Assembly (NCBI RefSeq): GCF_002087085.1
Contig: NZ_MWQY01000011.1
Coordinates: 1-64,000 of the forward strand
Length of the DNA: 64,000 bases
DNA from: Marispirochaeta aestuarii
Lineage (GTDB): Bacteria > Spirochaetota > Spirochaetia > JC444 > Marispirochaetaceae
Direction of reading: 5' to 3'
The notes under the pieces: model-generated
Told to the model about the DNA's origin: nothing
Database searches by the model: none
What the model saw: only the letters and a program-made list of their open reading frames with translations
Position numbers and translations under genes: made by a program
Shown here: positions 1 through 64,000 of the stretch, piece after piece
Numbering within the stretch: the stretch's first letter is position 1
Layout of the letters: each line of letters opens with the position of its first letter

Positions 1-241
1 TGCCGGAGGAGGTAATAAGGTGTGAGAATATCCTCCAATAGGGGACTTTTTTCTTTACGAAAATATCGAGGCTGAAGGTCTGGGAAGAGAAGCCGACACC
101 GCAGTGAAGGCACCGAAAGCGCTGAATCCTGCCGAAAAGCCGGGAAAAATAGCTGCCGTTTCTTACATACCAGGCAGCAGTTTTTGTGGATAGATGATGG
201 TTCCTGCACTCCTTGTTGGGACAGAAGGGGGGATGAAACAT
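1..241 (-). CDS. Transposase-type protein with N-terminal zinc ribbon, partial
   Basis: This is the first 80 codons of a gene that runs off the left edge. It starts at ATG 239-241 after an AAAGGAG ribosome site nine bases upstream. The N-terminus has a CX4C pair (FCPNKEC, residues 6-12) and a CX2C pair (FRCLHC) followed by GVGFSSQTFSLD. The C-x-x-C-G-x-x-F-S-x-Q-T-F-S-x-D pattern is typical of insertion-element proteins with an N-terminal zinc ribbon that I know from treponemes and other bacteria. The DDE or other catalytic part would lie off the window, so the family is not fixed. A 56-codon open frame on the opposite strand is its shadow. Confidence 0.72.
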   Translation of the reverse strand, partial: MFHPPFCPNKECRNHHLSTKTAAWYVRNGSYFSRLFGRIQRFRCLHCGVGFSSQTFSLDIFVKKKVPYWRIFSHLITSSG

Positions 242-246
242 TATAA

Positions 247-300
247 AAACTCCTTTTTTTCAGTGGTTCTACTGCTAAATACCAGTAGAACAAGGAGTTT
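247..300 (-). promoter_or_regulatory. Leader hairpin that can mask the transposase ribosome site
   Basis: On the minus strand AAACTCCTT (300-292) can pair with AAGGAGTTT (255-247), which contains the ribosome site of the zinc-ribbon gene. Inside it GTTCTACTG (291-283... on the plus strand CAGTAGAAC) pairs with its complement at 274-266 around an 8-base loop. Only a transcript starting upstream of 300, for example read-through from lysA, contains both arms. The structure followed by TTTTTATA could also end lysA transcription. Confidence 0.55.
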
Positions 301-310
301 GCTTCAGTTC

Positions 311-333
311 ATCCCCACGGTTCCGAACACTAC
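311..333 (-). repeat. Terminal inverted repeat of the insertion sequence
   Basis: Read on the minus strand this begins GTAGTGTTCGGAACC and ends GTGGGGAT. It matches the left repeat of the element at 3633-3655 at 20 of 23 positions, and the right one (3761-3783, inverted) about as well. A degenerate inverted partner, TGTTGGGACAG...GGGGGATGAA, lies at 214-237. Confidence 0.65.
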
Positions 334-1571
334 ACAAGGGTCGCCAGATAATCCTCCACCGTCTCAGCTCTGCGGATCAGTTCCACGGAGCCGTCCTCTT
401 TAAGCAGCAGTTCAGCGGAACGAAGCTTGGCGTTGTAGTTGAAGCCCATGGCATGGCCGTGGGCCCCGGTGTTGTGGATGGCCAGTATGTCCCCGATCTC
501 CACCTCCGGGATTTTCCGGTCAATGGCGAACTTGTCGTTGTTTTCGCAGAGACTGCCGGTAATGTCCGCGATAAAGGTCGCGGGAGCGTCCTCTTTTCCA
601 AGGACTGTAATATGGTGATAGGCACCGTAGAGGGCAGGACGCATCAGGTTGGCCATGGAGGAATCGAGGCCGATGAAGGTCTTGTAGGTCTCCTTGCGAT
701 GGAGCACTTTCGTAACAAGCCAGCCGTAAGGGCCGGTGACCATGCGGCCGCATTCCATTACGATGCGCATCCCATCAAGGCCAGCAGGTTTAATGGTTTT
801 TTCGTATCGTTTTCGTATTCCCTCCGATACGTATTCCAGATCAACCGGTTTTTCCTCCGGCCGGTAGGGAATCCCTATGCCGCCGCCGAGATTGACGAAC
901 TCCAGCTCGATTCCAAGTTCCTTTTTGAGTTCCACTGCGGTGTCGAAGAGGAGCCCTGCGGTTTCGATAAAATAATCGGGGTTCAGCTCGTTGGATGCCA
1001 CCATAGTGTGAAGGGCAAAGCGCTTTGCCCCCAGATCCCGGACCTTCTTGTAGCCTTCGAAGAGCTGGTCCCTGGTAAAGCCGTATTTGGCCTCCGTGGG
1101 TTTTCCGATAATGTCGTTGCCGCTCTTGAGCTCCCCGGGATTATAGCGGAAGCAGATCAGCTCCGGAATCCCGGCATTTTCCTGCAGATAGTCGATGTGG
1201 GAGATGTCGTCCAGGTTGATTACCGCACCCAGTTCTTTTGCCCTGACGTACTCTGTTGCCGGGGTATCGTTGGAGGTGAACATGACCTCCTCTCCGCTTA
1301 TTCCGGCCATTTCGGAGAGTACCAGCTCTGGCAGGGAGGAGCAGTCGGTCCCCATGCCCTCTTCCCTGAGGATCTGTATGATCCGGGGATTCGGCAATGC
1401 CTTGACGGCGAAGTAGTTCCTGAACCCCCCGGGGACCCAGTCGAAGGCCTTGTAAAACCTGCGGGCATTCTCCCGTATGGCCTTTTCGTCGTAGATGTGG
1501 AAAGGAGTGGGGTAGGTATCGATAATTCTTTCAATCTGTTCTTTTGTAAAAGGTACACTCTGATTACTCAT
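330..1571 (-). CDS. lysA: Diaminopimelate/ornithine-type decarboxylase (LysA family)
   Basis: This 413-residue enzyme belongs to the fold-III PLP decarboxylases, most likely making lysine from meso-diaminopimelate in the cytoplasm. Visible motifs are FAVKALPNP (PLP lysine about K57), the glycine loop GGGIGIP near 229-235, ECGRMVTGPYG near 273 and the catalytic GSLCEN near 339-344. The C-terminal HNTGAHGHAMGFNYN lines the active site. Length is normal. The start has an AAGGACGG ribosome site. The stop codon TAG coincides with the end of the insertion-sequence repeat, so the last residues may have been altered by insertion. A relative with other amino-acid substrates cannot be excluded from sequence alone. 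Confidence 0.85.
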   Translation of the reverse strand: MSNQSVPFTKEQIERIIDTYPTPFHIYDEKAIRENARRFYKAFDWVPGGFRNYFAVKALPNPRIIQILREEGMGTDCSSLPELVLSEMAGISGEEVMFTSNDTPATEYVRAKELGAVINLDDISHIDYLQENAGIPELICFRYNPGELKSGNDIIGKPTEAKYGFTRDQLFEGYKKVRDLGAKRFALHTMVASNELNPDYFIETAGLLFDTAVELKKELGIELEFVNLGGGIGIPYRPEEKPVDLEYVSEGIRKRYEKTIKPAGLDGMRIVMECGRMVTGPYGWLVTKVLHRKETYKTFIGLDSSMANLMRPALYGAYHHITVLGKEDAPATFIADITGSLCENNDKFAIDRKIPEVEIGDILAIHNTGAHGHAMGFNYNAKLRSAELLLKEDGSVELIRRAETVEDYLATLV

Positions 1572-1631
1572 GATAATCCGTCCTTGTCGTTATTTCTGAC
1601 TGTTAAACAGTACGAATGCCCGATGTAATGG

Positions 1632-2543
1632 TCAAGCGGCAGCCGGTTTGGGCTTGAGCCGCGGGTTCGATCCTATCCTGACCGCGCTGATTACCACCAC
1701 ACCGCTGATGATCTGGACCGGGGAGAGGGTTTCGGCGAGGATCATCCAGCCGAGAAAAGCGGTAACCACGGGGATAAGATTGATAAACAGGGAAGCCCTG
1801 GCGGCCGGCACGTTCCTCTGACCGTAGTTGTAGAGGCCGAAGCCCCCGAAGGTAACGAATACCCCCAGAAAAAGAACCGATACCAGTACCGGTCCTGTCC
1901 AGACCTGAAAGGGAAGAGCAGGCAGCCCTGCGGCAGCGGGAAGAAAAAAGAAGAAGCCCGCAAGAATCTGGTAGGCCGTCAGGGACCAGGTGCTGTAGCG
2001 CCCGGAAAGGTGCTTTATGAGGATAAAATTCCCCGCCGCCATTACCATTGCCAGAAACTCGAGGACGTTTCCCAGCATGGGATTCGCCGCGGAACCGGCG
2101 GAGTCCTCGTTCCCCCCCAGGGTAAGCCCCACAACCCCGGCAACGCTCAGGGCCAGGGCGAGCCATTGTCGGGGACTCATGGGCTCCTTTAAAAAGAGCA
2201 TGGCCCCCAGGGCAACCAGAATCGGAACAATGGAGGAGATTATCCCCGCCTGACTGGCTGTGGTCAGGGTAAGGGCGGTGGACTCGCAGAGAAAATAGAG
2301 GCAGGGCTGCAGCAGCACCATGGGAAGCAGATAGTAGAGGTCCCTGGTTTGAAAACCAGAACTTATGAAGATTCGATAAAAGGGCAGCAGGATGAGCAGG
2401 GTTATAGCCATCCTGAGCCAGACAACCAGCCCCGGAGGAATTACCGCGACGGCAATGCGCATGGCGATAAATGAGCCTGCCCAGAGAAGAACCGCCCCGG
2501 TGAGGGCAAGATAGGGCAGAGATGTGGATACCTTTGTGTTCAT
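1632..2543 (-). CDS. EamA/DMT-family metabolite exporter
   Basis: A 303-residue inner-membrane protein made of two homologous EamA halves, about ten transmembrane helices. It opens with LTGAVLLWAGSFIAMRI, and the second half with a similar GN-rich helix (AGNFILIKHLS). Members export amino acids or other small metabolites; the substrate is not readable. It lies 60 bp upstream of lysA on the same strand and downstream of an AraC regulator, so export of an amino acid such as lysine under AraC control is a reasonable guess. A -10-like TATAGT sits six bases before the ATG and I see no ribosome site. Confidence 0.85.
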   Translation of the reverse strand: MNTKVSTSLPYLALTGAVLLWAGSFIAMRIAVAVIPPGLVVWLRMAITLLILLPFYRIFISSGFQTRDLYYLLPMVLLQPCLYFLCESTALTLTTASQAGIISSIVPILVALGAMLFLKEPMSPRQWLALALSVAGVVGLTLGGNEDSAGSAANPMLGNVLEFLAMVMAAGNFILIKHLSGRYSTWSLTAYQILAGFFFFLPAAAGLPALPFQVWTGPVLVSVLFLGVFVTFGGFGLYNYGQRNVPAARASLFINLIPVVTAFLGWMILAETLSPVQIISGVVVISAVRIGSNPRLKPKPAAA

Positions 2544-2549
2544 GACGCT

Positions 2550-2555
2550 ACTATA
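2550..2555 (-). promoter_or_regulatory. -10 box of the EamA gene, leaderless type
   Basis: TATAGT on the minus strand ends six bases before the ATG at 2543. The -35 region is poor. There is no Shine-Dalgarno sequence between them. Confidence 0.4.
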
Positions 2556-2744
2556 GCAAAAAAGATCTTTTTGAGCTTGGAAAATATTGCGGGTATCGCT
2601 AAAACCGTGGCATTTTTTCCATAGTCAAAAAGGAAGATTTTGTAGTGCCTGTAAATTCATGTAGCGACAAGAGTTGCGGATCGCGACAAATCTTGACGAC
2701 GCAGGATATGGGAAAAGAGTAGATTTTAGAGGTGCCCTTGCGCT

Positions 2745-3584
2745 TTAATCCAGGGTACCTTTCCTGTAGGCGGAGGGGGAGATTCCCGTATAGGCGTGGA
2801 AGGTATTTGAAAAATGGCTCTGATCGTAGAAACCCAGTGCCAGGGCGGTATCCGTCAGGGAACTGCCTGATCTGAGCAGTCTCTTCGCAATGCCGATCCT
2901 CTGCTGGGTACGGTAGACGTGGGGTGAGAGTCCGTAGGCCTTTTTAAAGGAACGGATAAAATGATAGGGGCTCATGCCTGCTTCCGACGCAATTCCGGCA
3001 AGGCTGAGTTTCTCCTCCAGATCTCCCCGCAGAAGTTCTGCGCCCCTCTTCAGGCCGGGATGTTCCACAAAGGGAGGCAGTTTCAACGCCTTTTTGCGTT
3101 CGGCCCTGGGCAGGAGAAGAGCGGTCAGCTCGTAGAGGAGCTCCTCTTTGCCCAGAGGACTGATCCTGTCGGTAATACCGCTGTAGGCCCGGATAAGCCG
3201 GGATTGCTCCAGAGGGGAGGCCTGAAAGGTAAGGGGAAACTCCGGGGGGCTCGGGATCCCCTCCTCAATCTCTTCCGCCAGGGAGCAGAATCGTTTTGCG
3301 TTGATGGAGAGCATCCGGTAGCTCACCCGGGAGCCGGAGACGGGGACGCCGGAATGGACCTGCCCCGGATTGATAACGAAGAAACTGCCGGGAGAGGCCA
3401 GGCTGTCCTCCCGCTCAGGTCCGTAACAGTAGGTTGCTCCATTCTCAATCAGCCCTAGAATGTAGTAGGTTTCGTGGGAGTGCTTGGGAAAGACGTGGGA
3501 ACTGGACAGCACGCTCATCACGGCTACCCCTGATTCATGGTCGGTATATTTAAAATCCACGGAATCCCGTTTGTCCCGAAGCAT
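2745..3584 (-). CDS. AraC-family transcriptional regulator
   Basis: A 279-residue regulator with an N-terminal cupin-like sensing domain (VFPKHSHETYYILGLIENG and FFVINPGQVHSG) and a C-terminal pair of AraC helix-turn-helix motifs (LSLAGIASEAGMSPYHFIRSFKKAYG, then DTALALGFYDQSHFSNTFHAYTG in pieces). I place the start at ATG 3584. The open frame extends 28 codons further to a TTG, but that stretch runs into the MITE-like element and adds no domain. It is the first gene of the araC-eamA-lysA minus-strand group, with 200 bp before eamA, and probably controls the exporter. Confidence 0.85.
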   Translation of the reverse strand: MLRDKRDSVDFKYTDHESGVAVMSVLSSSHVFPKHSHETYYILGLIENGATYCYGPEREDSLASPGSFFVINPGQVHSGVPVSGSRVSYRMLSINAKRFCSLAEEIEEGIPSPPEFPLTFQASPLEQSRLIRAYSGITDRISPLGKEELLYELTALLLPRAERKKALKLPPFVEHPGLKRGAELLRGDLEEKLSLAGIASEAGMSPYHFIRSFKKAYGLSPHVYRTQQRIGIAKRLLRSGSSLTDTALALGFYDQSHFSNTFHAYTGISPSAYRKGTLD

Positions 3585-3590
3585 GCAAGG

Positions 3591-3619
3591 AGTATAGCAG
3601 CTTTTTATGCTCCTTTTAA
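3591..3619 (-). promoter_or_regulatory. Promoter of araC, leaderless type
   Basis: TTAAAA (3619-3614), 17-bp spacer, TATACT (3596-3591), then six bases to the ATG at 3584. No ribosome site on this strand. A transcript would begin at or next to the start codon. Confidence 0.45.
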
Positions 3620-3632
3620 GGGAAATATGTAA

Positions 3633-3783
3633 ATACTGTTCCGAACCGTGGGGATGGACATCGATCAAAGTATTTTCTGGTAGAGGATTATCTGCTTATT
3701 TATACCGTATTAAGTTTTTTTCCTCAAATTACGGTAGTTCACGATCACCACAACGGTTTTATCCCCACAGTTCGAAACACTAT
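3633..3783. mobile_element. MITE-like element with insertion-sequence ends
   Basis: A 151-bp AT-rich segment bounded by 23-bp inverted repeats: the left contains TGTTCCGAACCGTGGGGAT and the right (inverted) TGTTTCGAACTGTGGGGAT, 20 of 23 matching overall. It has no coding potential. The repeats also match the insertion-sequence end at 311-333. It sits in the divergent region between araC and the NfeD operon. Internal sequence does not visibly resemble the insertion-sequence end, so only the termini are shared. Confidence 0.65.
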
Positions 3784-3813
3784 GAAATGTTTACATCGGA
3801 AAAGGAATTTTTC

Positions 3814-3841
3814 TTGACAAACCACCCCTCCTTGGTACCTT
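3814..3841 (+). promoter_or_regulatory. Probable promoter of the NfeD-FloA operon
   Basis: Consensus -35 TTGACA at 3814-3819, a 16-bp spacer and a weak -10 TACCTT at 3836-3841, about 24 bp before the first ATG. It starts 30 bp after the MITE-like element. Confidence 0.45.
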
Positions 3842-3864
3842 TCTAGTAGGCGGTGCTGCACTTG

Positions 3865-5352
3865 ATGAAAAAAACGCTCCTGTTTACGGTATTGCTGTTT
3901 GTTTTCCTTAGTTTTTCCCTGGCGGCTGAAGGGGCCTGGGTTGTTCCCATCGAGGGTGACATCGAGGCCTCCACGGTGATTTTTATTCGCCGGGGTATCC
4001 AGCAGGCTAAAAACGCCGGGGCTGACACGATTATCTTTCGAATCAACACCTTTGGCGGCAGGGTTGACTCGGCCCTGCAGATTGCGACCCTGATCGGCGC
4101 GGTTGACAATGCAAGGACGGTGGCCTTTGTCCCCGCCGCTGCGGAGGGACTGGGGGTAAGCTGGTCCGCCGGTGCGCTGATCTCCTTTGCCTGCTCGGAA
4201 ATATACATGGCTCCCGGCACCTCCATCGGTGCGGCGGCACCGGTGTACCAGACCGCCGAGGGAATGGAGATGGCCCCGGAAAAGAGTGTCAGCGCGGTCC
4301 GGACCCAGCTCGCGGCCCTGGCGGAGAAGAACGGCTACCCTGTGGGGGTGGCGCTGGCCATGGTGGATGCGGATATTGTACTGCAGGAAATCTCTGTCGA
4401 CGGGGAGCTACAGCTGGTAACGGGTGAAGAACTTCCCCAGTTGAAGCGCCAGGCGGAAAAGGAGGGTCGCTCCTTCGAAGAGGGCCTTGTCCTGGTGGAA
4501 AAGGAGAAGCTCCTGACCCTTACTGCGGGGCAGATGGAAAAGTACGGTATCTCCTCCGGTACCGTTGCCGATGTTGACGGGCTGGCAGTCCTCCTGGGTC
4601 ACGACGGGAAAGCCCTGGAATACCAGACCTACGATCCCTTTGACCGTTTCGTCATTTTTATTACCTCCGCGGGTGTGGTCAGCCTCCTGATGCTAATCGG
4701 CCTGGTGGCTACCTACCTGGAGATAACCTCCCCCGGTTTCGGTATTCCCGGTACCGTGGCGATCCTGGCATACTCGGTAGTGTTTCTGGGAAGTGCATTG
4801 ATAGGATACTTCGACTCTTTTGAGCTGATTCTGCTTCTGGTGGGGATTGCCCTGCTGGCGGTGGAGATCTTTATTATTCCCGGTTTCGGAGCTGCGGGGA
4901 TCGGCGGAATTGTCTGCATTGCCGCGGCGCTGATCTTTTCCCAGCAGGATTTCATAGTCCCTGAGTTTTCCTGGCAGACGGATATCCTGCTGAAGAACGC
5001 TGCCCGGATAGGGCTGATTTTCCTTGGTTCCTTTACCATCTTCGGGCTTACCCTTTTTGTCGTCCCGCGGACCGGAATTTTCCGTCGCCTCGTGCTGGGC
5101 CCCGCCGGATCCGGTTCTTCTGCAGTTGCAGCCGGCGCGGATACAAGCCCTGAAGCTGAGACTCCGGGAGGTTTAATTCGCACCGGAGATCAGGGAGAAG
5201 CGATCTCCGAGCTGCGTCCCGCCGGGACAGCCCGCATATCCGGCCGGCGCGTCAGTGTCCAGACCCAGGGAGAGTTCCTTGAGGCCGGGACCCGGGTCGA
5301 GGTTCTCGAGGTTTGGGGCAGCCGGATCGTCGTCAGGGAGCGGAAGGCATGA
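3865..5352 (+). CDS. Long NfeD-type membrane serine protease (ClpP class)
   Basis: The protein is 495 residues from ATG 3865; a GTG four codons earlier is possible but the signal sequence begins MKKTLLFTVLLF. After the signal peptide comes a ClpP-like protease domain with RINTFGGRVDSALQIA and the nucleophile motif SAGALISFACSEIYM, then GTSIGAA. From about residue 270 there are several transmembrane segments with GFGIPGT and GFGAAGIGG loops, and a C-terminal OB-fold NfeD domain (GTARISGRRVSVQ...). Family members cut stomatin/flotillin C-termini. The next gene overlaps it by 4 bp (ATGA), and a flotillin follows, which fits that role. Confidence 0.9.
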   Translation: MKKTLLFTVLLFVFLSFSLAAEGAWVVPIEGDIEASTVIFIRRGIQQAKNAGADTIIFRINTFGGRVDSALQIATLIGAVDNARTVAFVPAAAEGLGVSWSAGALISFACSEIYMAPGTSIGAAAPVYQTAEGMEMAPEKSVSAVRTQLAALAEKNGYPVGVALAMVDADIVLQEISVDGELQLVTGEELPQLKRQAEKEGRSFEEGLVLVEKEKLLTLTAGQMEKYGISSGTVADVDGLAVLLGHDGKALEYQTYDPFDRFVIFITSAGVVSLLMLIGLVATYLEITSPGFGIPGTVAILAYSVVFLGSALIGYFDSFELILLLVGIALLAVEIFIIPGFGAAGIGGIVCIAAALIFSQQDFIVPEFSWQTDILLKNAARIGLIFLGSFTIFGLTLFVVPRTGIFRRLVLGPAGSGSSAVAAGADTSPEAETPGGLIRTGDQGEAISELRPAGTARISGRRVSVQTQGEFLEAGTRVEVLEVWGSRIVVRERKA

Positions 5353-5864
5353 TTATTCCCCTGGTTTTGTCCCTGGTAGGGATTATAGCCATAATAGCCG
5401 AGTTTTTTATTCCCTCCGCCGGTCTGATCGGGTTAGGAGGGATGGGGGCAATTATTGTTTCCATAGTAATGGTCTTTCGGGAATCCGGCTCTCTTTACGG
5501 ATTTATTTTTCTTTTCGCCAATCTCGTTATTGTACCGACCATAATTATCGCCTACTGGAAGCATTTCCCGCGAAGCTTCATGGGGCGTCGGCTGATACTC
5601 TCTCCGGGACCGCCGGGTGGAAACAGGGATTCTGCCGGGGAACAGCCATCCCTTGAAGCCGGGGTCGAAGGGCGTGCGCTGACCTTCCTGCGGCCCGCCG
5701 GTACGGGAGTCTTTGGGGACAAAAGGGTTTCGGTCCTTACCGACGGGGAGTTTCTGGATAAGGACTGCCCTATTCGTATTATCAGAATAGAAGGTAACAG
5801 GGTCTTCGTCGAAGCGGCGGGACCTGAGGAAAATACAAACATGCATAAGGAGCAACAAACATGA
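5349..5864 (+). CDS. Short NfeD-family membrane protein
   Basis: A 171-residue protein starting at the ATGA overlap with the previous stop. It has three to four hydrophobic helices (from [19 protein letters not shown], with [13 protein letters not shown]) and a C-terminal NfeD OB-fold ([23 protein letters not shown]...). It lacks the ClpP-like protease part, so it is the short, non-proteolytic partner class. The order long NfeD, short NfeD, flotillin is conserved in membrane-microdomain operons. The end overlaps floA by 4 bp. Confidence 0.85.
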
Positions 5865-6847
5865 TACTGGTAATTTACGTTGTGCTGGGCCTGGTCATTC
5901 TCGCCCTGCTGGCGGTTTTTCTCAAATTCTTCGGGCTCTGGTTCCGGGCCCTCCTTTCCGGTGCCTACGTGGGCATGGGAAGGCTCATCGGTATGTGGAT
6001 CAGGAGGGTAAAGATCTCCACCATAGTGGACTCCCGCATTATGCTGTCCAAGGGCGGTATCGATGTCCACTCTGACCTGCTGGAGACCCATTTCCTGGCC
6101 GGCGGCGATGTTATCCGGGTAAGCAAGGCCCTGATCGCCGCCCTGAAGGCGGACATTCCCTTGAGCTTTGACCGGGCCGCCGCCATCGATCTGGCGGGAA
6201 GGGACGTCCTGGAGGCGGTTAAAACCAGCGTCAACCCCAAGGTAATCGACTGTCCGAATCCGGAAACCGGCAAGACCACCATCGACGCGGTGGCCAAGGA
6301 CGGCATACAGCTCAGGGCAAAGGCCCGGGTAACCGTGCGGGCCAACCTGGAGCGGCTGATCGGAGGCGCCAAGGAGGAGACCATCGTGGCCAGGGTCGGG
6401 GAAGGAATCGTTACCACCATCGGTTCTTCCGAGACCTACGCCCATGTGCTTGAAAACCCGGACCAGATATCCAAGACCGTACTGGGAAAGGGGCTGGATG
6501 CGGGGACCGCCTTCGAGATTCTCTCCATCGATATTGCCGATGTGGATGTGGGCTCCAACGTTGGTGCCAAGCTGCAGGCCGACCAGGCGGAGGCGGACAA
6601 ACGGCGCTTCCAGGCAGTGGCGGAGCAGCGGCGGGCGGCGGCCCAGGCCCGGGAGCAGGAGATGGTTGCCCTGGTTCAGGAAAACCGTGCCAAGGTAGTG
6701 CTGGCGGAGGCGGAGATTCCCAAAGCCATTGCAGAAGCCTTCAAGAGCGGAAATCTCGGCGTAATGGATTACTACCGGATAAAGAATATTCAGGCGGATA
6801 CCCAGATGAGGGAATCCATCGGCGGCGAAGATTCCCGGCCCGAATAG
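5861..6847 (+). CDS. floA: Flotillin-like protein FloA (SPFH domain)
   Basis: A 328-residue protein with an N-terminal membrane hairpin ([18 protein letters not shown]), an SPFH core ([41 protein letters not shown]) and a C-terminal coiled coil rich in A, E and Q ([20 protein letters not shown]). It ends with the FloA signature [20 protein letters not shown]. FloA forms membrane microdomain scaffolds; NfeD partners are encoded just upstream with 4-bp overlaps, implying coupled translation. Length and order match the family well. Confidence 0.92.
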
Positions 6848-6871
6848 TGCTGAAAAAGGACAGGTCCCGCC

Positions 6872-7426
6872 ATGAGATTCGGTGAACTTTTCGAGCTTCT
6901 TATTACCCTTCTCATTTTTCTCGTCATCTGGATTCTACCGAGGATCATGGCCGCCCGGGCGGCGGACAGAAAGCGCAGGAAAAGAAGCGGCGTAAAAACG
7001 GCTGTCGGAAAGACCCCTGAAGCTGTCTCCAAAAGCTCCCCGGAGCCGAAAAAGAGCTGGTCGAAGGAGATCTTCTCCAAACTGATTGATGATTCTTTTT
7101 TCGAAACAGACAGGAAGAAGGCATCCCCCGGGACCAAGGTTCCCGGGGATGTACGGCAGGAAATAATAATCCCGGAAACCCCGGCGGAACCTGTTTCCGT
7201 ATTTGAAGAGGAAATGCTGGAAAACGAAGGCGGGGAGTCTGAAGATACGATGCCTTTGGGGCAGGAATATCAGTGGGACCAGGAGAAAAGACCCCTCTCC
7301 GAGCTGAAACCCGAACAGCCCAGGGTTGTTTCCTCACCGCGCAGGCGCAGTGCCCTGCAGAAGGTGATCATCTGGAAGGAAGTGCTTGATTCGCCGAAGG
7401 CTCTACGGAGGGATCCCTTCCCGTGA
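6872..7426 (+). CDS. Small N-terminally anchored protein, unknown function
   Basis: A 184-residue protein that I do not recognise. It starts with one membrane helix (LFELLITLLIFLVIWILPRI), then a basic patch (ADRKRRKRSG), and the remainder is hydrophilic, charged and probably disordered, with proline, glutamate and lysine stretches (VPGDVRQEIIIPETPAEPV). It is 24 bp after floA and ends 16 bp before the phosphoesterase, so it is part of the operon. The topology suggests a cytoplasmic tail tethered to the membrane near FloA; nothing more can be said. Confidence 0.7.
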   Translation: MRFGELFELLITLLIFLVIWILPRIMAARAADRKRRKRSGVKTAVGKTPEAVSKSSPEPKKSWSKEIFSKLIDDSFFETDRKKASPGTKVPGDVRQEIIIPETPAEPVSVFEEEMLENEGGESEDTMPLGQEYQWDQEKRPLSELKPEQPRVVSSPRRRSALQKVIIWKEVLDSPKALRRDPFP

Positions 7427-7442
7427 TGATTCCGGGGACCTG

Positions 7443-8195
7443 ATGCTTATAGCGCATATTACGGACCTGCATATCGCCGGGGAGGGAGAATACCCCTACG
7501 ATGTCGATGTAAGGTCGCGGTTTGTCCGTGTCCTTGAGGACCTCACTTCCCACGAGCCTGAGCTGCTGGTTCTGGGGGGAGATCTCTGTTACCGGGAAGG
7601 CAGCAGGTCCGTCTATCTCTGGATCCGGGAACGACTCGAGATGCAGGGGATTCCCTATCTGCTTATTCCCGGAAACCACGATGACACAAGCCTAATGGCA
7701 CAGGTTTTCGGCCTGGAGAACCGGCTTGTCGAGGGCCGATACTATTTCAGCCGCGATCTGGAAGGCAGAAGGGTCCTCTTTCTTGATACCGCAGACGACA
7801 GTCTCTCGGAAGACCAGATAGTGTATCTGGAAAAGGAACTCGCCGCAGCCGGAAACGGGGAGCTCCTGATATTCATGCACCATCCTCCGGTTCTGTCAGG
7901 GGTCTACTACATGGACCTCAAGTATCCCCTGCTGAACAGCGGCAGGGTTGGTCCTCTCCTGGCGGAATCACGGGCCCGGGTGACGGTTTTCTGCGGTCAC
8001 TATCACGTGGAAAAGTCTGTTATGATGGGGAATCTGAGGGTCTTTATTACCCCGTCGATCTTCGTACAGATCGATCAGGAGGCCCGGAGCTTTGCCGTGG
8101 ACCACCGGGGTTTCGGATGGCGGAAGATCCGGCTGGACCAGGGGATACTGTGGACAACGGTACGCTATATTTCTGAGGAGAGGAGAGAGAATTAG
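7443..8195 (+). CDS. Calcineurin-like metallophosphoesterase (CpdA type)
   Basis: A 250-residue enzyme. I choose ATG 7443 because the metal motif begins at once (LIAHITDLHIAG) and the 19 upstream codons overlap the previous gene. The five metallophosphoesterase blocks are present: DLH, GGDLC, PGNHDD, FMHHPP and FCGHYHVEK. The family includes 3',5'-cyclic nucleotide phosphodiesterases and other phosphoesterases. The substrate is unknown. It is followed directly by nfo (8196), whose GTG abuts the stop. Confidence 0.85.
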   Translation: MLIAHITDLHIAGEGEYPYDVDVRSRFVRVLEDLTSHEPELLVLGGDLCYREGSRSVYLWIRERLEMQGIPYLLIPGNHDDTSLMAQVFGLENRLVEGRYYFSRDLEGRRVLFLDTADDSLSEDQIVYLEKELAAAGNGELLIFMHHPPVLSGVYYMDLKYPLLNSGRVGPLLAESRARVTVFCGHYHVEKSVMMGNLRVFITPSIFVQIDQEARSFAVDHRGFGWRKIRLDQGILWTTVRYISEERREN

Positions 8196-9059
8196 GTGAA
8201 ATTTATAGGAGCCCATGTCAGCGCCGCAGGAGGTGTCTTCAATGCCCCTGCAAACGCCCTGGAGATAGGCGCCAATGCCTTTGCCCTGTTTACTAAGAAC
8301 CAGCGTCAGTGGAAGTCGAAACCCCTGACGGAGAAGGAGATCACCGCTTTCAGGGAGGCGCTGAAGGATTCGGGAATCAGTCCTGAACAGGTGCTGCCCC
8401 ACGACTCCTACCTGATCAACCTGGGAAACCCTGATCCTGAAAAGCGTCAGAAAAGCCTCGATGCCTTTGTGGATGAACTTCATCGGGTGGAGCAGCTGGG
8501 GCTTTCCCTTCTGAATTTTCATCCCGGAAGCGGTCTCAACGAGGTGGATGAAGATGAGTGCCTGAAGCTGATAGCCGATTCCATGAACCAGGCCATGGAA
8601 CGGACCGGCAGCGCCGTCCTGGTAATAGAGAATACCTCCGGCCAGGGAAGCGCGGTGGGTTACCGCTTTGAACACCTGGCCCGGCTGATTGAACTGGTTG
8701 ATACAAAGGAACGGGTGGGGGTCTGTCTCGACACCTGCCATGCCTTCGCTGCCGGCTATGATTTTCGCAGTCCGGAAGCCTACGGGAAGACCATGTCCGA
8801 TTTTGATGATACAGTCGGGTTCTCCCGGCTCAAGGGGATGCACCTGAACGACGCCAAATCTGCCTTCGGCAGCAGGGTAGATCGGCACGCCAGCCTGGGG
8901 GAGGGAAATATCGGCTGGGAAGGTTTCCGCAATATCATGCGGGACCCTCGGACCGATGGTATCCCCCTTATTCTTGAGACCATCGAGCCCGAACGCTGGG
9001 CTGAAGAGATACGGACCCTCAGGTCCTTCGCGGAGAGTGACAGTGGAAGAAACAGCTAA
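8196..9059 (+). CDS. nfo: Endonuclease IV (AP endonuclease)
   Basis: A 287-residue zinc-dependent endonuclease of base excision repair, cutting 5' to abasic sites. It begins [19 protein letters not shown] and contains [64 protein letters not shown] in pieces and the final LILETIEPE; these carry the His, Asp and Glu zinc ligands. The GTG start follows a purine-rich ribosome site (GAGGAGAGGAG). It overlaps the next gene by 17 bp. Confidence 0.95.
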
Positions 9060-10566
9060 TCTGGAGGAGTGGTTCAGCTCTTTCCGGAAGGGCATCATCG
9101 GCATAGACACCCGGATCGATACTCCCCGGGGGAGCCGTCCCCTGGTATACGCCGACTGGATAGCCTCGGGTCGGCTCTACGGCCCCATCGAGGACCGTAT
9201 CCGGAACGAAATCGGCCCCCTTGTGGGGAATACCCATTCCGAGTCCTCCACCACCGGCCGTGCCATGACCGCCGCCTACCGGGAGGCCCACAGCATCCTG
9301 AAGCGCCACGTTAACGCCGGACCTGAGGATGTGATCATAACCGCAGGCGCGGGAATGACCGCAGTTGTAAACAAGCTGCAGCGTATCCTCGGCATCCGTT
9401 ACCCCGAGCGATTCCGGGACCTGAGCCGGGGGCTTCCCGAACGGCACGCCGGGGGGGCCTGCGACGATGAGTGTCCGGTGGTTTTCGTTACCCACATGGA
9501 ACACCACTCCAACCACATCTCCTGGCTGGAGACCGAGGCGGAGGTTGTCGTGCTGCCCCCGGACGATAAGCTGGAGGTCGATCCGGCGGCTCTGGAACGG
9601 GAACTTGAACGCTATGCCCGCCGTCCCCTGAAGATAGGCGCCTTTTCCGCCTGCTCGAATGTTACCGGACTCTTCCCGCCCTACCGGGAGCTTGCCAGGA
9701 TAATGCACCGCCACGGCGGGCTGGCCTTTGTCGATTTCGCGGCCTCCGCCCCTTACGTACCCATGGATATGCACCCCGCAAACGATCCCCTGGGCTACCT
9801 GGACGGGGTCTTCTTCTCCCCCCACAAATTTCTGGGTGGTCCTGGGAGCTCGGGAGTCATGGTCTTCAACTCCGGGATCTACCATAATCTGGTGCCTGAC
9901 AATCCCGGAGGCGGGACTGTAACCTGGACCAATCGCTGGGGAGAGCGCAGCTACGTTACGGATATCGAAGCCCGGGAAGACGGGGGAACCCCCGGTTTCC
10001 TGCAGGCCATTCGGGCAGCTCTGGCTGTACGCCTGAAGGAGGAGATGGATCCGGCGAGGATAAAAGCCAGGGAAGAGGAACTCGTGGGCAGAGCCATGAA
10101 AGAGATGCGTACAATACCCGGTCTTCACATCCTGGCAGATAACGACAAACCGAGGATAGGAGTTATTTCATTTTACATGGAGGGGCTGCATCACAATCTG
10201 CTTGTGCGGCTTTTGAACGACTATTACGGTATTCAGTCCCGGGGAGGCTGCTCCTGCGCCGGGACCTACGGCCATTTTCTGCTCCACGTGAGCAGGGAGC
10301 TCTCCCGGACAATCACCCGGGAAATCGACTCGGGGAATCTCAGCCACAAGCCGGGCTGGGTGCGGATATCCCTGCATCCTACCATGACCGATGCCGAACT
10401 CGACTACCTGCTCGGAGCTTTACGGGAGCTCCGGTCCAACTATGAAGAGTGGGGAGCGGGATACCGTTTTGACCGGACAAGCGGAGAATACTACGCCCTC
10501 GAGGATCCTGATGGAGCAGTAAAAACCGAATCGGCCCTAAACCTGGCCGGGTTCCCCCTGCTCTGA
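9043..10566 (+). CDS. Class V aminotransferase-fold PLP enzyme
   Basis: A 507-residue fold-type I PLP enzyme related to cysteine desulfurases. I choose GTG 9043, seven bases after a GGAG; the frame remains open to 8956 inside nfo. Motifs: [14 protein letters not shown] near the N-terminus, [26 protein letters not shown] (PLP aspartate), and [14 protein letters not shown] with the PLP lysine. [16 protein letters not shown] carries cysteines in the position of the desulfurase loop, but the reaction is not certain. It is longer than SufS/NifS (about 400). The tail overlaps convergent ftsH by 30 bp. Confidence 0.8.
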
Positions 10567-12456
10567 CGGGACTCCGGACTCTCTGCCGATGAGGCGGAAG
10601 AACTCCTCCCGTTCGAGCACCTCTTTTTCCAGCAGCTGTGCAGTAACCTTTTCCAAAAGATCCCGCTTTTCATCCAGGAAGTTTTTCACCTGCCGATAAC
10701 GCTCGTTTATCATACGGGAGATCTCCTCATCGATGTAGCTCTGGGTCGATTCGGCGTATTCTCTCTGCAGGAAGGGATCCCGGGTTCCCAGCATCGGTGC
10801 GGAGCGTTTTGAGAGGGCGACGTTCTTGAAGCGCTCACTCATACCGTATTCGGTAATCATGCTGCGGCTGATGTCCGTGGCCCGGCTCAGATCGTTGGCC
10901 GCGCCGGTGGAGACCATGCCGAAGCTCAGCTCTTCAGCGGCCCTGCCCCCCAGGAGGACGTCAATTTTACCCAGCAGCTCCTCCTGGGTCAGCAGGTAAC
11001 GGTCTTCCGTGGGTGTCTGGAGGGTGTATCCCAGGGCGCCGAATCCCCGGGGAACGATGGATATCTTGGAGACAGGGTCCGATCCGGGGGTAAAGGCTGC
11101 CACCAGGGCATGCCCGGTCTCGTGGTATGCCACGGTACGGCGTTCCTGGGGATTTATGAGCTTGCTCTTTTTCTCAAGTCCCGCAACGACCTTTTCGATG
11201 GCCTCCTTGAAATCCCCGGTGATAATTGTCCGGCGTCCCCGGCGCACCGCCAGCAGGGCGGCCTCGTTGACGATATTCGCCAGGTCCGCCCCGACGAAGC
11301 CGGGGGTCATACGGGCGATCTCCTCCAGGTCGACGTTCTCCGCCAGTTTGACGTTCTTGCTGTGTATCCTCAGAATTTGTTCCCGTCCGTGGACATCAGG
11401 CCGGTCGACCAGTACCTGCCGGTCAAAGCGCCCGGGTCTGAGCAGGGCCGGGTCCAGAATTTCCGGCCGGTTGGTGGCCGCAAGAATAATAACCCCCGAG
11501 GCGGCATCGAATCCGTCCATCTCCACCAGAAGCTGGTTCAGGGTTGTCTCCCGCTCATCGTTGCCCCCCATGGCGTTTACCCGGGATTTGCCGATGGCGT
11601 CCAGTTCGTCGATAAAGATGATACAGGGGGCTTTTGTACGGGCCTGCTTGAAGAGGTCACGCACCCTGGCAGCCCCGACGCCGACGAACATTTCCACAAA
11701 GTCGGCACCGCTCATGCGAAAAAAGGGTACCCCCGCGTTTCCGGCCACTGCTCTGGCAAGGAGGGTTTTTCCCGTCCCCGGGGGGCCGACAAGAAGAATC
11801 CCTTTGGGGATTTTTCCGCCGATGTCCAGGTATTTGTCGGGAACTTTCAGGAAGTCCACCACTTCGACGAGTTCCTCCTTCGCTTCGTCTGCTCCGGCCA
11901 CGTCCTCGAAGGTGACCCCGGTGGAACCTTCCGCAACGATAATGGATTTATTTTTTCCGAAGGACATAACGTTGCTGCCCATATCTCCCATACGCTTGAA
12001 CATGAAGCGCCAGAGGAGAACCAGGACAACCAGGGGAAGCAGCCAGCCAAGTATCAGGTTGAGCAGAGCCGGTTCCTGCTGGATTACCGCATAATAATTG
12101 ATCCCCTTTTCTTCCAGCAGGGGAACGAAACCCGGATCATCCACGGGTACTGTACGATAGACAAAAGACGATTGTTCCTGCGGTTCCTCCGGCCGGTCAG
12201 TCATGCCGAGATAGTAGTTTCCCCCCATTTCGACGCGGGTAATTTCTCCGTCGCGGATTCTCTCTTTAAACTCGCTGTAGGGGATTGTACGGTGATTCTG
12301 CACATTCTGCCCGATAAGGGCGTTGAAAATCATCAGCCCAAGAAGAACAGCGACAAAATAGCCGAAGGTAAAGCGATGTTTTTCGAAAAAGGGTTTGTCC
12401 TTCTGGGGACCGTGGTCGCAGTCCTCGTTGTCCCAACAGCCTTTCTTGTCTGCCAT
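10537..12456 (-). CDS. ftsH: ATP-dependent zinc metalloprotease FtsH
   Basis: A 639-residue membrane AAA+ protease that degrades misfolded membrane proteins and short-lived regulators. Two transmembrane helices (about 31-47 and 132-150) flank a periplasmic domain. The AAA module has Walker A GPPGTGKT (224-231), Walker [10 protein letters not shown] (281-289) and the second region RPGRFDRQV; the zinc site is HETGH (445-449). The N-terminus is unusual in having [10 protein letters not shown], two cysteines and acidic residues before the first helix. A good ribosome site (GAGGAATCATT) precedes ATG 12456. A -35/-10 pair TTGCCG-17-TATCTT lies upstream. Confidence 0.96.
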
Positions 12457-12573
12457 AATGATTCCTCTTGTGTTTTCGTTTACTGCACTGTATGCTTCAT
12501 GAAAAGATAGTCAGACTTTCTGAGAACGGCAACAATTTGCACTGCATGCAGTATTGTTTCCATAAAGGGTAGA

Positions 12574-14376
12574 ATGGAATTTCATCTAAGCCTGCCACAA
12601 CTTCCGATTCTCCTGTCTTTTATCGTTTCCTTCACCGTTTTTATTGTGTCCCTTCTCAAATCCGATCGCTATTACGCGGTTTTTCTGCTGCTCCTCATGC
12701 TGGCGATATTCGAATGGTCCGGGGCCTATCTTCTGGAAATATCCGCCCGGGCCTTTCCCCTGATTGTCTTTTTCTCCAAACTCAAGTACTTCGGTATTGC
12801 CTTTGCGCCGGTCTTTTTTCTGCTGTTTACCATGTCCTTTACCGGTACCATGCCGAAGCAGCGTCTTCTGCGGCTTTTGCCGCTGCTCCTGATTATACCC
12901 GCCCTCAATCAGTTCGTTGTGTGGATAGAACCGCTTCATCACTTCTTTTTTTCTGATGTGCGGATTATTCCCGTTGAGAATATGGTCTTTATTCAGCATG
13001 ATTACGGACCGGTTTTCTGGTTTCACACCATCTATTCCTATGGACTCTTGCTTACCGGGGCTTTTATCCTGATCCGGATGCTGGTTTCCGGGGAGGAGAA
13101 GATGACCGGCAGCGTGGTGCTGCTGATTGTCGCGCTTTTTGTGCCCCTTCTGGGTAATGTTCTGCATCTTTTCCGTTTAACCGGGCCAATGCAGTTTATT
13201 GATCTTACTCCCGTGAGTTTCTCCTTTTCCGGGGCTCTGTTCCTGTATGTTATTCTCCGCTACAGGGTGGTCGATTTTGTTCCCATAACTCACCAGCTCA
13301 TTCTGGACAATCTGCGGGAGGTTATCCTGGTCCTGGATCATGAAAACCGGATTATCGAAGTAAACCCGGCGGCAAGCTATCTGTTCAGACAGAATCAGGA
13401 GGATATTCTCGGACATCCTATTCTGGATCTGAGTCTTTCAAACCGTGAGATCATCAGCGGTTTCAAGGATATTTATGATATCGAATGCGAGACGGAGCTG
13501 TATATCCGGGGAGAACAGCGCAGTTTCGAACTGTCCATCGTACCGATTCAGGACAGGCGTCTGCCTTCTCTGGGACGGGTAGTGGTTTTGCGGGACATTA
13601 CCGAGCGAAAGATAGCCGAGTTACAGGCCACCCGAAGCGAACGCATGGAATCCCTGGAGCTTCTGGCCGGTGGAGTATCCCATGATTTCAATAACCTGTT
13701 GAGCGCCATTGTGGGAAATCTCTCCCTGGCGGTTCTTGAGAACCGGGACCCCCTGATCGCGGAATATCTTAAACAGATTGAGTCCGCCCTGGATCAGGCC
13801 CGGGATCTGACCAGGCAGTTGAACAATCTCTCCCGGAAAAGCTGTCCCGAAGCGGAGGCTGTCTCTCTGAAAAGCATGGTGGAGCAGGCTGCGGGTATCT
13901 TTCTCGGGGATTCTCAGATAGAAGCGCGCATGGAAATGACGGATGATTTGTGGAATATCTTTGTTGATCCCGCACAGATCACCCAGGTTGTCAACAATCT
14001 GCTGGTTAATGCCCTTCAGGCTATGCCGGAGGGGGGAAGGATTATCGTGAAGGCGGAGAATATCCGTTTAAGCAGCGGCAATAAACTGAGTCTGAATCCC
14101 GGAACCTACGTTCACGCATGTTTTACCGACACCGGCCCGGGGATCCCGGTGGATAAGCTTCCTCATATCTTCGATCCCTATTACACCACGAAAAAGGACG
14201 GGTCCGGTCTTGGCCTGGCCATGGCCCAGGCTATTGTTCTGAATAACCAGGGGGCCATCTATGCCGAAAGCGGCCCCGGGGGATGCTTCCATCTCTATCT
14301 CCCGGCGTTCACAGAACCTGGGCATGATCAGCAAGTTCCTCCCAGCGCCGGGTCTTCTCGTCGATCAGATGCTTGA
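12574..14376 (+). CDS. Sensor histidine kinase with seven-helix N-terminus and PAS domain
   Basis: A 600-residue kinase. Residues 1-230 form about seven hydrophobic helices of the 7TM histidine-kinase input class (PILLSFIVSFTVFIVSLL onward). A PAS domain follows (LDNLREVILVLDHENRIIEV), then the phosphoacceptor LAGGVSHDFNNLLSAIVG (His about 370), N box NNLLVNALQAMPEGGRI, G1 DTGPGIP and G2 DGSGLGLAMA. No receiver domain is attached and no response regulator is adjacent, so its partner is elsewhere. The last 22 codons run into the 3' end of the ABC-F gene on the other strand (68-bp convergent overlap). Confidence 0.88.
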   Translation: MEFHLSLPQLPILLSFIVSFTVFIVSLLKSDRYYAVFLLLLMLAIFEWSGAYLLEISARAFPLIVFFSKLKYFGIAFAPVFFLLFTMSFTGTMPKQRLLRLLPLLLIIPALNQFVVWIEPLHHFFFSDVRIIPVENMVFIQHDYGPVFWFHTIYSYGLLLTGAFILIRMLVSGEEKMTGSVVLLIVALFVPLLGNVLHLFRLTGPMQFIDLTPVSFSFSGALFLYVILRYRVVDFVPITHQLILDNLREVILVLDHENRIIEVNPAASYLFRQNQEDILGHPILDLSLSNREIISGFKDIYDIECETELYIRGEQRSFELSIVPIQDRRLPSLGRVVVLRDITERKIAELQATRSERMESLELLAGGVSHDFNNLLSAIVGNLSLAVLENRDPLIAEYLKQIESALDQARDLTRQLNNLSRKSCPEAEAVSLKSMVEQAAGIFLGDSQIEARMEMTDDLWNIFVDPAQITQVVNNLLVNALQAMPEGGRIIVKAENIRLSSGNKLSLNPGTYVHACFTDTGPGIPVDKLPHIFDPYYTTKKDGSGLGLAMAQAIVLNNQGAIYAESGPGGCFHLYLPAFTEPGHDQQVPPSAGSSRRSDA

Positions 14377-16192
14377 CCTCGTTGTAACGGAGCTTGAGTT
14401 TTCCGTGCCGATCCGGGGGTGTTTCGGGATTGCTGAAAGCCGCTTCTATCTCTGATTTCTCCTTTTCCAGCTTCTCGATGGCGGGCATGAGCTCGGCAAA
14501 CTCCTTCTGTTCCCGGAAACTCAATCTCCGTTTCTCTTCCCGCTGTACCGGGCGTTCCCTGGGGGGCACTCTTTTTTCCGGCTGTCCGCTCCTTTCCTGC
14601 TCTTTCCTGAACTCCAGGTATTCTGAATAGCTCCCGGCAAAGCCGTTTATTCTTCCCTGGCTGTCCAGAACCAGGAGAAAATCGACGCTGCGGTCAAGGA
14701 AGTAGCGGTCGTGGGAGACAATCAGCAGGCAGCCTTCAAAACTGCCCAGAAAGTCCTCCAGAAGTGACAGGGTCTGAATGTCCAGGTCGTTGGTGGGTTC
14801 GTCAAAAATCAGGAAATTCGGGTCCGGCAGCAGAACCTTCAAAAGCTGCAGCCGTCTTCGCTCCCCTCCGGATAGGCGTTTAATCGTGGTATACCATTTT
14901 TCTCTGGGAAAGCTGAACTCCTCCAGTAAGCGGGTAATCTCCTTCGGCTGACCATTCTGCTTTCGGATTACCTCGGCATACTCCTTCAGAAATCCCACCA
15001 CAGTCTGCTTTTCATCGAGCTCCTCGGACATCTGGTCGAAATAGCCGAAACGGGTATTGATGCCCCGGTCGGTCCACCCTTCGTCGGGTTCCACTTCCCC
15101 GGTGATCAGCCGGAGCAGGGTTGTTTTGCCGCTTCCGTTGGGGCCTACCAGGCCGATTCGTTCCCCCCGTTTAAAGGAATAAGTGAAAGCCTTGAAAACC
15201 GGCCGGCCGTCGAAGGACTTGCTTAAGTTTTTTATCTCCAGCACCTTTTTCCCCAGCCTGCGATGGTTTACGCTGAACTCCCGCAGGGACTGGGCCTCCG
15301 CTTCGTCCCGGTCCATCAGGTTGATGATCCGTTCGGTCCGTTTTTTGTCTTTTCCTGTCCTTGCCTTGGGTCCGCGCTTCAGCCATTCCAGTTCCCGGCG
15401 CAGAATTGATTCGCTGCGCTCCTTCTGCCGCGCCCGGGCTGCCAGCCTTTCCTGCCGTTTTTCCATGTAGTAGCTGTAGTTTCCGTCGTAACGGTAGAGG
15501 CTCTGGTCCTCCAGTTCGTAGATCCTGGTCGCCACGGAGTCGAGAAAATAGCGGTCGTGGGTCACCAGCAGCAGGGCTGCCTCTGTCTTTTCCAGATAGT
15601 CCTGAAGCCAGAGGATGGTATCGATATCCAGATGGTTGGTCGGCTCGTCGAGAATAAGCAGGTCTTTTTCTCCCGCCAGGGCCTGGGCCAGGGAAATCTT
15701 TTTTATCATTCCCCCCGAGAGACTCCCCATGGGAAGAGAAAGGTCCGTGATTCCCAGCTCCTGCAGGACTGAGCGGATCCGTGCCTCCGTCTCCCAGGCA
15801 TCCCTGGCATCCATCAGTTCCGTGGCGGCACTCAAGGCGGCCTCTTCCTCTCTGCCGTGGTTTTTGCTGATGGCCTCGGCGGCCTGTTCGTATTGTCGTA
15901 CTATATTCAGAAGAGGATTGTCCTGCCGGAAGATGTGGTCCGCCACGGTCTCCTCGGGGCTGTAAAAGGGGACCTGGGGCTGGTAGGCAATCCGGGCTGC
16001 GCTGTTAACCACGAGTTCCCCGGAGGAGGGCTTAAGGTCCCCCGCCAGTATCCTGAGCAGGGTGGACTTGCCGCTGCCGTTTATGCCGATGAGGGCAGTC
16101 TTTTCTCCCGAATCGACCCCGAAGGAAAGACCGGAGAAGAGGGGCTTGCCCCCCATGCTCATACCGATGTTGTCTATTGAGAGGATATTCAT
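14309..16192 (-). CDS. ABC-F ATPase (Uup type)
   Basis: A 627-residue soluble protein with two ABC domains and no membrane part, acting on ribosomes or DNA structures. Walker A motifs are GINGSGKST (near 36) and GPNGSGKTT; signatures are LSGGMIKKISLAQAL and LSGGERRRLQLLKVL; each Walker B is LLILDEPTNHLD or FLIFDEPTNDLD. The linker is charged (KGPKARTGKDKKRTERI). A C-terminal coiled-coil extension (from about 545, LSFREQKEFAELMPAIEKLE) is the Uup-type tail. First-domain signature GGM instead of GGE/GGQ is a small deviation. Confidence 0.88.
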   Translation of the reverse strand: MNILSIDNIGMSMGGKPLFSGLSFGVDSGEKTALIGINGSGKSTLLRILAGDLKPSSGELVVNSAARIAYQPQVPFYSPEETVADHIFRQDNPLLNIVRQYEQAAEAISKNHGREEEAALSAATELMDARDAWETEARIRSVLQELGITDLSLPMGSLSGGMIKKISLAQALAGEKDLLILDEPTNHLDIDTILWLQDYLEKTEAALLLVTHDRYFLDSVATRIYELEDQSLYRYDGNYSYYMEKRQERLAARARQKERSESILRRELEWLKRGPKARTGKDKKRTERIINLMDRDEAEAQSLREFSVNHRRLGKKVLEIKNLSKSFDGRPVFKAFTYSFKRGERIGLVGPNGSGKTTLLRLITGEVEPDEGWTDRGINTRFGYFDQMSEELDEKQTVVGFLKEYAEVIRKQNGQPKEITRLLEEFSFPREKWYTTIKRLSGGERRRLQLLKVLLPDPNFLIFDEPTNDLDIQTLSLLEDFLGSFEGCLLIVSHDRYFLDRSVDFLLVLDSQGRINGFAGSYSEYLEFRKEQERSGQPEKRVPPRERPVQREEKRRLSFREQKEFAELMPAIEKLEKEKSEIEAAFSNPETPPDRHGKLKLRYNEVKHLIDEKTRRWEELADHAQVL

Positions 16193-16323
16193 GAATTTTT
16201 AGTTGTAGCCTAATGCCGGGCCTTGTTCAATGCATTTGACGTAGCCGAAGGAGAGAGAACCTGTTACATTAAAGGTCCTGGGGAGACGCTTAACGATACT
16301 TCTCTCCCCGGGAAGGATTGTGG

Positions 16324-17274
16324 ATGAAACGATATACATTGATAATATTTTCGGTTCTCGCGGCTTTTGTCTTTCTGGCAGCCTGTTCCGGTAATGGGGG
16401 CGCCTCTTCCAGTCTGAAGATTACCGCCGATGAGCTGGACAGGGAGGTTCAGAAAACGGTAAGCCAGTATGAAGCCCAGGGGATGAAGGTATCCGAGGAA
16501 CAGAAGGCCCAGCTGCGGGAGGCGGTGCTGACCCAGATGGTGGAGCGAAAGCTCCTGCTCCACGAAGCGCAGATCTCCGGCGTCGAACTTGACCAGGAAA
16601 AGTTTGAAACCGAGTTTGCCTCCATAAAGACCAACTTCCCCACCGACGAGGCCTTTGCCCAGGCCCTTTCCCAGCGGGGTTATACGGAAGAGATGTTCAA
16701 GGCGGAAATGGCCGAGATCATGACGCTGCAGGCTTTTCTGGAAGAGGAGATTTCCTCGAAGATAGAGCTCGGTGAAGAAGAAATGCAGGCTTTTTATGAC
16801 GAGAATCCCGAATACTTCGCAACGGAAGAGTCGGTGACCGCCTCCCATATCCTGATCGAGGTCGACGAGGACGCCGATGAGGCCGAGGAGGCGGAAGCCT
16901 ATGGCAGAATGGAAGAGATCGCCGCCCGGGTCGCCGCGGGGGAGGATTTTGCCGAACTTGCCAGGGAGTACTCTGAAGGGCCCAGTGCCCCCCGGGGAGG
17001 GGACCTTGGCAGTTTTCAGCGGGGTAGCATGGTGCAGATTTTTGAAGACACCGCCTTCGCCCTGGAACCCGGCGGGGTCAGCGACATAATCCGCACCGAG
17101 TTCGGTTTTCATATCATCAAGCTTACCGACCGCAGCGAGGGGGGCACTTTATCCTTTGAGGATGCCCGGGACGCCATTGAAACCTACCTGCGCCAGGAAA
17201 AGGAGCAGGAGGCGGTGACCGCCTATGTTCAGGAACTTAAAGAGAAGTACACCGTAGAAACCCCCGAGGGTTAA
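16324..17274 (+). CDS. Parvulin-type peptidyl-prolyl isomerase lipoprotein (PrsA/SurA-like)
   Basis: A 316-residue exported foldase. ATG 16324 follows GGAAGG at seven bases. The signal ends in a lipobox, VFLAAC, so the mature protein should be lipidated at Cys 21. A SurA-like N-terminal helical region ([40 protein letters not shown]) precedes one parvulin domain with [36 protein letters not shown] and [13 protein letters not shown]. The C-terminal helix is acidic. It probably assists folding of periplasmic or outer-membrane proteins. It ends 4 bp into the convergent chemotaxis-receptor fragment. Confidence 0.88.
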
Positions 17275-18272
17275 TCATCATCCTCTTCAAAGCCTCCCTG
17301 TTCCGATAAAAGCGGGACCTTCCGGCTGGTTTTGAAAAAACTCATGGTTTCCATCAAATGGTCCGACTGGCTCGACAGCTCTTCCGCTGTCGACGCCAGT
17401 TCTTCCGACGCCGATGCGTTCTGCTGAATCACCTGGTCAAGCTGCATGATCGCCGAGTTTATCTGATCCGCTCCCATGGACTGTTCCCGGCTGGCGGCGT
17501 TGATCTCCTGGATCAGGTCGGCGGTTTTCTGGATGCTTTTTACCAGCCCCGCGATTTTGGTCCCTGTAGCTTCAGCCGTATCCACGCTGGAAGCCGAAAG
17601 CTCCGTTATGCTTCCCGCGGCCGTCTGGCTCCGCTCCGCAAGTTTCCGCACCTCCGAAGCTACAACGGCAAAGCCTTTTCCGGCTTCTCCGGCCCGGGCC
17701 GCCTCTATGGCCGCGTTTAGAGCGAGCATGTTGGTCTGCCGGGCGATATCCTCGATAATGGTGATCTTTTCCGATATCTCCCGCATTGCCTCCACTGTCT
17801 GGTGAACAGATTCTCCGCTTTCGGCAGCTTCACGGGCGGCCTGCTGGGCTATGGCATCGGTACTGACGGCATTGTCGCTGTTCTGCTTGATGCTGGAATC
17901 CATCTCCTCCATGGAAGCCGAGACTTCTTCGGCGGAGGAGGCCTGTTCCGTGGCCCCCTGGGAGAGCTGCTGGGCGGAAGTGGAGAGCTCCCGGCTGCCT
18001 GAAGAGACATACTGGGCGGCGGTTTTTACATCGCTGACAATCTTGTTCAGGTACTGCACCATCTCCGCCAGGGCCGAGGCGAGGATGCCGATCTCATCCC
18101 CCCGGTTTATGTTCAGGGAGACCGTCAGGTCGCCTTGAGCAATCGCCTGGGAAAATCCTACCGCCTTCTGTATTGGTTTGGATATACTGCGGGCAAACAG
18201 AATATAGATAATAACAGAGATCACAATCGAAATAAGACTGATTATTGCAATCATGGTGCTTATCGCCCGCAC
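17271..18272 (-). CDS. Methyl-accepting chemotaxis protein, C-terminal part (split by frameshift)
   Basis: This holds the second transmembrane helix, the HAMP domain ([23 protein letters not shown]) and the whole signalling domain with hairpin tip [24 protein letters not shown] and coiled-coil arms rich in [16 protein letters not shown]. In the same frame, codons upstream of the GTG read [13 protein letters not shown], the usual sequence after the sensor domain, so the N-terminus is missing rather than naturally short. The missing part is the 285-residue frame at 18286-19143, in the frame one base away. As written the piece could insert in the membrane but has no sensor. Confidence 0.85.
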
Positions 18273-18285
18273 CGGAGCCAGGTAT

Positions 18286-19143
18286 TCAGCGTTTGCTGAT
18301 TGTCAGGGATATTACCCAGTCTGTCATTTTAAGATGATAGAATCCTGCGGTTTTCGGATCTCCTTTATAGGTGTAACGTTCAATGGCATGATCCTCGCTT
18401 CCTGCACGCTCTGCGTACCTTTCCATCCCCTCCAGGGAATTGATGTTGGTCGTCAGCACCAGAGACGGGTCGGGATGGGCGATTACCAAACCCTGACGAT
18501 CTGTTATGTATGCATAACCGGTTTCTCCGATAGTGCTGGCAGACACAAGGTCTGAAAGAAAACCGATTTTCATGAGACCCGCAATCACCCCTATGGTATT
18601 TCCCGTGGTGTTTTTTACCGGTGCGGCTAATGAAATAAAGGCCTCGTTGTTCACCTTGTCGAAGGAGGCTTTGCTGATCGCCGTTTCCCCTTTCATTGAT
18701 TCCCTGAAATAGTCCCGTTCCGCAAGAGATATTCCGACTGCGTTTGAGTCAGTAGCGGCAACGGCGGTCCCCTTGGAATCGAGGAGAACAAAAGCAACAT
18801 AACGCCCGCTGAACTCGGTCTGTTTCATCATGCTGTTAAAGTGACGACTCACCTGCTCAAGGTGCCCAGTTGCTTCTTCGTCGTTTTGCATGTATAGCGC
18901 TGTCAGAGATTCTATTACAGAAGGCTCGAATGAGAGGCCTTGGACGAAATTCAGTCGTGCTTCAAGGGTGTTTTCAATACCGGAAGAAATATCCCTGGTC
19001 CGGGACAGTATCTGTTCGTCCATCAGGGTGTTTATTGCATCAGTTGAATTTGAAATAGCGAAAAAGCTTACCGCAGCCAATGGTATAATGATGAGTAGAG
19101 ATCCTATGAGGGATAACTTGCTCCCTATCTTCATGTTTCGCAT
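18286..19143 (-). CDS. Methyl-accepting chemotaxis protein, N-terminal sensor part (split by frameshift)
   Basis: A 285-residue fragment with the first transmembrane helix ([20 protein letters not shown]) and a periplasmic double-Cache sensor domain ending ...[16 protein letters not shown], then KR and a stop. Normal receptors continue into a short linker and helix two; that continuation is found in the +1 frame of the downstream part. A ribosome site GACAGGAGACA precedes ATG 19143. One extra base within about 18282-18292 explains the break. Whether it is a mutation, an assembly error or phase variation cannot be told here. Confidence 0.82.
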
Positions 19144-19235
19144 TGTTCTGTCTCCTGTCTTTTTAAATTTTACTTGAACAGGAGTCTTTAAGCAAATTTT
19201 TCTCTGTAAATCTGGCTCTTATGCTCAAGATTGGC

Positions 19236-19241
19236 TACAAT
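19236..19241 (+). promoter_or_regulatory. -10 box of the YkgJ gene, leaderless type
   Basis: TACAAT ends seven bases before ATG 19249. A weak TGGCTC lies 17 bp upstream at 19213-19218. No clear ribosome site. Confidence 0.35.
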
Positions 19242-19248
19242 CGGAAAT

Positions 19249-19746
19249 ATGATGGAACGACTGCTGCGGATCCTTCCGGAACGGGCCCGGAAGGCCGAAA
19301 AGGACCAGACCAAGTATCTTCGGCGCCTGAGGGATAAAAATCCGAAAAAACTGGACGAGATGTTCCGGCGTCTGCACGACGAGGTCTTCGCCGATATTGA
19401 CTGCCTGGACTGCGCCAACTGCTGCAAGACAATCAGTCCGCGTTTTAAAAAGCGGGACATCGAACGGATAGCCGGACATTTGAACATGCATCCCAAGACC
19501 TTTCGCCTGACCTACCTGGAGATTGATGAAGACGACGACTGGGTCCTGAAGAAGCTCCCCTGCCCCTTTTTAGGGGAAGACAACTACTGCTCAATCTATG
19601 AGGTTCGGCCGAAGGCCTGCATCGAATATCCTCATACCAACGTCAAAAACATGCGGGGACACCTTGTGATTGCCCGGAAAAACCTCTCCGTATGTCCCGC
19701 GGTCTTCGAGATTGTGGAGCGTCTGCGGAAGGAGTATCCTCTTTAG
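19249..19746 (+). CDS. YkgJ-family cysteine-cluster protein
   Basis: A 165-residue protein with the zinc/iron-chelating cysteine cluster: DCLDCANCCKTISPRF near the middle, then PCPFLGEDNYCSIYEVRPKACIEYPHT. The eight or so cysteines suit a metal-binding site of unknown role. ATG 19249 (or the next codon, also ATG) is preferred to the upstream TTG 19231. The diguanylate cyclase starts 15 bp downstream with its own ribosome site, so they are probably one transcript. Confidence 0.8.
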   Translation: MMERLLRILPERARKAEKDQTKYLRRLRDKNPKKLDEMFRRLHDEVFADIDCLDCANCCKTISPRFKKRDIERIAGHLNMHPKTFRLTYLEIDEDDDWVLKKLPCPFLGEDNYCSIYEVRPKACIEYPHTNVKNMRGHLVIARKNLSVCPAVFEIVERLRKEYPL

Positions 19747-19761
19747 AACGGGAGAGTCTGG

Positions 19762-21378
19762 ATGAAGAGGCAAAACCGGCATGTCTTTACCCGTTCAGAA
19801 CGCCTGAAGGCGACGGTGCTACGGGGGGTGTTTGTTTTTCTCCTTATTAATCTCATTGCAACCCCCGTCTTCTGGGTTTTTCATCGAATGACCCGGGAAA
19901 CGGTAAGCCGCTCCATTCGTGAGGAGGAGATGCTCGAGATAGCCTACACTGCGGAGCAGATTGTCTCCTCCTACCAGAGTTTCTGGGCCGATGCCCTGTA
20001 CCTCTCCTCCAGCAGGACCCTTATTGCCTGGCTTCAGGACCAGGCCGAATACGAAACCGCCGCAGCCGATCTTCTGAACTTTGCCCGGAGCCGTCGGATG
20101 TACGAGCAGGTACGGTTTTTGGACATGCAGGGCAATGAACGTATCCGGATCAATGAATATAACGGGTATTTTTTTGTTGAAAGCAAGAATGCCCTGCAGA
20201 ATAAAGCCCACCGCTATTACTATCAGGAGAGCGCAAAGCTCAAGCAGGGGGAGATTTATCTGTCCCGGCTGGATCTGAATGTGGAAAACGGCGAAATTGA
20301 GATACCCTACCGGCCGATGGTACGGATCGGGACCCCGGTCTTCGACGATGCGGGAAATAAACGGGGAGTGCTTGTACTTAACATGCCGGGAAACCAGATC
20401 CTTGACTATGTGGATACCCTTTCCGCTGTTCCCTCCAGGCAGGTAATGCTGGTCAACGGCCACGGCTATTGTCTGAAGGGACCTGATCCTGAAAAGGAGT
20501 GGGGCTTCATGTTTGCCGAAAAAAACCGGACAGGCTTTGCCTGGACCTACCCTAAAGCCTGGCAGCGGATATTCTTCGAACATCAGGGGCAATTTTTCCT
20601 CGATAAGGGACTCTACACCTTCGCGGGTATCGATCCGCGGCTTTCCTACGTACCCGTTCTGGACCGGACCTCTGTCCCCCCGGAGAGCATCCATAAACCC
20701 GGGGGCAGCTATCCGCTGAAGCTGATCTCCTTTTACCCCGCCGGGGAGTATCGGGAGCTGCTGTGGGAACGGGCCAAAGGGCTCCTCCTCGGGTACTTTG
20801 CCTCCCTGCTGGTAACCTTTATCTTCTCGCTTATAATCGCCCGTTTCCTGGTAATCCAGCTGGAGAGCCGTAAAATGATAGAACACCTTGCCCTGCATGA
20901 TTCCCTTACGGGACTTCCCACCAGACGGCTGTTTTATGACCGCCTGGAGACTGCTCTGAAGCTGGTTCGCCGTAATCGGCAGCATCTGGCGGTGCTGTTT
21001 CTCGACCTTGATAACTTCAAAAAGCTCAACGACAGCGCGGGACATGAAGCGGGGGATATTCTGCTGGTGGAAACAGCCCGGCGTATACAACAAAACCTGC
21101 GGGAGAGCGACAGCGTTGCCCGGCTGGGGGGAGACGAGTTTGTGGTTCTTCTGGAGAATGTTGATACCCGGGAAGACCTGCGCCTGGTGGCGCAGAAAAT
21201 CCTTTCTGCGGTCCGGGAGCCCTGTGAGATAAAGGGCCGCAGGGTGGCCGTCAGTGTCAGCATCGGGGCGGCCATGGCCCCGGATCAGGCTGAAACTGTG
21301 GATGATATAATCCGCATTGCCGATGAAGAGATGTACACTGCAAAGAGGGCTGGAAAAAACCAGTTGAAGACACTATGA
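19762..21378 (+). CDS. Membrane sensor diguanylate cyclase (GGDEF)
   Basis: A 538-residue protein making cyclic di-GMP. An N-terminal helix (VFVFLLINLIATPVFWVF) and a second near residue 345 (LLLGYFASLLVTFIFSLIIA) bracket an extracytoplasmic Cache-like sensor region. The C-terminal GGDEF domain begins HDSLTGLPTRRLFYDRL; the active site is intact GGDEF at about 456-460, and RESD five residues before it is the inhibitory site, so product inhibition is expected. No EAL domain. It overlaps the next gene by 4 bp. Confidence 0.92.
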   Translation: MKRQNRHVFTRSERLKATVLRGVFVFLLINLIATPVFWVFHRMTRETVSRSIREEEMLEIAYTAEQIVSSYQSFWADALYLSSSRTLIAWLQDQAEYETAAADLLNFARSRRMYEQVRFLDMQGNERIRINEYNGYFFVESKNALQNKAHRYYYQESAKLKQGEIYLSRLDLNVENGEIEIPYRPMVRIGTPVFDDAGNKRGVLVLNMPGNQILDYVDTLSAVPSRQVMLVNGHGYCLKGPDPEKEWGFMFAEKNRTGFAWTYPKAWQRIFFEHQGQFFLDKGLYTFAGIDPRLSYVPVLDRTSVPPESIHKPGGSYPLKLISFYPAGEYRELLWERAKGLLLGYFASLLVTFIFSLIIARFLVIQLESRKMIEHLALHDSLTGLPTRRLFYDRLETALKLVRRNRQHLAVLFLDLDNFKKLNDSAGHEAGDILLVETARRIQQNLRESDSVARLGGDEFVVLLENVDTREDLRLVAQKILSAVREPCEIKGRRVAVSVSIGAAMAPDQAETVDDIIRIADEEMYTAKRAGKNQLKTL

Positions 21379-22130
21379 AGCTTCTGGAACATCCTGAACG
21401 GCAGATGCAGATTGTCCTGGTACGCCCCGAGGGGGATGCCAATATAGGTGCGGTCTGCAGAGCCATGAAAACAATGGGTTTTACATCCCTGGTCCTGGTT
21501 CGTCCCGATGGACGGGAACCGGATAAGGAGATTGTCCGTACCTGGTCCCTCAGCGCCTATGATGTCTTTGAAGAGGCCAGTTTGTATGCATCCCTTGCCG
21601 ATGCCCTGGCGGATTCCAGCTTCTCTGTCGGATTTACCCGTCGTACCGGTTCCCGCAGAAGAACCCGTTTTTATGATCTGGAAGAGATTGCCCCCGGCAT
21701 TATCCGCCGGGTCCTTGAGTCCGGCGAACTGATTTCCCTGGTGTTCGGCAATGAACAGAGCGGCCTGGACAGCGAAGAACTCGCCCTGTGCAGTGCCGCC
21801 GCATCCATCGAGAGCCACTTCGCCTTCCCCTCCCTGAATCTGTCCCATGCTGTGCAGATCGTCTGCTATTCCCTGCGGCGGGCCCTCATGGGGGCAGCCT
21901 CCGGGACTCCGGGAGATCCGGGGATAACCCGCAGGGAAGCAGAGACTGTCGCGGAGAATATAACGGAGGAACTCCGGACCATCGGTTTCTTTACCCTGGC
22001 TGACAGTACCTGGCTGCGGAACTTCTTCCGGGATCTTGTTGAACGGGCCGGACTGAATTCCCGGGAAAGCGAATATCTGAAATCCCTCTTCGAGAAGATC
22101 AGGAATCTGAAGCTGCACCGCCCGGAATAA
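21375..22130 (+). CDS. SpoU/TrmH-family RNA 2'-O-methyltransferase (TrmJ-like)
   Basis: A 251-residue SPOUT methylase. Motif 1 is VRPEGDANIGAVCRAMKTMG, motif 2 LVFGNEQSGLDSEEL and motif 3 FPSLNLSHAVQIVCYSL, which form the knotted AdoMet site. The extended C-terminus resembles TrmJ, which methylates position 32 of certain tRNAs. The start overlaps the stop of the cyclase (ATGA). Confidence 0.85.
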   Translation: MKLLEHPERQMQIVLVRPEGDANIGAVCRAMKTMGFTSLVLVRPDGREPDKEIVRTWSLSAYDVFEEASLYASLADALADSSFSVGFTRRTGSRRRTRFYDLEEIAPGIIRRVLESGELISLVFGNEQSGLDSEELALCSAAASIESHFAFPSLNLSHAVQIVCYSLRRALMGAASGTPGDPGITRREAETVAENITEELRTIGFFTLADSTWLRNFFRDLVERAGLNSRESEYLKSLFEKIRNLKLHRPE

Positions 22131-22151
22131 TACCGGCTACCTCGTAATCAC

Positions 22152-22180
22152 TGGTCAATCCGGTGATCCTGTAGTACCTT
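22152..22180 (+). promoter_or_regulatory. Possible promoter of the deo genes, leaderless type
   Basis: TGGTCA (22152-22157), 17-bp spacer, TACCTT (22175-22180), six bases to ATG 22187. There is no ribosome site, and the hexamers are weak. Confidence 0.35.
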
Positions 22181-22186
22181 AAATCC

Positions 22187-23494
22187 ATGCTTACAGCGGA
22201 ATTAATCAAGAAAAAGCGTGACAACGCCGTTCTGAGTGCGGAGGAGATCCGTTTTCTGATAAACGGCTATGTTTCGGGAGATGTTCCGGATTATCAGATG
22301 GCGGCCCTGCTGATGGCGGTCTGGTTCAACGGCATGAACGCCCAGGAGACCTATGAACTGACCATGGCCATGATGCATTCCGGAGACATGGTGGACCTCT
22401 CGTCCATACCCGGGGTCAAGGTGGACAAGCATTCCACCGGCGGGGTGGCCGACACAACAACTCTTGTGGCTCTGCCCCTGGTTGCCGCCTGCGGGGGAAA
22501 GGTCGCCAAGATGTCGGGACGCGGGCTGGGACATACCGGCGGAACCCTGGACAAGCTGGAATCGATTCCCGGTTTTTCAGTCAGCCAGCCGATGGCGCGT
22601 TTCGTGGAAATAGTCCGTGAGCAGGGGCTTTCGGTCATCGGACAGACCGGCGACCTGGTTCCGGCGGACAAGATGCTCTACGCCCTGCGGGACGTTACCG
22701 CCACCATCGATAATATCAGCCTGATTGCCTCCAGCATCATGAGCAAGAAACTCGCCGCCGGCAGCGATGCCATTGTACTGGATGTCAAGACCGGCAGCGG
22801 TGCTTTCATGAAAAGTGAAGAGGATGCCGTCGCCCTTGCCCGGGCCATGGTGGGAATAGGAAAACGGGCGGGGAAGAGCGTCTCCGCCGTGGTGAGCGAC
22901 ATGAGCCAGCCCCTGGGGGAGGCTGTCGGCAACGCCCTGGAGGTCCGGGAGGCGGTGGAAATCCTGCAGGGGCACCACGGGGACGGGGATCTGGCCCGGG
23001 TTTCCCTGACTCTGGCTGCCAGGATGCTGACGGCTTCGGGTCTCGGCACCGTCGACGAGGCGGAAAAGAAGCTTCAAAATGCCCTGTCCGGCGGTGCGGG
23101 ACTTGAGTCCCTGAAACAGATGATAAGCGCCCAGGGCGGGGACCCTGCGGTCTGCGACGATACCGGCCGCCTTCCCGCTGCAGCCAGGCGTTACTCCATC
23201 GAGGCGACTGCCTCAGGGTATGTGGGTGCCATGGAGACCGACCGGATCGGTATCGCCGCCCTCCTTCTGGGGGCCGGCAGGAGGACCAAGGAGGATAGAA
23301 TCGATCCCGCCGTGGGCATCTGGATGAAGAAACGCCTGGGAGATCCGGTGGAAGAGGGAGAGCCCCTGGCGGATTTCTACGTGAACGACGAGGCAAATCT
23401 GGAAGAGGCGGTGTCCGAGTTTCAGAGAGCCATTAGCATTGAAGAACAGAAACCTGAGCCGCCGAAACTTGTGCGGACTATAATTGAAGAGTAG
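22187..23494 (+). CDS. Pyrimidine-nucleoside/thymidine phosphorylase
   Basis: A 435-residue enzyme splitting pyrimidine (deoxy)nucleosides with phosphate into base and (deoxy)ribose 1-phosphate. It shows the family signature KMSGRGLGHTGGTLDKLESI, the phosphate loop VDKHSTGGVADTTTL and the C-terminal domain (GYVGAMETDRIGIAALLLGAG). Length is normal; thymidine and broader pyrimidine phosphorylases cannot be separated by eye. deoC and deoB follow, completing the route from deoxynucleoside to acetaldehyde and glyceraldehyde 3-phosphate. Confidence 0.93.
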   Translation: MLTAELIKKKRDNAVLSAEEIRFLINGYVSGDVPDYQMAALLMAVWFNGMNAQETYELTMAMMHSGDMVDLSSIPGVKVDKHSTGGVADTTTLVALPLVAACGGKVAKMSGRGLGHTGGTLDKLESIPGFSVSQPMARFVEIVREQGLSVIGQTGDLVPADKMLYALRDVTATIDNISLIASSIMSKKLAAGSDAIVLDVKTGSGAFMKSEEDAVALARAMVGIGKRAGKSVSAVVSDMSQPLGEAVGNALEVREAVEILQGHHGDGDLARVSLTLAARMLTASGLGTVDEAEKKLQNALSGGAGLESLKQMISAQGGDPAVCDDTGRLPAAARRYSIEATASGYVGAMETDRIGIAALLLGAGRRTKEDRIDPAVGIWMKKRLGDPVEEGEPLADFYVNDEANLEEAVSEFQRAISIEEQKPEPPKLVRTIIEE

Positions 23495-23519
23495 ATAAAC
23501 ACAGAAGGAGAGATATTCC

Positions 23520-24200
23520 ATGACACCCAGAGAGATTGCTTCCATGATTGACCACACCCTGCTCAAGGCCGACGCAGTTCCTGAGCAGATCAGTAAACTC
23601 TGCACCGAAGCCGGAGAGTACGGTTTTGCTTCGGTCTGTATTAATCCCTGCTACGTGCCCCTGGCCGCGAAGGAGCTTGCGGGCTCCGATGTAAAGGTCT
23701 GTACCGTTATCGGTTTTCCCCTGGGGGCCAATACAAGTCAGATCAAGGCCGAGGAGGCCATGCTCGCCGTGGAGCAGGGGGCGTCGGAAGTGGATATGGT
23801 CATGAATATCGGTGCCCTGAAGGCCGGGGATTACGCCCTGGTGGAGTCGGACATTCGCTCGGTGGTACGTGCCGCCGGACGGGCCCTGGTAAAGGTGATT
23901 ATTGAAACCTTCTACCTTTCGGAGGAGGAAAAGATCAAAGCCACTGAGATAGTTGCCAGGTCAGGCGCCGCCTTTGTAAAGACCTCCACCGGTTTTGCCG
24001 GCGGCGGGGCGACCGTGGAGGACGTGCGGCTCATGAAAAAGGCCGCAGGGAACCTGATCCGCGTGAAGGCCGCCGGAGGGGTCAGAAACTATGACGACGC
24101 CCTGGCCATGATCGAGGCCGGGGCCAGCAGAATTGGAACCTCAGGAGGTATCTCCATTGTAGAAGGGGGAAGCAATGCAGGCCCTGGTTCTGGTTATTGA
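23520..24200 (+). CDS. deoC: Deoxyribose-phosphate aldolase
   Basis: A 226-residue class I aldolase cleaving 2-deoxyribose 5-phosphate. Visible motifs are [46 protein letters not shown], and the Schiff-base region [10 protein letters not shown] with [11 protein letters not shown]. The end [17 protein letters not shown] is standard. The ribosome site is AGAAGGAGAGATATTCC. The 3' end overlaps deoB by 26 bp. Confidence 0.95.
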
Positions 24201-25365
24201 CAGTTTCGGTATAGGCGAGGCTCCTGATGCCGCTGATTTCGGCGATACAGGGGCAAATACGGCCCTTCACATATGTGAACAGGTATCCCCTGTCCGCTGG
24301 GACAATCTGAAACGCCTGGGCCTGGGGAACGCCTCCGAGCTTCTGGGGAATCCCTTGCCCGGTTGCCCGGCGGTCCCTGATCCCGTCGCCTCCTTCGGGG
24401 TCATGCGCGAGCTCAGCCCGGGAAAGGACACCACCACGGGCCACTGGGAGCTTGCGGGGATACATCTTGAAGAGGCTTTCAGGACCTTTCCCCCGGAGTA
24501 CCCCTCCTTTCCGGCGGAACTTACGGAAGCTCTGGAAAAGAGGAGCGGCCGATCCATTATCGGAAACAGGGCCGCCTCGGGTACGGCGATTATTCAGGAG
24601 CTCGGGGAGGAGCATCTGAAAAGCGGGGCGCTGATCTGCTATACCTCTGCGGATTCGGTCTTTCAGATCGCCGCCCATGAGGAGGTGGTTCCCCTGGAGG
24701 AGCTGTACGAGATCTGTGAGGCTGCACGGGAGCTCTGCGACGGGTATTCCGTGGCCCGGGTCATAGCCCGACCCTTTATGGGAGGGCCCGGAAATTTTAC
24801 CCGGACAAAAAACCGGCGGGATTTTTCCCTGCCCCTGCCGGAAGCGACAATCCTCGATCATCTGCAGGAGAGGGGCGTCCGGACAGTCGGCGTCGGCAAG
24901 ATCGGTGACATCTTCAACGAATCCGGAATTAGCGAGAGTTACCATGACAAGGGCAACGAGGCCTGTCTGGAACGGACTCTGAGCCTGATCAGGGAACGCC
25001 GGGAGGGAGACGACAAGACTTTTATCTTTGTCAATCTGGTGGATACGGACATGATCTACGGCCACCGGCGGGATCCCCGGGGATACCATGATGCTGTGTC
25101 CGGGATCGATTCCGCTCTTCCGGAGATCATGACGGGGATGCAGGAAGGAGACCTTCTCATTGTAAGCGCCGATCACGGCTGTGATCCCACCTTTGCCGGA
25201 ACCGACCATACCAGGGAGTATGTGCCGGTGCTGCTCTATCAGAAGGGAAGAACCGGAAGGTCTCTGGGAATTCGTGAGGGACTGTTTGACTGCGCCCGGA
25301 CCTTGTCGGAGTATTTTAATGTGGAGTCTTACCGGCGGGGACGTTCCATGTTGAGTGACGCCTGA
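24175..25365 (+). CDS. deoB: Phosphopentomutase
   Basis: A 396-residue alkaline-phosphatase-fold mutase converting (deoxy)ribose 1-phosphate to the 5-phosphate, linking pdp to deoC. It begins [20 protein letters not shown] (metal aspartate), with [43 protein letters not shown] and [20 protein letters not shown] in pieces as the metal ligands. Length is normal. The start has GGGGGAAGCA before ATG. The phosphorylase-aldolase-mutase order forms a compact salvage operon. Confidence 0.95.
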
Positions 25366-25457
25366 GTCGGCCCGGATTTTAACTTGCCCTCGTAGTATAT
25401 ATTTTTGTGTGCTACAATAAAGGCAATGTAACAGTCTCGAATAAAGTGAGGGACAAA

Positions 25458-27914
25458 ATGAAACGCAAATTATTAATCTCTATTACAATTTTCACAATTC
25501 TTCTTACCGGTCTTTTTGCCGGAGGAAACAAGGAAGTGCCGGAGGTCCCGGCGGTAACATCGGGGACCCAGTATATTTCTCCCAATGGGGACGGTATTCA
25601 GGATTCGGCGACCCTGCAGTTTACCGCGAAGGTCTATGTCAAAAGCAAGCAGGGCTATATTCCGGAATACGGAATACAGATATTCAACGAGTCGGATACC
25701 CTGGTCCACGAGGTTATCGAGAAAGAACCTTCCGACGTTAACTGGTTTTTCGCCCTGTTCCGGGGCTACGACCTTTTTGAACTGGAGAAGGAGATTACCT
25801 GGAACGGCCGGGACCAGTCGGGAAACCTGGTCCCTGAAGGGGCCTACGATGTCCGGCTGTACGTGCTGGATTCCTCGAAGAACAGGACCGAAACCGATGT
25901 CGACACCTTTATCGTGGATGTGACTCCACCGGAGGCGACGATTACTCCTCCGCCGAACAATATCTTCAGTCCCAACGGGGACGGTGTCGCCGATGTGTAT
26001 ATCCTTCAGCAGGAAGGATCCGAAGAGCTAGAGTGGAAAGGCGTATTTGCCAACGCGGCAGGTGAAGAGGTCCGGACCTTTACCTGGACGGAATCCGCCC
26101 CCGGGGATGTTCTCTGGGACGGGACCGACGACAATGGTACCAAGGCTGATGATGGAGAGTACACCTACACCCTGAACTCCACCGACCGGGCGGGAAACAG
26201 TTCGGAAGACTACGTGGTGGAAGACATTATTCTCAACTCGGCGACCCCGGCCATCGATATGAGCCTGGATGCGACCTATTTCTCCCCCGACGGAGACGGA
26301 CACCAGGACACCATAACTGTAAGCACCACCGTCCAGAATGCCGGGGAGGTCGTACGCTGGACCGGCCGGGTCTTAAGCGACAGTCGGGAGGCTCTTGTCA
26401 GCGTAGGTGGAGAGGGCAGTGTACCCGAGACCTATGTTGTTACCGGCTATGACGATCAGGGCCGCAGAGCCCCGGAAGGCTTCTATACCATATCCTATAC
26501 CGTGACCTATAAAAACGGTTTCTCCACCTCCGCCGAGCGGCGCATACGCCTGGATGTTACAGATCCGAAGGTGGATATCCGCTACGATGATATCTTTTCT
26601 CCCAACGGAGACGGACAGAATGATTTCAACGATATCGCCATAAGCTCTACTGAACCGGTCTCCTGGAGCGGACAGCTTGTCGATGCAAATGGCAATGTCC
26701 TGATGGAAGGTTCGGGCCGGCAGATTATCAATCAGTTCCGCTGGGACGGACGGGGACCCGGCGGGGAGGCGCTGCCCGACGGCAGCTACTTTGCCAAAGG
26801 AGTTTTCACCGACCCTGCGGGAAACCGATACATTCAGGAACCCCTGGAGATCCGTATCGACAATCGGGAGGTGGACATCGCCATGACCACCGGAAAGGTC
26901 CTCTCCCCGAATAATGACGGGGTGGAAGACGTACTGCCGGTGGTCCTGGAGCCGACTATAGATGCTGAAATCGCCAGCTGGAGACTCTCCTTCGAAACGG
27001 AAGCTGGAGACGCCGTCCAGAGCTATTCCGGCGGTGCCGAACTTCCGGACACCCTCTTCTGGGATGGAAGCACTGAATCCGGCCGCCGTGCCGCGGAGGG
27101 GCGCTACAAGGCAAGCCTGCGGGTCGTATACGAGAAGGGCGATATCGTGGAGAAGAAGTCTCCCGCCGTTTACCTGGACATTACTCCACCCAGAATCAAG
27201 CTTGCAGTGGCCTCAGAACCCTTCGCCAGAACCAATGGAGATATTGAAGGCGAGGTGCGGGTTGCCATCGACGTGGAGGACGAGACGGAGATCGCCGAAT
27301 GGAGCATCGATATCCTGAACAGCAGGGGCGAGGTTATCCGCAGCTACGCCGGAACCGGAAACCCGGCTCATCAGATAACCTGGAACGGTACCACCGGCGA
27401 AGGTAAGGTCGCCAATCCCGATGACAGTTATCAGGTGCAGGTCAGCATCGTGGACGTTGGGGGCAACAGATCGGTATATACAGAAGGTCTGCCCTTCGAT
27501 GTAGCCATCATGGTGAAGGACGGGAAGTATTATATTCTCACCCCGAACATCATCTTCGGCGCCTACAAGCATGCCCTTGATTCCGCCGGGGAGGCGATGT
27601 ACAAGCGCAACCAGGAGTCCCTTGACCGGGCGGCTGCAGTTCTGAAGCGCTACCCCGCCTACGACCTGATTCTCGAAGGTCACGCCCTGAATATCTATCT
27701 TGACGGTCCCCGGGAGGATGATGAAGAAGAGATCCTCGGACCTCTGACGGAACGGCGGGCGGCCACGGTACGGGACGCGCTGATTGAGCGGGGAATCCCT
27801 GAGGAGCGGATCAGCACGGAGGCCTTCGGCGGCCAGCACCCCATAGTCTCCGTCCGGGACAAGACGATCTGGTGGAAGAATCGCCGGGTCGAGTTCAGGC
27901 TGGAGAAGGAATAA
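25458..27914 (+). CDS. Exported protein with SPNGDG/Ig-like repeats and OmpA-like C-terminus
   Basis: An 818-residue protein. ATG 25458 is chosen because it is followed by a signal sequence (KLLISITIFTILLTGLFAGG) and preceded by GAGGGACAA. Five units begin with an acidic turn: YISPNGDG (about 40), IFSPNGDG (about 170), YFSPDGDG (about 275), IFSPNGDG (about 381) and VLSPNNDG (about 483); each continues into a FlgD-Ig-like strand set with ITWNGRDQSG or RWDGRGPGG turns. The last 130 residues are OmpA-like (LILEGHA, LTERRAATVRDALIERGI, NRRVEFRLEK) and should bind peptidoglycan. It probably links envelope layers; I do not know a named homologue. Confidence 0.8.
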   Translation: MKRKLLISITIFTILLTGLFAGGNKEVPEVPAVTSGTQYISPNGDGIQDSATLQFTAKVYVKSKQGYIPEYGIQIFNESDTLVHEVIEKEPSDVNWFFALFRGYDLFELEKEITWNGRDQSGNLVPEGAYDVRLYVLDSSKNRTETDVDTFIVDVTPPEATITPPPNNIFSPNGDGVADVYILQQEGSEELEWKGVFANAAGEEVRTFTWTESAPGDVLWDGTDDNGTKADDGEYTYTLNSTDRAGNSSEDYVVEDIILNSATPAIDMSLDATYFSPDGDGHQDTITVSTTVQNAGEVVRWTGRVLSDSREALVSVGGEGSVPETYVVTGYDDQGRRAPEGFYTISYTVTYKNGFSTSAERRIRLDVTDPKVDIRYDDIFSPNGDGQNDFNDIAISSTEPVSWSGQLVDANGNVLMEGSGRQIINQFRWDGRGPGGEALPDGSYFAKGVFTDPAGNRYIQEPLEIRIDNREVDIAMTTGKVLSPNNDGVEDVLPVVLEPTIDAEIASWRLSFETEAGDAVQSYSGGAELPDTLFWDGSTESGRRAAEGRYKASLRVVYEKGDIVEKKSPAVYLDITPPRIKLAVASEPFARTNGDIEGEVRVAIDVEDETEIAEWSIDILNSRGEVIRSYAGTGNPAHQITWNGTTGEGKVANPDDSYQVQVSIVDVGGNRSVYTEGLPFDVAIMVKDGKYYILTPNIIFGAYKHALDSAGEAMYKRNQESLDRAAAVLKRYPAYDLILEGHALNIYLDGPREDDEEEILGPLTERRAATVRDALIERGIPEERISTEAFGGQHPIVSVRDKTIWWKNRRVEFRLEKE

Positions 27915-27977
27915 AGGAAGGGCATCTGCAAGAAACCTGCTGGTTTTTTACAGGTGCCCGGAATACAGCCGTGTCTA

Positions 27978-29444
27978 TTATTCAGCCCCTTTCCTGTCGA
28001 TTCCGGCAGGAAAGGGGCTTTTTTGCAGCGGAAAGGCCATGGAAAAACGGACGCCTCCCTCGGGGATATTTTCAGCGCTGACCTCTCCGCCGTGGGACTC
28101 CACTACAGCTTTTACCAGGCTCAAGCCCAGTCCCATGCCGGGAACGGTGTTCCCCGGTGCACGATACAGGCGCTCCCAGATTCGGGAGAGCTCCTCCTCC
28201 GGTATCGGGGGGCCCTGGTTTTTCACGGAGAGGTGGAATATGTGTCTCTCCTGCTTCCGGTCCAGGCTGCCGTGGAGGGTGATTTCACTCCCCGGGGGGG
28301 AATACTTTACCGCGTTATCCAGCAGATTTCCCGCGGCCTGGTTGAAACGTGCAGGGTCCACGGACAGAGCTTCCGGGAACTCTCCCTCCAGCTGAAGGGT
28401 AATTTCCCGTTCCGAAGCGACAAACTGGTAGATTTCCATGAGCTTTTCAAGGGACTCCCGGGGATCAATCTTCCGGCGGTTCAGTTTCAGGATTCCCGAT
28501 TCTGCTTCCGAAATGTCCATAACCGCGGTCAGAAGGGTCAGAATGCGCTCCGACTCTTCCAGGGCATCCGAAAGGGCATCATCCTTCCGGTTCAGGTCCG
28601 TACTCTGCAGGGCCAGTTCCGCACTGCTGCGGAGGCGGGTAAGGGGGGTTCTCAGGTCGTGGGCCACCGTGTCCAGGGTCTCCTTCATGCGGCTTATGAG
28701 CCCCTGAATGCGTTCAAGCAGCCGATTGAAGAGGTCCACCAGTTCGTCCATCTCATCGGGACGCGGGACATCCCGGCGCAAGGGGAGCCGGGCGCTCAAG
28801 TCCCCGGTACGGATTATTGAGCCCAGGGCGGCAGAAAGGCGCTTGAGGGGTGCTATGGCCCTGGAGGCGAGAAAAAGCCCCGCAGCGAGACCAAAGAGCA
28901 ATACCAGCAAGAGGAGAAGTAGAAAATTTCGCCGGTACAGCCCCAGAAAGGCCTCCCGCCGTTCGGTGCTCATGCCGACCTGGACGAGATACTCCTGGTC
29001 CAGCTGTATCGTATTCACCTCCAGGGTAAAGTCCATGCGTTCGCTCTGAATCATGAGAAGGGTATCGAAATCCGATATGTCCTGTTCCTCCAGTACTTTC
29101 TGGATGCTGAAGGAGCCCCAGTGTTCCGGATAACTCAGGAAGATTGTATTGTTTGCGGCGGTCGCTACCCGGACAAAGTAGGGCCGTTCATCAAGAATCA
29201 GGCTCTCTGCTTCGAGGCTCTCCACAAGACCGTCCAGGCCGGAGGTCTGATAATGTGCCCAGTAGGAGAGGAGACGCCGCTGAATATAGCCCTCATCTTC
29301 GCCGCGGAGGGAGCGGTAGAGGGTAATGAAGGTTCCTCCGAAAAGGATCCCGGAAGAAAGAATCATGACCAGGAAAAAGATCGTTGCCAGCCGGATGTAG
29401 AGATTCCCCGGCAGGAGCCCCTTATTCTTCAGCTTTGAGGACAT
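27978..29444 (-). CDS. Two-component sensor histidine kinase (EnvZ/CusS type)
   Basis: A 488-residue inner-membrane kinase. Two helices (LATIFFLVMILSSGILFGG and about residue 175, LLLLLVLLFGLAAGLFL) flank a sensor domain. HAMP follows, then DTVAHDLRTPLTRLRSSAEL with the phosphohistidine, N box NLLDNAVKY, and PGMGLGLSLVKAVVESHGG. It overlaps the response regulator by 23 bp, so they form one unit. The stimulus is unknown; the HDLRTPL variant is typical of the heavy-metal and related subfamily. Its 3' end carries the terminator of the opposite gene. Confidence 0.9.
   Translation of the reverse strand: MSSKLKNKGLLPGNLYIRLATIFFLVMILSSGILFGGTFITLYRSLRGEDEGYIQRRLLSYWAHYQTSGLDGLVESLEAESLILDERPYFVRVATAANNTIFLSYPEHWGSFSIQKVLEEQDISDFDTLLMIQSERMDFTLEVNTIQLDQEYLVQVGMSTERREAFLGLYRRNFLLLLLLVLLFGLAAGLFLASRAIAPLKRLSAALGSIIRTGDLSARLPLRRDVPRPDEMDELVDLFNRLLERIQGLISRMKETLDTVAHDLRTPLTRLRSSAELALQSTDLNRKDDALSDALEESERILTLLTAVMDISEAESGILKLNRRKIDPRESLEKLMEIYQFVASEREITLQLEGEFPEALSVDPARFNQAAGNLLDNAVKYSPPGSEITLHGSLDRKQERHIFHLSVKNQGPPIPEEELSRIWERLYRAPGNTVPGMGLGLSLVKAVVESHGGEVSAENIPEGGVRFSMAFPLQKSPFPAGIDRKGAE
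27984..28024 (+). terminator. Rho-independent terminator of the SPNGDG/OmpA gene
   Basis: AGCCCCTTTCCTG (27984-27996) pairs with CAGGAAAGGGGCT (28007-28019) around a 10-base loop, followed by TTTTTT. It lies inside the last codons of the convergent kinase gene. Confidence 0.85.
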
Positions 29445-30099
29445 AACCGACCCCCCGTACCGTGTGAATGAGCTTCTGCTCGAAGTCCTTGTCTATTTTA
29501 CTTCGTAATCTGGAAACCAGCACATCCACCACGTTGGTCTGGGGGTCGAAGGAGTAATCCCAGACATGTTCCATAATCATGGTCTTGGATAGCACCTGTC
29601 CCTTGTTGCGGATCAGGTACTCCAACAGGGCGAACTCCCGGGGCTGAAGCTCAATTCTGGTTTCTCCCCTGCTTGCCTGATGACTTACCAGGTCCAGGGT
29701 CAGATCTCCAGCCTGAAAACTGGTGGGGGAACTGCTGCGGGTGGAACGACGAATCAGGGCCTGGATGCGGGCCATGAGCTCGGCAAAGGAGAAGGGTTTT
29801 ACCAGGTAATCGTCTCCCCCGGAGCGGAAACCCGAGACACGGTCGTCCACGTCACGTTTCGCACTCAGTATCAGAATCGGTGTCTGGTTCCCCTCGTTCC
29901 GGAGATTTTCGATCAGGCTGAGTCCGTCGATTCCCGGGAGCATTATATCGATTATTGCCGCGTCGAAATGACGGATTTTCAGGAGATCGTAAGCATCCTC
30001 TCCGCTGCTTACATGATCAACTGCGAATCCGGCTTCCTTGAGTCCTTTTTTCAGGAAATCCGCGATTCCCCTGTCGTCTTCAACCACGCAGATGTTCAT
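29422..30099 (-). CDS. OmpR-family response regulator
   Basis: A 225-residue regulator. The receiver has VVEDD, phosphoacceptor IIDIMLPGIDG (Asp about 51), LSAKRDVDDR and the lysine in DDYLVKPFSFAEL. The winged-helix DNA-binding half has LQPREFALLEYLIRNKGQVLSKTMI and ends DVLVSRLRSKIDKDF...VRGVGYVL. Ribosome site GGGGAGGAATCG precedes ATG 30099. It is cotranscribed with the kinase downstream. Confidence 0.95.
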   Translation of the reverse strand: MNICVVEDDRGIADFLKKGLKEAGFAVDHVSSGEDAYDLLKIRHFDAAIIDIMLPGIDGLSLIENLRNEGNQTPILILSAKRDVDDRVSGFRSGGDDYLVKPFSFAELMARIQALIRRSTRSSSPTSFQAGDLTLDLVSHQASRGETRIELQPREFALLEYLIRNKGQVLSKTMIMEHVWDYSFDPQTNVVDVLVSRLRSKIDKDFEQKLIHTVRGVGYVLKAEE

Positions 30100-30205
30100 C
30101 GATTCCTCCCCTGCATACCGATCCCGCTGTCCCCGGACAGGCGCAGCGTATAATCGAAATAACTGGTATTTATCCTCACTTCATTTTACAATAGACTTAA
30201 AGGAC

Positions 30206-31201
30206 ATGGAACTGACAATCCGTATTCCGGACGACTTACATCTTCACCTCAGGCAGGACCGGACCCTGGAGATCTGTGCTCCCCTGAGTGCCGCCGGCTT
30301 TGCCCGGGCCCTGGTTATGCCCAACACCCTGCCGCCGCTGACCAGCCCTGAAGCCCTGCGTCGCTACAGGGAGGAGATAGAGAGTGCAGCCCCGAATCTG
30401 AGCCCCCTTCTGACTTTCAAGATAGTCCCCGGCCTCGATCCTGAGCAGGTGGGGCTCCTTAAACGGGCAGGGGCAGTGGCGGGAAAGTACTACCCCGCCG
30501 GGGCGACCACCAACGCCGAGGACGGCTTCTCCGATATCAAAGGAGCCTTTCCGCTGTTCCACGCCCTGCAGGCGGAGGAGATGGTTCTTTCCATCCATGG
30601 AGAAGACCCGGATGCCCCGGTTTTTCTGCGAGAGGAGGCCTTCCTCTCGCAGGTGCAGACAATAATCGATAACTTTCCCCGCCTCAGGATAGTGCTGGAG
30701 CACCTCTCCTGCAGGGCATCGGTTGAGGCCGTACGGTCCTGGCCGGAGAGGGTGGCAGCGACGATTACCGCTCATCATCTGGCTTTTTCTGTGGAGGACC
30801 TTCTGGGAGGCAGATTGAACCAGAATCTCTTCTGCAAGCCCGTATTGAAGGGAAGGGAAGATCAGAAGGCCCTGATAGAGGCGGTCGTATCCGGGGATAG
30901 CCGGTTCTTCTTCGGTTCCGACAGTGCGCCCCATTCACGGAAGGCAAAAAACGAGGGGGCCGCAGGATCCTTCACCTCCCCCGTGGCACTGCCCCTGCTG
31001 GCCGCTGTATTCAGTCAGGCCGGTAAAATAGACAGGCTTGAGGACTTTACTTCACGCTTTGGTGCGGAGTTCTACCGGCTGCCCCTGAACAGGGAGAAGC
31101 TGAGCCTGCGCCGGGAATCCTGGACGGTTCCCGCTTCCTATGAGGATATCGTTCCCCTCTGCGCCGGCGAAGAGCTGGAATGGCGGGTACTCAGGGCCTG
31201 A
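30206..31201 (+). CDS. pyrC: Dihydroorotase
   Basis: A 331-residue PyrC-type (class II) dihydroorotase of pyrimidine synthesis. It begins LTIRIPDDLHLHLRQD (metal His pair), with the carbamylated-lysine region AGKYYPAGATTNAEDG, LSIHGED, VLEHLSCR, ITAHHLAF and FFGSDSAPH. ATG 30206 is chosen over the upstream open frame that runs into the response-regulator gene. TACAAT at 30187-30192 is a likely -10, giving a leader of only about 7 bases. The 3' end overlaps the convergent DUF6062 gene by 11 bp. Confidence 0.93.
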   Translation: MELTIRIPDDLHLHLRQDRTLEICAPLSAAGFARALVMPNTLPPLTSPEALRRYREEIESAAPNLSPLLTFKIVPGLDPEQVGLLKRAGAVAGKYYPAGATTNAEDGFSDIKGAFPLFHALQAEEMVLSIHGEDPDAPVFLREEAFLSQVQTIIDNFPRLRIVLEHLSCRASVEAVRSWPERVAATITAHHLAFSVEDLLGGRLNQNLFCKPVLKGREDQKALIEAVVSGDSRFFFGSDSAPHSRKAKNEGAAGSFTSPVALPLLAAVFSQAGKIDRLEDFTSRFGAEFYRLPLNREKLSLRRESWTVPASYEDIVPLCAGEELEWRVLRA

Positions 31202-31931
31202 AGTCCTTACCCGTCAGTTTTTCTATCCCCTCGTCCAGGGATTCGTCACTGTAGTTCAGGTCCTTCCGCTCGTACTGGGGATCGAAACTTCGGGAGTAGT
31301 CAAAGAGTTCCCCCTCCAGTCTGTGGAAACTGTCCTGCTCCATGACCAGGGTCTCCCGGATCCAGCTTTTCCAGTCCTCTCTGGCTTTGCCTCCCAGGTT
31401 TTTCAGTCCCGAGCAGAGGGTCTCCGACGCCATGGCGACAAGTCCCCCAAGATGCCTGAGGCAGACCCCCCGGGATTCGCGATACCGTTTTCGAAACCCC
31501 TGATCGTCGGTTTTCCACAGGTGGACCACCGTAAAATAGTAGCGCTTCATGGTCGCTTCGAGCCGTTCGCAGATGACGCATCCGGAAACCTGGGACTCGA
31601 GTTCTGTGATGGCGGACTCAAGCCTCTTTTTATCGTACTGTCCGATCTTCTCCAGGATTTTTTCCATTCGGAAGGCAGCTTCTGTAAAGCGGGTGTGGGC
31701 CAAAAGACTCAAGGCGTGACGTTCTCCCCGTATTCTGCCCAGGGCCGACCAGTGAGCCCTGCAGAAGCCCCGGGCGTTTACGGTGACCCGGGTCTCCGGA
31801 GCCATGACCGAGCTGCCGAGATAGTACTTCATGTAACCTTCCTCGGCTTTCTGTTCCAGCAGGCAGAAGGGACACTCGCTGTCCGCCTCAAAGGCGTCCC
31901 GGACAGGAATGGTTTCCAGGTTGTATTTCAT
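31191..31931 (-). CDS. DUF6062-type cysteine-motif protein, unknown function
   Basis: A 246-residue protein made of two similar halves, each with a CX2C pair and a later CX2H: CPFCLLEQ with GFCRAHW, and CVICERLE with GVCLRHL. This spacing suggests one metal site per half, probably zinc. The rest is helical and charged. I believe it matches the DUF6062 family; no activity is known to me. It is a single gene with its own promoter (TTGCAG-17-TACCCT) and appears leaderless. Confidence 0.65.
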   Translation of the reverse strand: MKYNLETIPVRDAFEADSECPFCLLEQKAEEGYMKYYLGSSVMAPETRVTVNARGFCRAHWSALGRIRGERHALSLLAHTRFTEAAFRMEKILEKIGQYDKKRLESAITELESQVSGCVICERLEATMKRYYFTVVHLWKTDDQGFRKRYRESRGVCLRHLGGLVAMASETLCSGLKNLGGKAREDWKSWIRETLVMEQDSFHRLEGELFDYSRSFDPQYERKDLNYSDESLDEGIEKLTGKDFRP

Positions 31932-31940
31932 CTGTTCAGA

Positions 31941-31969
31941 AGGGTACGTGGAGACTGGGCTTTCTGCAA
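31941..31969 (-). promoter_or_regulatory. Promoter of the DUF6062 gene, leaderless type
   Basis: On the minus strand TTGCAG (31969-31964), 17 bp, TACCCT (31946-31941), then nine bases to ATG 31931 with no ribosome site. Confidence 0.45.
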
Positions 31970-32076
31970 GTCCCGATAGGGGGAGTCTCTTTCCGGCAGC
32001 ACTCTTTTCTTAACCCGGTCTTCCTGTTAATCTGGTTTCCGGTCCTTAAAGCCGGACCTGCAAGGAGTTCTGAGTC

Positions 32077-32823
32077 ATGAGATTCCGTCCCTGCATAGAT
32101 CTGCATCAGGGAAAGGTGAAACAGATAATCGGAGGCACCCTCAGTGACGATGGTGCCCAGGAGAATTTCGTCTCCCCCCGGGATGCCGCCTGGTATGCCG
32201 ATCTTTACAAAAGGTACAGACTTGCCGGGGGGCACGTAATCATGCTGGGTCCGGGGAATACCGAAGAGGCTCTGAAGGCGCTGAAGGCCTATCCGGGAGG
32301 GCTGCAGGTGGGCGGCGGGATAGATCCGGAGAATGCAGGCATGTTTCTCGATGCCGGCGCCATGGGAGTTATAGTAACCTCCTGGGTTTTCCGGGAGGGG
32401 CGGATCGACTTTGAACGTCTCGAGGCCATGAAAAAGAAGGTAGGCCGGGAGCGCCTGATTCTCGATTTAAGCTGCCGCCTGAAGGATGGGAGCTACTGGA
32501 TTGTTACCGACCGCTGGAGCCGCTTCACCCTGACACCCCTGAATGCCGAAACCCTTGAACAACTGGGCGATTCCTGCGGAGAGTTCCTGGTTCACGCCGC
32601 GGATGTGGAGGGAAAACAGCAGGGAATCGAGGATCCCGTTGCTGCCCTGCTTGGGGAGGCCTCTCCTGTTCCGGCAACCTATGCCGGGGGTATCAGGAAC
32701 CTGGAGGATATCGATCTGGTCCGGAGCCTGGGAAAGGGAAGGGTCGATTTTACCGTGGGCAGCGCCCTGGATATCTTCGGCGGCTCTCTGCCTTTTTCAA
32801 GCCTGGCCGCCGAATATGCCTGA
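32077..32823 (+). CDS. hisA: HisA isomerase of histidine synthesis
   Basis: A 248-residue TIM barrel converting ProFAR to PRFAR. It begins FRPCIDLHQGKVKQIIGGTL, with HVIMLGPGN, LQVGGGIDPENAGMFLDAGA and TYAGGIRNLEDIDLV as phosphate-binding loops. The FRPCID.H.G.VKQI.GGTL opening resembles the fungal/plant HIS6 type more than the usual bacterial PAIDL type, a form also found in some bacteria. Ribosome site AAGGAG. hisE follows 17 bp later. Confidence 0.9.
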   Translation: MRFRPCIDLHQGKVKQIIGGTLSDDGAQENFVSPRDAAWYADLYKRYRLAGGHVIMLGPGNTEEALKALKAYPGGLQVGGGIDPENAGMFLDAGAMGVIVTSWVFREGRIDFERLEAMKKKVGRERLILDLSCRLKDGSYWIVTDRWSRFTLTPLNAETLEQLGDSCGEFLVHAADVEGKQQGIEDPVAALLGEASPVPATYAGGIRNLEDIDLVRSLGKGRVDFTVGSALDIFGGSLPFSSLAAEYA

Positions 32824-32840
32824 CTGCAAGGAGATGTTGT

Positions 32841-33398
32841 ATGGAACGTGATGCCATCCTGCCGCTGATTCTGAAGGATGAGAAGGGAACCATTGTGGAT
32901 GTACTGCTGGAATCAGAAAAAGGACACCGTAAAAGCATCGAACAGAGGATAATCTGGCATGTCCACAAGGATACCGGCAGGCTTCTGCCCTACCGGGAGC
33001 AGACCCCCTTTAAGGAAATCCTGAAAAAAAGCGGATGGTACGAGGCCCTGCTCTTTTCAAATCAGGATACCCCGACGGAGTCAGCAGAGGAATCTGAGGA
33101 ATTATCGGAAGCTCCGGAAACCTCCGGGGCTGACACCCTTGGGCGCCTTGCCCGGGTTATCCGGCAGCGGCGCATCAATCTTCCGGAGGGTTCCTATACC
33201 ACCCACCTCTTTACTTCCGGGGAAGAGAAGATCCGCAAAAAGACCGGCGAAGAGGCGGTGGAACTGATTCTTGCCCGCGAACCCGGGGAGATCGTCTACG
33301 AGGCAGCGGACCTGATCTATCACATGCTGGTGCTGCTGGAGTCCCTGGGAATCGACTATTCCGCCGTACTGGCGGAACTGGACAAGCGATCGCGCTAG
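32841..33398 (+). CDS. hisE: Phosphoribosyl-ATP pyrophosphohydrolase (HisE) with degenerate HisI-like N-terminus
   Basis: A 185-residue protein. Residues about 98-185 are a clear HisE domain (LGRLARVIRQRRINLPEGSY, KIRKKTGEEAVELILA, EAADLIYHMLVLLE) that removes pyrophosphate from phosphoribosyl-ATP. Residues 1-75 (LPLILKDEKGTIVDVLLE, GWYEALLF) sit where HisI would be in a HisIE fusion, but have no DCDxD and no catalytic cysteine motif, so a cyclohydrolase activity is unlikely. A glutamate-serine linker joins the parts. A working HisI should be encoded elsewhere. Confidence 0.85.
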   Translation: MERDAILPLILKDEKGTIVDVLLESEKGHRKSIEQRIIWHVHKDTGRLLPYREQTPFKEILKKSGWYEALLFSNQDTPTESAEESEELSEAPETSGADTLGRLARVIRQRRINLPEGSYTTHLFTSGEEKIRKKTGEEAVELILAREPGEIVYEAADLIYHMLVLLESLGIDYSAVLAELDKRSR

Positions 33399-33400
33399 GT

Positions 33401-33514
33401 TCACGGAGAATGGAAAGCAACCATGTGGGTTAATAGCTCATTATTAATGATTTCCTCAATCAAGATCAAATCGGAAAACGCTGATTCCATCCAACCTTCA
33501 GCAGGCTTTCTCAT
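33401..33514 (-). pseudogene. HEPN toxin remnant (first 37 codons)
   Basis: A short frame starting ATG 33514, overlapping the stop of the MNT gene. It reads MRKPAEGWMESAFSDL, then ILIEEIINNE and MVAFHSP, then stops. HEPN proteins start with W-x-x-x-A-x-x-D-L and continue AFHxQQAxEKxxKA; here the similarity ends at AFHS, three bases before hisE. The rest of the toxin, including the RX4-6H motif, is absent. A deletion joining the toxin to the hisE end is the simplest explanation. Confidence 0.65.
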
Positions 33515-33770
33515 AGATTATCCTGCTTTTGGTATTTATATCCCAAAAGAATGAGCTTTTATTACTCAATATAAGCTCATATTCTTTTTTCGGGATCGTT
33601 TCGTTATCAAGCACCACGATAATATCGATATCACTATCGTTATGTAGATTCCCCGTTGCAGCCGAACCAAACAAGATGATTTTATATGGATCGACCTGCA
33701 TTAACGCTCCCGTGATTTGATCGATGTATTTTTCATATTCAAGCATCGCATTCATCATATGAGTGAACAT
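33498..33770 (-). CDS. MNT nucleotidyltransferase-fold antitoxin, probably decayed
   Basis: A 90-residue protein with the minimal nucleotidyltransferase motif ILFGSAATGNLHNDSDIDIIVV (GSX10DXD, in two pieces GSAATG and SDIDI). Such proteins pair with HEPN toxins and AMPylate them. The tail KEYELILSNKSSFFWDINTK resembles the C-terminal end of longer relatives, with about 30 middle residues missing after the first domain, so it may carry an internal deletion. The segment 33400-33800 is much more AT-rich than its neighbours, which suggests transfer. The toxin partner is truncated. Confidence 0.6.
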   Translation of the reverse strand: MFTHMMNAMLEYEKYIDQITGALMQVDPYKIILFGSAATGNLHNDSDIDIIVVLDNETIPKKEYELILSNKSSFFWDINTKSRIIYEKAC

Positions 33771-33813
33771 ATTCTACCTGTCTGTACATGTTCATAAAAA
33801 CTCAGATTTCTAT

Positions 33814-33842
33814 TTGACAGCAGATGTCTGACGTCGTATAAT
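33814..33842 (+). promoter_or_regulatory. Consensus promoter of the M24-tctCBA locus with a GntR-type operator
   Basis: TTGACA (33814-33819), 17 bp, TATAAT (33837-33842): a perfect housekeeping promoter. The spacer begins GCAGATGTCTGAC (33820-33832), which matches the spacer start of the gntR promoter at 10 of 13 positions. The -10 lies six bases before an ATG at 33849. Confidence 0.75.
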
Positions 33843-33869
33843 GAGTGCATGACAATCAGGGAGGCATCC

Positions 33870-34973
33870 ATGGATCTATCAGAAGAACTTCGGATTAAAC
33901 GCCAGAGAATCACACAGCTGCTTGAGAACCTCGATCTGGACGGCCTTTACCTCAAGAGTCAGGCGAACTTTTCCTGGGCCACCGGGGGAGGAATCAACAC
34001 GGTAGGAATAACCGGCGAACTGGGCGCAGCGGGGCTGCTATTTACCCGGAGTGGTGATTACGCTGTGTGTAATAATATTGAAGTGAACAGAATGGGCAGC
34101 GAAGAAAGACTCGAAGAGCTTGGATTCGTGCTCAAATCCTACACCTGGCACGAAAACAGGGAACAGCAGATCGTACATGAGCTTGTTGAACCCGGGCGTC
34201 TGGGAGCTGACTTCGCTTTTCCAGGCGCCCGGGAACTCAAGGCCGAGGTGGCCCGTCTGCGCTACTCCCTCACAGAGTCCGAGCTTGAGCGCTACAGGCA
34301 GCTTTGTTACCTGACCAACCTGGCTCTGGAGACAACGGCCGTGGAGGTTCGACCTGGAGACCGTGAGTGCGAAGTAATCGGGCGCCTGTCTGAACGTCTG
34401 TGGGCTGACCGCATCGATATTGTAACGACCTTCTGTGCGGCGGATGAGCGCATCGAGCAGTACCGCCACCCTGTGGCTACCCGGAAGCAGGTGGAAAAAA
34501 GGGTCATGCTGGGATGCAATGCCCGGCGAAACGGCCTGATTGTCTGCCTGACCCGTTTTGTTCAGTTCGGAACGGTCCCGGAGAAACTGAAGAAACAGTA
34601 CCGGGACAATGTCGAACTGGATCTCGTTCTCTGGACCAACACCGTCCCGGGCAGATCAGTTCAGGTGCCCTTCAAGGCCGTGGAAAAGGAATACCGGCGC
34701 CTGGGATATGACGGAGAGTTTAACCTTCATCATCAGGGTGGTGCTATCGGGTATGCCCCCAGGGATTACCGGGTTGATTTTTCTACCGAAGAAACAATAT
34801 CGGAAAATCAGCCCTTCTGCTGGAACCCTTCGATTACCGGAACCAAGAGTGAGGACACAATCCTTGCAACACAAGCGGGTCCGGTTCCCCTGACCAGACC
34901 AATTATATTTCCAAAACTGCATATGGATGTTAACGGCGCTCGTTTTGAGCGTGCGGACATACTCGTTTTATAG
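33870..34973 (+). CDS. M24 (creatinase/aminopeptidase P)-fold protein without metal ligands
   Basis: A 367-residue protein. ATG 33870 has AGGGAGG five bases upstream; ATG 33849, seven codons earlier, would suit a leaderless transcript. The N-terminal creatinase-like domain (DGLYLKSQANFSWATGG) and C-terminal pita-bread domain are recognisable, but the two metal aspartates, normally in D-x-G...D-x-T-R, are replaced (MLGCNARRNGLIVCLTRFVQF) and the later glutamates are unclear. A histidine remains in HHQGGAIGY. Creatinase is a known metal-independent member of this fold. It heads the TctCBA operon, 30 bp upstream of tctC. Confidence 0.75.
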   Translation: MDLSEELRIKRQRITQLLENLDLDGLYLKSQANFSWATGGGINTVGITGELGAAGLLFTRSGDYAVCNNIEVNRMGSEERLEELGFVLKSYTWHENREQQIVHELVEPGRLGADFAFPGARELKAEVARLRYSLTESELERYRQLCYLTNLALETTAVEVRPGDRECEVIGRLSERLWADRIDIVTTFCAADERIEQYRHPVATRKQVEKRVMLGCNARRNGLIVCLTRFVQFGTVPEKLKKQYRDNVELDLVLWTNTVPGRSVQVPFKAVEKEYRRLGYDGEFNLHHQGGAIGYAPRDYRVDFSTEETISENQPFCWNPSITGTKSEDTILATQAGPVPLTRPIIFPKLHMDVNGARFERADILVL

Positions 34974-35003
34974 GCGAGAATAGATTTTTCAGGAGGCGTT
35001 TGT

Positions 35004-35990
35004 ATGAAAAGGAGAGTAATCCATTGTGCGGCGATACTGCTGGTTCTCCTACTAGTTAGTGGGCCGGTATTCGCGGAAGGACAGGCCGAGAAAGAGTACC
35101 CCGCCCGGGACATCGAACTTATGGTTCCCTGGGGTGTCGGCGGTGCGACGGACATAATGTTCAGAACCTTCATGTCGGTTCTTCCCAAGTATCTGGGAGC
35201 GCCGGTGATTATTGTCAACCGTCCCGGCGGCGGAGCGGTTCCAGGTTATGCCGAAGCAATGCAGAAAAAGGCCGACGGCTACTACTATGTTGCCTGGGCA
35301 ACACCCAGTATAACCAAAGTCCATATGAGCAAAACCCCCTACGATGCGGAAACCTTTGAGCCTGTTATTAACCTTGTGAGTGCTCCGATCTGGCTTCTGG
35401 TGCCCGGGGATTCACCCTACAAAAACCTCAATGACCTTCTGGCTGATGCGAAACGCCGCCCGGGACAGGTTACCCTGGGTAACGCGGGAGCTGGCGGCGG
35501 TACCCACATGATCGCCCTGGCCTTTGAGAATGCCGCAGGGGTACAATTCAACCATGTGCCTCATGCCGGGGGTGGACCCACCGTAGTTGCCGCAGTCGGC
35601 GGTCATGTGGATGCCATCAGCGTAGGTCCCCCGGAGGGCGTTGCCCAGCTCGAGAGCGGACAGCTCAGGTGCCTGGCGGTATTTGCAAAGGAGCGGCTCG
35701 AGGCTTTTTCTGACTATCCCACCGCGGTAGAGCAGGGGGTTGAGTTCTCCCTTGGCCAGTGGCGGGGAATTGCAGCTCCCAAGGGAACCGACCCGGCCCA
35801 GATCAAACACGTCCATGATGCCTTTAAAAAGACCATGGAAGATCCTGATTTTATCAAACTTGCCGATAATGCAGGGCTTCTGCTGGATTACAAAGGCACC
35901 GAAGAGTTCAAGGAGTGGGTAGCGGAGCAGGACAAGCTCTATGAGAATATAGTCAAGTCCAATAAGCTCGGTGACCGCTACGAGTACTGA
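35004..35990 (+). CDS. tctC: TctC-family (Bug) periplasmic binding protein
   Basis: A 328-residue solute receptor for a tripartite tricarboxylate-type transporter. The signal peptide is [23 protein letters not shown]. Mature motifs are [53 protein letters not shown] and [23 protein letters not shown], all typical Bug loops. These bind carboxylates and amides of many kinds, so the ligand is not predicted. GGAGG ribosome site. A perfect hairpin separates it from tctB. Confidence 0.9.
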
Positions 35991-36021
35991 CGCAACAGTC
36001 TGACGTGTAATGCATAATGTG

Positions 36022-36052
36022 CAGGTAATACCGGGTCAGCCGGTATTACCTG
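36022..36052 (+). promoter_or_regulatory. Intercistronic hairpin between tctC and tctB
   Basis: CAGGTAATACCGG (36022-36034) pairs perfectly with CCGGTATTACCTG (36040-36052) around a 5-base loop. No T-run follows, so an mRNA-stabilising or attenuating structure is more likely than a full terminator. It would let the binding protein be made in excess. Confidence 0.65.
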
Positions 36053-36074
36053 ATTTATCTATCAGGGAGTATCT

Positions 36075-36539
36075 ATGGCCAAGGCCAATATAGTTATAGG
36101 TTCGATCTTTTTTCTGCTGGCACTATTGATGTTCGCAGTTGCCCTTGATTTTCCGAAGCCCCAGGTCTCGGGACTTTCTCCCCGGGTGTTTCCCCAGTTT
36201 GTGGCTGTCTGTACCATGATCTTTTCCGCCATGCTGATAGTCAAAAATGTACGGCTTCTTGCGGGAAAGGATACTGTGGTGCAGGAGAAAAAAAAGCTGG
36301 ATTCTCAGTTTGCGGCACGCTTCGGTATCTTCAGCGCAGCGGGGGTTCTGTATGTTCTCTTAATTGATAAAATTGGATACCTTATAGCAACCCCTATTCT
36401 GATAGCAGCCACCATGCTCCTCTTCAACGAAAAACGCTGGTTTCGGGTACTGATGGTCTCGGTGCTCACGACGCTGATATTGTACATGCTGTTCCGCATG
36501 GTATTCCGCGTACCTCTGCCCAGAAATCCTCTGTGGTAA
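36075..36539 (+). CDS. tctB: TctB-family small membrane subunit
   Basis: A 154-residue protein with four transmembrane helices (NIVIGSIFFLLALLMFAVAL, VCTMIFSAMLIV, FGIFSAAGVLYVLLIDKIGY, VLMVSVLTTLILYMLFRMVF) and the SGLSPRVFPQFVA loop typical of TctB. It is the small subunit of a sodium- or proton-driven carboxylate importer with tctA and tctC. Ribosome site GGGAG. Confidence 0.88.
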   Translation: MAKANIVIGSIFFLLALLMFAVALDFPKPQVSGLSPRVFPQFVAVCTMIFSAMLIVKNVRLLAGKDTVVQEKKKLDSQFAARFGIFSAAGVLYVLLIDKIGYLIATPILIAATMLLFNEKRWFRVLMVSVLTTLILYMLFRMVFRVPLPRNPLW

Positions 36540-36556
36540 TGTAAAAGGATAGGCTT

Positions 36557-38038
36557 ATGTCCGCATTGATTCAGGGACTTCAATTCGTTTTTACTCCCAT
36601 AAACTTTCTGTTTCTGTTTATCGGCACCGCCGGGGGTATTGTCGTCGGTGCCATTCCCGGTCTTACGGGTTCCGTTGGAATGATCCTGCTGCTTCCCTTT
36701 CTGTTTTATCTGCAGCCGGCGGTTGCCCTGATAATGCTTGCCGGGATGTTTTGCGGCGCCATTTACGGCGGGTCAATCTCGGCAATCCTGATTTCCACCC
36801 CCGGGACCCCTTCGGCAGCAGCTACGGTACTGGACGGCTACCCTCTGGCCCAGAAAGGAGAAGCCGGCAAGGCTATCGGTGTCGCCACCATAGCGTCCAC
36901 CTGCGGCGGGATTATCTCGACTCTGTGTCTTATATTTATCGCACCCCAACTGGCCCGGGTTGCCTTGAAATTCGGTCCGGAGGAGTACTTTGCCCTGATG
37001 GTCTTCGGGCTGACGGTAATCGCGAGCGTTTCCGGCGCTTCCCTGGTCAAGGGGATCCTGTCGGGACTGTTCGGCCTGTCCATTGCGGTTATCGGCATTG
37101 ATCCCATATCGGGCTACGATCGCTTCTCCTTCGGTATTCCCAACCTGATGACCGGGTTTCCCATGCTGCCGGTGCTGATAGGTTTGTTCGCAATTTCACA
37201 AATTTTTATCGAACTGCAGAAGATCGGGCAACCCCTTACAATCTATAAGCAGAAGATTAAAGGTGTTCTACCGACCAGAAAGGAGCTGAAAGACCTGTTC
37301 AAGGTAATAATTCCCTCCTCTTTTCTGGGGACTTTTATCGGCATTATCCCCGGAACCGGAGGGGCCATCGCCTCTTTCATGGCCTACAACGAGGCGCGGC
37401 GTTTTTCCAGGGACAAGGAGAGCTTCGGTGAGGGTAACATTCTGGGTATCGCGGCGCCGGAGGCCGCAAACAACGGAACCACCGGGGGCGCCATGGTTCC
37501 CCTGTTGTCCCTCGGAATTCCAGGAGACGTGGTTACCTCGGTTATGCTGGGCGCCCTGATGCTTGTGGGCCTCAGGCCGGGCCCGCTGATGTTCAAGCAG
37601 AATCCCGAGATAATAAACGCCCTCTTTGTCGGCTTTATGACCGCTCAGTTTCTGATTCTCGCCCTTGGCCTGTTGAGCGTACGGGTTTTTCCGGCCATAC
37701 TCAGGGTTCCCTCATCGATTCTGTTCCCGGTGATTCTGGCCCTCTGCTTTCTGGGGTCCTTTTCTCTTGGAAACAGTGTTTATGACATGTTCGTGGCCCT
37801 GATGTTCGGGATAATAGGCTTTTTCCTGAGGAAGTTCGGCTTCGCCATGGCCCCCATCATTCTCGGCATTATTCTGGGGCCCCTGGCGGAGCAGAACCTG
37901 GGGAAGGCCCTGATTATCTCCCATGGAAACTGGGGGACCCTGTTCAATTCCCCCATTGCCCTCTTCTTCTACGCCATTTCCCTGGCATCGGTCAGCTATT
38001 CCCTGATGCGCATGAAGAGGCCCAACAAGCAGCACTGA
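36557..38038 (+). CDS. tctA: TctA-family large membrane subunit
   Basis: A 493-residue permease with about twelve helices. The two TctA signature loops are present: GTAGGIVVGAIPGLTGSVGM near residue 25 and IPGTGGAIASFMAYNEARRF near 265, with AAPEAANNGTTGGAMVPLLS following. It transports the ligand captured by TctC. It starts 18 bp after tctB and is followed by the oxidoreductase 92 bp later. Confidence 0.93.
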   Translation: MSALIQGLQFVFTPINFLFLFIGTAGGIVVGAIPGLTGSVGMILLLPFLFYLQPAVALIMLAGMFCGAIYGGSISAILISTPGTPSAAATVLDGYPLAQKGEAGKAIGVATIASTCGGIISTLCLIFIAPQLARVALKFGPEEYFALMVFGLTVIASVSGASLVKGILSGLFGLSIAVIGIDPISGYDRFSFGIPNLMTGFPMLPVLIGLFAISQIFIELQKIGQPLTIYKQKIKGVLPTRKELKDLFKVIIPSSFLGTFIGIIPGTGGAIASFMAYNEARRFSRDKESFGEGNILGIAAPEAANNGTTGGAMVPLLSLGIPGDVVTSVMLGALMLVGLRPGPLMFKQNPEIINALFVGFMTAQFLILALGLLSVRVFPAILRVPSSILFPVILALCFLGSFSLGNSVYDMFVALMFGIIGFFLRKFGFAMAPIILGIILGPLAEQNLGKALIISHGNWGTLFNSPIALFFYAISLASVSYSLMRMKRPNKQH

Positions 38039-38129
38039 TACGGGAAGGGGCGGCATCGCCGTCCTGAACTGAAAGCAGAACAGAATCGGAGAAGGCAGGT
38101 CCGATGGCGACTGAAAAAAGGAGTACAGC

Positions 38130-39173
38130 ATGAAACTGCGATACGGCATTATCGGTACAGGAATGATAGCGGAACACCAGGCCAGGGCCCTGGGGGATGT
38201 GAAAGATGCTGAGGTAACGGCGGTGCTGAGCCGCAGCAGCCTGAGAGCCCGGGACTTCGCGGAAAAGTTCGACTGCAGGGCCTGCACGGATATGAGTGAG
38301 TTCCTTACGGAGGTCGACGCTGTCTCAATCTGCACCCCCGCGGGGCTGCACCTGGAATCGGCCCTGCCTGCCCTGGAGGCGGGAAAACACCTGATGGTGG
38401 AAAAACCCCTCGAAATCAGCCTTAAACGGGGTATGCAGATCGTCGAGGCGGCGGAAAAGAAAAACCTCAAGCTTGGCGGGATTTTCCAGTCCCGCTTTTA
38501 CGAGAGCTCCCGGGTAATTAAAAATGCCCTCGAGGAGGAACGCTTCGGCCGCCTGATTATGGGAGATGCCTACGTAAAGTGGTTTCGCAGCCAGGAATAC
38601 TATGACCGGACTGACTGGAAGGGTACGTTTGAGTACGACGGAGGCGGTACCCTGATGAATCAGGCGATTCACGCGGTGGATCTATTACAGTGGTTCATGG
38701 GACAGGTGCGGAGCGTCCAGGCCCGCTGCTCCATCCTGGGACACTCGGGTATCGAAGTGGAAGATACTGCCGCAGCAGTGCTGGAGTTCGATAACGGCGC
38801 CCTGGGGGTCATCGAAGGTTCGACGGCCGTGTATCCCGGATTCTTGAAAAGAATCGAGATATCCGGAACTCAGGGTACTGCGGTCCTGGAAGAGGAGGAG
38901 CTCAAGACCTGGAGTTTTGAGTCCGAGAGGCCGGAGGACCCGGAAATCCGGGAGCGCTGCGGGGTACAATCAGGCTCCGGCGGCGGAGCCTCGGATCCCG
39001 GTGCCATCAGCACTCTGGGGCACCGGCTTCAGTTTGAGGATTTTACCCGGGCCGTACTGGAAGACGGGGAACCGTTTATAGGCGGAATCGAATCCCTGAA
39101 ATCGGTGGCAATAATCGAAGCAATCTACGCAAGTGGAAAAAGCGGCAGGATGGTTCCGGTGGAGCGTTTGTAG
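38130..39173 (+). CDS. Gfo/Idh/MocA-family NAD(P)-dependent oxidoreductase
   Basis: A 347-residue dehydrogenase. The Rossmann start is RYGIIGTGMIAEHQARALGD; the family EKP motif appears as LMVEKPLEISLKRG, and GGTLMNQAIHAVDLLQWFMG carries the substrate-site histidine region. Members oxidise sugars, inositols and related polyols, or act on other hydroxyl groups; the substrate is unknown. It is the last gene of the M24-TctCBA locus and ends 11 bp before the convergent gntR. Confidence 0.85.
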   Translation: MKLRYGIIGTGMIAEHQARALGDVKDAEVTAVLSRSSLRARDFAEKFDCRACTDMSEFLTEVDAVSICTPAGLHLESALPALEAGKHLMVEKPLEISLKRGMQIVEAAEKKNLKLGGIFQSRFYESSRVIKNALEEERFGRLIMGDAYVKWFRSQEYYDRTDWKGTFEYDGGGTLMNQAIHAVDLLQWFMGQVRSVQARCSILGHSGIEVEDTAAAVLEFDNGALGVIEGSTAVYPGFLKRIEISGTQGTAVLEEEELKTWSFESERPEDPEIRERCGVQSGSGGGASDPGAISTLGHRLQFEDFTRAVLEDGEPFIGGIESLKSVAIIEAIYASGKSGRMVPVERL

Positions 39174-39184
39174 TTTCCTGCCCG

Positions 39185-39892
39185 CTAACTGGCCTTATCA
39201 GACTTGCGGCGTACAAGGCGTTCGTGGCTGTTTTTCAGATGGGTCTGCATGAGGGAAAAGGCTTTGTCCGCGTCATGTCCCGCGATGGCTTTGTATACGG
39301 CAGTGTGTTCCTCCAGGGCCACACCGTGGTCCCGGATGGTCGGATTGGAATCCGCGTAGGTATTCAGGATTGAATCGAGAATGATCGGAACGACCCGCAT
39401 AATGATCTGGTTGCACGAGGCTTCGGCTATGCTGCGATGAAAATCCAGCTCTATTGCCATACCGATACGGTGCTCATGGACAACCTCCCGCATCTTTTCT
39501 ATGCACTCCCCGATCTTGTTCAGGCCCTTCTCCGTGGCGTTTTCCGCCGCCAGGCGGGCTACTCCCGGTTCAATGGCGAGGCGCGCCTCGGCCAGGGATA
39601 TCTGCAGGTCCGGGGCCAGTATAAACTCAAGACCCAGCGGGTCTCTGGCTAGCCCCGGGGCACGGGAGACGAAGGTGCCCCGGCCACGGACAATCTCCAC
39701 AATGTTCTGGGATACCAGGGAGTTCACCGCCTGCCGGATTGTGGGACGGCTGACCCCGAAGAGCCGGCCCAGCTCGATCTCGTTGGGAATCTTGTCCCCG
39801 GGTTTCAGGTGCTCGTTTCGTATGAGCATCTTGATGTGTTCGGTGACCTCGTCTGAAAGGCGGTGCCCCGAAGAGCCAAGCTTTTTGTACAT
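39185..39892 (-). CDS. GntR-family regulator, FadR/FCD subfamily
   Basis: A 235-residue regulator with an N-terminal winged helix (DKIPNEIELGRLFGVSRPTI, NIVEIVRGRGTFVS) and a C-terminal all-helical FCD ligand domain (ARLAIEPGVARLAAENATE, ELDFHRSIAEAS, EEHTAVYKAIAGHDADKAFS, LMQTHLKNS) with Asp/His residues suiting metal-assisted carboxylate binding. It is convergent with the tct locus. Its own promoter shares a 13-bp motif with that of the locus, so it probably regulates both. Confidence 0.9.
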   Translation of the reverse strand: MYKKLGSSGHRLSDEVTEHIKMLIRNEHLKPGDKIPNEIELGRLFGVSRPTIRQAVNSLVSQNIVEIVRGRGTFVSRAPGLARDPLGLEFILAPDLQISLAEARLAIEPGVARLAAENATEKGLNKIGECIEKMREVVHEHRIGMAIELDFHRSIAEASCNQIIMRVVPIILDSILNTYADSNPTIRDHGVALEEHTAVYKAIAGHDADKAFSLMQTHLKNSHERLVRRKSDKAS

Positions 39893-39924
39893 ACCAATAG
39901 TCTCCCAAAATACTGTATAGGAAT

Positions 39925-39953
39925 ACTATAAGAGGTAAGACAACTGTCGTCAA
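39925..39953 (-). promoter_or_regulatory. Promoter and operator of gntR
   Basis: On the minus strand TTGACG (39953-39948), 17 bp, TATAGT (39930-39925). ACAGTTGTCTTAC (39947-39935) directly follows the -35 as in the target promoter. TATAG-N5-CTATA covers the -10 and just beyond, a possible second site. Confidence 0.65.
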
Positions 39954-39966
39954 TGGTTACAAGTGT

Positions 39967-40596
39967 TTATTGCACCTCGTCCAGCATTCTGGACTCCCTG
40001 TCAAGATGGCTCGTATCGCCCAGCACCCTGAGCCGCCAGGCTCCTTGAGCGTATTCGAGCATATTGAGGGCGCAGTTGTAGAGGGCAAAGCTGCGGGGGG
40101 CATTGTGGGGAATGTGCAGCACATGCCGCAGCATGGTGCTGATAAAGGCACCATGACTGACCGCAATAATCCTCTCATGAGTATGTTTTGCTGCAATATC
40201 CCGAAGGAAGGACCGGCCCCGATCCAGGAGCTGGTTCAGGGACTCCCCCTCAGGGATGATATAATCAACCTCGAAGTAGCGCTCCCAGATATCCGCGTGG
40301 CCGTCGCGGATATGATCGAAGGTGAGTCCGGTAAGAATGCCCACGTTGCGTTCCCGCAAACGGATATCGGATTCCGGTCTCAGTCCGCATTCATCGGCGA
40401 TAATCCGGGCCGTGGAAAATGCCCTGCCCAGATCGCTGGTGTAGACGGCCGAGGGAGACAGGGCCGCGATCCGTTCTGCCAGTAAACGGGCCTGGCGCTC
40501 TCCCTCGGATGTAAGAGGGCTGTCCGCCTGCCCCTGGAAGCGTTGCTGTGTGTTCCACTGGGTTTCGCCGTGGCGCAGAATGTAAAGTTCGGTCAT
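39967..40596 (-). CDS. Histidine phosphatase family protein (phosphoglycerate-mutase-like)
   Basis: A 209-residue enzyme with the catalytic RHG motif at the start (LYILRHGETQWNTQQRFQG), SDLGRAFSTARII, the proton-donor ERNVGILTGL and the second histidine in IIAVSHGAFISTML. Sequence is closest to broad-specificity GpmB/CobC-type phosphatases. The substrate is unknown. It has its own TTGCCC-17-TATTCT promoter eight bases before ATG 40596 and no good ribosome site. Confidence 0.85.
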   Translation of the reverse strand: MTELYILRHGETQWNTQQRFQGQADSPLTSEGERQARLLAERIAALSPSAVYTSDLGRAFSTARIIADECGLRPESDIRLRERNVGILTGLTFDHIRDGHADIWERYFEVDYIIPEGESLNQLLDRGRSFLRDIAAKHTHERIIAVSHGAFISTMLRHVLHIPHNAPRSFALYNCALNMLEYAQGAWRLRVLGDTSHLDRESRMLDEVQ

Positions 40597-40604
40597 GCCT
40601 GTCG

Positions 40605-40633
40605 AGAATACGTATTATGCCTGCCCTGGGCAA
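40605..40633 (-). promoter_or_regulatory. Promoter of the histidine phosphatase gene, leaderless type
   Basis: TTGCCC (40633-40628), 17 bp, TATTCT (40610-40605) on the minus strand, with eight bases to the ATG. Confidence 0.45.
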
Positions 40634-40842
40634 GAGCCGGAGTCGGTTCCTGCTAAAATCTTCCCCCAGCGCCCTCGGCATGGGCTGCTGGCCATCGAGG
40701 CAAACCGGGAAAATGGCCCAACGCCCTAAGCCCGTTGATGTCAGCACCTTTCGGCTTCTTGTTTTCTCCTCTTTTTCGCGGTATTCTTGAAGCAGAAACA
40801 GAATCCTCCGGTTCTACCATTTTGATAACGGAGGATATGTAG

Positions 40843-41232
40843 ATGGGAGATCCTGCAATGACCCTGGGTCCGGAAGAACTTCAGAAAATCGGTGATTATG
40901 TCCGTTTGCATCTGCCCGACTGGATGCAGGGGATGCCCGCCGCCGGGCGGAACAACGACATCATTGAACGCGCCGTACGGGTGGAGGAAGAGCTCAAGGC
41001 CCAGCGGGAGCTGATGCAGGTCCGTTTCGAGTCCCTGCAGGAGCTGATGGAGACCCGCTTTGAGGCGATGAACAGACGCTTTGAGTCGCTGCAGGAGCTG
41101 ATGGAGACCCGCTTCGAAGCAGTCGACAGGCGTTTCGAGGTGGTGGACAAGCATTTTAACAGCCTGCAGTGGACCATGGGGCTGGGCTTCACCCTCATAG
41201 CCGCGCTGATGGGGATTTTCAACTTTTTCTGA
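40843..41232 (+). CDS. Coiled-coil, tail-anchored protein with 18-residue repeats (Bdr/CCDC90-like)
   Basis: A 129-residue protein: N-terminal globular part (DPAMTLGPEELQKIGDYV), then a coiled coil with two nearly identical 18-residue units (ESLQELMETRFEAMNRRF and ESLQELMETRFEAVDRRF), and a single C-terminal membrane helix (LGFTLIAALMGIFNFF). This layout resembles Borrelia Bdr proteins and CCDC90-type proteins of other spirochaetes. Function unknown. Ribosome site CGGAGG. The 246 bp upstream hold nothing else I can support. Confidence 0.7.
   Translation: MGDPAMTLGPEELQKIGDYVRLHLPDWMQGMPAAGRNNDIIERAVRVEEELKAQRELMQVRFESLQELMETRFEAMNRRFESLQELMETRFEAVDRRFEVVDKHFNSLQWTMGLGFTLIAALMGIFNFF
41029..41136 (+). 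repeat. Tandem 54-bp coding repeat
   Basis: Two adjacent 54-bp units (41029-41082 and 41083-41136) encode the 18-residue coiled-coil repeats. They differ mostly at third positions over their first 38 bp, so copy number could vary by slippage. Confidence 0.7.
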
Positions 41233-41286
41233 TCCACCTTCAGCTGTATCATCATGTATGAGTGCAGGCATGGTGCTTCCCGACGG

Positions 41287-42369
41287 CTAAATCTTCCCCG
41301 CTATCCGGTCTCCCATCTCACCCGTCCCGATCTGCTTCATCCCCGGGGACATGATATCCGCAGTACGGTAGCCCTCGTCCAGAACGCCTTCGATGGCGGC
41401 GTAGATGTCGTCGTAGGCTTTGTCCAGCCCCAGGCTGTACTTCAGCAGCATCCCGGCGGAGAGGATCTGGGCGATGGGGTTCGCGATTCCCTGTCCCGCG
41501 ATGTCCGGGGCCGAACCGCCGGAGGGTTCGTAGAGACCGAAGGGCAGCTCGCCCTCGGAGGCCTCCGCCAGGGAAGCCGACGGCAGCATTCCCAGGGAGC
41601 CGGTTATCATGCTGGCTTCATCGGAGAGTATGTCTCCGAACATGTTGCCGCAGAGCATTACATCGAACTGTCGGGGGTTCCGGACCAGCTGCATGGCCGC
41701 GTTGTCCACGTACATGTGGCTCAAGCTTACATCGGGGTACTCCGCTCCCAGTTTTGTGATGACCTGCCGCCACAGCACCATGGTGGACAGGACGTTGGCC
41801 TTGTCGATGGATACCAGCCGGCTGTTGCGCCTGCGGGCGGTCTCGAAGGCCAGGCGACCGATGCGTTCGATCTCATCGGCGGTATAGACCATGGTGTCGA
41901 AACCCTTTACGCCGTCGTTTCCCTTGGGCTGGCCGAAGTAGATACCCCCGGTGAGCTCCCGGACGACCATGACGTCGAAGCCTTCGCCGATTATCCCGGC
42001 CTTCAGGGGAGAAGCCTCTTTGAGCTGGGGAAAGACAATAGCGGGCCGCAGGTTGGCGAAGAGCCCGAATATTTTTCGCAGCGGCAGGAGGGCCCCCCGT
42101 TCCGGCTGCTCCTCAGGCGGAAGGGTCTCCCATTTGGGGCCTCCAACCGAACCGAAGAGAACTGCGTCGGCCTTGCGGCAGGTTTCCACCGTATCTTCAG
42201 GCAAAGCCTTCCCGTGCCGGTCGATGGCGATTCCCCCTACGTCGGCGGGGGTAAAGTTGAAGGAAAGGTCGTACTTGCCTGCGATTTTCGCCAGGACCTT
42301 TTCGGCCTCCGCCATCACCTCCGGCCCGATTCCGTCGCCGGGGAGCACTGCTATGGTATAGGTCTTCAT
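41287..42369 (-). CDS. leuB: 3-isopropylmalate dehydrogenase
   Basis: A 360-residue NAD-dependent enzyme of leucine synthesis. Motifs: [56 protein letters not shown], and the NAD/metal region [20 protein letters not shown] followed by [20 protein letters not shown] in pieces. Length is normal. It is a lone gene here, without leuC, leuD or leuA beside it. Ribosome site AGGAGG. The upstream minus strand has TATAAT. Confidence 0.94.
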
Positions 42370-42494
42370 GGAACCTCCTGTATTTCTGCATCTGTTGCTT
42401 AATAAATACTTAAGTAACCGTAATTATACTAAATATACTGTTCCGGGAAAAGAGGGCGGGTCCTGTGTATCTGTATTAAAATGCTGATTTTCGC

Positions 42495-42500
42495 TATACT
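42495..42500 (+). promoter_or_regulatory. -10 box of the rhodanese gene, leaderless type
   Basis: TATACT ends eight bases before ATG 42509; no ribosome site lies between. The -35 is weak. Confidence 0.4.
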
Positions 42501-42508
42501 CCCGGTAT

Positions 42509-42871
42509 ATGGATTCTTCTACCCTCATCAGCCTGGCCGGCATCTGTGCCGTCGCCTTTTTGTCGATCTATTCTCAGGTTTATCTTTCCCGGCGTAAAAA
42601 GCGTCTTGCCGATAAAATTGCCGCAGGTCCCAAGGTCATCGATGTCCGCAATCCCAAGGAGTACCGGCAGGACCGTTACCCCGGAGCGATTAATATTCCC
42701 GTTCAGAAGCTCTACATGGAACCGACGAAAGCGGGACCGAAGGATGTCCCGATTCTGGTTTATTGCCAGAACGGCAGCCGGGCCCGCCGGGCCAGGCGCA
42801 TCCTCAAAGCCTATGGCTATAAGGATGTAACCAACGCCGGAGGGCTGGAAAAACTGAAAGCCCTGAGCTGA
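42509..42871 (+). CDS. Membrane-anchored rhodanese-domain protein
   Basis: A 120-residue protein with one N-terminal helix (LISLAGICAVAFLSIYSQVY) followed by a basic stop (RRKKR) and a single rhodanese domain: VIDVRNPKEYRQDRYPGAIN and active-site loop VYCQNGSRARRA with the catalytic cysteine. The role would be sulfur carriage or redox signalling at the inner membrane face. It seems to be a single gene, 17 bp before the next promoter. Confidence 0.85.
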   Translation: MDSSTLISLAGICAVAFLSIYSQVYLSRRKKRLADKIAAGPKVIDVRNPKEYRQDRYPGAINIPVQKLYMEPTKAGPKDVPILVYCQNGSRARRARRILKAYGYKDVTNAGGLEKLKALS

Positions 42872-42888
42872 CAGCCGTTTTTAAAAGC

Positions 42889-42947
42889 TTGACATCTCGT
42901 ATGCATACTCCCATACTGAATACGTATCCAAATAAATAGTACGTACT
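42889..42947 (+). promoter_or_regulatory. Promoter with three phased palindromes (probable ribbon-helix-helix operators)
   Basis: -35 TTGACA 42889-42894 and -10 CATACT 42912-42917 (17-bp spacer). Palindromes GTATGCATAC (42899-42908), ATACGTAT (42920-42927) and AGTACGTACT (42938-42947) have centres 20 and 19 bp apart, two helical turns. They cover the spacer, the edge of the -10 and the start of the transcript. The gene just downstream encodes a ribbon-helix-helix protein, so autoregulation is likely. Confidence 0.7.
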
Positions 42948-42978
42948 CAAGGGGCAATCTTGTCCCGGGAGGTCAGAT

Positions 42979-43443
42979 GTGTCAAAACGTGTAACCCTGA
43001 GCATTCCCGACGCCCTCTACCGTAAACTCGAAGAATGGCGGGACAGTTTTAACCTGAGCCGTGTTTTCCAGGATGCCCTGGCGGAAATGATCCGCCGTAA
43101 GGAGTCCCTTATGGAACGGTTTCATGATGATCTTCCCCAGATTATAGCCCGTCTGAGGCAGGAAAAACGGGAGGCGGAGGGGAGCTGGGAAAAGCTGGGC
43201 CATGACCGGGGACTCCTGTGGGCCCGGAGCGCTCACTGGCTGGATCTGAAAAAGACCCTCTCCTGCGACGCTCATACCCTCCTTGGAGACACCTCTCCCT
43301 TTTCGGACGCCTTCCGGAAATCCCTGGAAGAAGAAACTGCCGGAATTGACAAAGAAGACAGGGCAGACTTTACCGGCACGTTTGCGGCAGGCTGGCTCTC
43401 CGGAGTCAGAGAGTTCTGGACCATGGTGGAGGACAAGCTGTGA
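42979..43443 (+). CDS. Ribbon-helix-helix protein, likely repressor of its own operon
   Basis: A 154-residue protein starting GTG 42979 after GGGAGG. Residues 1-40 fit a ribbon-helix-helix DNA-binding domain (KRVTLSIPDALYRKLEEW, FNLSRVFQDALAEMIRR). The remaining 110 residues are helical and charged and not known to me (RQEKREAEGSWEKLGHDRG, TFAAGWLSGVREFWTMVED). They could sense a ligand or metal. It overlaps the activase gene by 4 bp, so both are cotranslated. Three phased palindromes lie in its promoter. Confidence 0.75.
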   Translation: MSKRVTLSIPDALYRKLEEWRDSFNLSRVFQDALAEMIRRKESLMERFHDDLPQIIARLRQEKREAEGSWEKLGHDRGLLWARSAHWLDLKKTLSCDAHTLLGDTSPFSDAFRKSLEEETAGIDKEDRADFTGTFAAGWLSGVREFWTMVEDKL

Positions 43444-46400
43444 AAAAGAGTCCTCGCCTGGTCGGTCTGGATATAGGTTCTGTTTCCGTTTCCCTGGTGA
43501 GCTTGAACAGTCAGGGCGAGCTGCTGGGTCGGGATACTGCCCTTCACGGCGGACATGTGGAAGAAACGATCAGTCGGCTGCTTGATGGATGCGGGAAGGA
43601 CCCCGGAATCTCCATTGCCGCCACCGGTTCAGTCCCCTCCGGATTTGTCTGTGCCGGGAAAATCAACTCCCAGGTAGCCCTGATCCGGGGTGTCCGGGAA
43701 AAGTATCCCGAGGTACGGGGAATCCTCCATGTCGGGGGGGAGCGCTTCGGACTTCTCAGCTTTGACGCCTCCGGTGAATACCGCAGGGCTCGGAAGAACT
43801 CAGGGTGTGCCGCCGGTACGGGAAGCTTTCTCGATCAACAGGCAGAACGCCTGGGACTTTCCGGCAGCGCTGAACTCGCGGCCATTGCCGACACCAACAC
43901 AGGAGAGATCCCCCCCATTGCGACCCGCTGCGCTGTTTTTGCCAAAACCGATCTGATCCACGCCCAGCAGGAGGGCTGGAGTCTTGCCTCCATCTGTGAC
44001 GGACTCTGCAGGGGCCTTGCCCGCAACATTGTGGATTCTCTTTTTACCGAGTTCCCGGATTACCCGATCCTGATGTGCGGCGGGGTTGCTCTGAACGGAG
44101 CCGTGCGCCGTCATCTGCAGGAAATTCTCAAAGTCCCGGTTACCGCGGAAGCGGAAAATGCCCTCTACTATGCCGCCGAAGGCGCTGCCCTGGAACTGCT
44201 GGATACAGTATTGGAGCCCGTGCTCTCCCTGAATGTTCCCGGGGATAGAATGATCGGCTGCGCAAAGGGCGAAAAAAATGCCGCCTCCGTATATCCGCCC
44301 CTGAGCCTGAATCTCAGCAATTATCCGGATTTCCGTGGCCTTGAATCCTACCGCTTTGTGCCGCCTGCAAAGGCAGGAACCGGGGATGTGGAGGTGGATA
44401 TCTATCAGGTTTTACGGGAAAACACGGATGTCTACATCGGAATCGATGTGGGGTCCACGAGTACCAAGGCTGTTTTGATGGATCCGTCCCGCAGGGTTCT
44501 TGCCGGCTTCTACACCCGGACCTCAGGCCGTCCGGTCCGTGCCCTGCAGGGTATCCTCGCCGCGGTGGAGGATGTCTCCCGGAGAACTGGCTGCGGCTTT
44601 CAGGTGATCGGCTGCGGAACCACCGGCTCGGGACGCAAGCTGGCGGGAGCTGTCCTGGGGGCGGATACAGTGCTGGACGAGATAAGCGCCCACGCCCGTG
44701 CCGCCGTGGAGATCGATCCGGAGGTGGATACGATCATCGAAATCGGCGGACAGGACGCCAAGTTTACCACCCTGAAAAACGGTCAGGTTACCAGTTCCAT
44801 CATGAACAATGTCTGCGCAGCGGGAACCGGGAGTTTTCTCGAGGAACAGGCCCGGAAACTTGGGACCAGGGTGGAGGAATACGCGGCATGTACCGAGGGT
44901 GTCGCAGCGCCCCTTTCGTCCGACCGCTGTACCGTCTTCATGCAGCGGGACCTGAATCATCTGCTCTGCGACGGCTGGAAACGGGAGGAGGTTCTTGCGG
45001 CGGCCCTGCATGCGGTACGGGAGAACTACCTGCAGAAGGTGGCCGTCGAGAGCCGCATGGGAGAAAAAATCTTTTTCCAGGGTGCCACCGCCAAAATAAA
45101 AACCCTGGTGGCGGCCTTTGAACAGAAGCTTGGCAAGGCCATCCTCGTCTCTCCCTGGTGTCATTTGACAGGGGCCCTGGGGGCAGCGCTGGAGCTGTCT
45201 GACCGGCGGGTCGTCTCCGATTCCTTCAGAGGCCTGGCTCTCTGGAGAGAGGAGATTCCCGTGCGAAGCGAGGTCTGCGATCTTTGTACGAACCACTGCA
45301 AGCTCACCGTCGCTGAAGTTGCGGGAACAAGCGTGGCCTACGGCTTTCTCTGCGGCAGGGACTACGGTACAGGTCATTATGTTCGTGGGAGCGGCAGTAC
45401 CTTCAATCTGCTGGGGGCGGAGAAAAAAGCTGAAGGCCCTGATCCCGAATCCTCTGTACCCGAAGCATCCTTTTCAGTGGGACTGCCTTCAGCATTATAC
45501 CTGAGGGAGGACCTGCTCTTCTGGAAGACCTTTTTCGCGGAACTCGGGATTCCCGTCGTTTCCGGGGAGGGTATTCAGGACGGAGTAGCCGAAGGCCGCC
45601 GCCATACCGGAGCGGAATTCTGCGCTCCCCTGACGGAGCTTCACGGCCAGGTACATCGGCTTGCGGACTCGGCGGATTATGTTTTTCTACCCGTCTACAT
45701 GGAAACGACGAAGGAGAAAAAGGACCAGCGAAAATTCTGTTACTACAGTCAATTCGCGCCGGCCATCCTGGCGAACCATTTCCCGGAAGGAAAACTGATC
45801 AGTCCCGTTGTGCAGGCCAACTCCTTTCCCTTCAAGGCTCAGGGGGAGCTGTATAACGCTCTTAAGGGGCTTCCGGGAAAGTACTCCTTTCTGTCCATTA
45901 CTCGGGCAATAGAGAAAGCAGCAGCCGCTAAAAACCGGCGCAGAGAGGCCCTTGAAGAGCAGTTCGAAAAAGAGCGGAACAGGGCAGGGGATTCGGATGT
46001 TCAGGTTGTTCTTCTTGGCCGGCCCTATACGGTTCTCTCGCCGTTCATGAACAAGGGAATACCGGAGATCTTCGCCAAACTCGGGGTGACAGCTTTTTAT
46101 CAGGATATGCTTCCTTCGGACCCGGAAGCCTCCGGAAACCTGAGGACACTCCTGGAACAGGTCCACTGGCATTATGCCTCCGGGATTCTCGAAGCCGCCG
46201 AGACTGTTGCCCGAACTCCCGGACTCTACCCTGTTTTTGTCAGCTCCTTCAAATGTTCCCCCGATTCGTACCTGCGGAGCTATTTCCGGCAGATCATGGA
46301 TGCCCGGGATAAACCCTATCTTATTCTGGAGCTGGACGAGCACGGTTCCAGCGTCGGGTATGAGACCAGGATCGAGGCGGCCCTGCGTTCCTTTGGCAAT

Positions 46401-47675
46401 CATCGTAACATGGAGAAGGGCGGCGGGACGAAGGTGGACTACTCAGGCCTGCTTCCCGACCTGACTGCGGACCTCCGGAATAAAACAGTGCTGCTGCCGA
46501 ACTGGGACCCTCTGACGATTCCTCTGATCGCGGCGAACCTGAAACGGGAAGGTGTTGACGCACGGGTCCTGAGTGAGTCGGCCGATTCCATCCGAAGGGG
46601 TCTGCGCCACAACGACGGTCAGTGCATTCCCATGAATGCCGTCGCGGAGGAGGCCATGGATTATGTGCGCAGGAACGGACTCGATCCGGCGAACACCGTT
46701 CTCTGGATGATGAAGTCCGATCTTGCCTGCAATATCGCCCTCTATCCCCACCACATCCGGTATATCTTCAGGAATTACGGCGGCGGTATGGAAAAACTGG
46801 GGGTCTTTACCGGAGACATTACCTTCGGAGAGGTATCCATTACCGCCGCGGTGAACACTTACTTCGCTTTTCTGTTCGGGGGACTCCTTCGGAGAATCGG
46901 ATGCCGCCTCAGGCCCTACGAGATGAATCCGGGGGAAACCGACAGGGTAATTGCCCGGGGCATCGAAAATCTCGAGGAAGCTTTTCTGGGGCGGAAAAGA
47001 AAAGAGGATGCCGTCAGGGAAATAATTGAAAAGGTGGAAGCAATTCCGGTGACTGACGCCGAGCGCCCCAAGGTCGCGATCTTCGGGGATATATACGTCA
47101 GGGACAATGATGTATTCAACAACAACCTTATACGCTTCATTGAGAATCACGGGGGGGAGGTAATCACCACACCGTACAGCCAGTATGCCAAGATGATTTC
47201 CGATGCCTATTTCAAGCGCTGGTTCGCGGAATATCGTTTTCCGACCCTCCTGGCCTACAAGACACTGCTGGCTGCCGTTGAGCTTCTGGAACGCAGCTAT
47301 CAGAAGCTCTTTGACCGGGTGTTGCCCCTGTCCCATGAGCGCTATGACGAGCCTGCTGAAGAGATCCTTGAACGTTTCGGCATGAAAATAGAGCACACCG
47401 GTGAATCCATGGATAATATCCTGAAAGTCTGGTATATCAAGCGTCACTATCCGGAAGTCTCCCTTTTTGTACAGACCAGCCCCGGTTTCTGCTGCGCAGG
47501 GCTTGTTACCGAGTCCATGACCCGCAGGATTGAAGAGGTAACCGGAGTCCCCGTGGTCAGCCTTACCTACGACGGTACCGGTGCGGATCCCAATGAAATA
47601 CTGGTTCCGTACCTGCGCTTTCCCCTTTCAACGGAGAAGAAGCTGAAGAGCGACATGGAACTGCAGACCGGCTGA
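43440..47675 (+). CDS. Giant BadF/HgdC-type activase with two ATPase domains, DUF2229 and a dehydratase-like C-terminus
   Basis: A 1,411-residue fusion related to the ATP-dependent activators of 2-hydroxyacyl-CoA dehydratases and benzoyl-CoA reductases. First ASKHA domain: VGLDIGSVSVSLVSL (about 8) and GCAAGTGSFLDQQAERLGL (about 122). Second: IGIDVGSTSTKAVLMD (about 332), IGGQDAKF and VCAAGTGSFLEEQARKLG (about 457). The cysteine in each CAAGTGSF and in RCAVF/RCTVF would hold a bridging 4Fe-4S cluster. DUF2229 begins with CDLCTNHC (about 612). The C-terminus (QCIPMNA near 1060, GFCCAGL near 1345) resembles the dehydratase subunit. The partner substrate is unknown. It is the second gene of a ribbon-helix-helix-controlled operon. 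Confidence 0.85.
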   Translation: MKKSPRLVGLDIGSVSVSLVSLNSQGELLGRDTALHGGHVEETISRLLDGCGKDPGISIAATGSVPSGFVCAGKINSQVALIRGVREKYPEVRGILHVGGERFGLLSFDASGEYRRARKNSGCAAGTGSFLDQQAERLGLSGSAELAAIADTNTGEIPPIATRCAVFAKTDLIHAQQEGWSLASICDGLCRGLARNIVDSLFTEFPDYPILMCGGVALNGAVRRHLQEILKVPVTAEAENALYYAAEGAALELLDTVLEPVLSLNVPGDRMIGCAKGEKNAASVYPPLSLNLSNYPDFRGLESYRFVPPAKAGTGDVEVDIYQVLRENTDVYIGIDVGSTSTKAVLMDPSRRVLAGFYTRTSGRPVRALQGILAAVEDVSRRTGCGFQVIGCGTTGSGRKLAGAVLGADTVLDEISAHARAAVEIDPEVDTIIEIGGQDAKFTTLKNGQVTSSIMNNVCAAGTGSFLEEQARKLGTRVEEYAACTEGVAAPLSSDRCTVFMQRDLNHLLCDGWKREEVLAAALHAVRENYLQKVAVESRMGEKIFFQGATAKIKTLVAAFEQKLGKAILVSPWCHLTGALGAALELSDRRVVSDSFRGLALWREEIPVRSEVCDLCTNHCKLTVAEVAGTSVAYGFLCGRDYGTGHYVRGSGSTFNLLGAEKKAEGPDPESSVPEASFSVGLPSALYLREDLLFWKTFFAELGIPVVSGEGIQDGVAEGRRHTGAEFCAPLTELHGQVHRLADSADYVFLPVYMETTKEKKDQRKFCYYSQFAPAILANHFPEGKLISPVVQANSFPFKAQGELYNALKGLPGKYSFLSITRAIEKAAAAKNRRREALEEQFEKERNRAGDSDVQVVLLGRPYTVLSPFMNKGIPEIFAKLGVTAFYQDMLPSDPEASGNLRTLLEQVHWHYASGILEAAETVARTPGLYPVFVSSFKCSPDSYLRSYFRQIMDARDKPYLILELDEHGSSVGYETRIEAALRSFGNHRNMEKGGGTKVDYSGLLPDLTADLRNKTVLLPNWDPLTIPLIAANLKREGVDARVLSESADSIRRGLRHNDGQCIPMNAVAEEAMDYVRRNGLDPANTVLWMMKSDLACNIALYPHHIRYIFRNYGGGMEKLGVFTGDITFGEVSITAAVNTYFAFLFGGLLRRIGCRLRPYEMNPGETDRVIARGIENLEEAFLGRKRKEDAVREIIEKVEAIPVTDAERPKVAIFGDIYVRDNDVFNNNLIRFIENHGGEVITTPYSQYAKMISDAYFKRWFAEYRFPTLLAYKTLLAAVELLERSYQKLFDRVLPLSHERYDEPAEEILERFGMKIEHTGESMDNILKVWYIKRHYPEVSLFVQTSPGFCCAGLVTESMTRRIEEVTGVPVVSLTYDGTGADPNEILVPYLRFPLSTEKKLKSDMELQTG

Positions 47676-47898
47676 ACCCTGTCCCGGCCTGCGTGTCTGT
47701 ACCTGGAAGAATAATAGAAGGCGGCTGGCGAATAAGCCGCGCAGTGACGTCGGTTTTCGTAATATTTCCGTCCATGAATACGAATCCGGCGACTGGAACC
47801 TCACGAGTCGATACGTACCAACATACTCACCGATTTTTATCGTTATAATTAGGCAGTTCCGGATTTCTGACCTCATATAATAAAAGTAATGGAATTAT

Positions 47899-47927
47899 TT
47901 GACCTGTGGCCTCTGCCGGGATATAAT
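47899..47927 (+). promoter_or_regulatory. Promoter of the HisKA_2 kinase gene
   Basis: TTGACC (47899-47904), 17 bp, TATAAT (47922-47927); the start codon is 40 bp downstream. Confidence 0.7.
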
Positions 47928-47967
47928 GAAAACGATATATTACCACAAAATGAAATAGGCGGTTTCG

Positions 47968-48882
47968 GTGGGGAATCAATTACTGCCCTGCATTCTGTGC
48001 ATTTCCATAGCTCTTCAACTGGCATCTACTGTATACGCATTGGTCCTGATAAAAACATCCGGTTTTTTCAAACCCTGGCTGCTGATTGCATCTGCAATTG
48101 CCCTGATGTCTGTCCGGCGGATAGTCAGCTTGATCCAGATGCTCAAAAGCGGTGTTTTCCCTCCGGAAGCCCTGGAGCCGGAACTGATTGCCCTGATTAT
48201 CACCGTGTTGATGCTTTCTGGTCTGCTTTTGTTCGGACCCGCTTTTGAAATCATTAAAAGGCAGCGTGAACAGGAGGTACAGGAAAAGAACTATCTCCTT
48301 CGGGAGTCCCATCATCGGATCAAGAACGATTTGCAGATTCTTAAAAGCCTGATCAATCTACAAATGAACAGCTCCCTATCCGGCGATTCTGCGAAGCTTT
48401 TAAGGGAGATCGATCTCAGGATCAGCTCGTTTCTGCTGCTTCATGAATATATGTACCGGGATGGTGTTTTCGGTATCTCCTTTCGTGATTACATCAGAAG
48501 GCTTGCTGATTCCATACATGCAGCCTTTGATGATGGCAGGGTTGCGCTGAGTTTGAATATTTCCGATACCGGGGTGGAACGAAAAAACCTTCTCTACTGC
48601 GGGATAATTCTCAACGAAGCCCTTACCAACGCCTATAAATATGCCTTCGGGCAGACGGAATCTCCCAGGATAATCGTTTCCGACCGGGTGGAAAACGGAC
48701 GTCATTATCTTACCATTACAGACAACGGTTGCGGTTTTGAAACGCCGGGAGCAAGCAGCGAATCTTCCTATGGGCTTTCCCTGATCCAGGGGATAGCCGG
48801 AAGTGAAGGTTGGGATTTCCGCATAGATGGCAGCGACGGCACCACCGTGGAGGTATCTTTTCCCGCGGTTGTGGATGTATGA
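47968..48882 (+). CDS. Membrane sensor histidine kinase (HisKA_2/HWE-like)
   Basis: A 304-residue kinase. Three hydrophobic helices (LLPCILCISIALQLASTVYA, PWLLIASAIALM, ALIITVLMLSGLLLF) precede the phosphoacceptor RESHHRIKNDLQILKSLINL of the HisKA_2 family, N box NEALTNAYKYAF, DNGCGF and SSYGLSLIQGIA. No response regulator adjoins. The GTG 47968 start has only a weak ribosome site (AGGCGG). The 290 bp before it hold only its promoter and another TATAAT at about 47876. Confidence 0.82.
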   Translation: MGNQLLPCILCISIALQLASTVYALVLIKTSGFFKPWLLIASAIALMSVRRIVSLIQMLKSGVFPPEALEPELIALIITVLMLSGLLLFGPAFEIIKRQREQEVQEKNYLLRESHHRIKNDLQILKSLINLQMNSSLSGDSAKLLREIDLRISSFLLLHEYMYRDGVFGISFRDYIRRLADSIHAAFDDGRVALSLNISDTGVERKNLLYCGIILNEALTNAYKYAFGQTESPRIIVSDRVENGRHYLTITDNGCGFETPGASSESSYGLSLIQGIAGSEGWDFRIDGSDGTTVEVSFPAVVDV

Positions 48883-48920
48883 GAACAAGAAAAAAAAACA
48901 CCGATGGGAGGATAAGAAAG

Positions 48921-48953
48921 ATAAAAAAAATCCCGGCAGAAAATACCGGGATT
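48921..48953 (-). terminator. Rho-independent terminator of the outer-membrane protein gene
   Basis: On the minus strand AATCCCGG (48953-48946) pairs with CCGGGATT (48936-48929) around a 9-base loop, then a run of Ts (48930-48923). Confidence 0.85.
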
Positions 48954-48972
48954 AATAGTGAATCGTGGCAGT

Positions 48973-49593
48973 CTAAAGTTTCATTCCGCCTTCAATGCCT
49001 ATGCCGTGAATGAAGAGGTCGGTGTCGTCATAATATTCAGTCAATACGCGAGAGAATTTTAATCCCAGGAAAGCACCGTTTTGAAACTCATATCCGGCGC
49101 TAACTGCAAATCCAAAGAGAAGATTATTATCGTAATCATCGTCGCTGCTGCTGGTGTCATTACTGGTGTCAATTTCGATGTCTCCTAACAGATAAAAAAG
49201 ATCGGGACCGCCCATTATATAGAATGATCCTTGATCAAGAGGAAAGAGGCCTTTCAGATAGACAGGGATTTCCAGCATTTTCCAGGTTTCGCGAATCCAG
49301 TCATCACCGTCTCCATATTGCATCGAAGCGAGGGTAAATAGCAGTTCAGGCTGAATGGCAAGTGTGCTTGAGACCTTGTGTTCAATGAATCCACCGATGC
49401 TGAAGCCAAAAGAAAATTCATTATCGACTTCGACACCATACATAAACTCATAATAGTCCTGCACATCTCCCCAGCCGTCTCCGGTCCAGGAATAATCACT
49501 CAAGGCACCCTTTAATCCGAAAGATGTCTGGGCAAGCGCAGGCAAGACAAGCAGAGACAGCATAACCAGAACAACAACAATTTTTTTCATCAC
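48973..49593 (-). CDS. Outer-membrane beta-barrel protein
   Basis: A 206-residue exported protein with signal peptide KKIVVVLVMLSLLVLPALAQ. The mature part alternates hydrophobic and polar residues and has about eight strands with FSFGFSIGGFIEHKVSS, FGFAVSAGYEFQNGAFLGLK and a C-terminal IHGIGIEGGMKL, as in small OmpX/porin-like barrels. Function unknown. Between strands lies an acidic loop (DTSNDTSSSDDDYDNN). Ribosome site AGGAG, promoter TTGACA-17-TTTAAT and a clear terminator make it a single-gene unit. Confidence 0.8.
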   Translation of the reverse strand: MMKKIVVVLVMLSLLVLPALAQTSFGLKGALSDYSWTGDGWGDVQDYYEFMYGVEVDNEFSFGFSIGGFIEHKVSSTLAIQPELLFTLASMQYGDGDDWIRETWKMLEIPVYLKGLFPLDQGSFYIMGGPDLFYLLGDIEIDTSNDTSSSDDDYDNNLLFGFAVSAGYEFQNGAFLGLKFSRVLTEYYDDTDLFIHGIGIEGGMKL

Positions 49594-49615
49594 ATTCTCC
49601 TAAGATGTTTTTAAA

Positions 49616-49644
49616 ATTAAAGCTTATAAATTTCCTGCTGTCAA
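49616..49644 (-). promoter_or_regulatory. Promoter of the outer-membrane protein gene
   Basis: Minus strand TTGACA (49644-49639), 17 bp, TTTAAT (49621-49616), 23 bp before the start codon. Confidence 0.65.
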
Positions 49645-49756
49645 TTATCATTTTTATCTAAAAGGTATATTTTTGTTCCCAGGCTTTTACGGTTATTATT
49701 TAGTTGGAATCCAAACTAAATATAATGCTTGTTGGAAGGTCCATATCCTAACGAGC

Positions 49757-49885
49757 CCACGAAGCTCGCAGAGAATGAAGCTTGAAGCGGCGGTATGCAG
49801 ATCTTTTTCATCCTCCGCATCTTTGTTTCCCAATTTTCTCCCTGTATCTATGTGATTTCTGAGGCTCAGTAGCAAAAACCTCCAC
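49757..49885. repeat. Dispersed repeat, copy A
   Basis: Noncoding. It shares CACGAAG...GCAGAG at one end and GTTTC...TCT.TGTG...GAGGCTC.G..GCAA.AACCT at the other with copy B at 53162-53266, in the same orientation but clearly diverged. Such CTCTGTG/GAGGCTCGGCGGCAA elements are a recurrent intergenic type in environmental bacteria as far as I recall. The rest of 49645-49888 shows nothing I can name. Confidence 0.5.
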
Positions 49886-49888
49886 CTT

Positions 49889-50647
49889 TCAATGGCCTGA
49901 ATCCTGTCCGTTTTCCAGCCCCAGCAGCCGGTGGATGGTCCCTGAAGGATCGCCGCTTATGGAGGTTCGTACTTCTCCTGTAAGTTTGCCCTGCTTCATC
50001 ACACAGACCGTGTCAGCCAGAAATACCGCTTCTGCGATATCATGGGTTATAAAGAGGATCGTGTTCCCCAGCTTTCGCTGGATGTTTTTCAGTTCCCTCT
50101 GAAGTTTTTCCCGGGTTATGGCGTCCAGGGCGGAAAAAGGCTCGTCCATCAGCAGGAAACCTTTCCTCTGACAGAGAGCCCTTGCCAGGCTGATTCTCTG
50201 GGCCATTCCTCCCGACAGCTGCCGGGGGTAACTTCGTTTCCATGCCTCCAGCCGAACCAGTCTCAGGGCCTCATCGATCCGGGCCTCCCTGTCCTGATTG
50301 TCCAGAAAGATATCCTGGGTCCGTTTAAGGGCCAGCAGGAGATTCTCCTCAACGGTTTTCCAGGGAAGAAGGCGGGAGTCCTGAAACACAAGCGCCGGAG
50401 GGCTCTCCGGATTGTCCCGCCGGATTCGTCCGCTATCGGGTTTCAGCAGACCTGCCAGCAGTTTCAAAAGGGTTGTTTTACCGCAGCCGCTGTCTCCCAC
50501 CAGAGCGGTAATCTGTCCTGAAGGGATTATAAGGCTGATGCCGTCCACGGCTTTGACAGGTCCTTTGCTGTGCAGGAATGTCTTGCTCAGGTTTTCTATA
50601 TCGATGCGGGGGGCTACCATGTCCGCCCCTCTTCGAGATTCTGCCAT
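49889..50647 (-). CDS. ABC transporter ATPase (nitrate/sulfonate/taurine type)
   Basis: A 252-residue ATPase of the SsuB/TauB class. Walker A is GDSGCGKTTLLK, signature LSGGMAQRISLARALCQ, Walker B FLLMDEPFSALDA and the H loop LFITHDIAEAVFLAD. It energises import by the adjoining permease. The gene overlaps the permease by 34 bp and is last in a four-gene operon (binding protein, unknown protein, permease, ATPase). Confidence 0.9.
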   Translation of the reverse strand: MAESRRGADMVAPRIDIENLSKTFLHSKGPVKAVDGISLIIPSGQITALVGDSGCGKTTLLKLLAGLLKPDSGRIRRDNPESPPALVFQDSRLLPWKTVEENLLLALKRTQDIFLDNQDREARIDEALRLVRLEAWKRSYPRQLSGGMAQRISLARALCQRKGFLLMDEPFSALDAITREKLQRELKNIQRKLGNTILFITHDIAEAVFLADTVCVMKQGKLTGEVRTSISGDPSGTIHRLLGLENGQDSGH

Positions 50648-51399
50648 GGTATCCAGCTGTTGAACAGCTTCATCAGGACACGGTCCAGCAGGATACCGCA
50701 GATTCCCAGGGTCAGAATTCCCACGAATACCCGGTCTATCCGTCCCATTTCCTGGGAATCCAGAATCAGGTAGCCGATACCCGAGGCGGCGGCGATCATT
50801 TCCGCTCCCATCAGTGCCCGCCAGCTGTAGCTTATCCCCAGCTGAATACCCGTCAGAATTGAGGGAAGAGCCGAAGGAATCAGCACCGCTGCAAGGTAGT
50901 CCCCCCTGGTCAGTTGCAGCGAGTCGGCCAGTTCCCGCCAGCTTTCATCCACGGTATTCAGGCCGCTCAGTACATTGAGGAATACCGGAAAAAAAGAGGC
51001 CATAACGATGACGGCGGTTTTGGAGGCTTCGCCGATGCCGAACCACAGGATAAGCAGAGGAATCGCCGAGAGAGGTGGTATGGAACGAAGGAATTCCAGG
51101 CTTCCTTTTGTCAGGTTCCTGATCCAGCCCAGAAAATGGATCAGAATGCTCAAGGGCAGAGCGATACCCAGGGTAATGACGAATCCCGTCAAAACCCTCC
51201 TCAGACTGACACCAAGGTGTCGTATCAGCTCCCCCCGGGACAGCAGGGTCCATGCTGCTTCTCCCACCCGGCGGGGGGAGGGGAGCAGGTAGGGATGGAC
51301 CCATTCGTTCCGGGACGCTGTTGTCCAGAGGATGAGTACCAGAAGCGGCAGTACAAGCTTACCGGCCCCCGCGCCAGGCTTAGCTGTGGATATCCGCAT
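50614..51399 (-). CDS. ABC transporter permease (SsuC/TauC type)
   Basis: A 261-residue inner-membrane permease. ATG 51399 is chosen because the frame upstream to 51546 lies inside the unknown gene and is not hydrophobic. About six helices and the EAA loop (ELADSLQLTRGDYLAAVLIPSA near the expected site), with LLPSPRRVGEAAW at the start, which is typical. Substrate is probably a sulfonate, nitrate-like anion or pyrimidine precursor; I cannot choose. Confidence 0.88.
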   Translation of the reverse strand: MRISTAKPGAGAGKLVLPLLVLILWTTASRNEWVHPYLLPSPRRVGEAAWTLLSRGELIRHLGVSLRRVLTGFVITLGIALPLSILIHFLGWIRNLTKGSLEFLRSIPPLSAIPLLILWFGIGEASKTAVIVMASFFPVFLNVLSGLNTVDESWRELADSLQLTRGDYLAAVLIPSALPSILTGIQLGISYSWRALMGAEMIAAASGIGYLILDSQEMGRIDRVFVGILTLGICGILLDRVLMKLFNSWIPWQNLEEGRTW

Positions 51400-51991
51400 A
51401 GGCCTGCAGACCGTACCATCCGGCTTTTCCTTCTGGTTCCAGGGAACAGGGAGGAATTGCTTCGCCGGAGAAGAAATCCCCCTCGTGGTTGATGATTGAT
51501 TGGGCTTTTCGCCATTTGAAAGCCATATAGGAGGCGTATTCTTCATCCGTCAGCCGGCGGTTCTGGAAACGGGACACCTGGCTGCGAAATTCATCGTCGA
51601 AATAACCCGGAGCCGGCAGATAGCTTCGGCGATCCTCACCGATCTGGACTTCGAAGTAAAAGCGTCCTATGTATGCGCCCGGGGCTTCCGCAGGACCTGC
51701 CTGGGGATCCACCGTCAGTCTGTGGGGAGCCAGAGTAGGGATGCGGGTGACCATTTCGATGCACTCCAGTATTCCCCTTCCGGGAAAGGCCGTAAGAAGG
51801 GCCATTTCATTCCGCCGCGGGGCGGTCCGGGGACTCATCTCCCGGATCGCCTGTTCGAAGAGCCGGAACGCCACTGCGGTGGCGATGACCTGGGTGGGCC
51901 CGCAGTAAGCGTAGAGCTGATCCCAGCTGATACTGACAGGGTCCCTCTGATCCGTAAGGACCAGAGGTCGGTTCAGGTATCTATTGAACAT
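51380..51991 (-). CDS. Unknown protein in the ABC operon (weakly FmdE-like)
   Basis: A 203-residue soluble protein that I do not recognise with confidence. Conserved-looking parts are WDQLYAYCGPTQVIATAVAF, the stretch NEMALLTAFPGRGILECIEM and YIGRFYFEVQIGEDRRSY. The first two are reminiscent of FmdE-type proteins (a small-residue loop with Cys, then a helix-forming segment), but this is weak. Cys 29 may matter. It overlaps the binding-protein gene by 11 bp and the permease by 20 bp, so it is translationally coupled and may be an enzyme acting on the imported compound. Confidence 0.7.
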   Translation of the reverse strand: MFNRYLNRPLVLTDQRDPVSISWDQLYAYCGPTQVIATAVAFRLFEQAIREMSPRTAPRRNEMALLTAFPGRGILECIEMVTRIPTLAPHRLTVDPQAGPAEAPGAYIGRFYFEVQIGEDRRSYLPAPGYFDDEFRSQVSRFQNRRLTDEEYASYMAFKWRKAQSIINHEGDFFSGEAIPPCSLEPEGKAGWYGLQAYADIHS

Positions 51992-52943
51992 CCAGTAACC
52001 TGCTCTTCAGGTCTTCGGTACTGACCTCTCCTTCGATCATTCCCAGGTCTCTGAGGAAGGCGATGTCTTTCATAAGTCCCTGTTCATCGGAGGCGGTAAA
52101 GCTTTCGGCAATGCCGCTCCGTTCATAAAGCTCCCGGGCGGCTTCAATGGAGATGTCCTGCTGGGAGGCACCGATGGTCAGGGCTTTTTCGGGATTCTCC
52201 ATAATATAGCGGTAGCTCTCTTTCTGGACCTTCCTGTAGCGCCTGATGATTTCCGGATACTCCTCGGTAAAAGAGCGGGGAGAAACGCTGACCAAAAGGG
52301 GCTGCACATAACCGGCGCTGGTGGTGAGTATCCGCCCTCCCGCATCCTGGGTTTTTAGAACCAGGGCAGCCGCCAGCAGGGCTGCATCCACCTGGCCTGC
52401 CAGCAGGGCGGCCTGGGCCTGGGGCAGTCCCATGGACACGAGACTCACATTTTCCAGGCCCTCTTTACGGATGACCGATTCCAGAAGCTGATGAAGAACC
52501 GTGCCTTTAGGACCGGCTACGGTTTTTCCGCTTAATTCACTCAAATCGGCGGGACCTTCTGCGGCGGTCATGATGGTGAATGTATCCACCGGTCTGCTGA
52601 CCACATCGATGATATCCACATTGTTACCGGCGGCATTGGCGATGATGACCGACGCGGTGTTCATAACGGAGGCGATATCCAGAGAACCGGCGGCCATGGC
52701 TTCGGCCTGTTTGGCTCCGGAGGTGATTTCATGCCAGTTAACGGCGATCCCGTCCCGGGCGAACTCCTTCTCGAGAAGGCCATGTTCCTTCATTACCATG
52801 ACCTGCAGGTTGAAGGGGGACTTTACATAGGAGATGTTGATCTCTGTCAGTTCATTTCCGTCTCTCCGGCCACCGGCGGAGATGGTGGAAATGAACAGCA
52901 GAAAAACAGACAGCGTGAGAACATATTTCTTTATACGGTACAT
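51981..52943 (-). CDS. ABC transporter substrate-binding protein (SsuA/nitrate type)
   Basis: A 320-residue periplasmic receptor with signal YRIKKYVLTLSVFLLFISTI. The NMT1/SsuA fold is visible: INISYVKSPFNLQVMVMKEH, EITSGAKQAEAMAAGSLDIA, ADLSELSGKTVAGPKGTVLH, QAALLAGQVDAALLAAA and WHEI. It is the first gene of the operon. The promoter carries a 22-bp palindrome, so a repressor is likely. Confidence 0.88.
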   Translation of the reverse strand: MYRIKKYVLTLSVFLLFISTISAGGRRDGNELTEINISYVKSPFNLQVMVMKEHGLLEKEFARDGIAVNWHEITSGAKQAEAMAAGSLDIASVMNTASVIIANAAGNNVDIIDVVSRPVDTFTIMTAAEGPADLSELSGKTVAGPKGTVLHQLLESVIRKEGLENVSLVSMGLPQAQAALLAGQVDAALLAAALVLKTQDAGGRILTTSAGYVQPLLVSVSPRSFTEEYPEIIRRYRKVQKESYRYIMENPEKALTIGASQQDISIEAARELYERSGIAESFTASDEQGLMKDIAFLRDLGMIEGEVSTEDLKSRLLDVQ

Positions 52944-52965
52944 AAAAACCTCTTGGAAAATCAGA

Positions 52966-53004
52966 ATAGTTAATGTATATTAACTATTTATGCTTATTTG
53001 TCAA
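52966..53004 (-). promoter_or_regulatory. Promoter and 22-bp palindromic operator of the ABC operon
   Basis: Minus strand TTGACA (53004-52999), 16 bp, TAATAT (52982-52977). ATAGTTAAT-GTAT-ATTAACTAT (52966-52987) has perfect 9-bp arms and covers the -10 box, the position of a repressor site. The regulator gene is not in the window. Confidence 0.7.
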
Positions 53005-53161
53005 TAACAAAGTTAGCTTCCCCAAATAAAGAGAGTGCTCCTCAGGTAAAACAGTAAATCATTCTCTCTTCTTCCTTGCATAATCTTCATGTATATACCC
53101 GGCGTTTTTCTCAGGACTCCATTCACTCTGAGAGATCAGTGAGAAATTCCCCCCCCAAAGT

Positions 53162-53266
53162 TCACGAAGTCTGCAGAGTTTACGTGTAATGGAGTATTCT
53201 CGTGGGGTTTCTGGATATTCATCTGTCTCTGTGTTCTCGGAGGCTCGGCGGCAAGAAACCTTCTAC
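53162..53266. repeat. Dispersed repeat, copy B
   Basis: Noncoding. See copy A at 49757-49885. The surrounding intergenic stretch 53005-53402 otherwise holds only the leader of ssb; the 120 bp before ssb are AT-rich with TTTACA-like hexamers but no firm promoter. Confidence 0.5.
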
Positions 53267-53402
53267 ATCTTTTTTATTCTACCCAACCTTGTTCATGAAA
53301 AAAATGTAAAAAATCTTCCCGGGTAGAATCACATCCTCTTTTTCCGGGTTTTACACTGTATACACGGCGCCGAAACGTGATTTACAAAATTTGGAGGAAA
53401 AG

Positions 53403-53813
53403 ATGAACCAACTGAACACTATCCATCTGGACGGAAACCTGGTGCGGGACCCCCAGCGAAAGGAGACACCAAAAGGTACCCCGGTCTGTACCTTTTCAGT
53501 GGCTTCCAACCGTTATTTTCGCCAGGATGAAGAGAACAAACAGGAGGTCTCCTTCTTCGATGTGGAGACCTGGGCCGATACTGCCGAGACTTGTGCAAAG
53601 GTCCTGAAGAAGGGGCGTGGGGTGCGTATTTTCGGGAGGCTCAAACAGGACCGCTGGGAAGATGCGGAGGGAAAGACCCAGTACCGGATAAAGATCGTTG
53701 CAGACAAGGTGGAATTCCGGCCTCAGTTCAATAAAACCGGTAAAAGTGATGATGCTGAAGACGGGGCGTCGGAGGACCGGGTGGAGGAGGAAGCTGCCGA
53801 GCTGGTGATATGA
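53403..53813 (+). CDS. ssb: Single-stranded DNA-binding protein
   Basis: A 136-residue OB-fold protein. ATG 53403 follows GGAGG by five bases; an upstream TTG is less likely. The OB-fold shows NTIHLDGNLVRDPQRKETPK, VCTFSVASNRYF, VSFFDVETWADTAETCAKVL, KKGRGVRIFGRLKQDRWEDA and YRIKIVADKVEF. The acidic tail ends in AAELVI rather than the DDDIPF-type tip that recruits partners, so it may be a secondary Ssb. A partial copy lies at 59052-59280. Confidence 0.88.
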   Translation: MNQLNTIHLDGNLVRDPQRKETPKGTPVCTFSVASNRYFRQDEENKQEVSFFDVETWADTAETCAKVLKKGRGVRIFGRLKQDRWEDAEGKTQYRIKIVADKVEFRPQFNKTGKSDDAEDGASEDRVEEEAAELVI

Positions 53814-53830
53814 ATCGTTACGCTTGTATA

Positions 53831-53862
53831 GACTGGAGTCCTCCGGGCTCCAGTCCCTTCTT
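53831..53862 (+). terminator. Terminator-like hairpin after ssb
   Basis: GACTGGAG (53831-53838) pairs with CTCCAGTC (53848-53855), 9-base loop, then CCTTCTT. The T-run is short. 53870-54080 holds nothing else recognisable. Confidence 0.5.
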
Positions 53863-54082
53863 ATGGGCATAACAGGTCGGGAATGTGGAGTGATAATAGC
53901 AGGCCCATAGCGGCTGCAGCTTTTTCGGGTGTTAAGCTGCAGGGTTATTGATTTTCGGGCCTGTCGGAAGCGTCTACAGAACAGTATGAGAGTCTCTGAA
54001 TCTCCTAAAAAAAGGAACCTCTTTGAAGATTCTGGATTTCAGCATAAATCTATTTTGATACATTGAATTGCCGGTACCCAGG

Positions 54083-55165
54083 CTACTTTTTTTCCCCCGA
54101 TTGCCGCCGCGACGGCAGAAGCCGGAGCGGAAGGGCAAGTTTGAATTTGCTCCCACGCAATGACATAATGACGCTTTGCAGTACAATGAAAAGATACAGC
54201 AGGAGCCCGCTGATTATCGCCTGGAAATTTGACTGGATACCCGCAGCACGGATCAGTTCATTGATTATCAGAAGGGTCAGTGTGCCGATCGGTGCACCCA
54301 GCGGGTTTCCTACGCCGCCGTTGAGTAAGGTGCCGCCTATTATAGCCGATGCTATTGCTTTTATTTCAAACCCTGCCGCGTTTCCCACATTTCCAGCCCC
54401 TGTCGTCATTATGTACACGAATCCCGCAATCCCGGCTGTCAGTCCGCATATAATGTATGCGAAGAATTTCGTTCCCTTTACATTGATACCGAGCATCATG
54501 GCACTCTGTTCATTGCCGCCGACAGCGTAAACATTGCGGCCGACCCGCGACCACTTCATAAAGGCGGCGATGAGGGCAACAAGGACTATCACTATAATGA
54601 CACCCGGTTTGATTTCACAGGGGATGAAGACGCCCAGCCTGTTCTGCGTGCCAAGCCAGGGAATCATTATTTTTGCATCCCGCAGGGCAACGAAAGCAGG
54701 CATGCTCACGTTGATCGGATCTTTGTGGAGTGACGTCAGCAGTCCTTTCGCCAGGAACAATCCTGAAAGCGTTATGATAAATGGCTGTATCTCAAGGTAG
54801 GCAATGAGAAATCCCTGAAGGAGACCGAATGCGATACCTATGGCCAGAGCAATAAGCAGGGCGCCCGGAATGCTTCCCGCGTCAGATTCCAGAAATACGG
54901 CACAGGCCATGGTTACCAGGCCGCAAACTGAGCCTATGGAAATGTCAATGCCGCCTACGATCATAACTACGCACAGCCCAAGTGTCATGATGATGAGCGG
55001 AGCATTCAGGTTGAACAGATCAAAGAAGGTCTGAAACTGCAGGAAACTGCGCGGAAAACTTATAATCGCAAACAGGTACATCAGTACAAATATTACTGCA
55101 GCAATGATAAACAGAAGGTTTGAATTCGATAGTTTTGTTTTGGGCCCGGCACTCGGAGAATTCAC
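54083..55165 (-). CDS. Sugar ABC transporter permease (YjfF/RbsC type), second
   Basis: A 360-residue permease with about ten helices. I choose GTG 55165, two bases after the stop of the gene upstream. The ribose-class signature GLCVVMIVGGIDISIGSVCG is present near the N-terminus, and NVYAVGGNEQSAMMLGINV and AIIGGTLLNGGVGNPLGAPI later. With the previous permease it forms the heterodimeric channel. It ends the operon. Confidence 0.88.
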   Translation of the reverse strand: MNSPSAGPKTKLSNSNLLFIIAAVIFVLMYLFAIISFPRSFLQFQTFFDLFNLNAPLIIMTLGLCVVMIVGGIDISIGSVCGLVTMACAVFLESDAGSIPGALLIALAIGIAFGLLQGFLIAYLEIQPFIITLSGLFLAKGLLTSLHKDPINVSMPAFVALRDAKIMIPWLGTQNRLGVFIPCEIKPGVIIVIVLVALIAAFMKWSRVGRNVYAVGGNEQSAMMLGINVKGTKFFAYIICGLTAGIAGFVYIMTTGAGNVGNAAGFEIKAIASAIIGGTLLNGGVGNPLGAPIGTLTLLIINELIRAAGIQSNFQAIISGLLLYLFIVLQSVIMSLRGSKFKLALPLRLLPSRRQSGEKK

Positions 55166-55166
55166 C

Positions 55167-56243
55167 CTAATCCACCTTCTTTCCGGATGTGTTTCCGTCG
55201 ATAAACTCTGTCTCGACAGTCTCATCCGCCCCTATCATTGTTCTAACCTTGTCCAGAACCTTGCCGGAATAAAACCTGGTCACCGGAGAAGCTACTACCA
55301 TGAGAATCATAATGAAAACCGCTTTGAAAGCCAGAATGGCCTCGGGTTCCACCTCCAGCCTGAGCAGGGTCCTGTTCAGCATCTCTATGGTGTATGCGCC
55401 GATGATAGAACCGGTAATGCTGAATTTCCCGCCGCCCAGTGAGTTCCCGCCGATTGCTACGGCGAGAATCGCATCCATCATGATGAACTTGAGCAGATTG
55501 ACGCTGTCGTGACGTCCCGCCTTGTTCACTGCGATGAAACCTGCGACGGCGGTACATACTCCCATAATCAGAAAGGTCAGGAATATGATTTTCTTCGGAT
55601 TGATACCGTTCAAACGCGCAGCGCTCGGGTTGATTCCTACCGACTCCACATAGAGCCTGAGGTTCGTGGTTTTAAGTACTACGACGACAATCAATATAAA
55701 CAGGGCGGTCAGGATTATGGGAGTCTGTATAGGAACTCCCGGTATTACTGTACCGATTTGATTCGATATATCATTTGCCAGAATGGGAGATAATTTGCCA
55801 TCAATCATGAAGGCGATGGACCTGCCTCCCATTAAAAGTATGAGGGTTGCAACCATTGGCTGAACTTTGAATATCGAAACCAGGGTACCGTTGAATACGC
55901 CAAGGACTAAACCGGCTGCACAGCTTATCAGAAAACCCGCCACTATGGTTAACAATGTGACTTCGCCGGCATTCAGGACAAACAGGACAAATATGGCGGA
56001 CGTAATGGTAGCGCTGACACCTATGCTTATGTCCTGCCCTTGTGAGGCCGCAGTAACCAGAGTCATGCCTATTGACAGAATCACCAGCTCCGAAGCGCCG
56101 AACAGTATATTCGGAATGTTTCCGTAAAATGCTCCGTTTACTATAGTGATGCTGAAGTAATCGACCCCCTTGATCAGATTGATGATAATGAGGAGTACCA
56201 GAACCGTGACGGGGAGAAAGAGATGAGAATATTTATCTTTCAA
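55167..56243 (-). CDS. Sugar ABC transporter permease (YtfT/RbsC type), first
   Basis: A 358-residue permease with about ten helices. Signature TAASQGQDISIGVSATITSA is a variant of the GGIDLSVG motif, followed by NGTLVSIFKVQPMVATLILL and AIGGNSLGGGKFSITGSIIG. It starts 4 bp before the end of the ATPase gene. Confidence 0.88.
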   Translation of the reverse strand: MKDKYSHLFLPVTVLVLLIIINLIKGVDYFSITIVNGAFYGNIPNILFGASELVILSIGMTLVTAASQGQDISIGVSATITSAIFVLFVLNAGEVTLLTIVAGFLISCAAGLVLGVFNGTLVSIFKVQPMVATLILLMGGRSIAFMIDGKLSPILANDISNQIGTVIPGVPIQTPIILTALFILIVVVVLKTTNLRLYVESVGINPSAARLNGINPKKIIFLTFLIMGVCTAVAGFIAVNKAGRHDSVNLLKFIMMDAILAVAIGGNSLGGGKFSITGSIIGAYTIEMLNRTLLRLEVEPEAILAFKAVFIMILMVVASPVTRFYSGKVLDKVRTMIGADETVETEFIDGNTSGKKVD

Positions 56244-57751
56244 CTTTTTTCTTCCCTCCCCCGGGCTATCACTTGCATGACATCGCTTTCCGTCAAATTC
56301 ATTCCACTGAGTTCCCCGACGATTTCACGGTCCTTCATGATTATCAATCGGGAACAGGTTCGGAGCATTTCATCAATTTCCGAGGATATGAATGTCAGGC
56401 TCATTCCGCTTTCGGCGAGCTGGAGCACCAGTTTTTGGATTTCCACCTTGGTTCCGACATCGATTCCCCGTGTCGGTTCATCGAGGATCAGATACGCAGG
56501 GTGCGTGAGCAGCCAGCGGGCCAGAATGACTTTCTGCTGGTTGCCTCCCGACAGGGATTTGACGGGCGTGTTGATGTTCGGGGTTTTGATATCCAATTTC
56601 TTTATATATTCGTCGGCAAATTCCTCAACCTGTTTCTGAGCAAAAGGCTTGAAAAAGCCTTTCATAACCTGAAAGGCCAGAATAATGTTGTCGCGTACCG
56701 ACAGGTCAGCGATAACTCCGTCGCCCTTGCGGTCCTCCGGGAGATAGCCGATTCCCTGTTTCATGGCGTGCAGGGGCGTCCTGATCTTCACTCTCCTCCC
56801 GTTCATTCTGACTTCACCGCCTGTTACCTTGTCGGCGGCGAAAATTGCGCGGGCACTTTCGCTGCGTCCGGAGCCGAGCAGCCCGGCGAACCCGTTCACT
56901 TCGCCTTTTTGTATGGTAAAGTTGAAAGGCCGTACACCTGCGGCGCTCGAAAGCGCCTTCCCTTCCAAAACCGGTACGCTGGTGTCGGATGCAAGGGCCT
57001 CATGTTTTTTTATCTTTGTGACATCATCAAGATTTTTACCCATCATCTTTGAGACAAGCTCGATTTGGGGAAGTGATGATGTTTCGTATTCACCGATTAA
57101 CTTTCCATTGCGAAGCACTGTAATCCGTTCTGCAATTTCGTATACCTGCTCGAGAAAATGGGTTATGAAGATAATTCCCACGCCCCGTGATTTCAATTCG
57201 CGCATGAGTTCAAAGAGTTTATTTACCTCATCTTCGTCCAGTGAGGATGTCGGCTCATCCAGGATAAGGATCTTACAGTCCATATCGACCGTTCGGGCAA
57301 TCGCAATCATCTGCTGGACCGCAAGGGAACAGCTTGATAGTTCCTGGGTCGGACTCGCTGAAATTCCGAGGGAATCGAGCAGTTGTGCAGACTTTTCGTT
57401 TATCTTCTTCCAATTAATGAAAGGATCCCGGCTGCGGCCGATAAACATATTCTCTGCAACAGTCAGATTGGGGCAAAGAGTGATTTCCTGATAGACTGTG
57501 CCGATTCCATTTTTTTGCGCTTCCTGCGGCGACCTGAAGTGAACCTGCTTTTTATCTATAAATATATGGCCGGCGTCCTTTTCGTAAACTCCGGTTATGA
57601 CCTTTATCAGTGTGGATTTGCCCGCTCCGTTTTCTCCCATGAGGGCATGAATCTCACCCTTCCGGAGCCTGAAATCTACGTTATTAAGGGCTTTGACCTC
57701 TGGAAAAGATTTGCTGATAGCTCTCATTTCGAGTATGACTTCGGACTGCAA
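56240..57751 (-). CDS. Sugar ABC transporter ATPase with two ABC domains
   Basis: A 503-residue RbsA/YtfR-type ATPase. First Walker A is GENGAGKSTLIK (about 38) with signature SSCSLAVQQMIAIARTV (degenerate, as is common) and ILILDEPTSSLDEDEV. Second domain has GLLGSGRSESARAI and LSGGNQQKVILARWLLT with YLILDEPTRGIDVG. Both sites are present; first-domain signature is weakened. Cotranscribed with the binding protein and permeases. Confidence 0.92.
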   Translation of the reverse strand: MQSEVILEMRAISKSFPEVKALNNVDFRLRKGEIHALMGENGAGKSTLIKVITGVYEKDAGHIFIDKKQVHFRSPQEAQKNGIGTVYQEITLCPNLTVAENMFIGRSRDPFINWKKINEKSAQLLDSLGISASPTQELSSCSLAVQQMIAIARTVDMDCKILILDEPTSSLDEDEVNKLFELMRELKSRGVGIIFITHFLEQVYEIAERITVLRNGKLIGEYETSSLPQIELVSKMMGKNLDDVTKIKKHEALASDTSVPVLEGKALSSAAGVRPFNFTIQKGEVNGFAGLLGSGRSESARAIFAADKVTGGEVRMNGRRVKIRTPLHAMKQGIGYLPEDRKGDGVIADLSVRDNIILAFQVMKGFFKPFAQKQVEEFADEYIKKLDIKTPNINTPVKSLSGGNQQKVILARWLLTHPAYLILDEPTRGIDVGTKVEIQKLVLQLAESGMSLTFISSEIDEMLRTCSRLIIMKDREIVGELSGMNLTESDVMQVIARGREEKS

Positions 57752-57786
57752 TCAACGATCTCCTAACAGACATCAAACAAAGCTCC

Positions 57787-57827
57787 TGCGGTGCGGTGTC
57801 ATGGTCATTGCCGAACACCGTACCGCA
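57787..57827 (-). promoter_or_regulatory. Intercistronic hairpin after the sugar-binding-protein gene
   Basis: GCGGTGCGGTGT (57788-57799) and ACACCGTACCGC (57815-57826) form a 12-bp stem with one mismatch and a 15-base loop, in the gap between the receptor and ATPase genes. No T-run. It may protect the receptor mRNA or reduce read-through. Confidence 0.6.
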
Positions 57828-57866
57828 CATAAAACTTCGCGTTTACGTAATTGCGTTAAATGACTA

Positions 57867-58877
57867 CTACCTTGTTATCACACCTTTGCCGGGATCAGCA
57901 TTGATCCCCCATTTTTCGATGTCTTTGTCAGTTATCGTGTCGGTAGTTAAGAGTAATTCCTCCTGATACACGATTCCGTCGGGGAGATTGCCGCTTTTGA
58001 TCCACTTGGAAATCTCGGCAGCCTGACGCGGATTGCACTGCATGTCGGCATCCCAGTAGCCGGCCTGCACGTTCCGAAGTGCAAAGCGGTTAAAGTCAAA
58101 ACCAATAATCTTGACCTTGCCTCCCTTGCCGTGGGAGATTCCGGCCGCCTCGAGGGCCTGTACGGCACCTTGCGCCATTCCGTCGTTTTCCGCATAGATA
58201 ACGTTGAAATCCTTTCCTGCGGCTATTGCGGCTTCTACCACTTTGCGGGCTTCCTCAAGACTCCAGCTGTCTCCTCCTGTCCCGTCCGCCACGATATTGA
58301 GTTTCCCTTCTTTTTCGGCTTTGAGAACAGCGCCACTGCGGCCAATTTCAGCCGCGGATCCCATCTGGCCGCGAATAAGGATCAAATTAATCTTATCAAG
58401 CTTCAGACCTAAAACCCAAGCTACCGCTGTATCGCCTTCATACGCCATATCCGAAAGAAGGGCTGCCTGATAGTTTGATTTTTCTGTATCAATCGCACGG
58501 TCAAAGAGAATAACCTTTATGCCTGCGTCTTTTGCAGATTTTAAGGTGTCGTCCCATCCGGATGCGTTTGCAGCTGAGATCAGGAGGTAATCCACTCCAT
58601 CGCGAATGTAGCCTTTTGCTGCGGCAATCTGCTCGCTGTTGTCGCCGGTATTGGTTTGTTTTGCGTCATAGCCGTTCGCCCTTGAGAAGACATTGTTCAT
58701 GTCTTCAACATTGGCCTGCCGGTAACCCGATTCTTCCGGCGGCAGGTTCACGATACCGACCCTGATAAGATCACCGGCTGAGTCTGTGTCTTTACTGCCT
58801 CCGGCAAAGACCATTACCGGTGACAGCATGATAATTAACAGTAAAGCAAAGATGCAGAAAATTGAAAGCTTTTTCAT
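57867..58877 (-). CDS. Sugar ABC transporter substrate-binding protein (YtfQ-like)
   Basis: A 336-residue periplasmic sugar receptor with signal SIFCIFALLLIIMLSPVMVFA. Pieces SGYRQANVEDMNNVFSRANG, AKGYIRDGVDYLLISAANAS, GWDDTLKSAKDAGIKVILFD and FNVIYAENDGMAQGAVQALE match the YtfQ/RbsB family. The gene order receptor-ATPase-permease-permease is that of E. coli ytfQRT-yjfF (galactofuranose), so a furanose is possible but not proven. Confidence 0.87.
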   Translation of the reverse strand: MKKLSIFCIFALLLIIMLSPVMVFAGGSKDTDSAGDLIRVGIVNLPPEESGYRQANVEDMNNVFSRANGYDAKQTNTGDNSEQIAAAKGYIRDGVDYLLISAANASGWDDTLKSAKDAGIKVILFDRAIDTEKSNYQAALLSDMAYEGDTAVAWVLGLKLDKINLILIRGQMGSAAEIGRSGAVLKAEKEGKLNIVADGTGGDSWSLEEARKVVEAAIAAGKDFNVIYAENDGMAQGAVQALEAAGISHGKGGKVKIIGFDFNRFALRNVQAGYWDADMQCNPRQAAEISKWIKSGNLPDGIVYQEELLLTTDTITDKDIEKWGINADPGKGVITR

Positions 58878-58923
58878 TTTTCGTCCTCCACTCTTGTTAA
58901 TTTCCGGGATATACCCATTTTTT

Positions 58924-58929
58924 ATTATA
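58924..58929 (-). promoter_or_regulatory. -10 box of the sugar ABC operon
   Basis: TATAAT on the minus strand, 47 bp before ATG 58877, in an AT-rich leader; the -35 is not clear. The intergenic region 58930-59051 is otherwise empty. Confidence 0.45.
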
Positions 58930-59051
58930 CCATTGTATTATCAGAAAATATACAAATCTTTATTTACGGTCCCCTCTGCTCAAGTAATGACATGGCTTCA
59001 TACAGCATATCCAATCTTATGTCTTTAAAATGGCATTATTCCCAATAAAAA

Positions 59052-59280
59052 ATGAAAAAAGAGATCTAACACTATCCATCCGGAAGGAACCCTGGGAGGG
59101 TTATAGCAGGACCGCTGGGCCGATACCGAAGGATAACCCCAGTATCAGATCAAGATCGTGGCGGACAGGGTGGAGGACCGGCCCCAGTTCAATAAAACCG
59201 GCAAAAGTGATGATGCTGAAGACGGGGCGTCGGAGGACCGGGTGGAGGACCGGCAGCAGGTTATGGCGGAAGTTTTCTAA
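59052..59280 (+). pseudogene. Broken duplicate of ssb
   Basis: A degenerate copy of the gene at 53403. The first part (AACACTATCCATC..GG) matches codons 5-13 of ssb; then about 191 bp (53443-53633 in ssb) are missing; the remainder (CAGGACCGCTGGG onward) aligns again. The stretch 59188-59249 equals 53727-53788 at 61 of 62 positions. Stops occur early, so it cannot make Ssb. The strong match of the tail suggests a recent duplication or conversion. Confidence 0.8.
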
Positions 59281-59295
59281 AATCAGCTGATTGAA

Positions 59296-59357
59296 GCATA
59301 GCCCGGGTACGGAGAGTACCATTCCCGCGCTATGCACCTGGCTGCGTACCAGGTTTT
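59296..59357. terminator. Two adjacent hairpins between the ssb remnant and the OMP gene
   Basis: GCATAGC (59296-59302) pairs with GCTATGC (59329-59335), with inner GTAC/GTAC; then ACCTGG (59336-59341) pairs with CCAGGT (59349-59354) followed by TTTT on the plus strand. The second could end plus-strand transcription; for the minus-strand gene ending at 59369 it would be less efficient. Confidence 0.4.
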
Positions 59358-59368
59358 AATCCCCTGTT

Positions 59369-60085
59369 TTAATAGTTCATACTGAAGCCGCCGCGCAGTA
59401 CCGGGCGTACCGGATTCTGTTCAACGTCCAGGCTTCCGAAGCCGCCGTCAAACTCATCCAGCATGGGGTTCGAGACCATTACTCCCAGGCCTGCGAAAAG
59501 CCGTTTATTCTGGCCCATTCTAAGACTTCCTTCCAGCGTCAGCTCCAGCAGCATTCCAAGTGGATTGTCCGTTCCTCCGCTGATTGTGTTATCTTCGTCG
59601 GAATCATCGACAACTTCATAATCGCCACCCCCCACCTGTATGCCTATGCCTATCTCGGTACCGATGCTTATGCCTCCTGCTTTAGCTCCCAGGTCCAGAC
59701 GGTAACCGTATTTCTGCATGATGTAGACGCAGCCTGCAAAAAGTTCGGCTACATGAGCATCCATGCTCGCGTCGCTGATATAAAAGGAATCAGATTCCCC
59801 CAGGTGGTAGATTGTGGCCCCCACTTCGTAGCCGGTATAGAAGCCTCCCCGTTTGGAGATGTTGGTACCGTTCAATATACGGAAATCGAATCCCGGAACC
59901 AGGATTGTCTCTTCCAGTCCGTTATCGTCACTTACGTTGAGCATCATTAAGGAAAGACCGTAGGAAGGTGACGAAAAGCGTTTCTTCCAGCCATCTTCCG
60001 CAAACGCATTGTCCTGGGCGAAGACCGCCGAACTAATGCTCAGTACAACGATTACGGTAACTGCCACAACAAAAAATTTCTTCAT
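59369..60085 (-). CDS. Outer-membrane beta-barrel protein
   Basis: A 238-residue exported protein with signal KKFFVVAVTVIVVLSISSAVFA. The mature part has alternating beta strands (YGLSLMMLNVS, FYTGYEVGATIYHL, LDLGAKAGGISIGTEIGIGI, MLLELTLEGSLRM) and ends VLRGGFSMNY with a terminal aromatic, as in barrel proteins recognised by BamA. Function unknown. The promoter -10 TATAAT is at 60121-60126. An acidic loop (DDSDEDN) lies between strands. Confidence 0.78.
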   Translation of the reverse strand: MKKFFVVAVTVIVVLSISSAVFAQDNAFAEDGWKKRFSSPSYGLSLMMLNVSDDNGLEETILVPGFDFRILNGTNISKRGGFYTGYEVGATIYHLGESDSFYISDASMDAHVAELFAGCVYIMQKYGYRLDLGAKAGGISIGTEIGIGIQVGGGDYEVVDDSDEDNTISGGTDNPLGMLLELTLEGSLRMGQNKRLFAGLGVMVSNPMLDEFDGGFGSLDVEQNPVRPVLRGGFSMNY

Positions 60086-60120
60086 ATCCGTCCTCCTGTA
60101 TATACTTGATTCCTATTCTC

Positions 60121-60159
60121 ATTATAACACACTCTGGCCGGTACCGGGATAATTCCCGG
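60121..60159 (-). promoter_or_regulatory. -10 of the OMP gene and adjoining palindrome
   Basis: TATAAT on the minus strand at 60121-60126. CCGGGA-TAAT-TCCCGG (60144-60159) is a perfect palindrome where the -35 should be, and CCGGTACC occurs twice around it (60139-60146 and 60167-60174). A regulator may bind here. Confidence 0.4.
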
Positions 60160-60208
60160 CCACGGACCGGTACCCGGGTAAAACAACAGAGCATCAAAAT
60201 ATGGGACT

Positions 60209-60269
60209 TGACAGTACATGTTTCTTCCTGTAGTTTCTTTATACAGAAACGTTACTGTTTGTAGAAACG
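60209..60269 (+). promoter_or_regulatory. trp operon promoter region with four GTTTCT/AGAAAC half-sites
   Basis: TTGACA at 60209-60214 with a weak TAGTTT 17 bp later. Half-sites GTTTCT at 60221 and 60234 and AGAAAC at 60246 and 60264 form GTTTCT-N6-AGAAAC in the centre plus an outer pair, and AGAAACGTTA recurs as a direct repeat. This is the likely operator of trpE. An RNA hairpin is an alternative. Confidence 0.55.
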
Positions 60270-60290
60270 TTATAGTCGGGAGAGATACCT

Positions 60291-61697
60291 ATGAAAACCG
60301 AACGAAAAGAACGGGTTCTGATAAAAGCGGTCCCGGGGGACAAGTTCACTCCCTATTCCCTCGCCAGGAAACTGGGGGCCAGGGCGCTGCTTGAAAGCTC
60401 CTCCTTCGCAAAGGGAAAGGAGCGCTTCTCTGTTCTGCTGGTCGAGGAGGCCTTCAGGCTGCAGCAGCTGGACAGGGATATTTTCTTTGTACGGGAAGGA
60501 AAATCAAAACGGATAAAAAGCGGTGCCCGGGATATTCTGGATGTGCTGAATTATTTTGCTGACCAGCACAAGTCTCTGGGGCTCGAGCTTCCTTTTCCCG
60601 CCGGGGGGATCGGATTCCTCTCCTACGAGTTCGCCCGCTTTTGTGATGACATAAAATTTCTTCCCAAGACTCCGGATATGGAGATACCCGATGCCTGTTT
60701 TCTGTTTGGAAATCTGTATGTAATCTTCGACCACTACACGGATATTCTCTACCTTGTGGCCCTGGATTATGAAGAGGCCCCGGCAGACCTTGAGAAACTT
60801 ATAGCGGATACGGAAAAACGCCTTGGCAATCTTGATTTTACCTATCTCGAGGAGCCGGAAAAAGGATATGCCTCAGAGGTGGCGGACAGCGAGGAGGAGC
60901 GTAAGGGATACATGGATGGGGTCAGGAAGGTCCGGGAGCGGATTATCGCAGGGGATATTCTGCAGGGTGTGCTTTCACGACGGGTTACCCTGCGGACGAC
61001 GATTCCTCCCCTGGAAGCTTACCGGCACCTGAGGACTTCAAATCCTTCACCCTATCTCTTTTTTCTTGATTTTGATGATTATGCGATTTTCGGATCTTCC
61101 CCGGAGGTTCATGTAAAGGTAAAGGACGGATATGCGGAGATCCACCCCATCGCGGGAACCCGGCGGAGGGGGAAAACGGAGGAGGATGACCGTCACCTTG
61201 AAGAGGAGCTCAAAGCCGACGAAAAGGAGCGGGCCGAACACCTTATGCTGGTAGACCTGGCCCGTAACGATCTGGGACGGGTATGCGAACCTGGTACGAT
61301 AAAAGTGACCTCCTTCATGGAGGTGGAACGTTATTCCCATGTCATGCATCTCGTATCGCGGGTGCGGGGAAAACTTGGAGACAGGAGTTCCGCCCAGGTG
61401 ATTCGCGCCACCTTTCCTGCAGGAACCGTTTCCGGAGCACCCAAGCTGAAGGCCATGGAGATAATCGATTCCCTTGAACCGCTTCCCCGGGGTTTTTACG
61501 CGGGACTTGTGGGATACTTCGAACCCGGCGGGCAGATGGATACATGCATCACCATACGCGCGGCTCTGCAGCGGGGTGAGACTATTACCCTGCAGGCGGG
61601 CGCAGGAATCGTGTATGACTCGACCCCTGAGAGGGAGTACGAGGAAACGGGTGAAAAGCTCGGGGCTCTTCTTTCCGCCATCGAGGCACAGATCTGA
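60291..61697 (+). CDS. trpE: Anthranilate synthase component I
   Basis: A 468-residue chorismate-using enzyme making anthranilate with the glutaminase domain encoded next. The tryptophan-feedback LLESS motif is near residue 34 (RALLESSSF). Catalytic part: GDILQGVLSRR, SSPEVHV, IHPIAGTRRRGKTEEDD, LMLVDLARNDLGRVC, TFPAGTVSGAPKLKAMEII and GFYAGLVGYF. Followed by trpGD, so TrpE rather than PabB. Ribosome site GGGAG. Confidence 0.93.
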   Translation: MKTERKERVLIKAVPGDKFTPYSLARKLGARALLESSSFAKGKERFSVLLVEEAFRLQQLDRDIFFVREGKSKRIKSGARDILDVLNYFADQHKSLGLELPFPAGGIGFLSYEFARFCDDIKFLPKTPDMEIPDACFLFGNLYVIFDHYTDILYLVALDYEEAPADLEKLIADTEKRLGNLDFTYLEEPEKGYASEVADSEEERKGYMDGVRKVRERIIAGDILQGVLSRRVTLRTTIPPLEAYRHLRTSNPSPYLFFLDFDDYAIFGSSPEVHVKVKDGYAEIHPIAGTRRRGKTEEDDRHLEEELKADEKERAEHLMLVDLARNDLGRVCEPGTIKVTSFMEVERYSHVMHLVSRVRGKLGDRSSAQVIRATFPAGTVSGAPKLKAMEIIDSLEPLPRGFYAGLVGYFEPGGQMDTCITIRAALQRGETITLQAGAGIVYDSTPEREYEETGEKLGALLSAIEAQI

Positions 61698-61715
61698 TTC
61701 GAAGGAGATTCGATA

Positions 61716-63308
61716 ATGTACGTACTGATAGATAACTACGATTCCTTTACCTGGAATATATACCAGTATCTTACAGAATTGACAAACACGCCGGTCAGGG
61801 TATTCCGTAACGACAGGATCAGCCTTAAGGAGCTGCTGGATCTGCCCATGAAGGGCCTGATCATATCCCCCGGTCCTGGAAGACCTTCCGAGGCGGGAAT
61901 AAGTATCGAAGCAATCCGCAGTTTTGCCGGGAAAGTCCCGATCCTTGGAATCTGCCTGGGACATCAGGCCATAGGGGAGGCCTTCGGCGGGAAGACTGTA
62001 CAGGCACGGCGTATTGTGCACGGGAAAACCGAGGAGATTGATAACGACGGCAAGGGGGTATTCAGAAACCTCCCTTCCCGCCCGCTTTTTACCCGCTATC
62101 ATTCCCTTGCGGTGGAGGAGGACTCCCTCCCCGAACAGCTTGAAGTGAGCGCCCGCTCCGATGACGGAGAAATTATGGGACTTCGTCACCGGGAATATGA
62201 AATCGAGGGTGTGCAGTTTCATCCCGAGTCAATCGCATCGGAGGACGGGAAAAAGCTCCTGGCCAACTTTATCGAGTACCGGCGGGAACCCTATCCCCTT
62301 CAGCGGAACCTGCAGCGGATAATTTCCGGAGAGGATCTGAGCAGGGAGGAGGCTGCGGGATTCATGCGGGAGGTCACCGAAGGAAGCGTCCTCCCCGCGA
62401 AACTGGCGGCCTGTCTTACCGCCTTCAACGCCAAGGGGATCACCCCGGAAGAGGTAGCGGGCTGTGCCCAGGTGCTGCAGGAAAAACGGGTCACCGTCCG
62501 GGCGGAGAAACCGGTTCTCGATACCTGCGGTACCGGCGGCGACGGCCAGGGGACCTTCAATATCTCCTCCATGGCGGCCCTGATTGCCTCCGCCTGCGGT
62601 GCGGAGGTGGCCAAGCACGGAAACCGGGCCATAAGCTCCCTCTGCGGCAGCGCGGATTTTTACCGTGCCCTGGGAATCAACATCGATCTTGGACCGGAGG
62701 ATGCTGAGAGGATGATCCGGGAGGAGGGCTTTGCCTTCCTTTTTGCTCCCCGTTATCACGGTGCCATGCGCCATGCCGCACAGGTCCGCAGGGAGCTGGG
62801 GTTCAAGACGATCATGAATATGCTCGGTCCCCTGGCGAATCCCGCGGGGGCGGAGTATCAGCTTATCGGTGTGTTCGACGGGGAAAAGAGCGAGCTGATG
62901 GCCAGGGCGGCGATGCTGCTGGGCATCAAGCGGGGAATGGTTGTCCACGGATCAGACGGACTGGATGAACTGACGGTTACCGGTCCTTCAAAAATAGTCC
63001 GTTTCGCCCAGGGAGAAGAGCTGGTGGAGGAGGAGTTCTTTCCCCAGGATCTGGGTATAAAGCCCTGCACTCTTAAAGATCTGCAGGGAGGAGAAGCGGA
63101 GGATAACGCCGCCATGGCCAGGGACCTTATAGACGGAGGCGGGAAGCCCGCACTGCGGGACGCCGCCTGCCTCAACGCCGGAGCGGCCCTGCTTGTCTAC
63201 GGACTGGCGGAGAGTATAGGGGAAGGCTATACCATGGCTCTGAAATCCCTGAGCTCGGGACAGGTCCGGGAAAAACTGCAGGCTGTTATCGAGGCTTCAC
63301 AACGATGA
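61716..63308 (+). CDS. trpGD: Fused anthranilate synthase component II and anthranilate phosphoribosyltransferase
   Basis: A 530-residue fusion. Residues 1-190 are a class I glutamine amidotransferase with GPGRPSEAG, catalytic cysteine in GICLGHQAIGEAFGG (about 79-93) and VQFHPESIAS. From about 200 the TrpD domain has DTCGTGGDGQGTFNISSM, KHGNRAISSLCGSADF, MRHAAQVRRELGFKTIMNML in pieces and HGSDGLDELT. It gives ammonia to TrpE, then transfers phosphoribose to anthranilate. The same TrpG-TrpD order as in enterobacteria. It overlaps trpC by 4 bp. Confidence 0.93.
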   Translation: MYVLIDNYDSFTWNIYQYLTELTNTPVRVFRNDRISLKELLDLPMKGLIISPGPGRPSEAGISIEAIRSFAGKVPILGICLGHQAIGEAFGGKTVQARRIVHGKTEEIDNDGKGVFRNLPSRPLFTRYHSLAVEEDSLPEQLEVSARSDDGEIMGLRHREYEIEGVQFHPESIASEDGKKLLANFIEYRREPYPLQRNLQRIISGEDLSREEAAGFMREVTEGSVLPAKLAACLTAFNAKGITPEEVAGCAQVLQEKRVTVRAEKPVLDTCGTGGDGQGTFNISSMAALIASACGAEVAKHGNRAISSLCGSADFYRALGINIDLGPEDAERMIREEGFAFLFAPRYHGAMRHAAQVRRELGFKTIMNMLGPLANPAGAEYQLIGVFDGEKSELMARAAMLLGIKRGMVVHGSDGLDELTVTGPSKIVRFAQGEELVEEEFFPQDLGIKPCTLKDLQGGEAEDNAAMARDLIDGGGKPALRDAACLNAGAALLVYGLAESIGEGYTMALKSLSSGQVREKLQAVIEASQR

Positions 63309-64000
63309 GCAGGGGAATTCTCGAAGGCATTGTGGAAAAACGGCGCCGGCGTATCCTCAGGGAAGGTCATTCCCTGGGAGTACAGATCCCGGCAGAACGC
63401 CGTGTACCCCTGGTCAGCTTTGGCCGGGAACCCTGTATTATCTGCGAGATTAAACGTGCGTCCCCCTCCAGGGGGGGAATTAATCCTTCCCTGGACCCGG
63501 TTCATCAGGCCGGGCTCTATTCCGATGCCGGAGTCCTTTCGGTTTCGGTTCTTACGGAGGAGGACCATTTCTCCGGGTCCCTTCTTGATCTCATGGCTGT
63601 CAAGGAGACTTTCCCCCAGCTGTCGGTTCTCAGAAAGGAGTTTATCCTCGACGAAGAAGATCTGGAAATCTCCTTTCGTGCCGGGGCAGATGCAGTCCTG
63701 CTCATAGCATCCCTGCTGGAGGCCGATACCCTGGCGCAGCTGTATACAAAGACATACGCTCTCGGCATGGATGCCTTGGTGGAGGTCCATTCGGTCGAGG
63801 ATGTTGCTAAAGTGCGCCGTCTCCGGCCCCGCTTTACGGGTATCAACAGCAGAGACCTGCGCAGTTTCCGCACGGACCTGCTCCTGCCTCTCCAGCTTGC
63901 CGAGTCGATTGACTGGGATACGAAGCTGATTTTCGAGTCCGGTATCGGCCGGGGAGAGGATGTCCGGATCGCCAGGAACGCCGGGTTCTCCGGTGTACTG
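63305..64000 (+). CDS. trpC: Indole-3-glycerol phosphate synthase, partial
   Basis: The first 232 residues of TrpC; the gene runs off the right edge. It starts at the ATGA overlap with trpGD. Motifs: CIICEIKRASPSRGGIN (substrate lysine), VSVLTEEDHFSGS, VLRKEFILDEEDLEISFRAG, ADAVLLIASLL, GMDALVEVHS and TGINSRDLRSF, then LIFESGI. It closes the ring to indole glycerol phosphate. Confidence 0.93.
   Translation, partial: MSRGILEGIVEKRRRRILREGHSLGVQIPAERRVPLVSFGREPCIICEIKRASPSRGGINPSLDPVHQAGLYSDAGVLSVSVLTEEDHFSGSLLDLMAVKETFPQLSVLRKEFILDEEDLEISFRAGADAVLLIASLLEADTLAQLYTKTYALGMDALVEVHSVEDVAKVRRLRPRFTGINSRDLRSFRTDLLLPLQLAESIDWDTKLIFESGIGRGEDVRIARNAGFSGVL

Follow-up and report, generated by a model that had tools for sequence, protein, structure and literature searches.

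A transposase leader of an IS1-like element whose ribosome-binding site is predicted to be closed in read-through RNA

The transposase leader at the left end of an IS1-like element in Marispirochaeta aestuarii probably shields the element against activation by outside transcription. RNA that reads through from outside, here from lysA, would carry an arm complementary to the ribosome-binding site (the anti-SD arm), and this arm would pair with the site and close it. RNA from the element's own promoter, for which a −10-like hexamer in a hairpin loop is the candidate, would begin past that arm, so that the site stays open. Folding thus predicts that read-through RNA would be poorly translated and that RNA with an internal start would be well translated. 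The evidence is computational, and consists of the fold itself, the difference in SD accessibility between the two RNAs, and the co-variation of the two arms across a family of related elements.

The element and its insertion at lysA

The window, by which we mean the whole 64,000-nucleotide stretch analysed, starts at the first base of its contig (G000:C11). Its first ∼330 bases are the left end of the element, on the minus strand and cut by the contig end, its right end not being assembled beside it, so that the IS1-like transposase gene is present only in its 5′ portion (1–241, ATG at 241–239; relatives encode ∼373 aa). lysA, encoding a PLP-dependent decarboxylase (330–1571, minus strand; assigned from Pfam matches and by comparison with lysA of G002, a genome of the same genus), runs directly into the element, and its stop TAG (332–330) is located at the element's edge. 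An earlier note on this DNA had proposed that lysA is transcribed on the same strand straight into the element, and the coordinates agree with that arrangement.

The element entered lysA ahead of its last two codons. The product ends in ATLRL, followed by TAA, in G002 and in ATLV, followed by the TAG at the element edge, here; GTG and the edge TAG stand in place of the last two lysA codons and the native stop. The insertion thus split lysA from whatever terminator came after the native stop. Because it both replaced the last two codons and parted lysA from any following terminator, read-through of lysA into the transposase gene would be expected. Downstream of lysA in G002 (L213), a terminal-repeat-like sequence, TAGTGTTCACAAGCGTGGTGATGA, lies just past the gene, which suggests that this site may have been hit repeatedly by elements of such a kind.

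Other left-end copies in the same genome lie on contigs C32 and C7, with a short fragment on C21; a search with the terminal repeat as pattern also turned up right ends, together with many short non-autonomous derivatives. At 3637–3779 of the window there is a 143-bp MITE bounded on each side by the terminal repeat of the element. About ten MITEs like it occur at other places in the genome; their interiors differ, and they lack the hairpin leader. The copy on contig C4 of G002 (L055) has an intact leader and a stop within the transposase frame, and is apparently a decaying copy. Plasmid records gave no match.

Relatives were found in many genomes of the same class; a first search gave 26 of 98 genomes and a second 76 of 395. 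The complete ones have a single open frame for a transposase of 373 aa, whose N-terminal region contains four cysteines and in which acidic and basic residues are strongly conserved. Each of the 11 members scanned matches the NCBIfam IS1 model (NF033558) at E ≤ 0.01 (best 3.3e-11), the part matched being the N-terminal zinc-binding and helix-turn-helix region; L045 scored 31.3 bits against this model, far below its cut-off of 100. No Pfam model reached its cut-off for the single member scanned, a scan of genome contigs for relatives gave three weak distant matches only, and solved structures contained no credible relative.

Target duplications, identified by eye, are AAGCGGTA, AAAATATA and AAAGATTA around the G002 copies and AAAGCTTTG for the C32/C38 pair of the same genome as the window. 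Their length (∼8–10 bp) and that of the terminal repeats (∼20 bp) are as in the IS1 family. Classical IS1, in contrast, has two overlapping frames joined by frameshifting in place of the one 373-aa frame found here. Judged from these sequence features, the family is IS1-like and uncatalogued in the libraries searched.

Predicted fold and accessibility of the ribosome-binding site

All the parts of the leader that the earlier note had placed in order along the minus strand are present. The left terminal repeat, TAGTGTTCGGAACCGTGGGGATGAA (∼332–308), was placed by alignment to the copies in the same genome and in relatives, right ends included; its first TAG is the lysA stop. It is followed by the 9-bp anti-SD arm AAACTCCTT (292–300) and by an inner hairpin with GTTCTACTG as its 5′ side (283–291) and CAGTAGAAC as its 3′ side (266–274), both sides being assigned from the predicted fold and comparison of copies. 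The SD arm AAGGAGTTT (247–255), which is the ribosome-binding site, was assigned from folding.

The minimum-energy fold of RNA 340–200 (−46.8 kcal/mol) is the structure drawn in the earlier note, and it is better than expected from dinucleotide shuffles (z = −3.8; 0 of 200 shuffles were as good). RNAs started at 290 or 268, in contrast, folded no better than shuffles. The probability that the SD is unpaired was 0.01 for RNAs starting from 400 to 300 and 0.5–0.7 for those starting at or after 295. The proposal that read-through RNA buries the ribosome site, and that a transcript starting inside the arm leaves it open, was therefore borne out by folding. The accompanying claim that the start codon would also be buried in the read-through RNA was not: the AUG was computed to be ∼0.67 unpaired, and so mostly open. 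The same switch was obtained with the five nearest leaders, where the SD was unpaired with a probability of 0.00 in read-through RNA and 0.39–0.59 in RNA from the predicted internal start.

Conservation of the arms in close copies

Of the own-genome copies, the three whose leader can be read all keep both SD arms, and the left-end fragment on C21 keeps the anti-SD arm over its readable part. Copies lacking the complementary arm, which the earlier note had named as the result that would speak against it, thus did not appear among the readable own-genome leaders. In the alignment of further copies that it had also called for, both arms were retained, and the SD arms were invariant in the own-genome leaders (n = 3) and in the G002 copies. 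Because of this invariance near-identical copies cannot show co-variation, and a test within them was set aside as uninformative; the changes seen in the inner hairpin were one-sided or pair-breaking. Leaders were therefore compared across the family.

Co-variation of the arms across the family

Clustering at 80% identity left 64 non-redundant leaders from related genomes. In a swap test, the upstream arm of each leader was paired with its own SD arm or with the SD arms of other leaders (10,000 permutations). Own arms paired better across all 64 leaders, with z = −7.05 and 0 of 10,000 permutations as good. The controls were null: z was −1.1 with the upstream arm reversed, −1.8 with it shuffled, and +0.84 for 45 ordinary genes of the window. 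In addition, 17 of the 64 leaders, where ∼3 would be expected, buried the SD more deeply than did at least 95 of 100 shuffled versions of their upstream part.

For 37 nearer leaders, a set picked after inspection of the leaders, z was −6.96, and for the 27 more distant leaders there was no swap-test signal (z = −0.87). As the split was made after the leaders had been read, we take the value for all 64 as the main result. Burial of the SD was only partial in three of the nearer leaders (L064, L068 and L205).

These data bear on whether the complementarity to the purine-rich ribosome site could have arisen by chance. Low SD accessibility does occur elsewhere, as 5 of the 45 ordinary window genes likewise have an SD that is at most 5% unpaired, and the more distant relatives give no signal. 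Against this stand the swap test with its null controls and the conservation of the complementarity in every own-genome copy that can be read as well as in those of G002. We therefore regard chance as a very remote explanation; for the nearer relatives it is already unlikely.

It is also improbable, if slightly less so, that the inverted repeat works at the DNA level (a site to which transposase or a repressor binds, for instance) and that the RNA fold is incidental. The arms do adjoin the terminal repeat and a conserved left-end box, as such a site might. However, the pairing sequence varies among subfamilies while complementarity to the SD is retained, which a binding site would not need, and G-U pairs are among the changes in the inner hairpin. 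Folding and arm co-variation across the family both support burial of the ribosome site by the upstream arm, with the ordinary-gene control null.

The outer pairing with the terminal repeat

The earlier note had also proposed an outer pairing, between GGGGATG within the terminal repeat (310–316) and CATCCCC (229–235; codons 3–5), which begins one codon (TTT) beyond the ATG. The two are paired in the predicted fold. In the nearest copies the pairing is kept with one U-A to U-G change, and one copy has lost the next pair outward (A with U). In the swap test no clear preference for own arms was seen among the closest 17 leaders (z = −0.9) or the nearer 37 (z = −1.0), and the value over all 64 was weak (z = −2.3). 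The proposal thus found no family-level support, and we rejected the pairing of terminal repeat and coding sequence as a conserved feature. The outer pairing may stem from the G-rich repeat together with conserved proline codons, and is possibly incidental.

A candidate internal promoter

Just inside the left terminal repeat lies a −35-like box, CTGAAGCA (300–307; family consensus TTGAAGCA), to which 30 of the 64 leaders match at seven or more of the eight positions. The box occurs at the left end only; right ends have just the terminal repeat beside the stop codon. In an alignment of 28 leaders anchored at the box, TATTTA, 20 nt beyond TTGAAG, was both the best-conserved stretch outside it and the position most like TATAAT. 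In the window this −10-like hexamer (276–281) is preceded by TGG and lies in the hairpin loop, 20 nt after CTGAAG; it was assigned from column conservation and the spacing peak. The two boxes bracket the anti-SD arm. Most of the long leaders from nearer relatives likewise have the predicted SD partner between or at these boxes, upstream of where the transcript is predicted to start.

Because the conserved boxes bracket the arm, an internal promoter would skip it. With the hexamer in the loop of the hairpin (281–276), the predicted transcript start falls at about 267–270, and the RNA would lack the anti-SD arm. A start within the hairpin is therefore plausible for the element's own transcripts. 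From the sequence we infer the promoter and its start point, and likewise the effect of the fold on translation and transposition. The boxes do not fit sigma-70 spacing, the spacer being 20 nt against the canonical ∼17 nt, and a sigma-70 consensus scan gave no promoter.

Three distant relatives (L101, L150 and L181) have short leaders in which a TATAGAGG motif lies ∼20 nt after the TTGAAG box and almost abuts the start codon. The mRNAs of these elements might be leaderless.

A different reading is that the fold acts as a general brake on the translation of all transposase transcripts, that the promoter lies at the terminal repeat or upstream of it, and that antisense RNA or a host factor perhaps opens the brake. 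Burial of the SD needs only RNA from 300 onwards, so a transcript starting in the terminal repeat would be silenced too, and the negative sigma-70 scan also speaks for this reading. Precedents are the documented case of ISPpu9 (PMC8450116) and the occlusion of the ribosome site in IS200, as cited in PMC3196728. Against such a brake stand the conserved −10-like hexamer downstream of the anti-SD arm and the placing of the arm between two conserved boxes in most long nearer-relative leaders, and we consider it a rather unlikely alternative to protection from outside transcription, though the most serious of those weighed here.

Discussion

The hairpin looks like a genuine brake of the IS10/IS50 kind. 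This kind of mechanism is already known, and what appears new is its use in an uncatalogued IS1-like family; the present work adds the family and a test across it. Sequence comparison shows that it is not just a few model elements that bury the ribosome site of their transposase in read-through RNA. The family also supplies many natural variants of the two arms, which makes the idea testable by comparing and swapping them. More tentatively, and with some doubt, we suggest that the anti-SD arm has been built into the spacer between the promoter boxes and kept by co-evolution as the sequence changed, and that some lineages have exchanged the hairpin for a short leader with the −10-like box abutting the start codon, possibly giving a leaderless mRNA.

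In IS10 and IS50, an inverted repeat at the outer end protects the transposase from external transcription, its inner arm covering the ribosome site. Closing of the start codon region by an outer pairing is not a defining feature of that protection. As in those elements, the read-through RNA of the element described here contains both arms, and an inverted-repeat arm covers the ribosome site in it (SD unpaired probability 0.01, with arms that co-vary). The element's own RNA would lack the outer arm if it starts at the candidate promoter. The transposases are unrelated, being IS4-type there and IS1-like here. A further difference is the position of the anti-SD arm here, flanked as it is by two conserved promoter-like boxes.

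IS200 shares a stem-loop that occludes the transposase ribosome site, according to PMC3196728, where a separate hairpin is also said to terminate impinging transcripts; a scan for an intrinsic terminator or terminator-like site found none here. In ISPpu9, too, a fold in the 5′-UTR buries the ribosome site, and mutations that weaken the fold raise expression (PMC8450116). There, however, the fold is part of the mRNA that the element itself makes, and the proposed opener is an antisense RNA (PMC8450116), whereas here the element's own RNA is proposed to start past the anti-SD arm.
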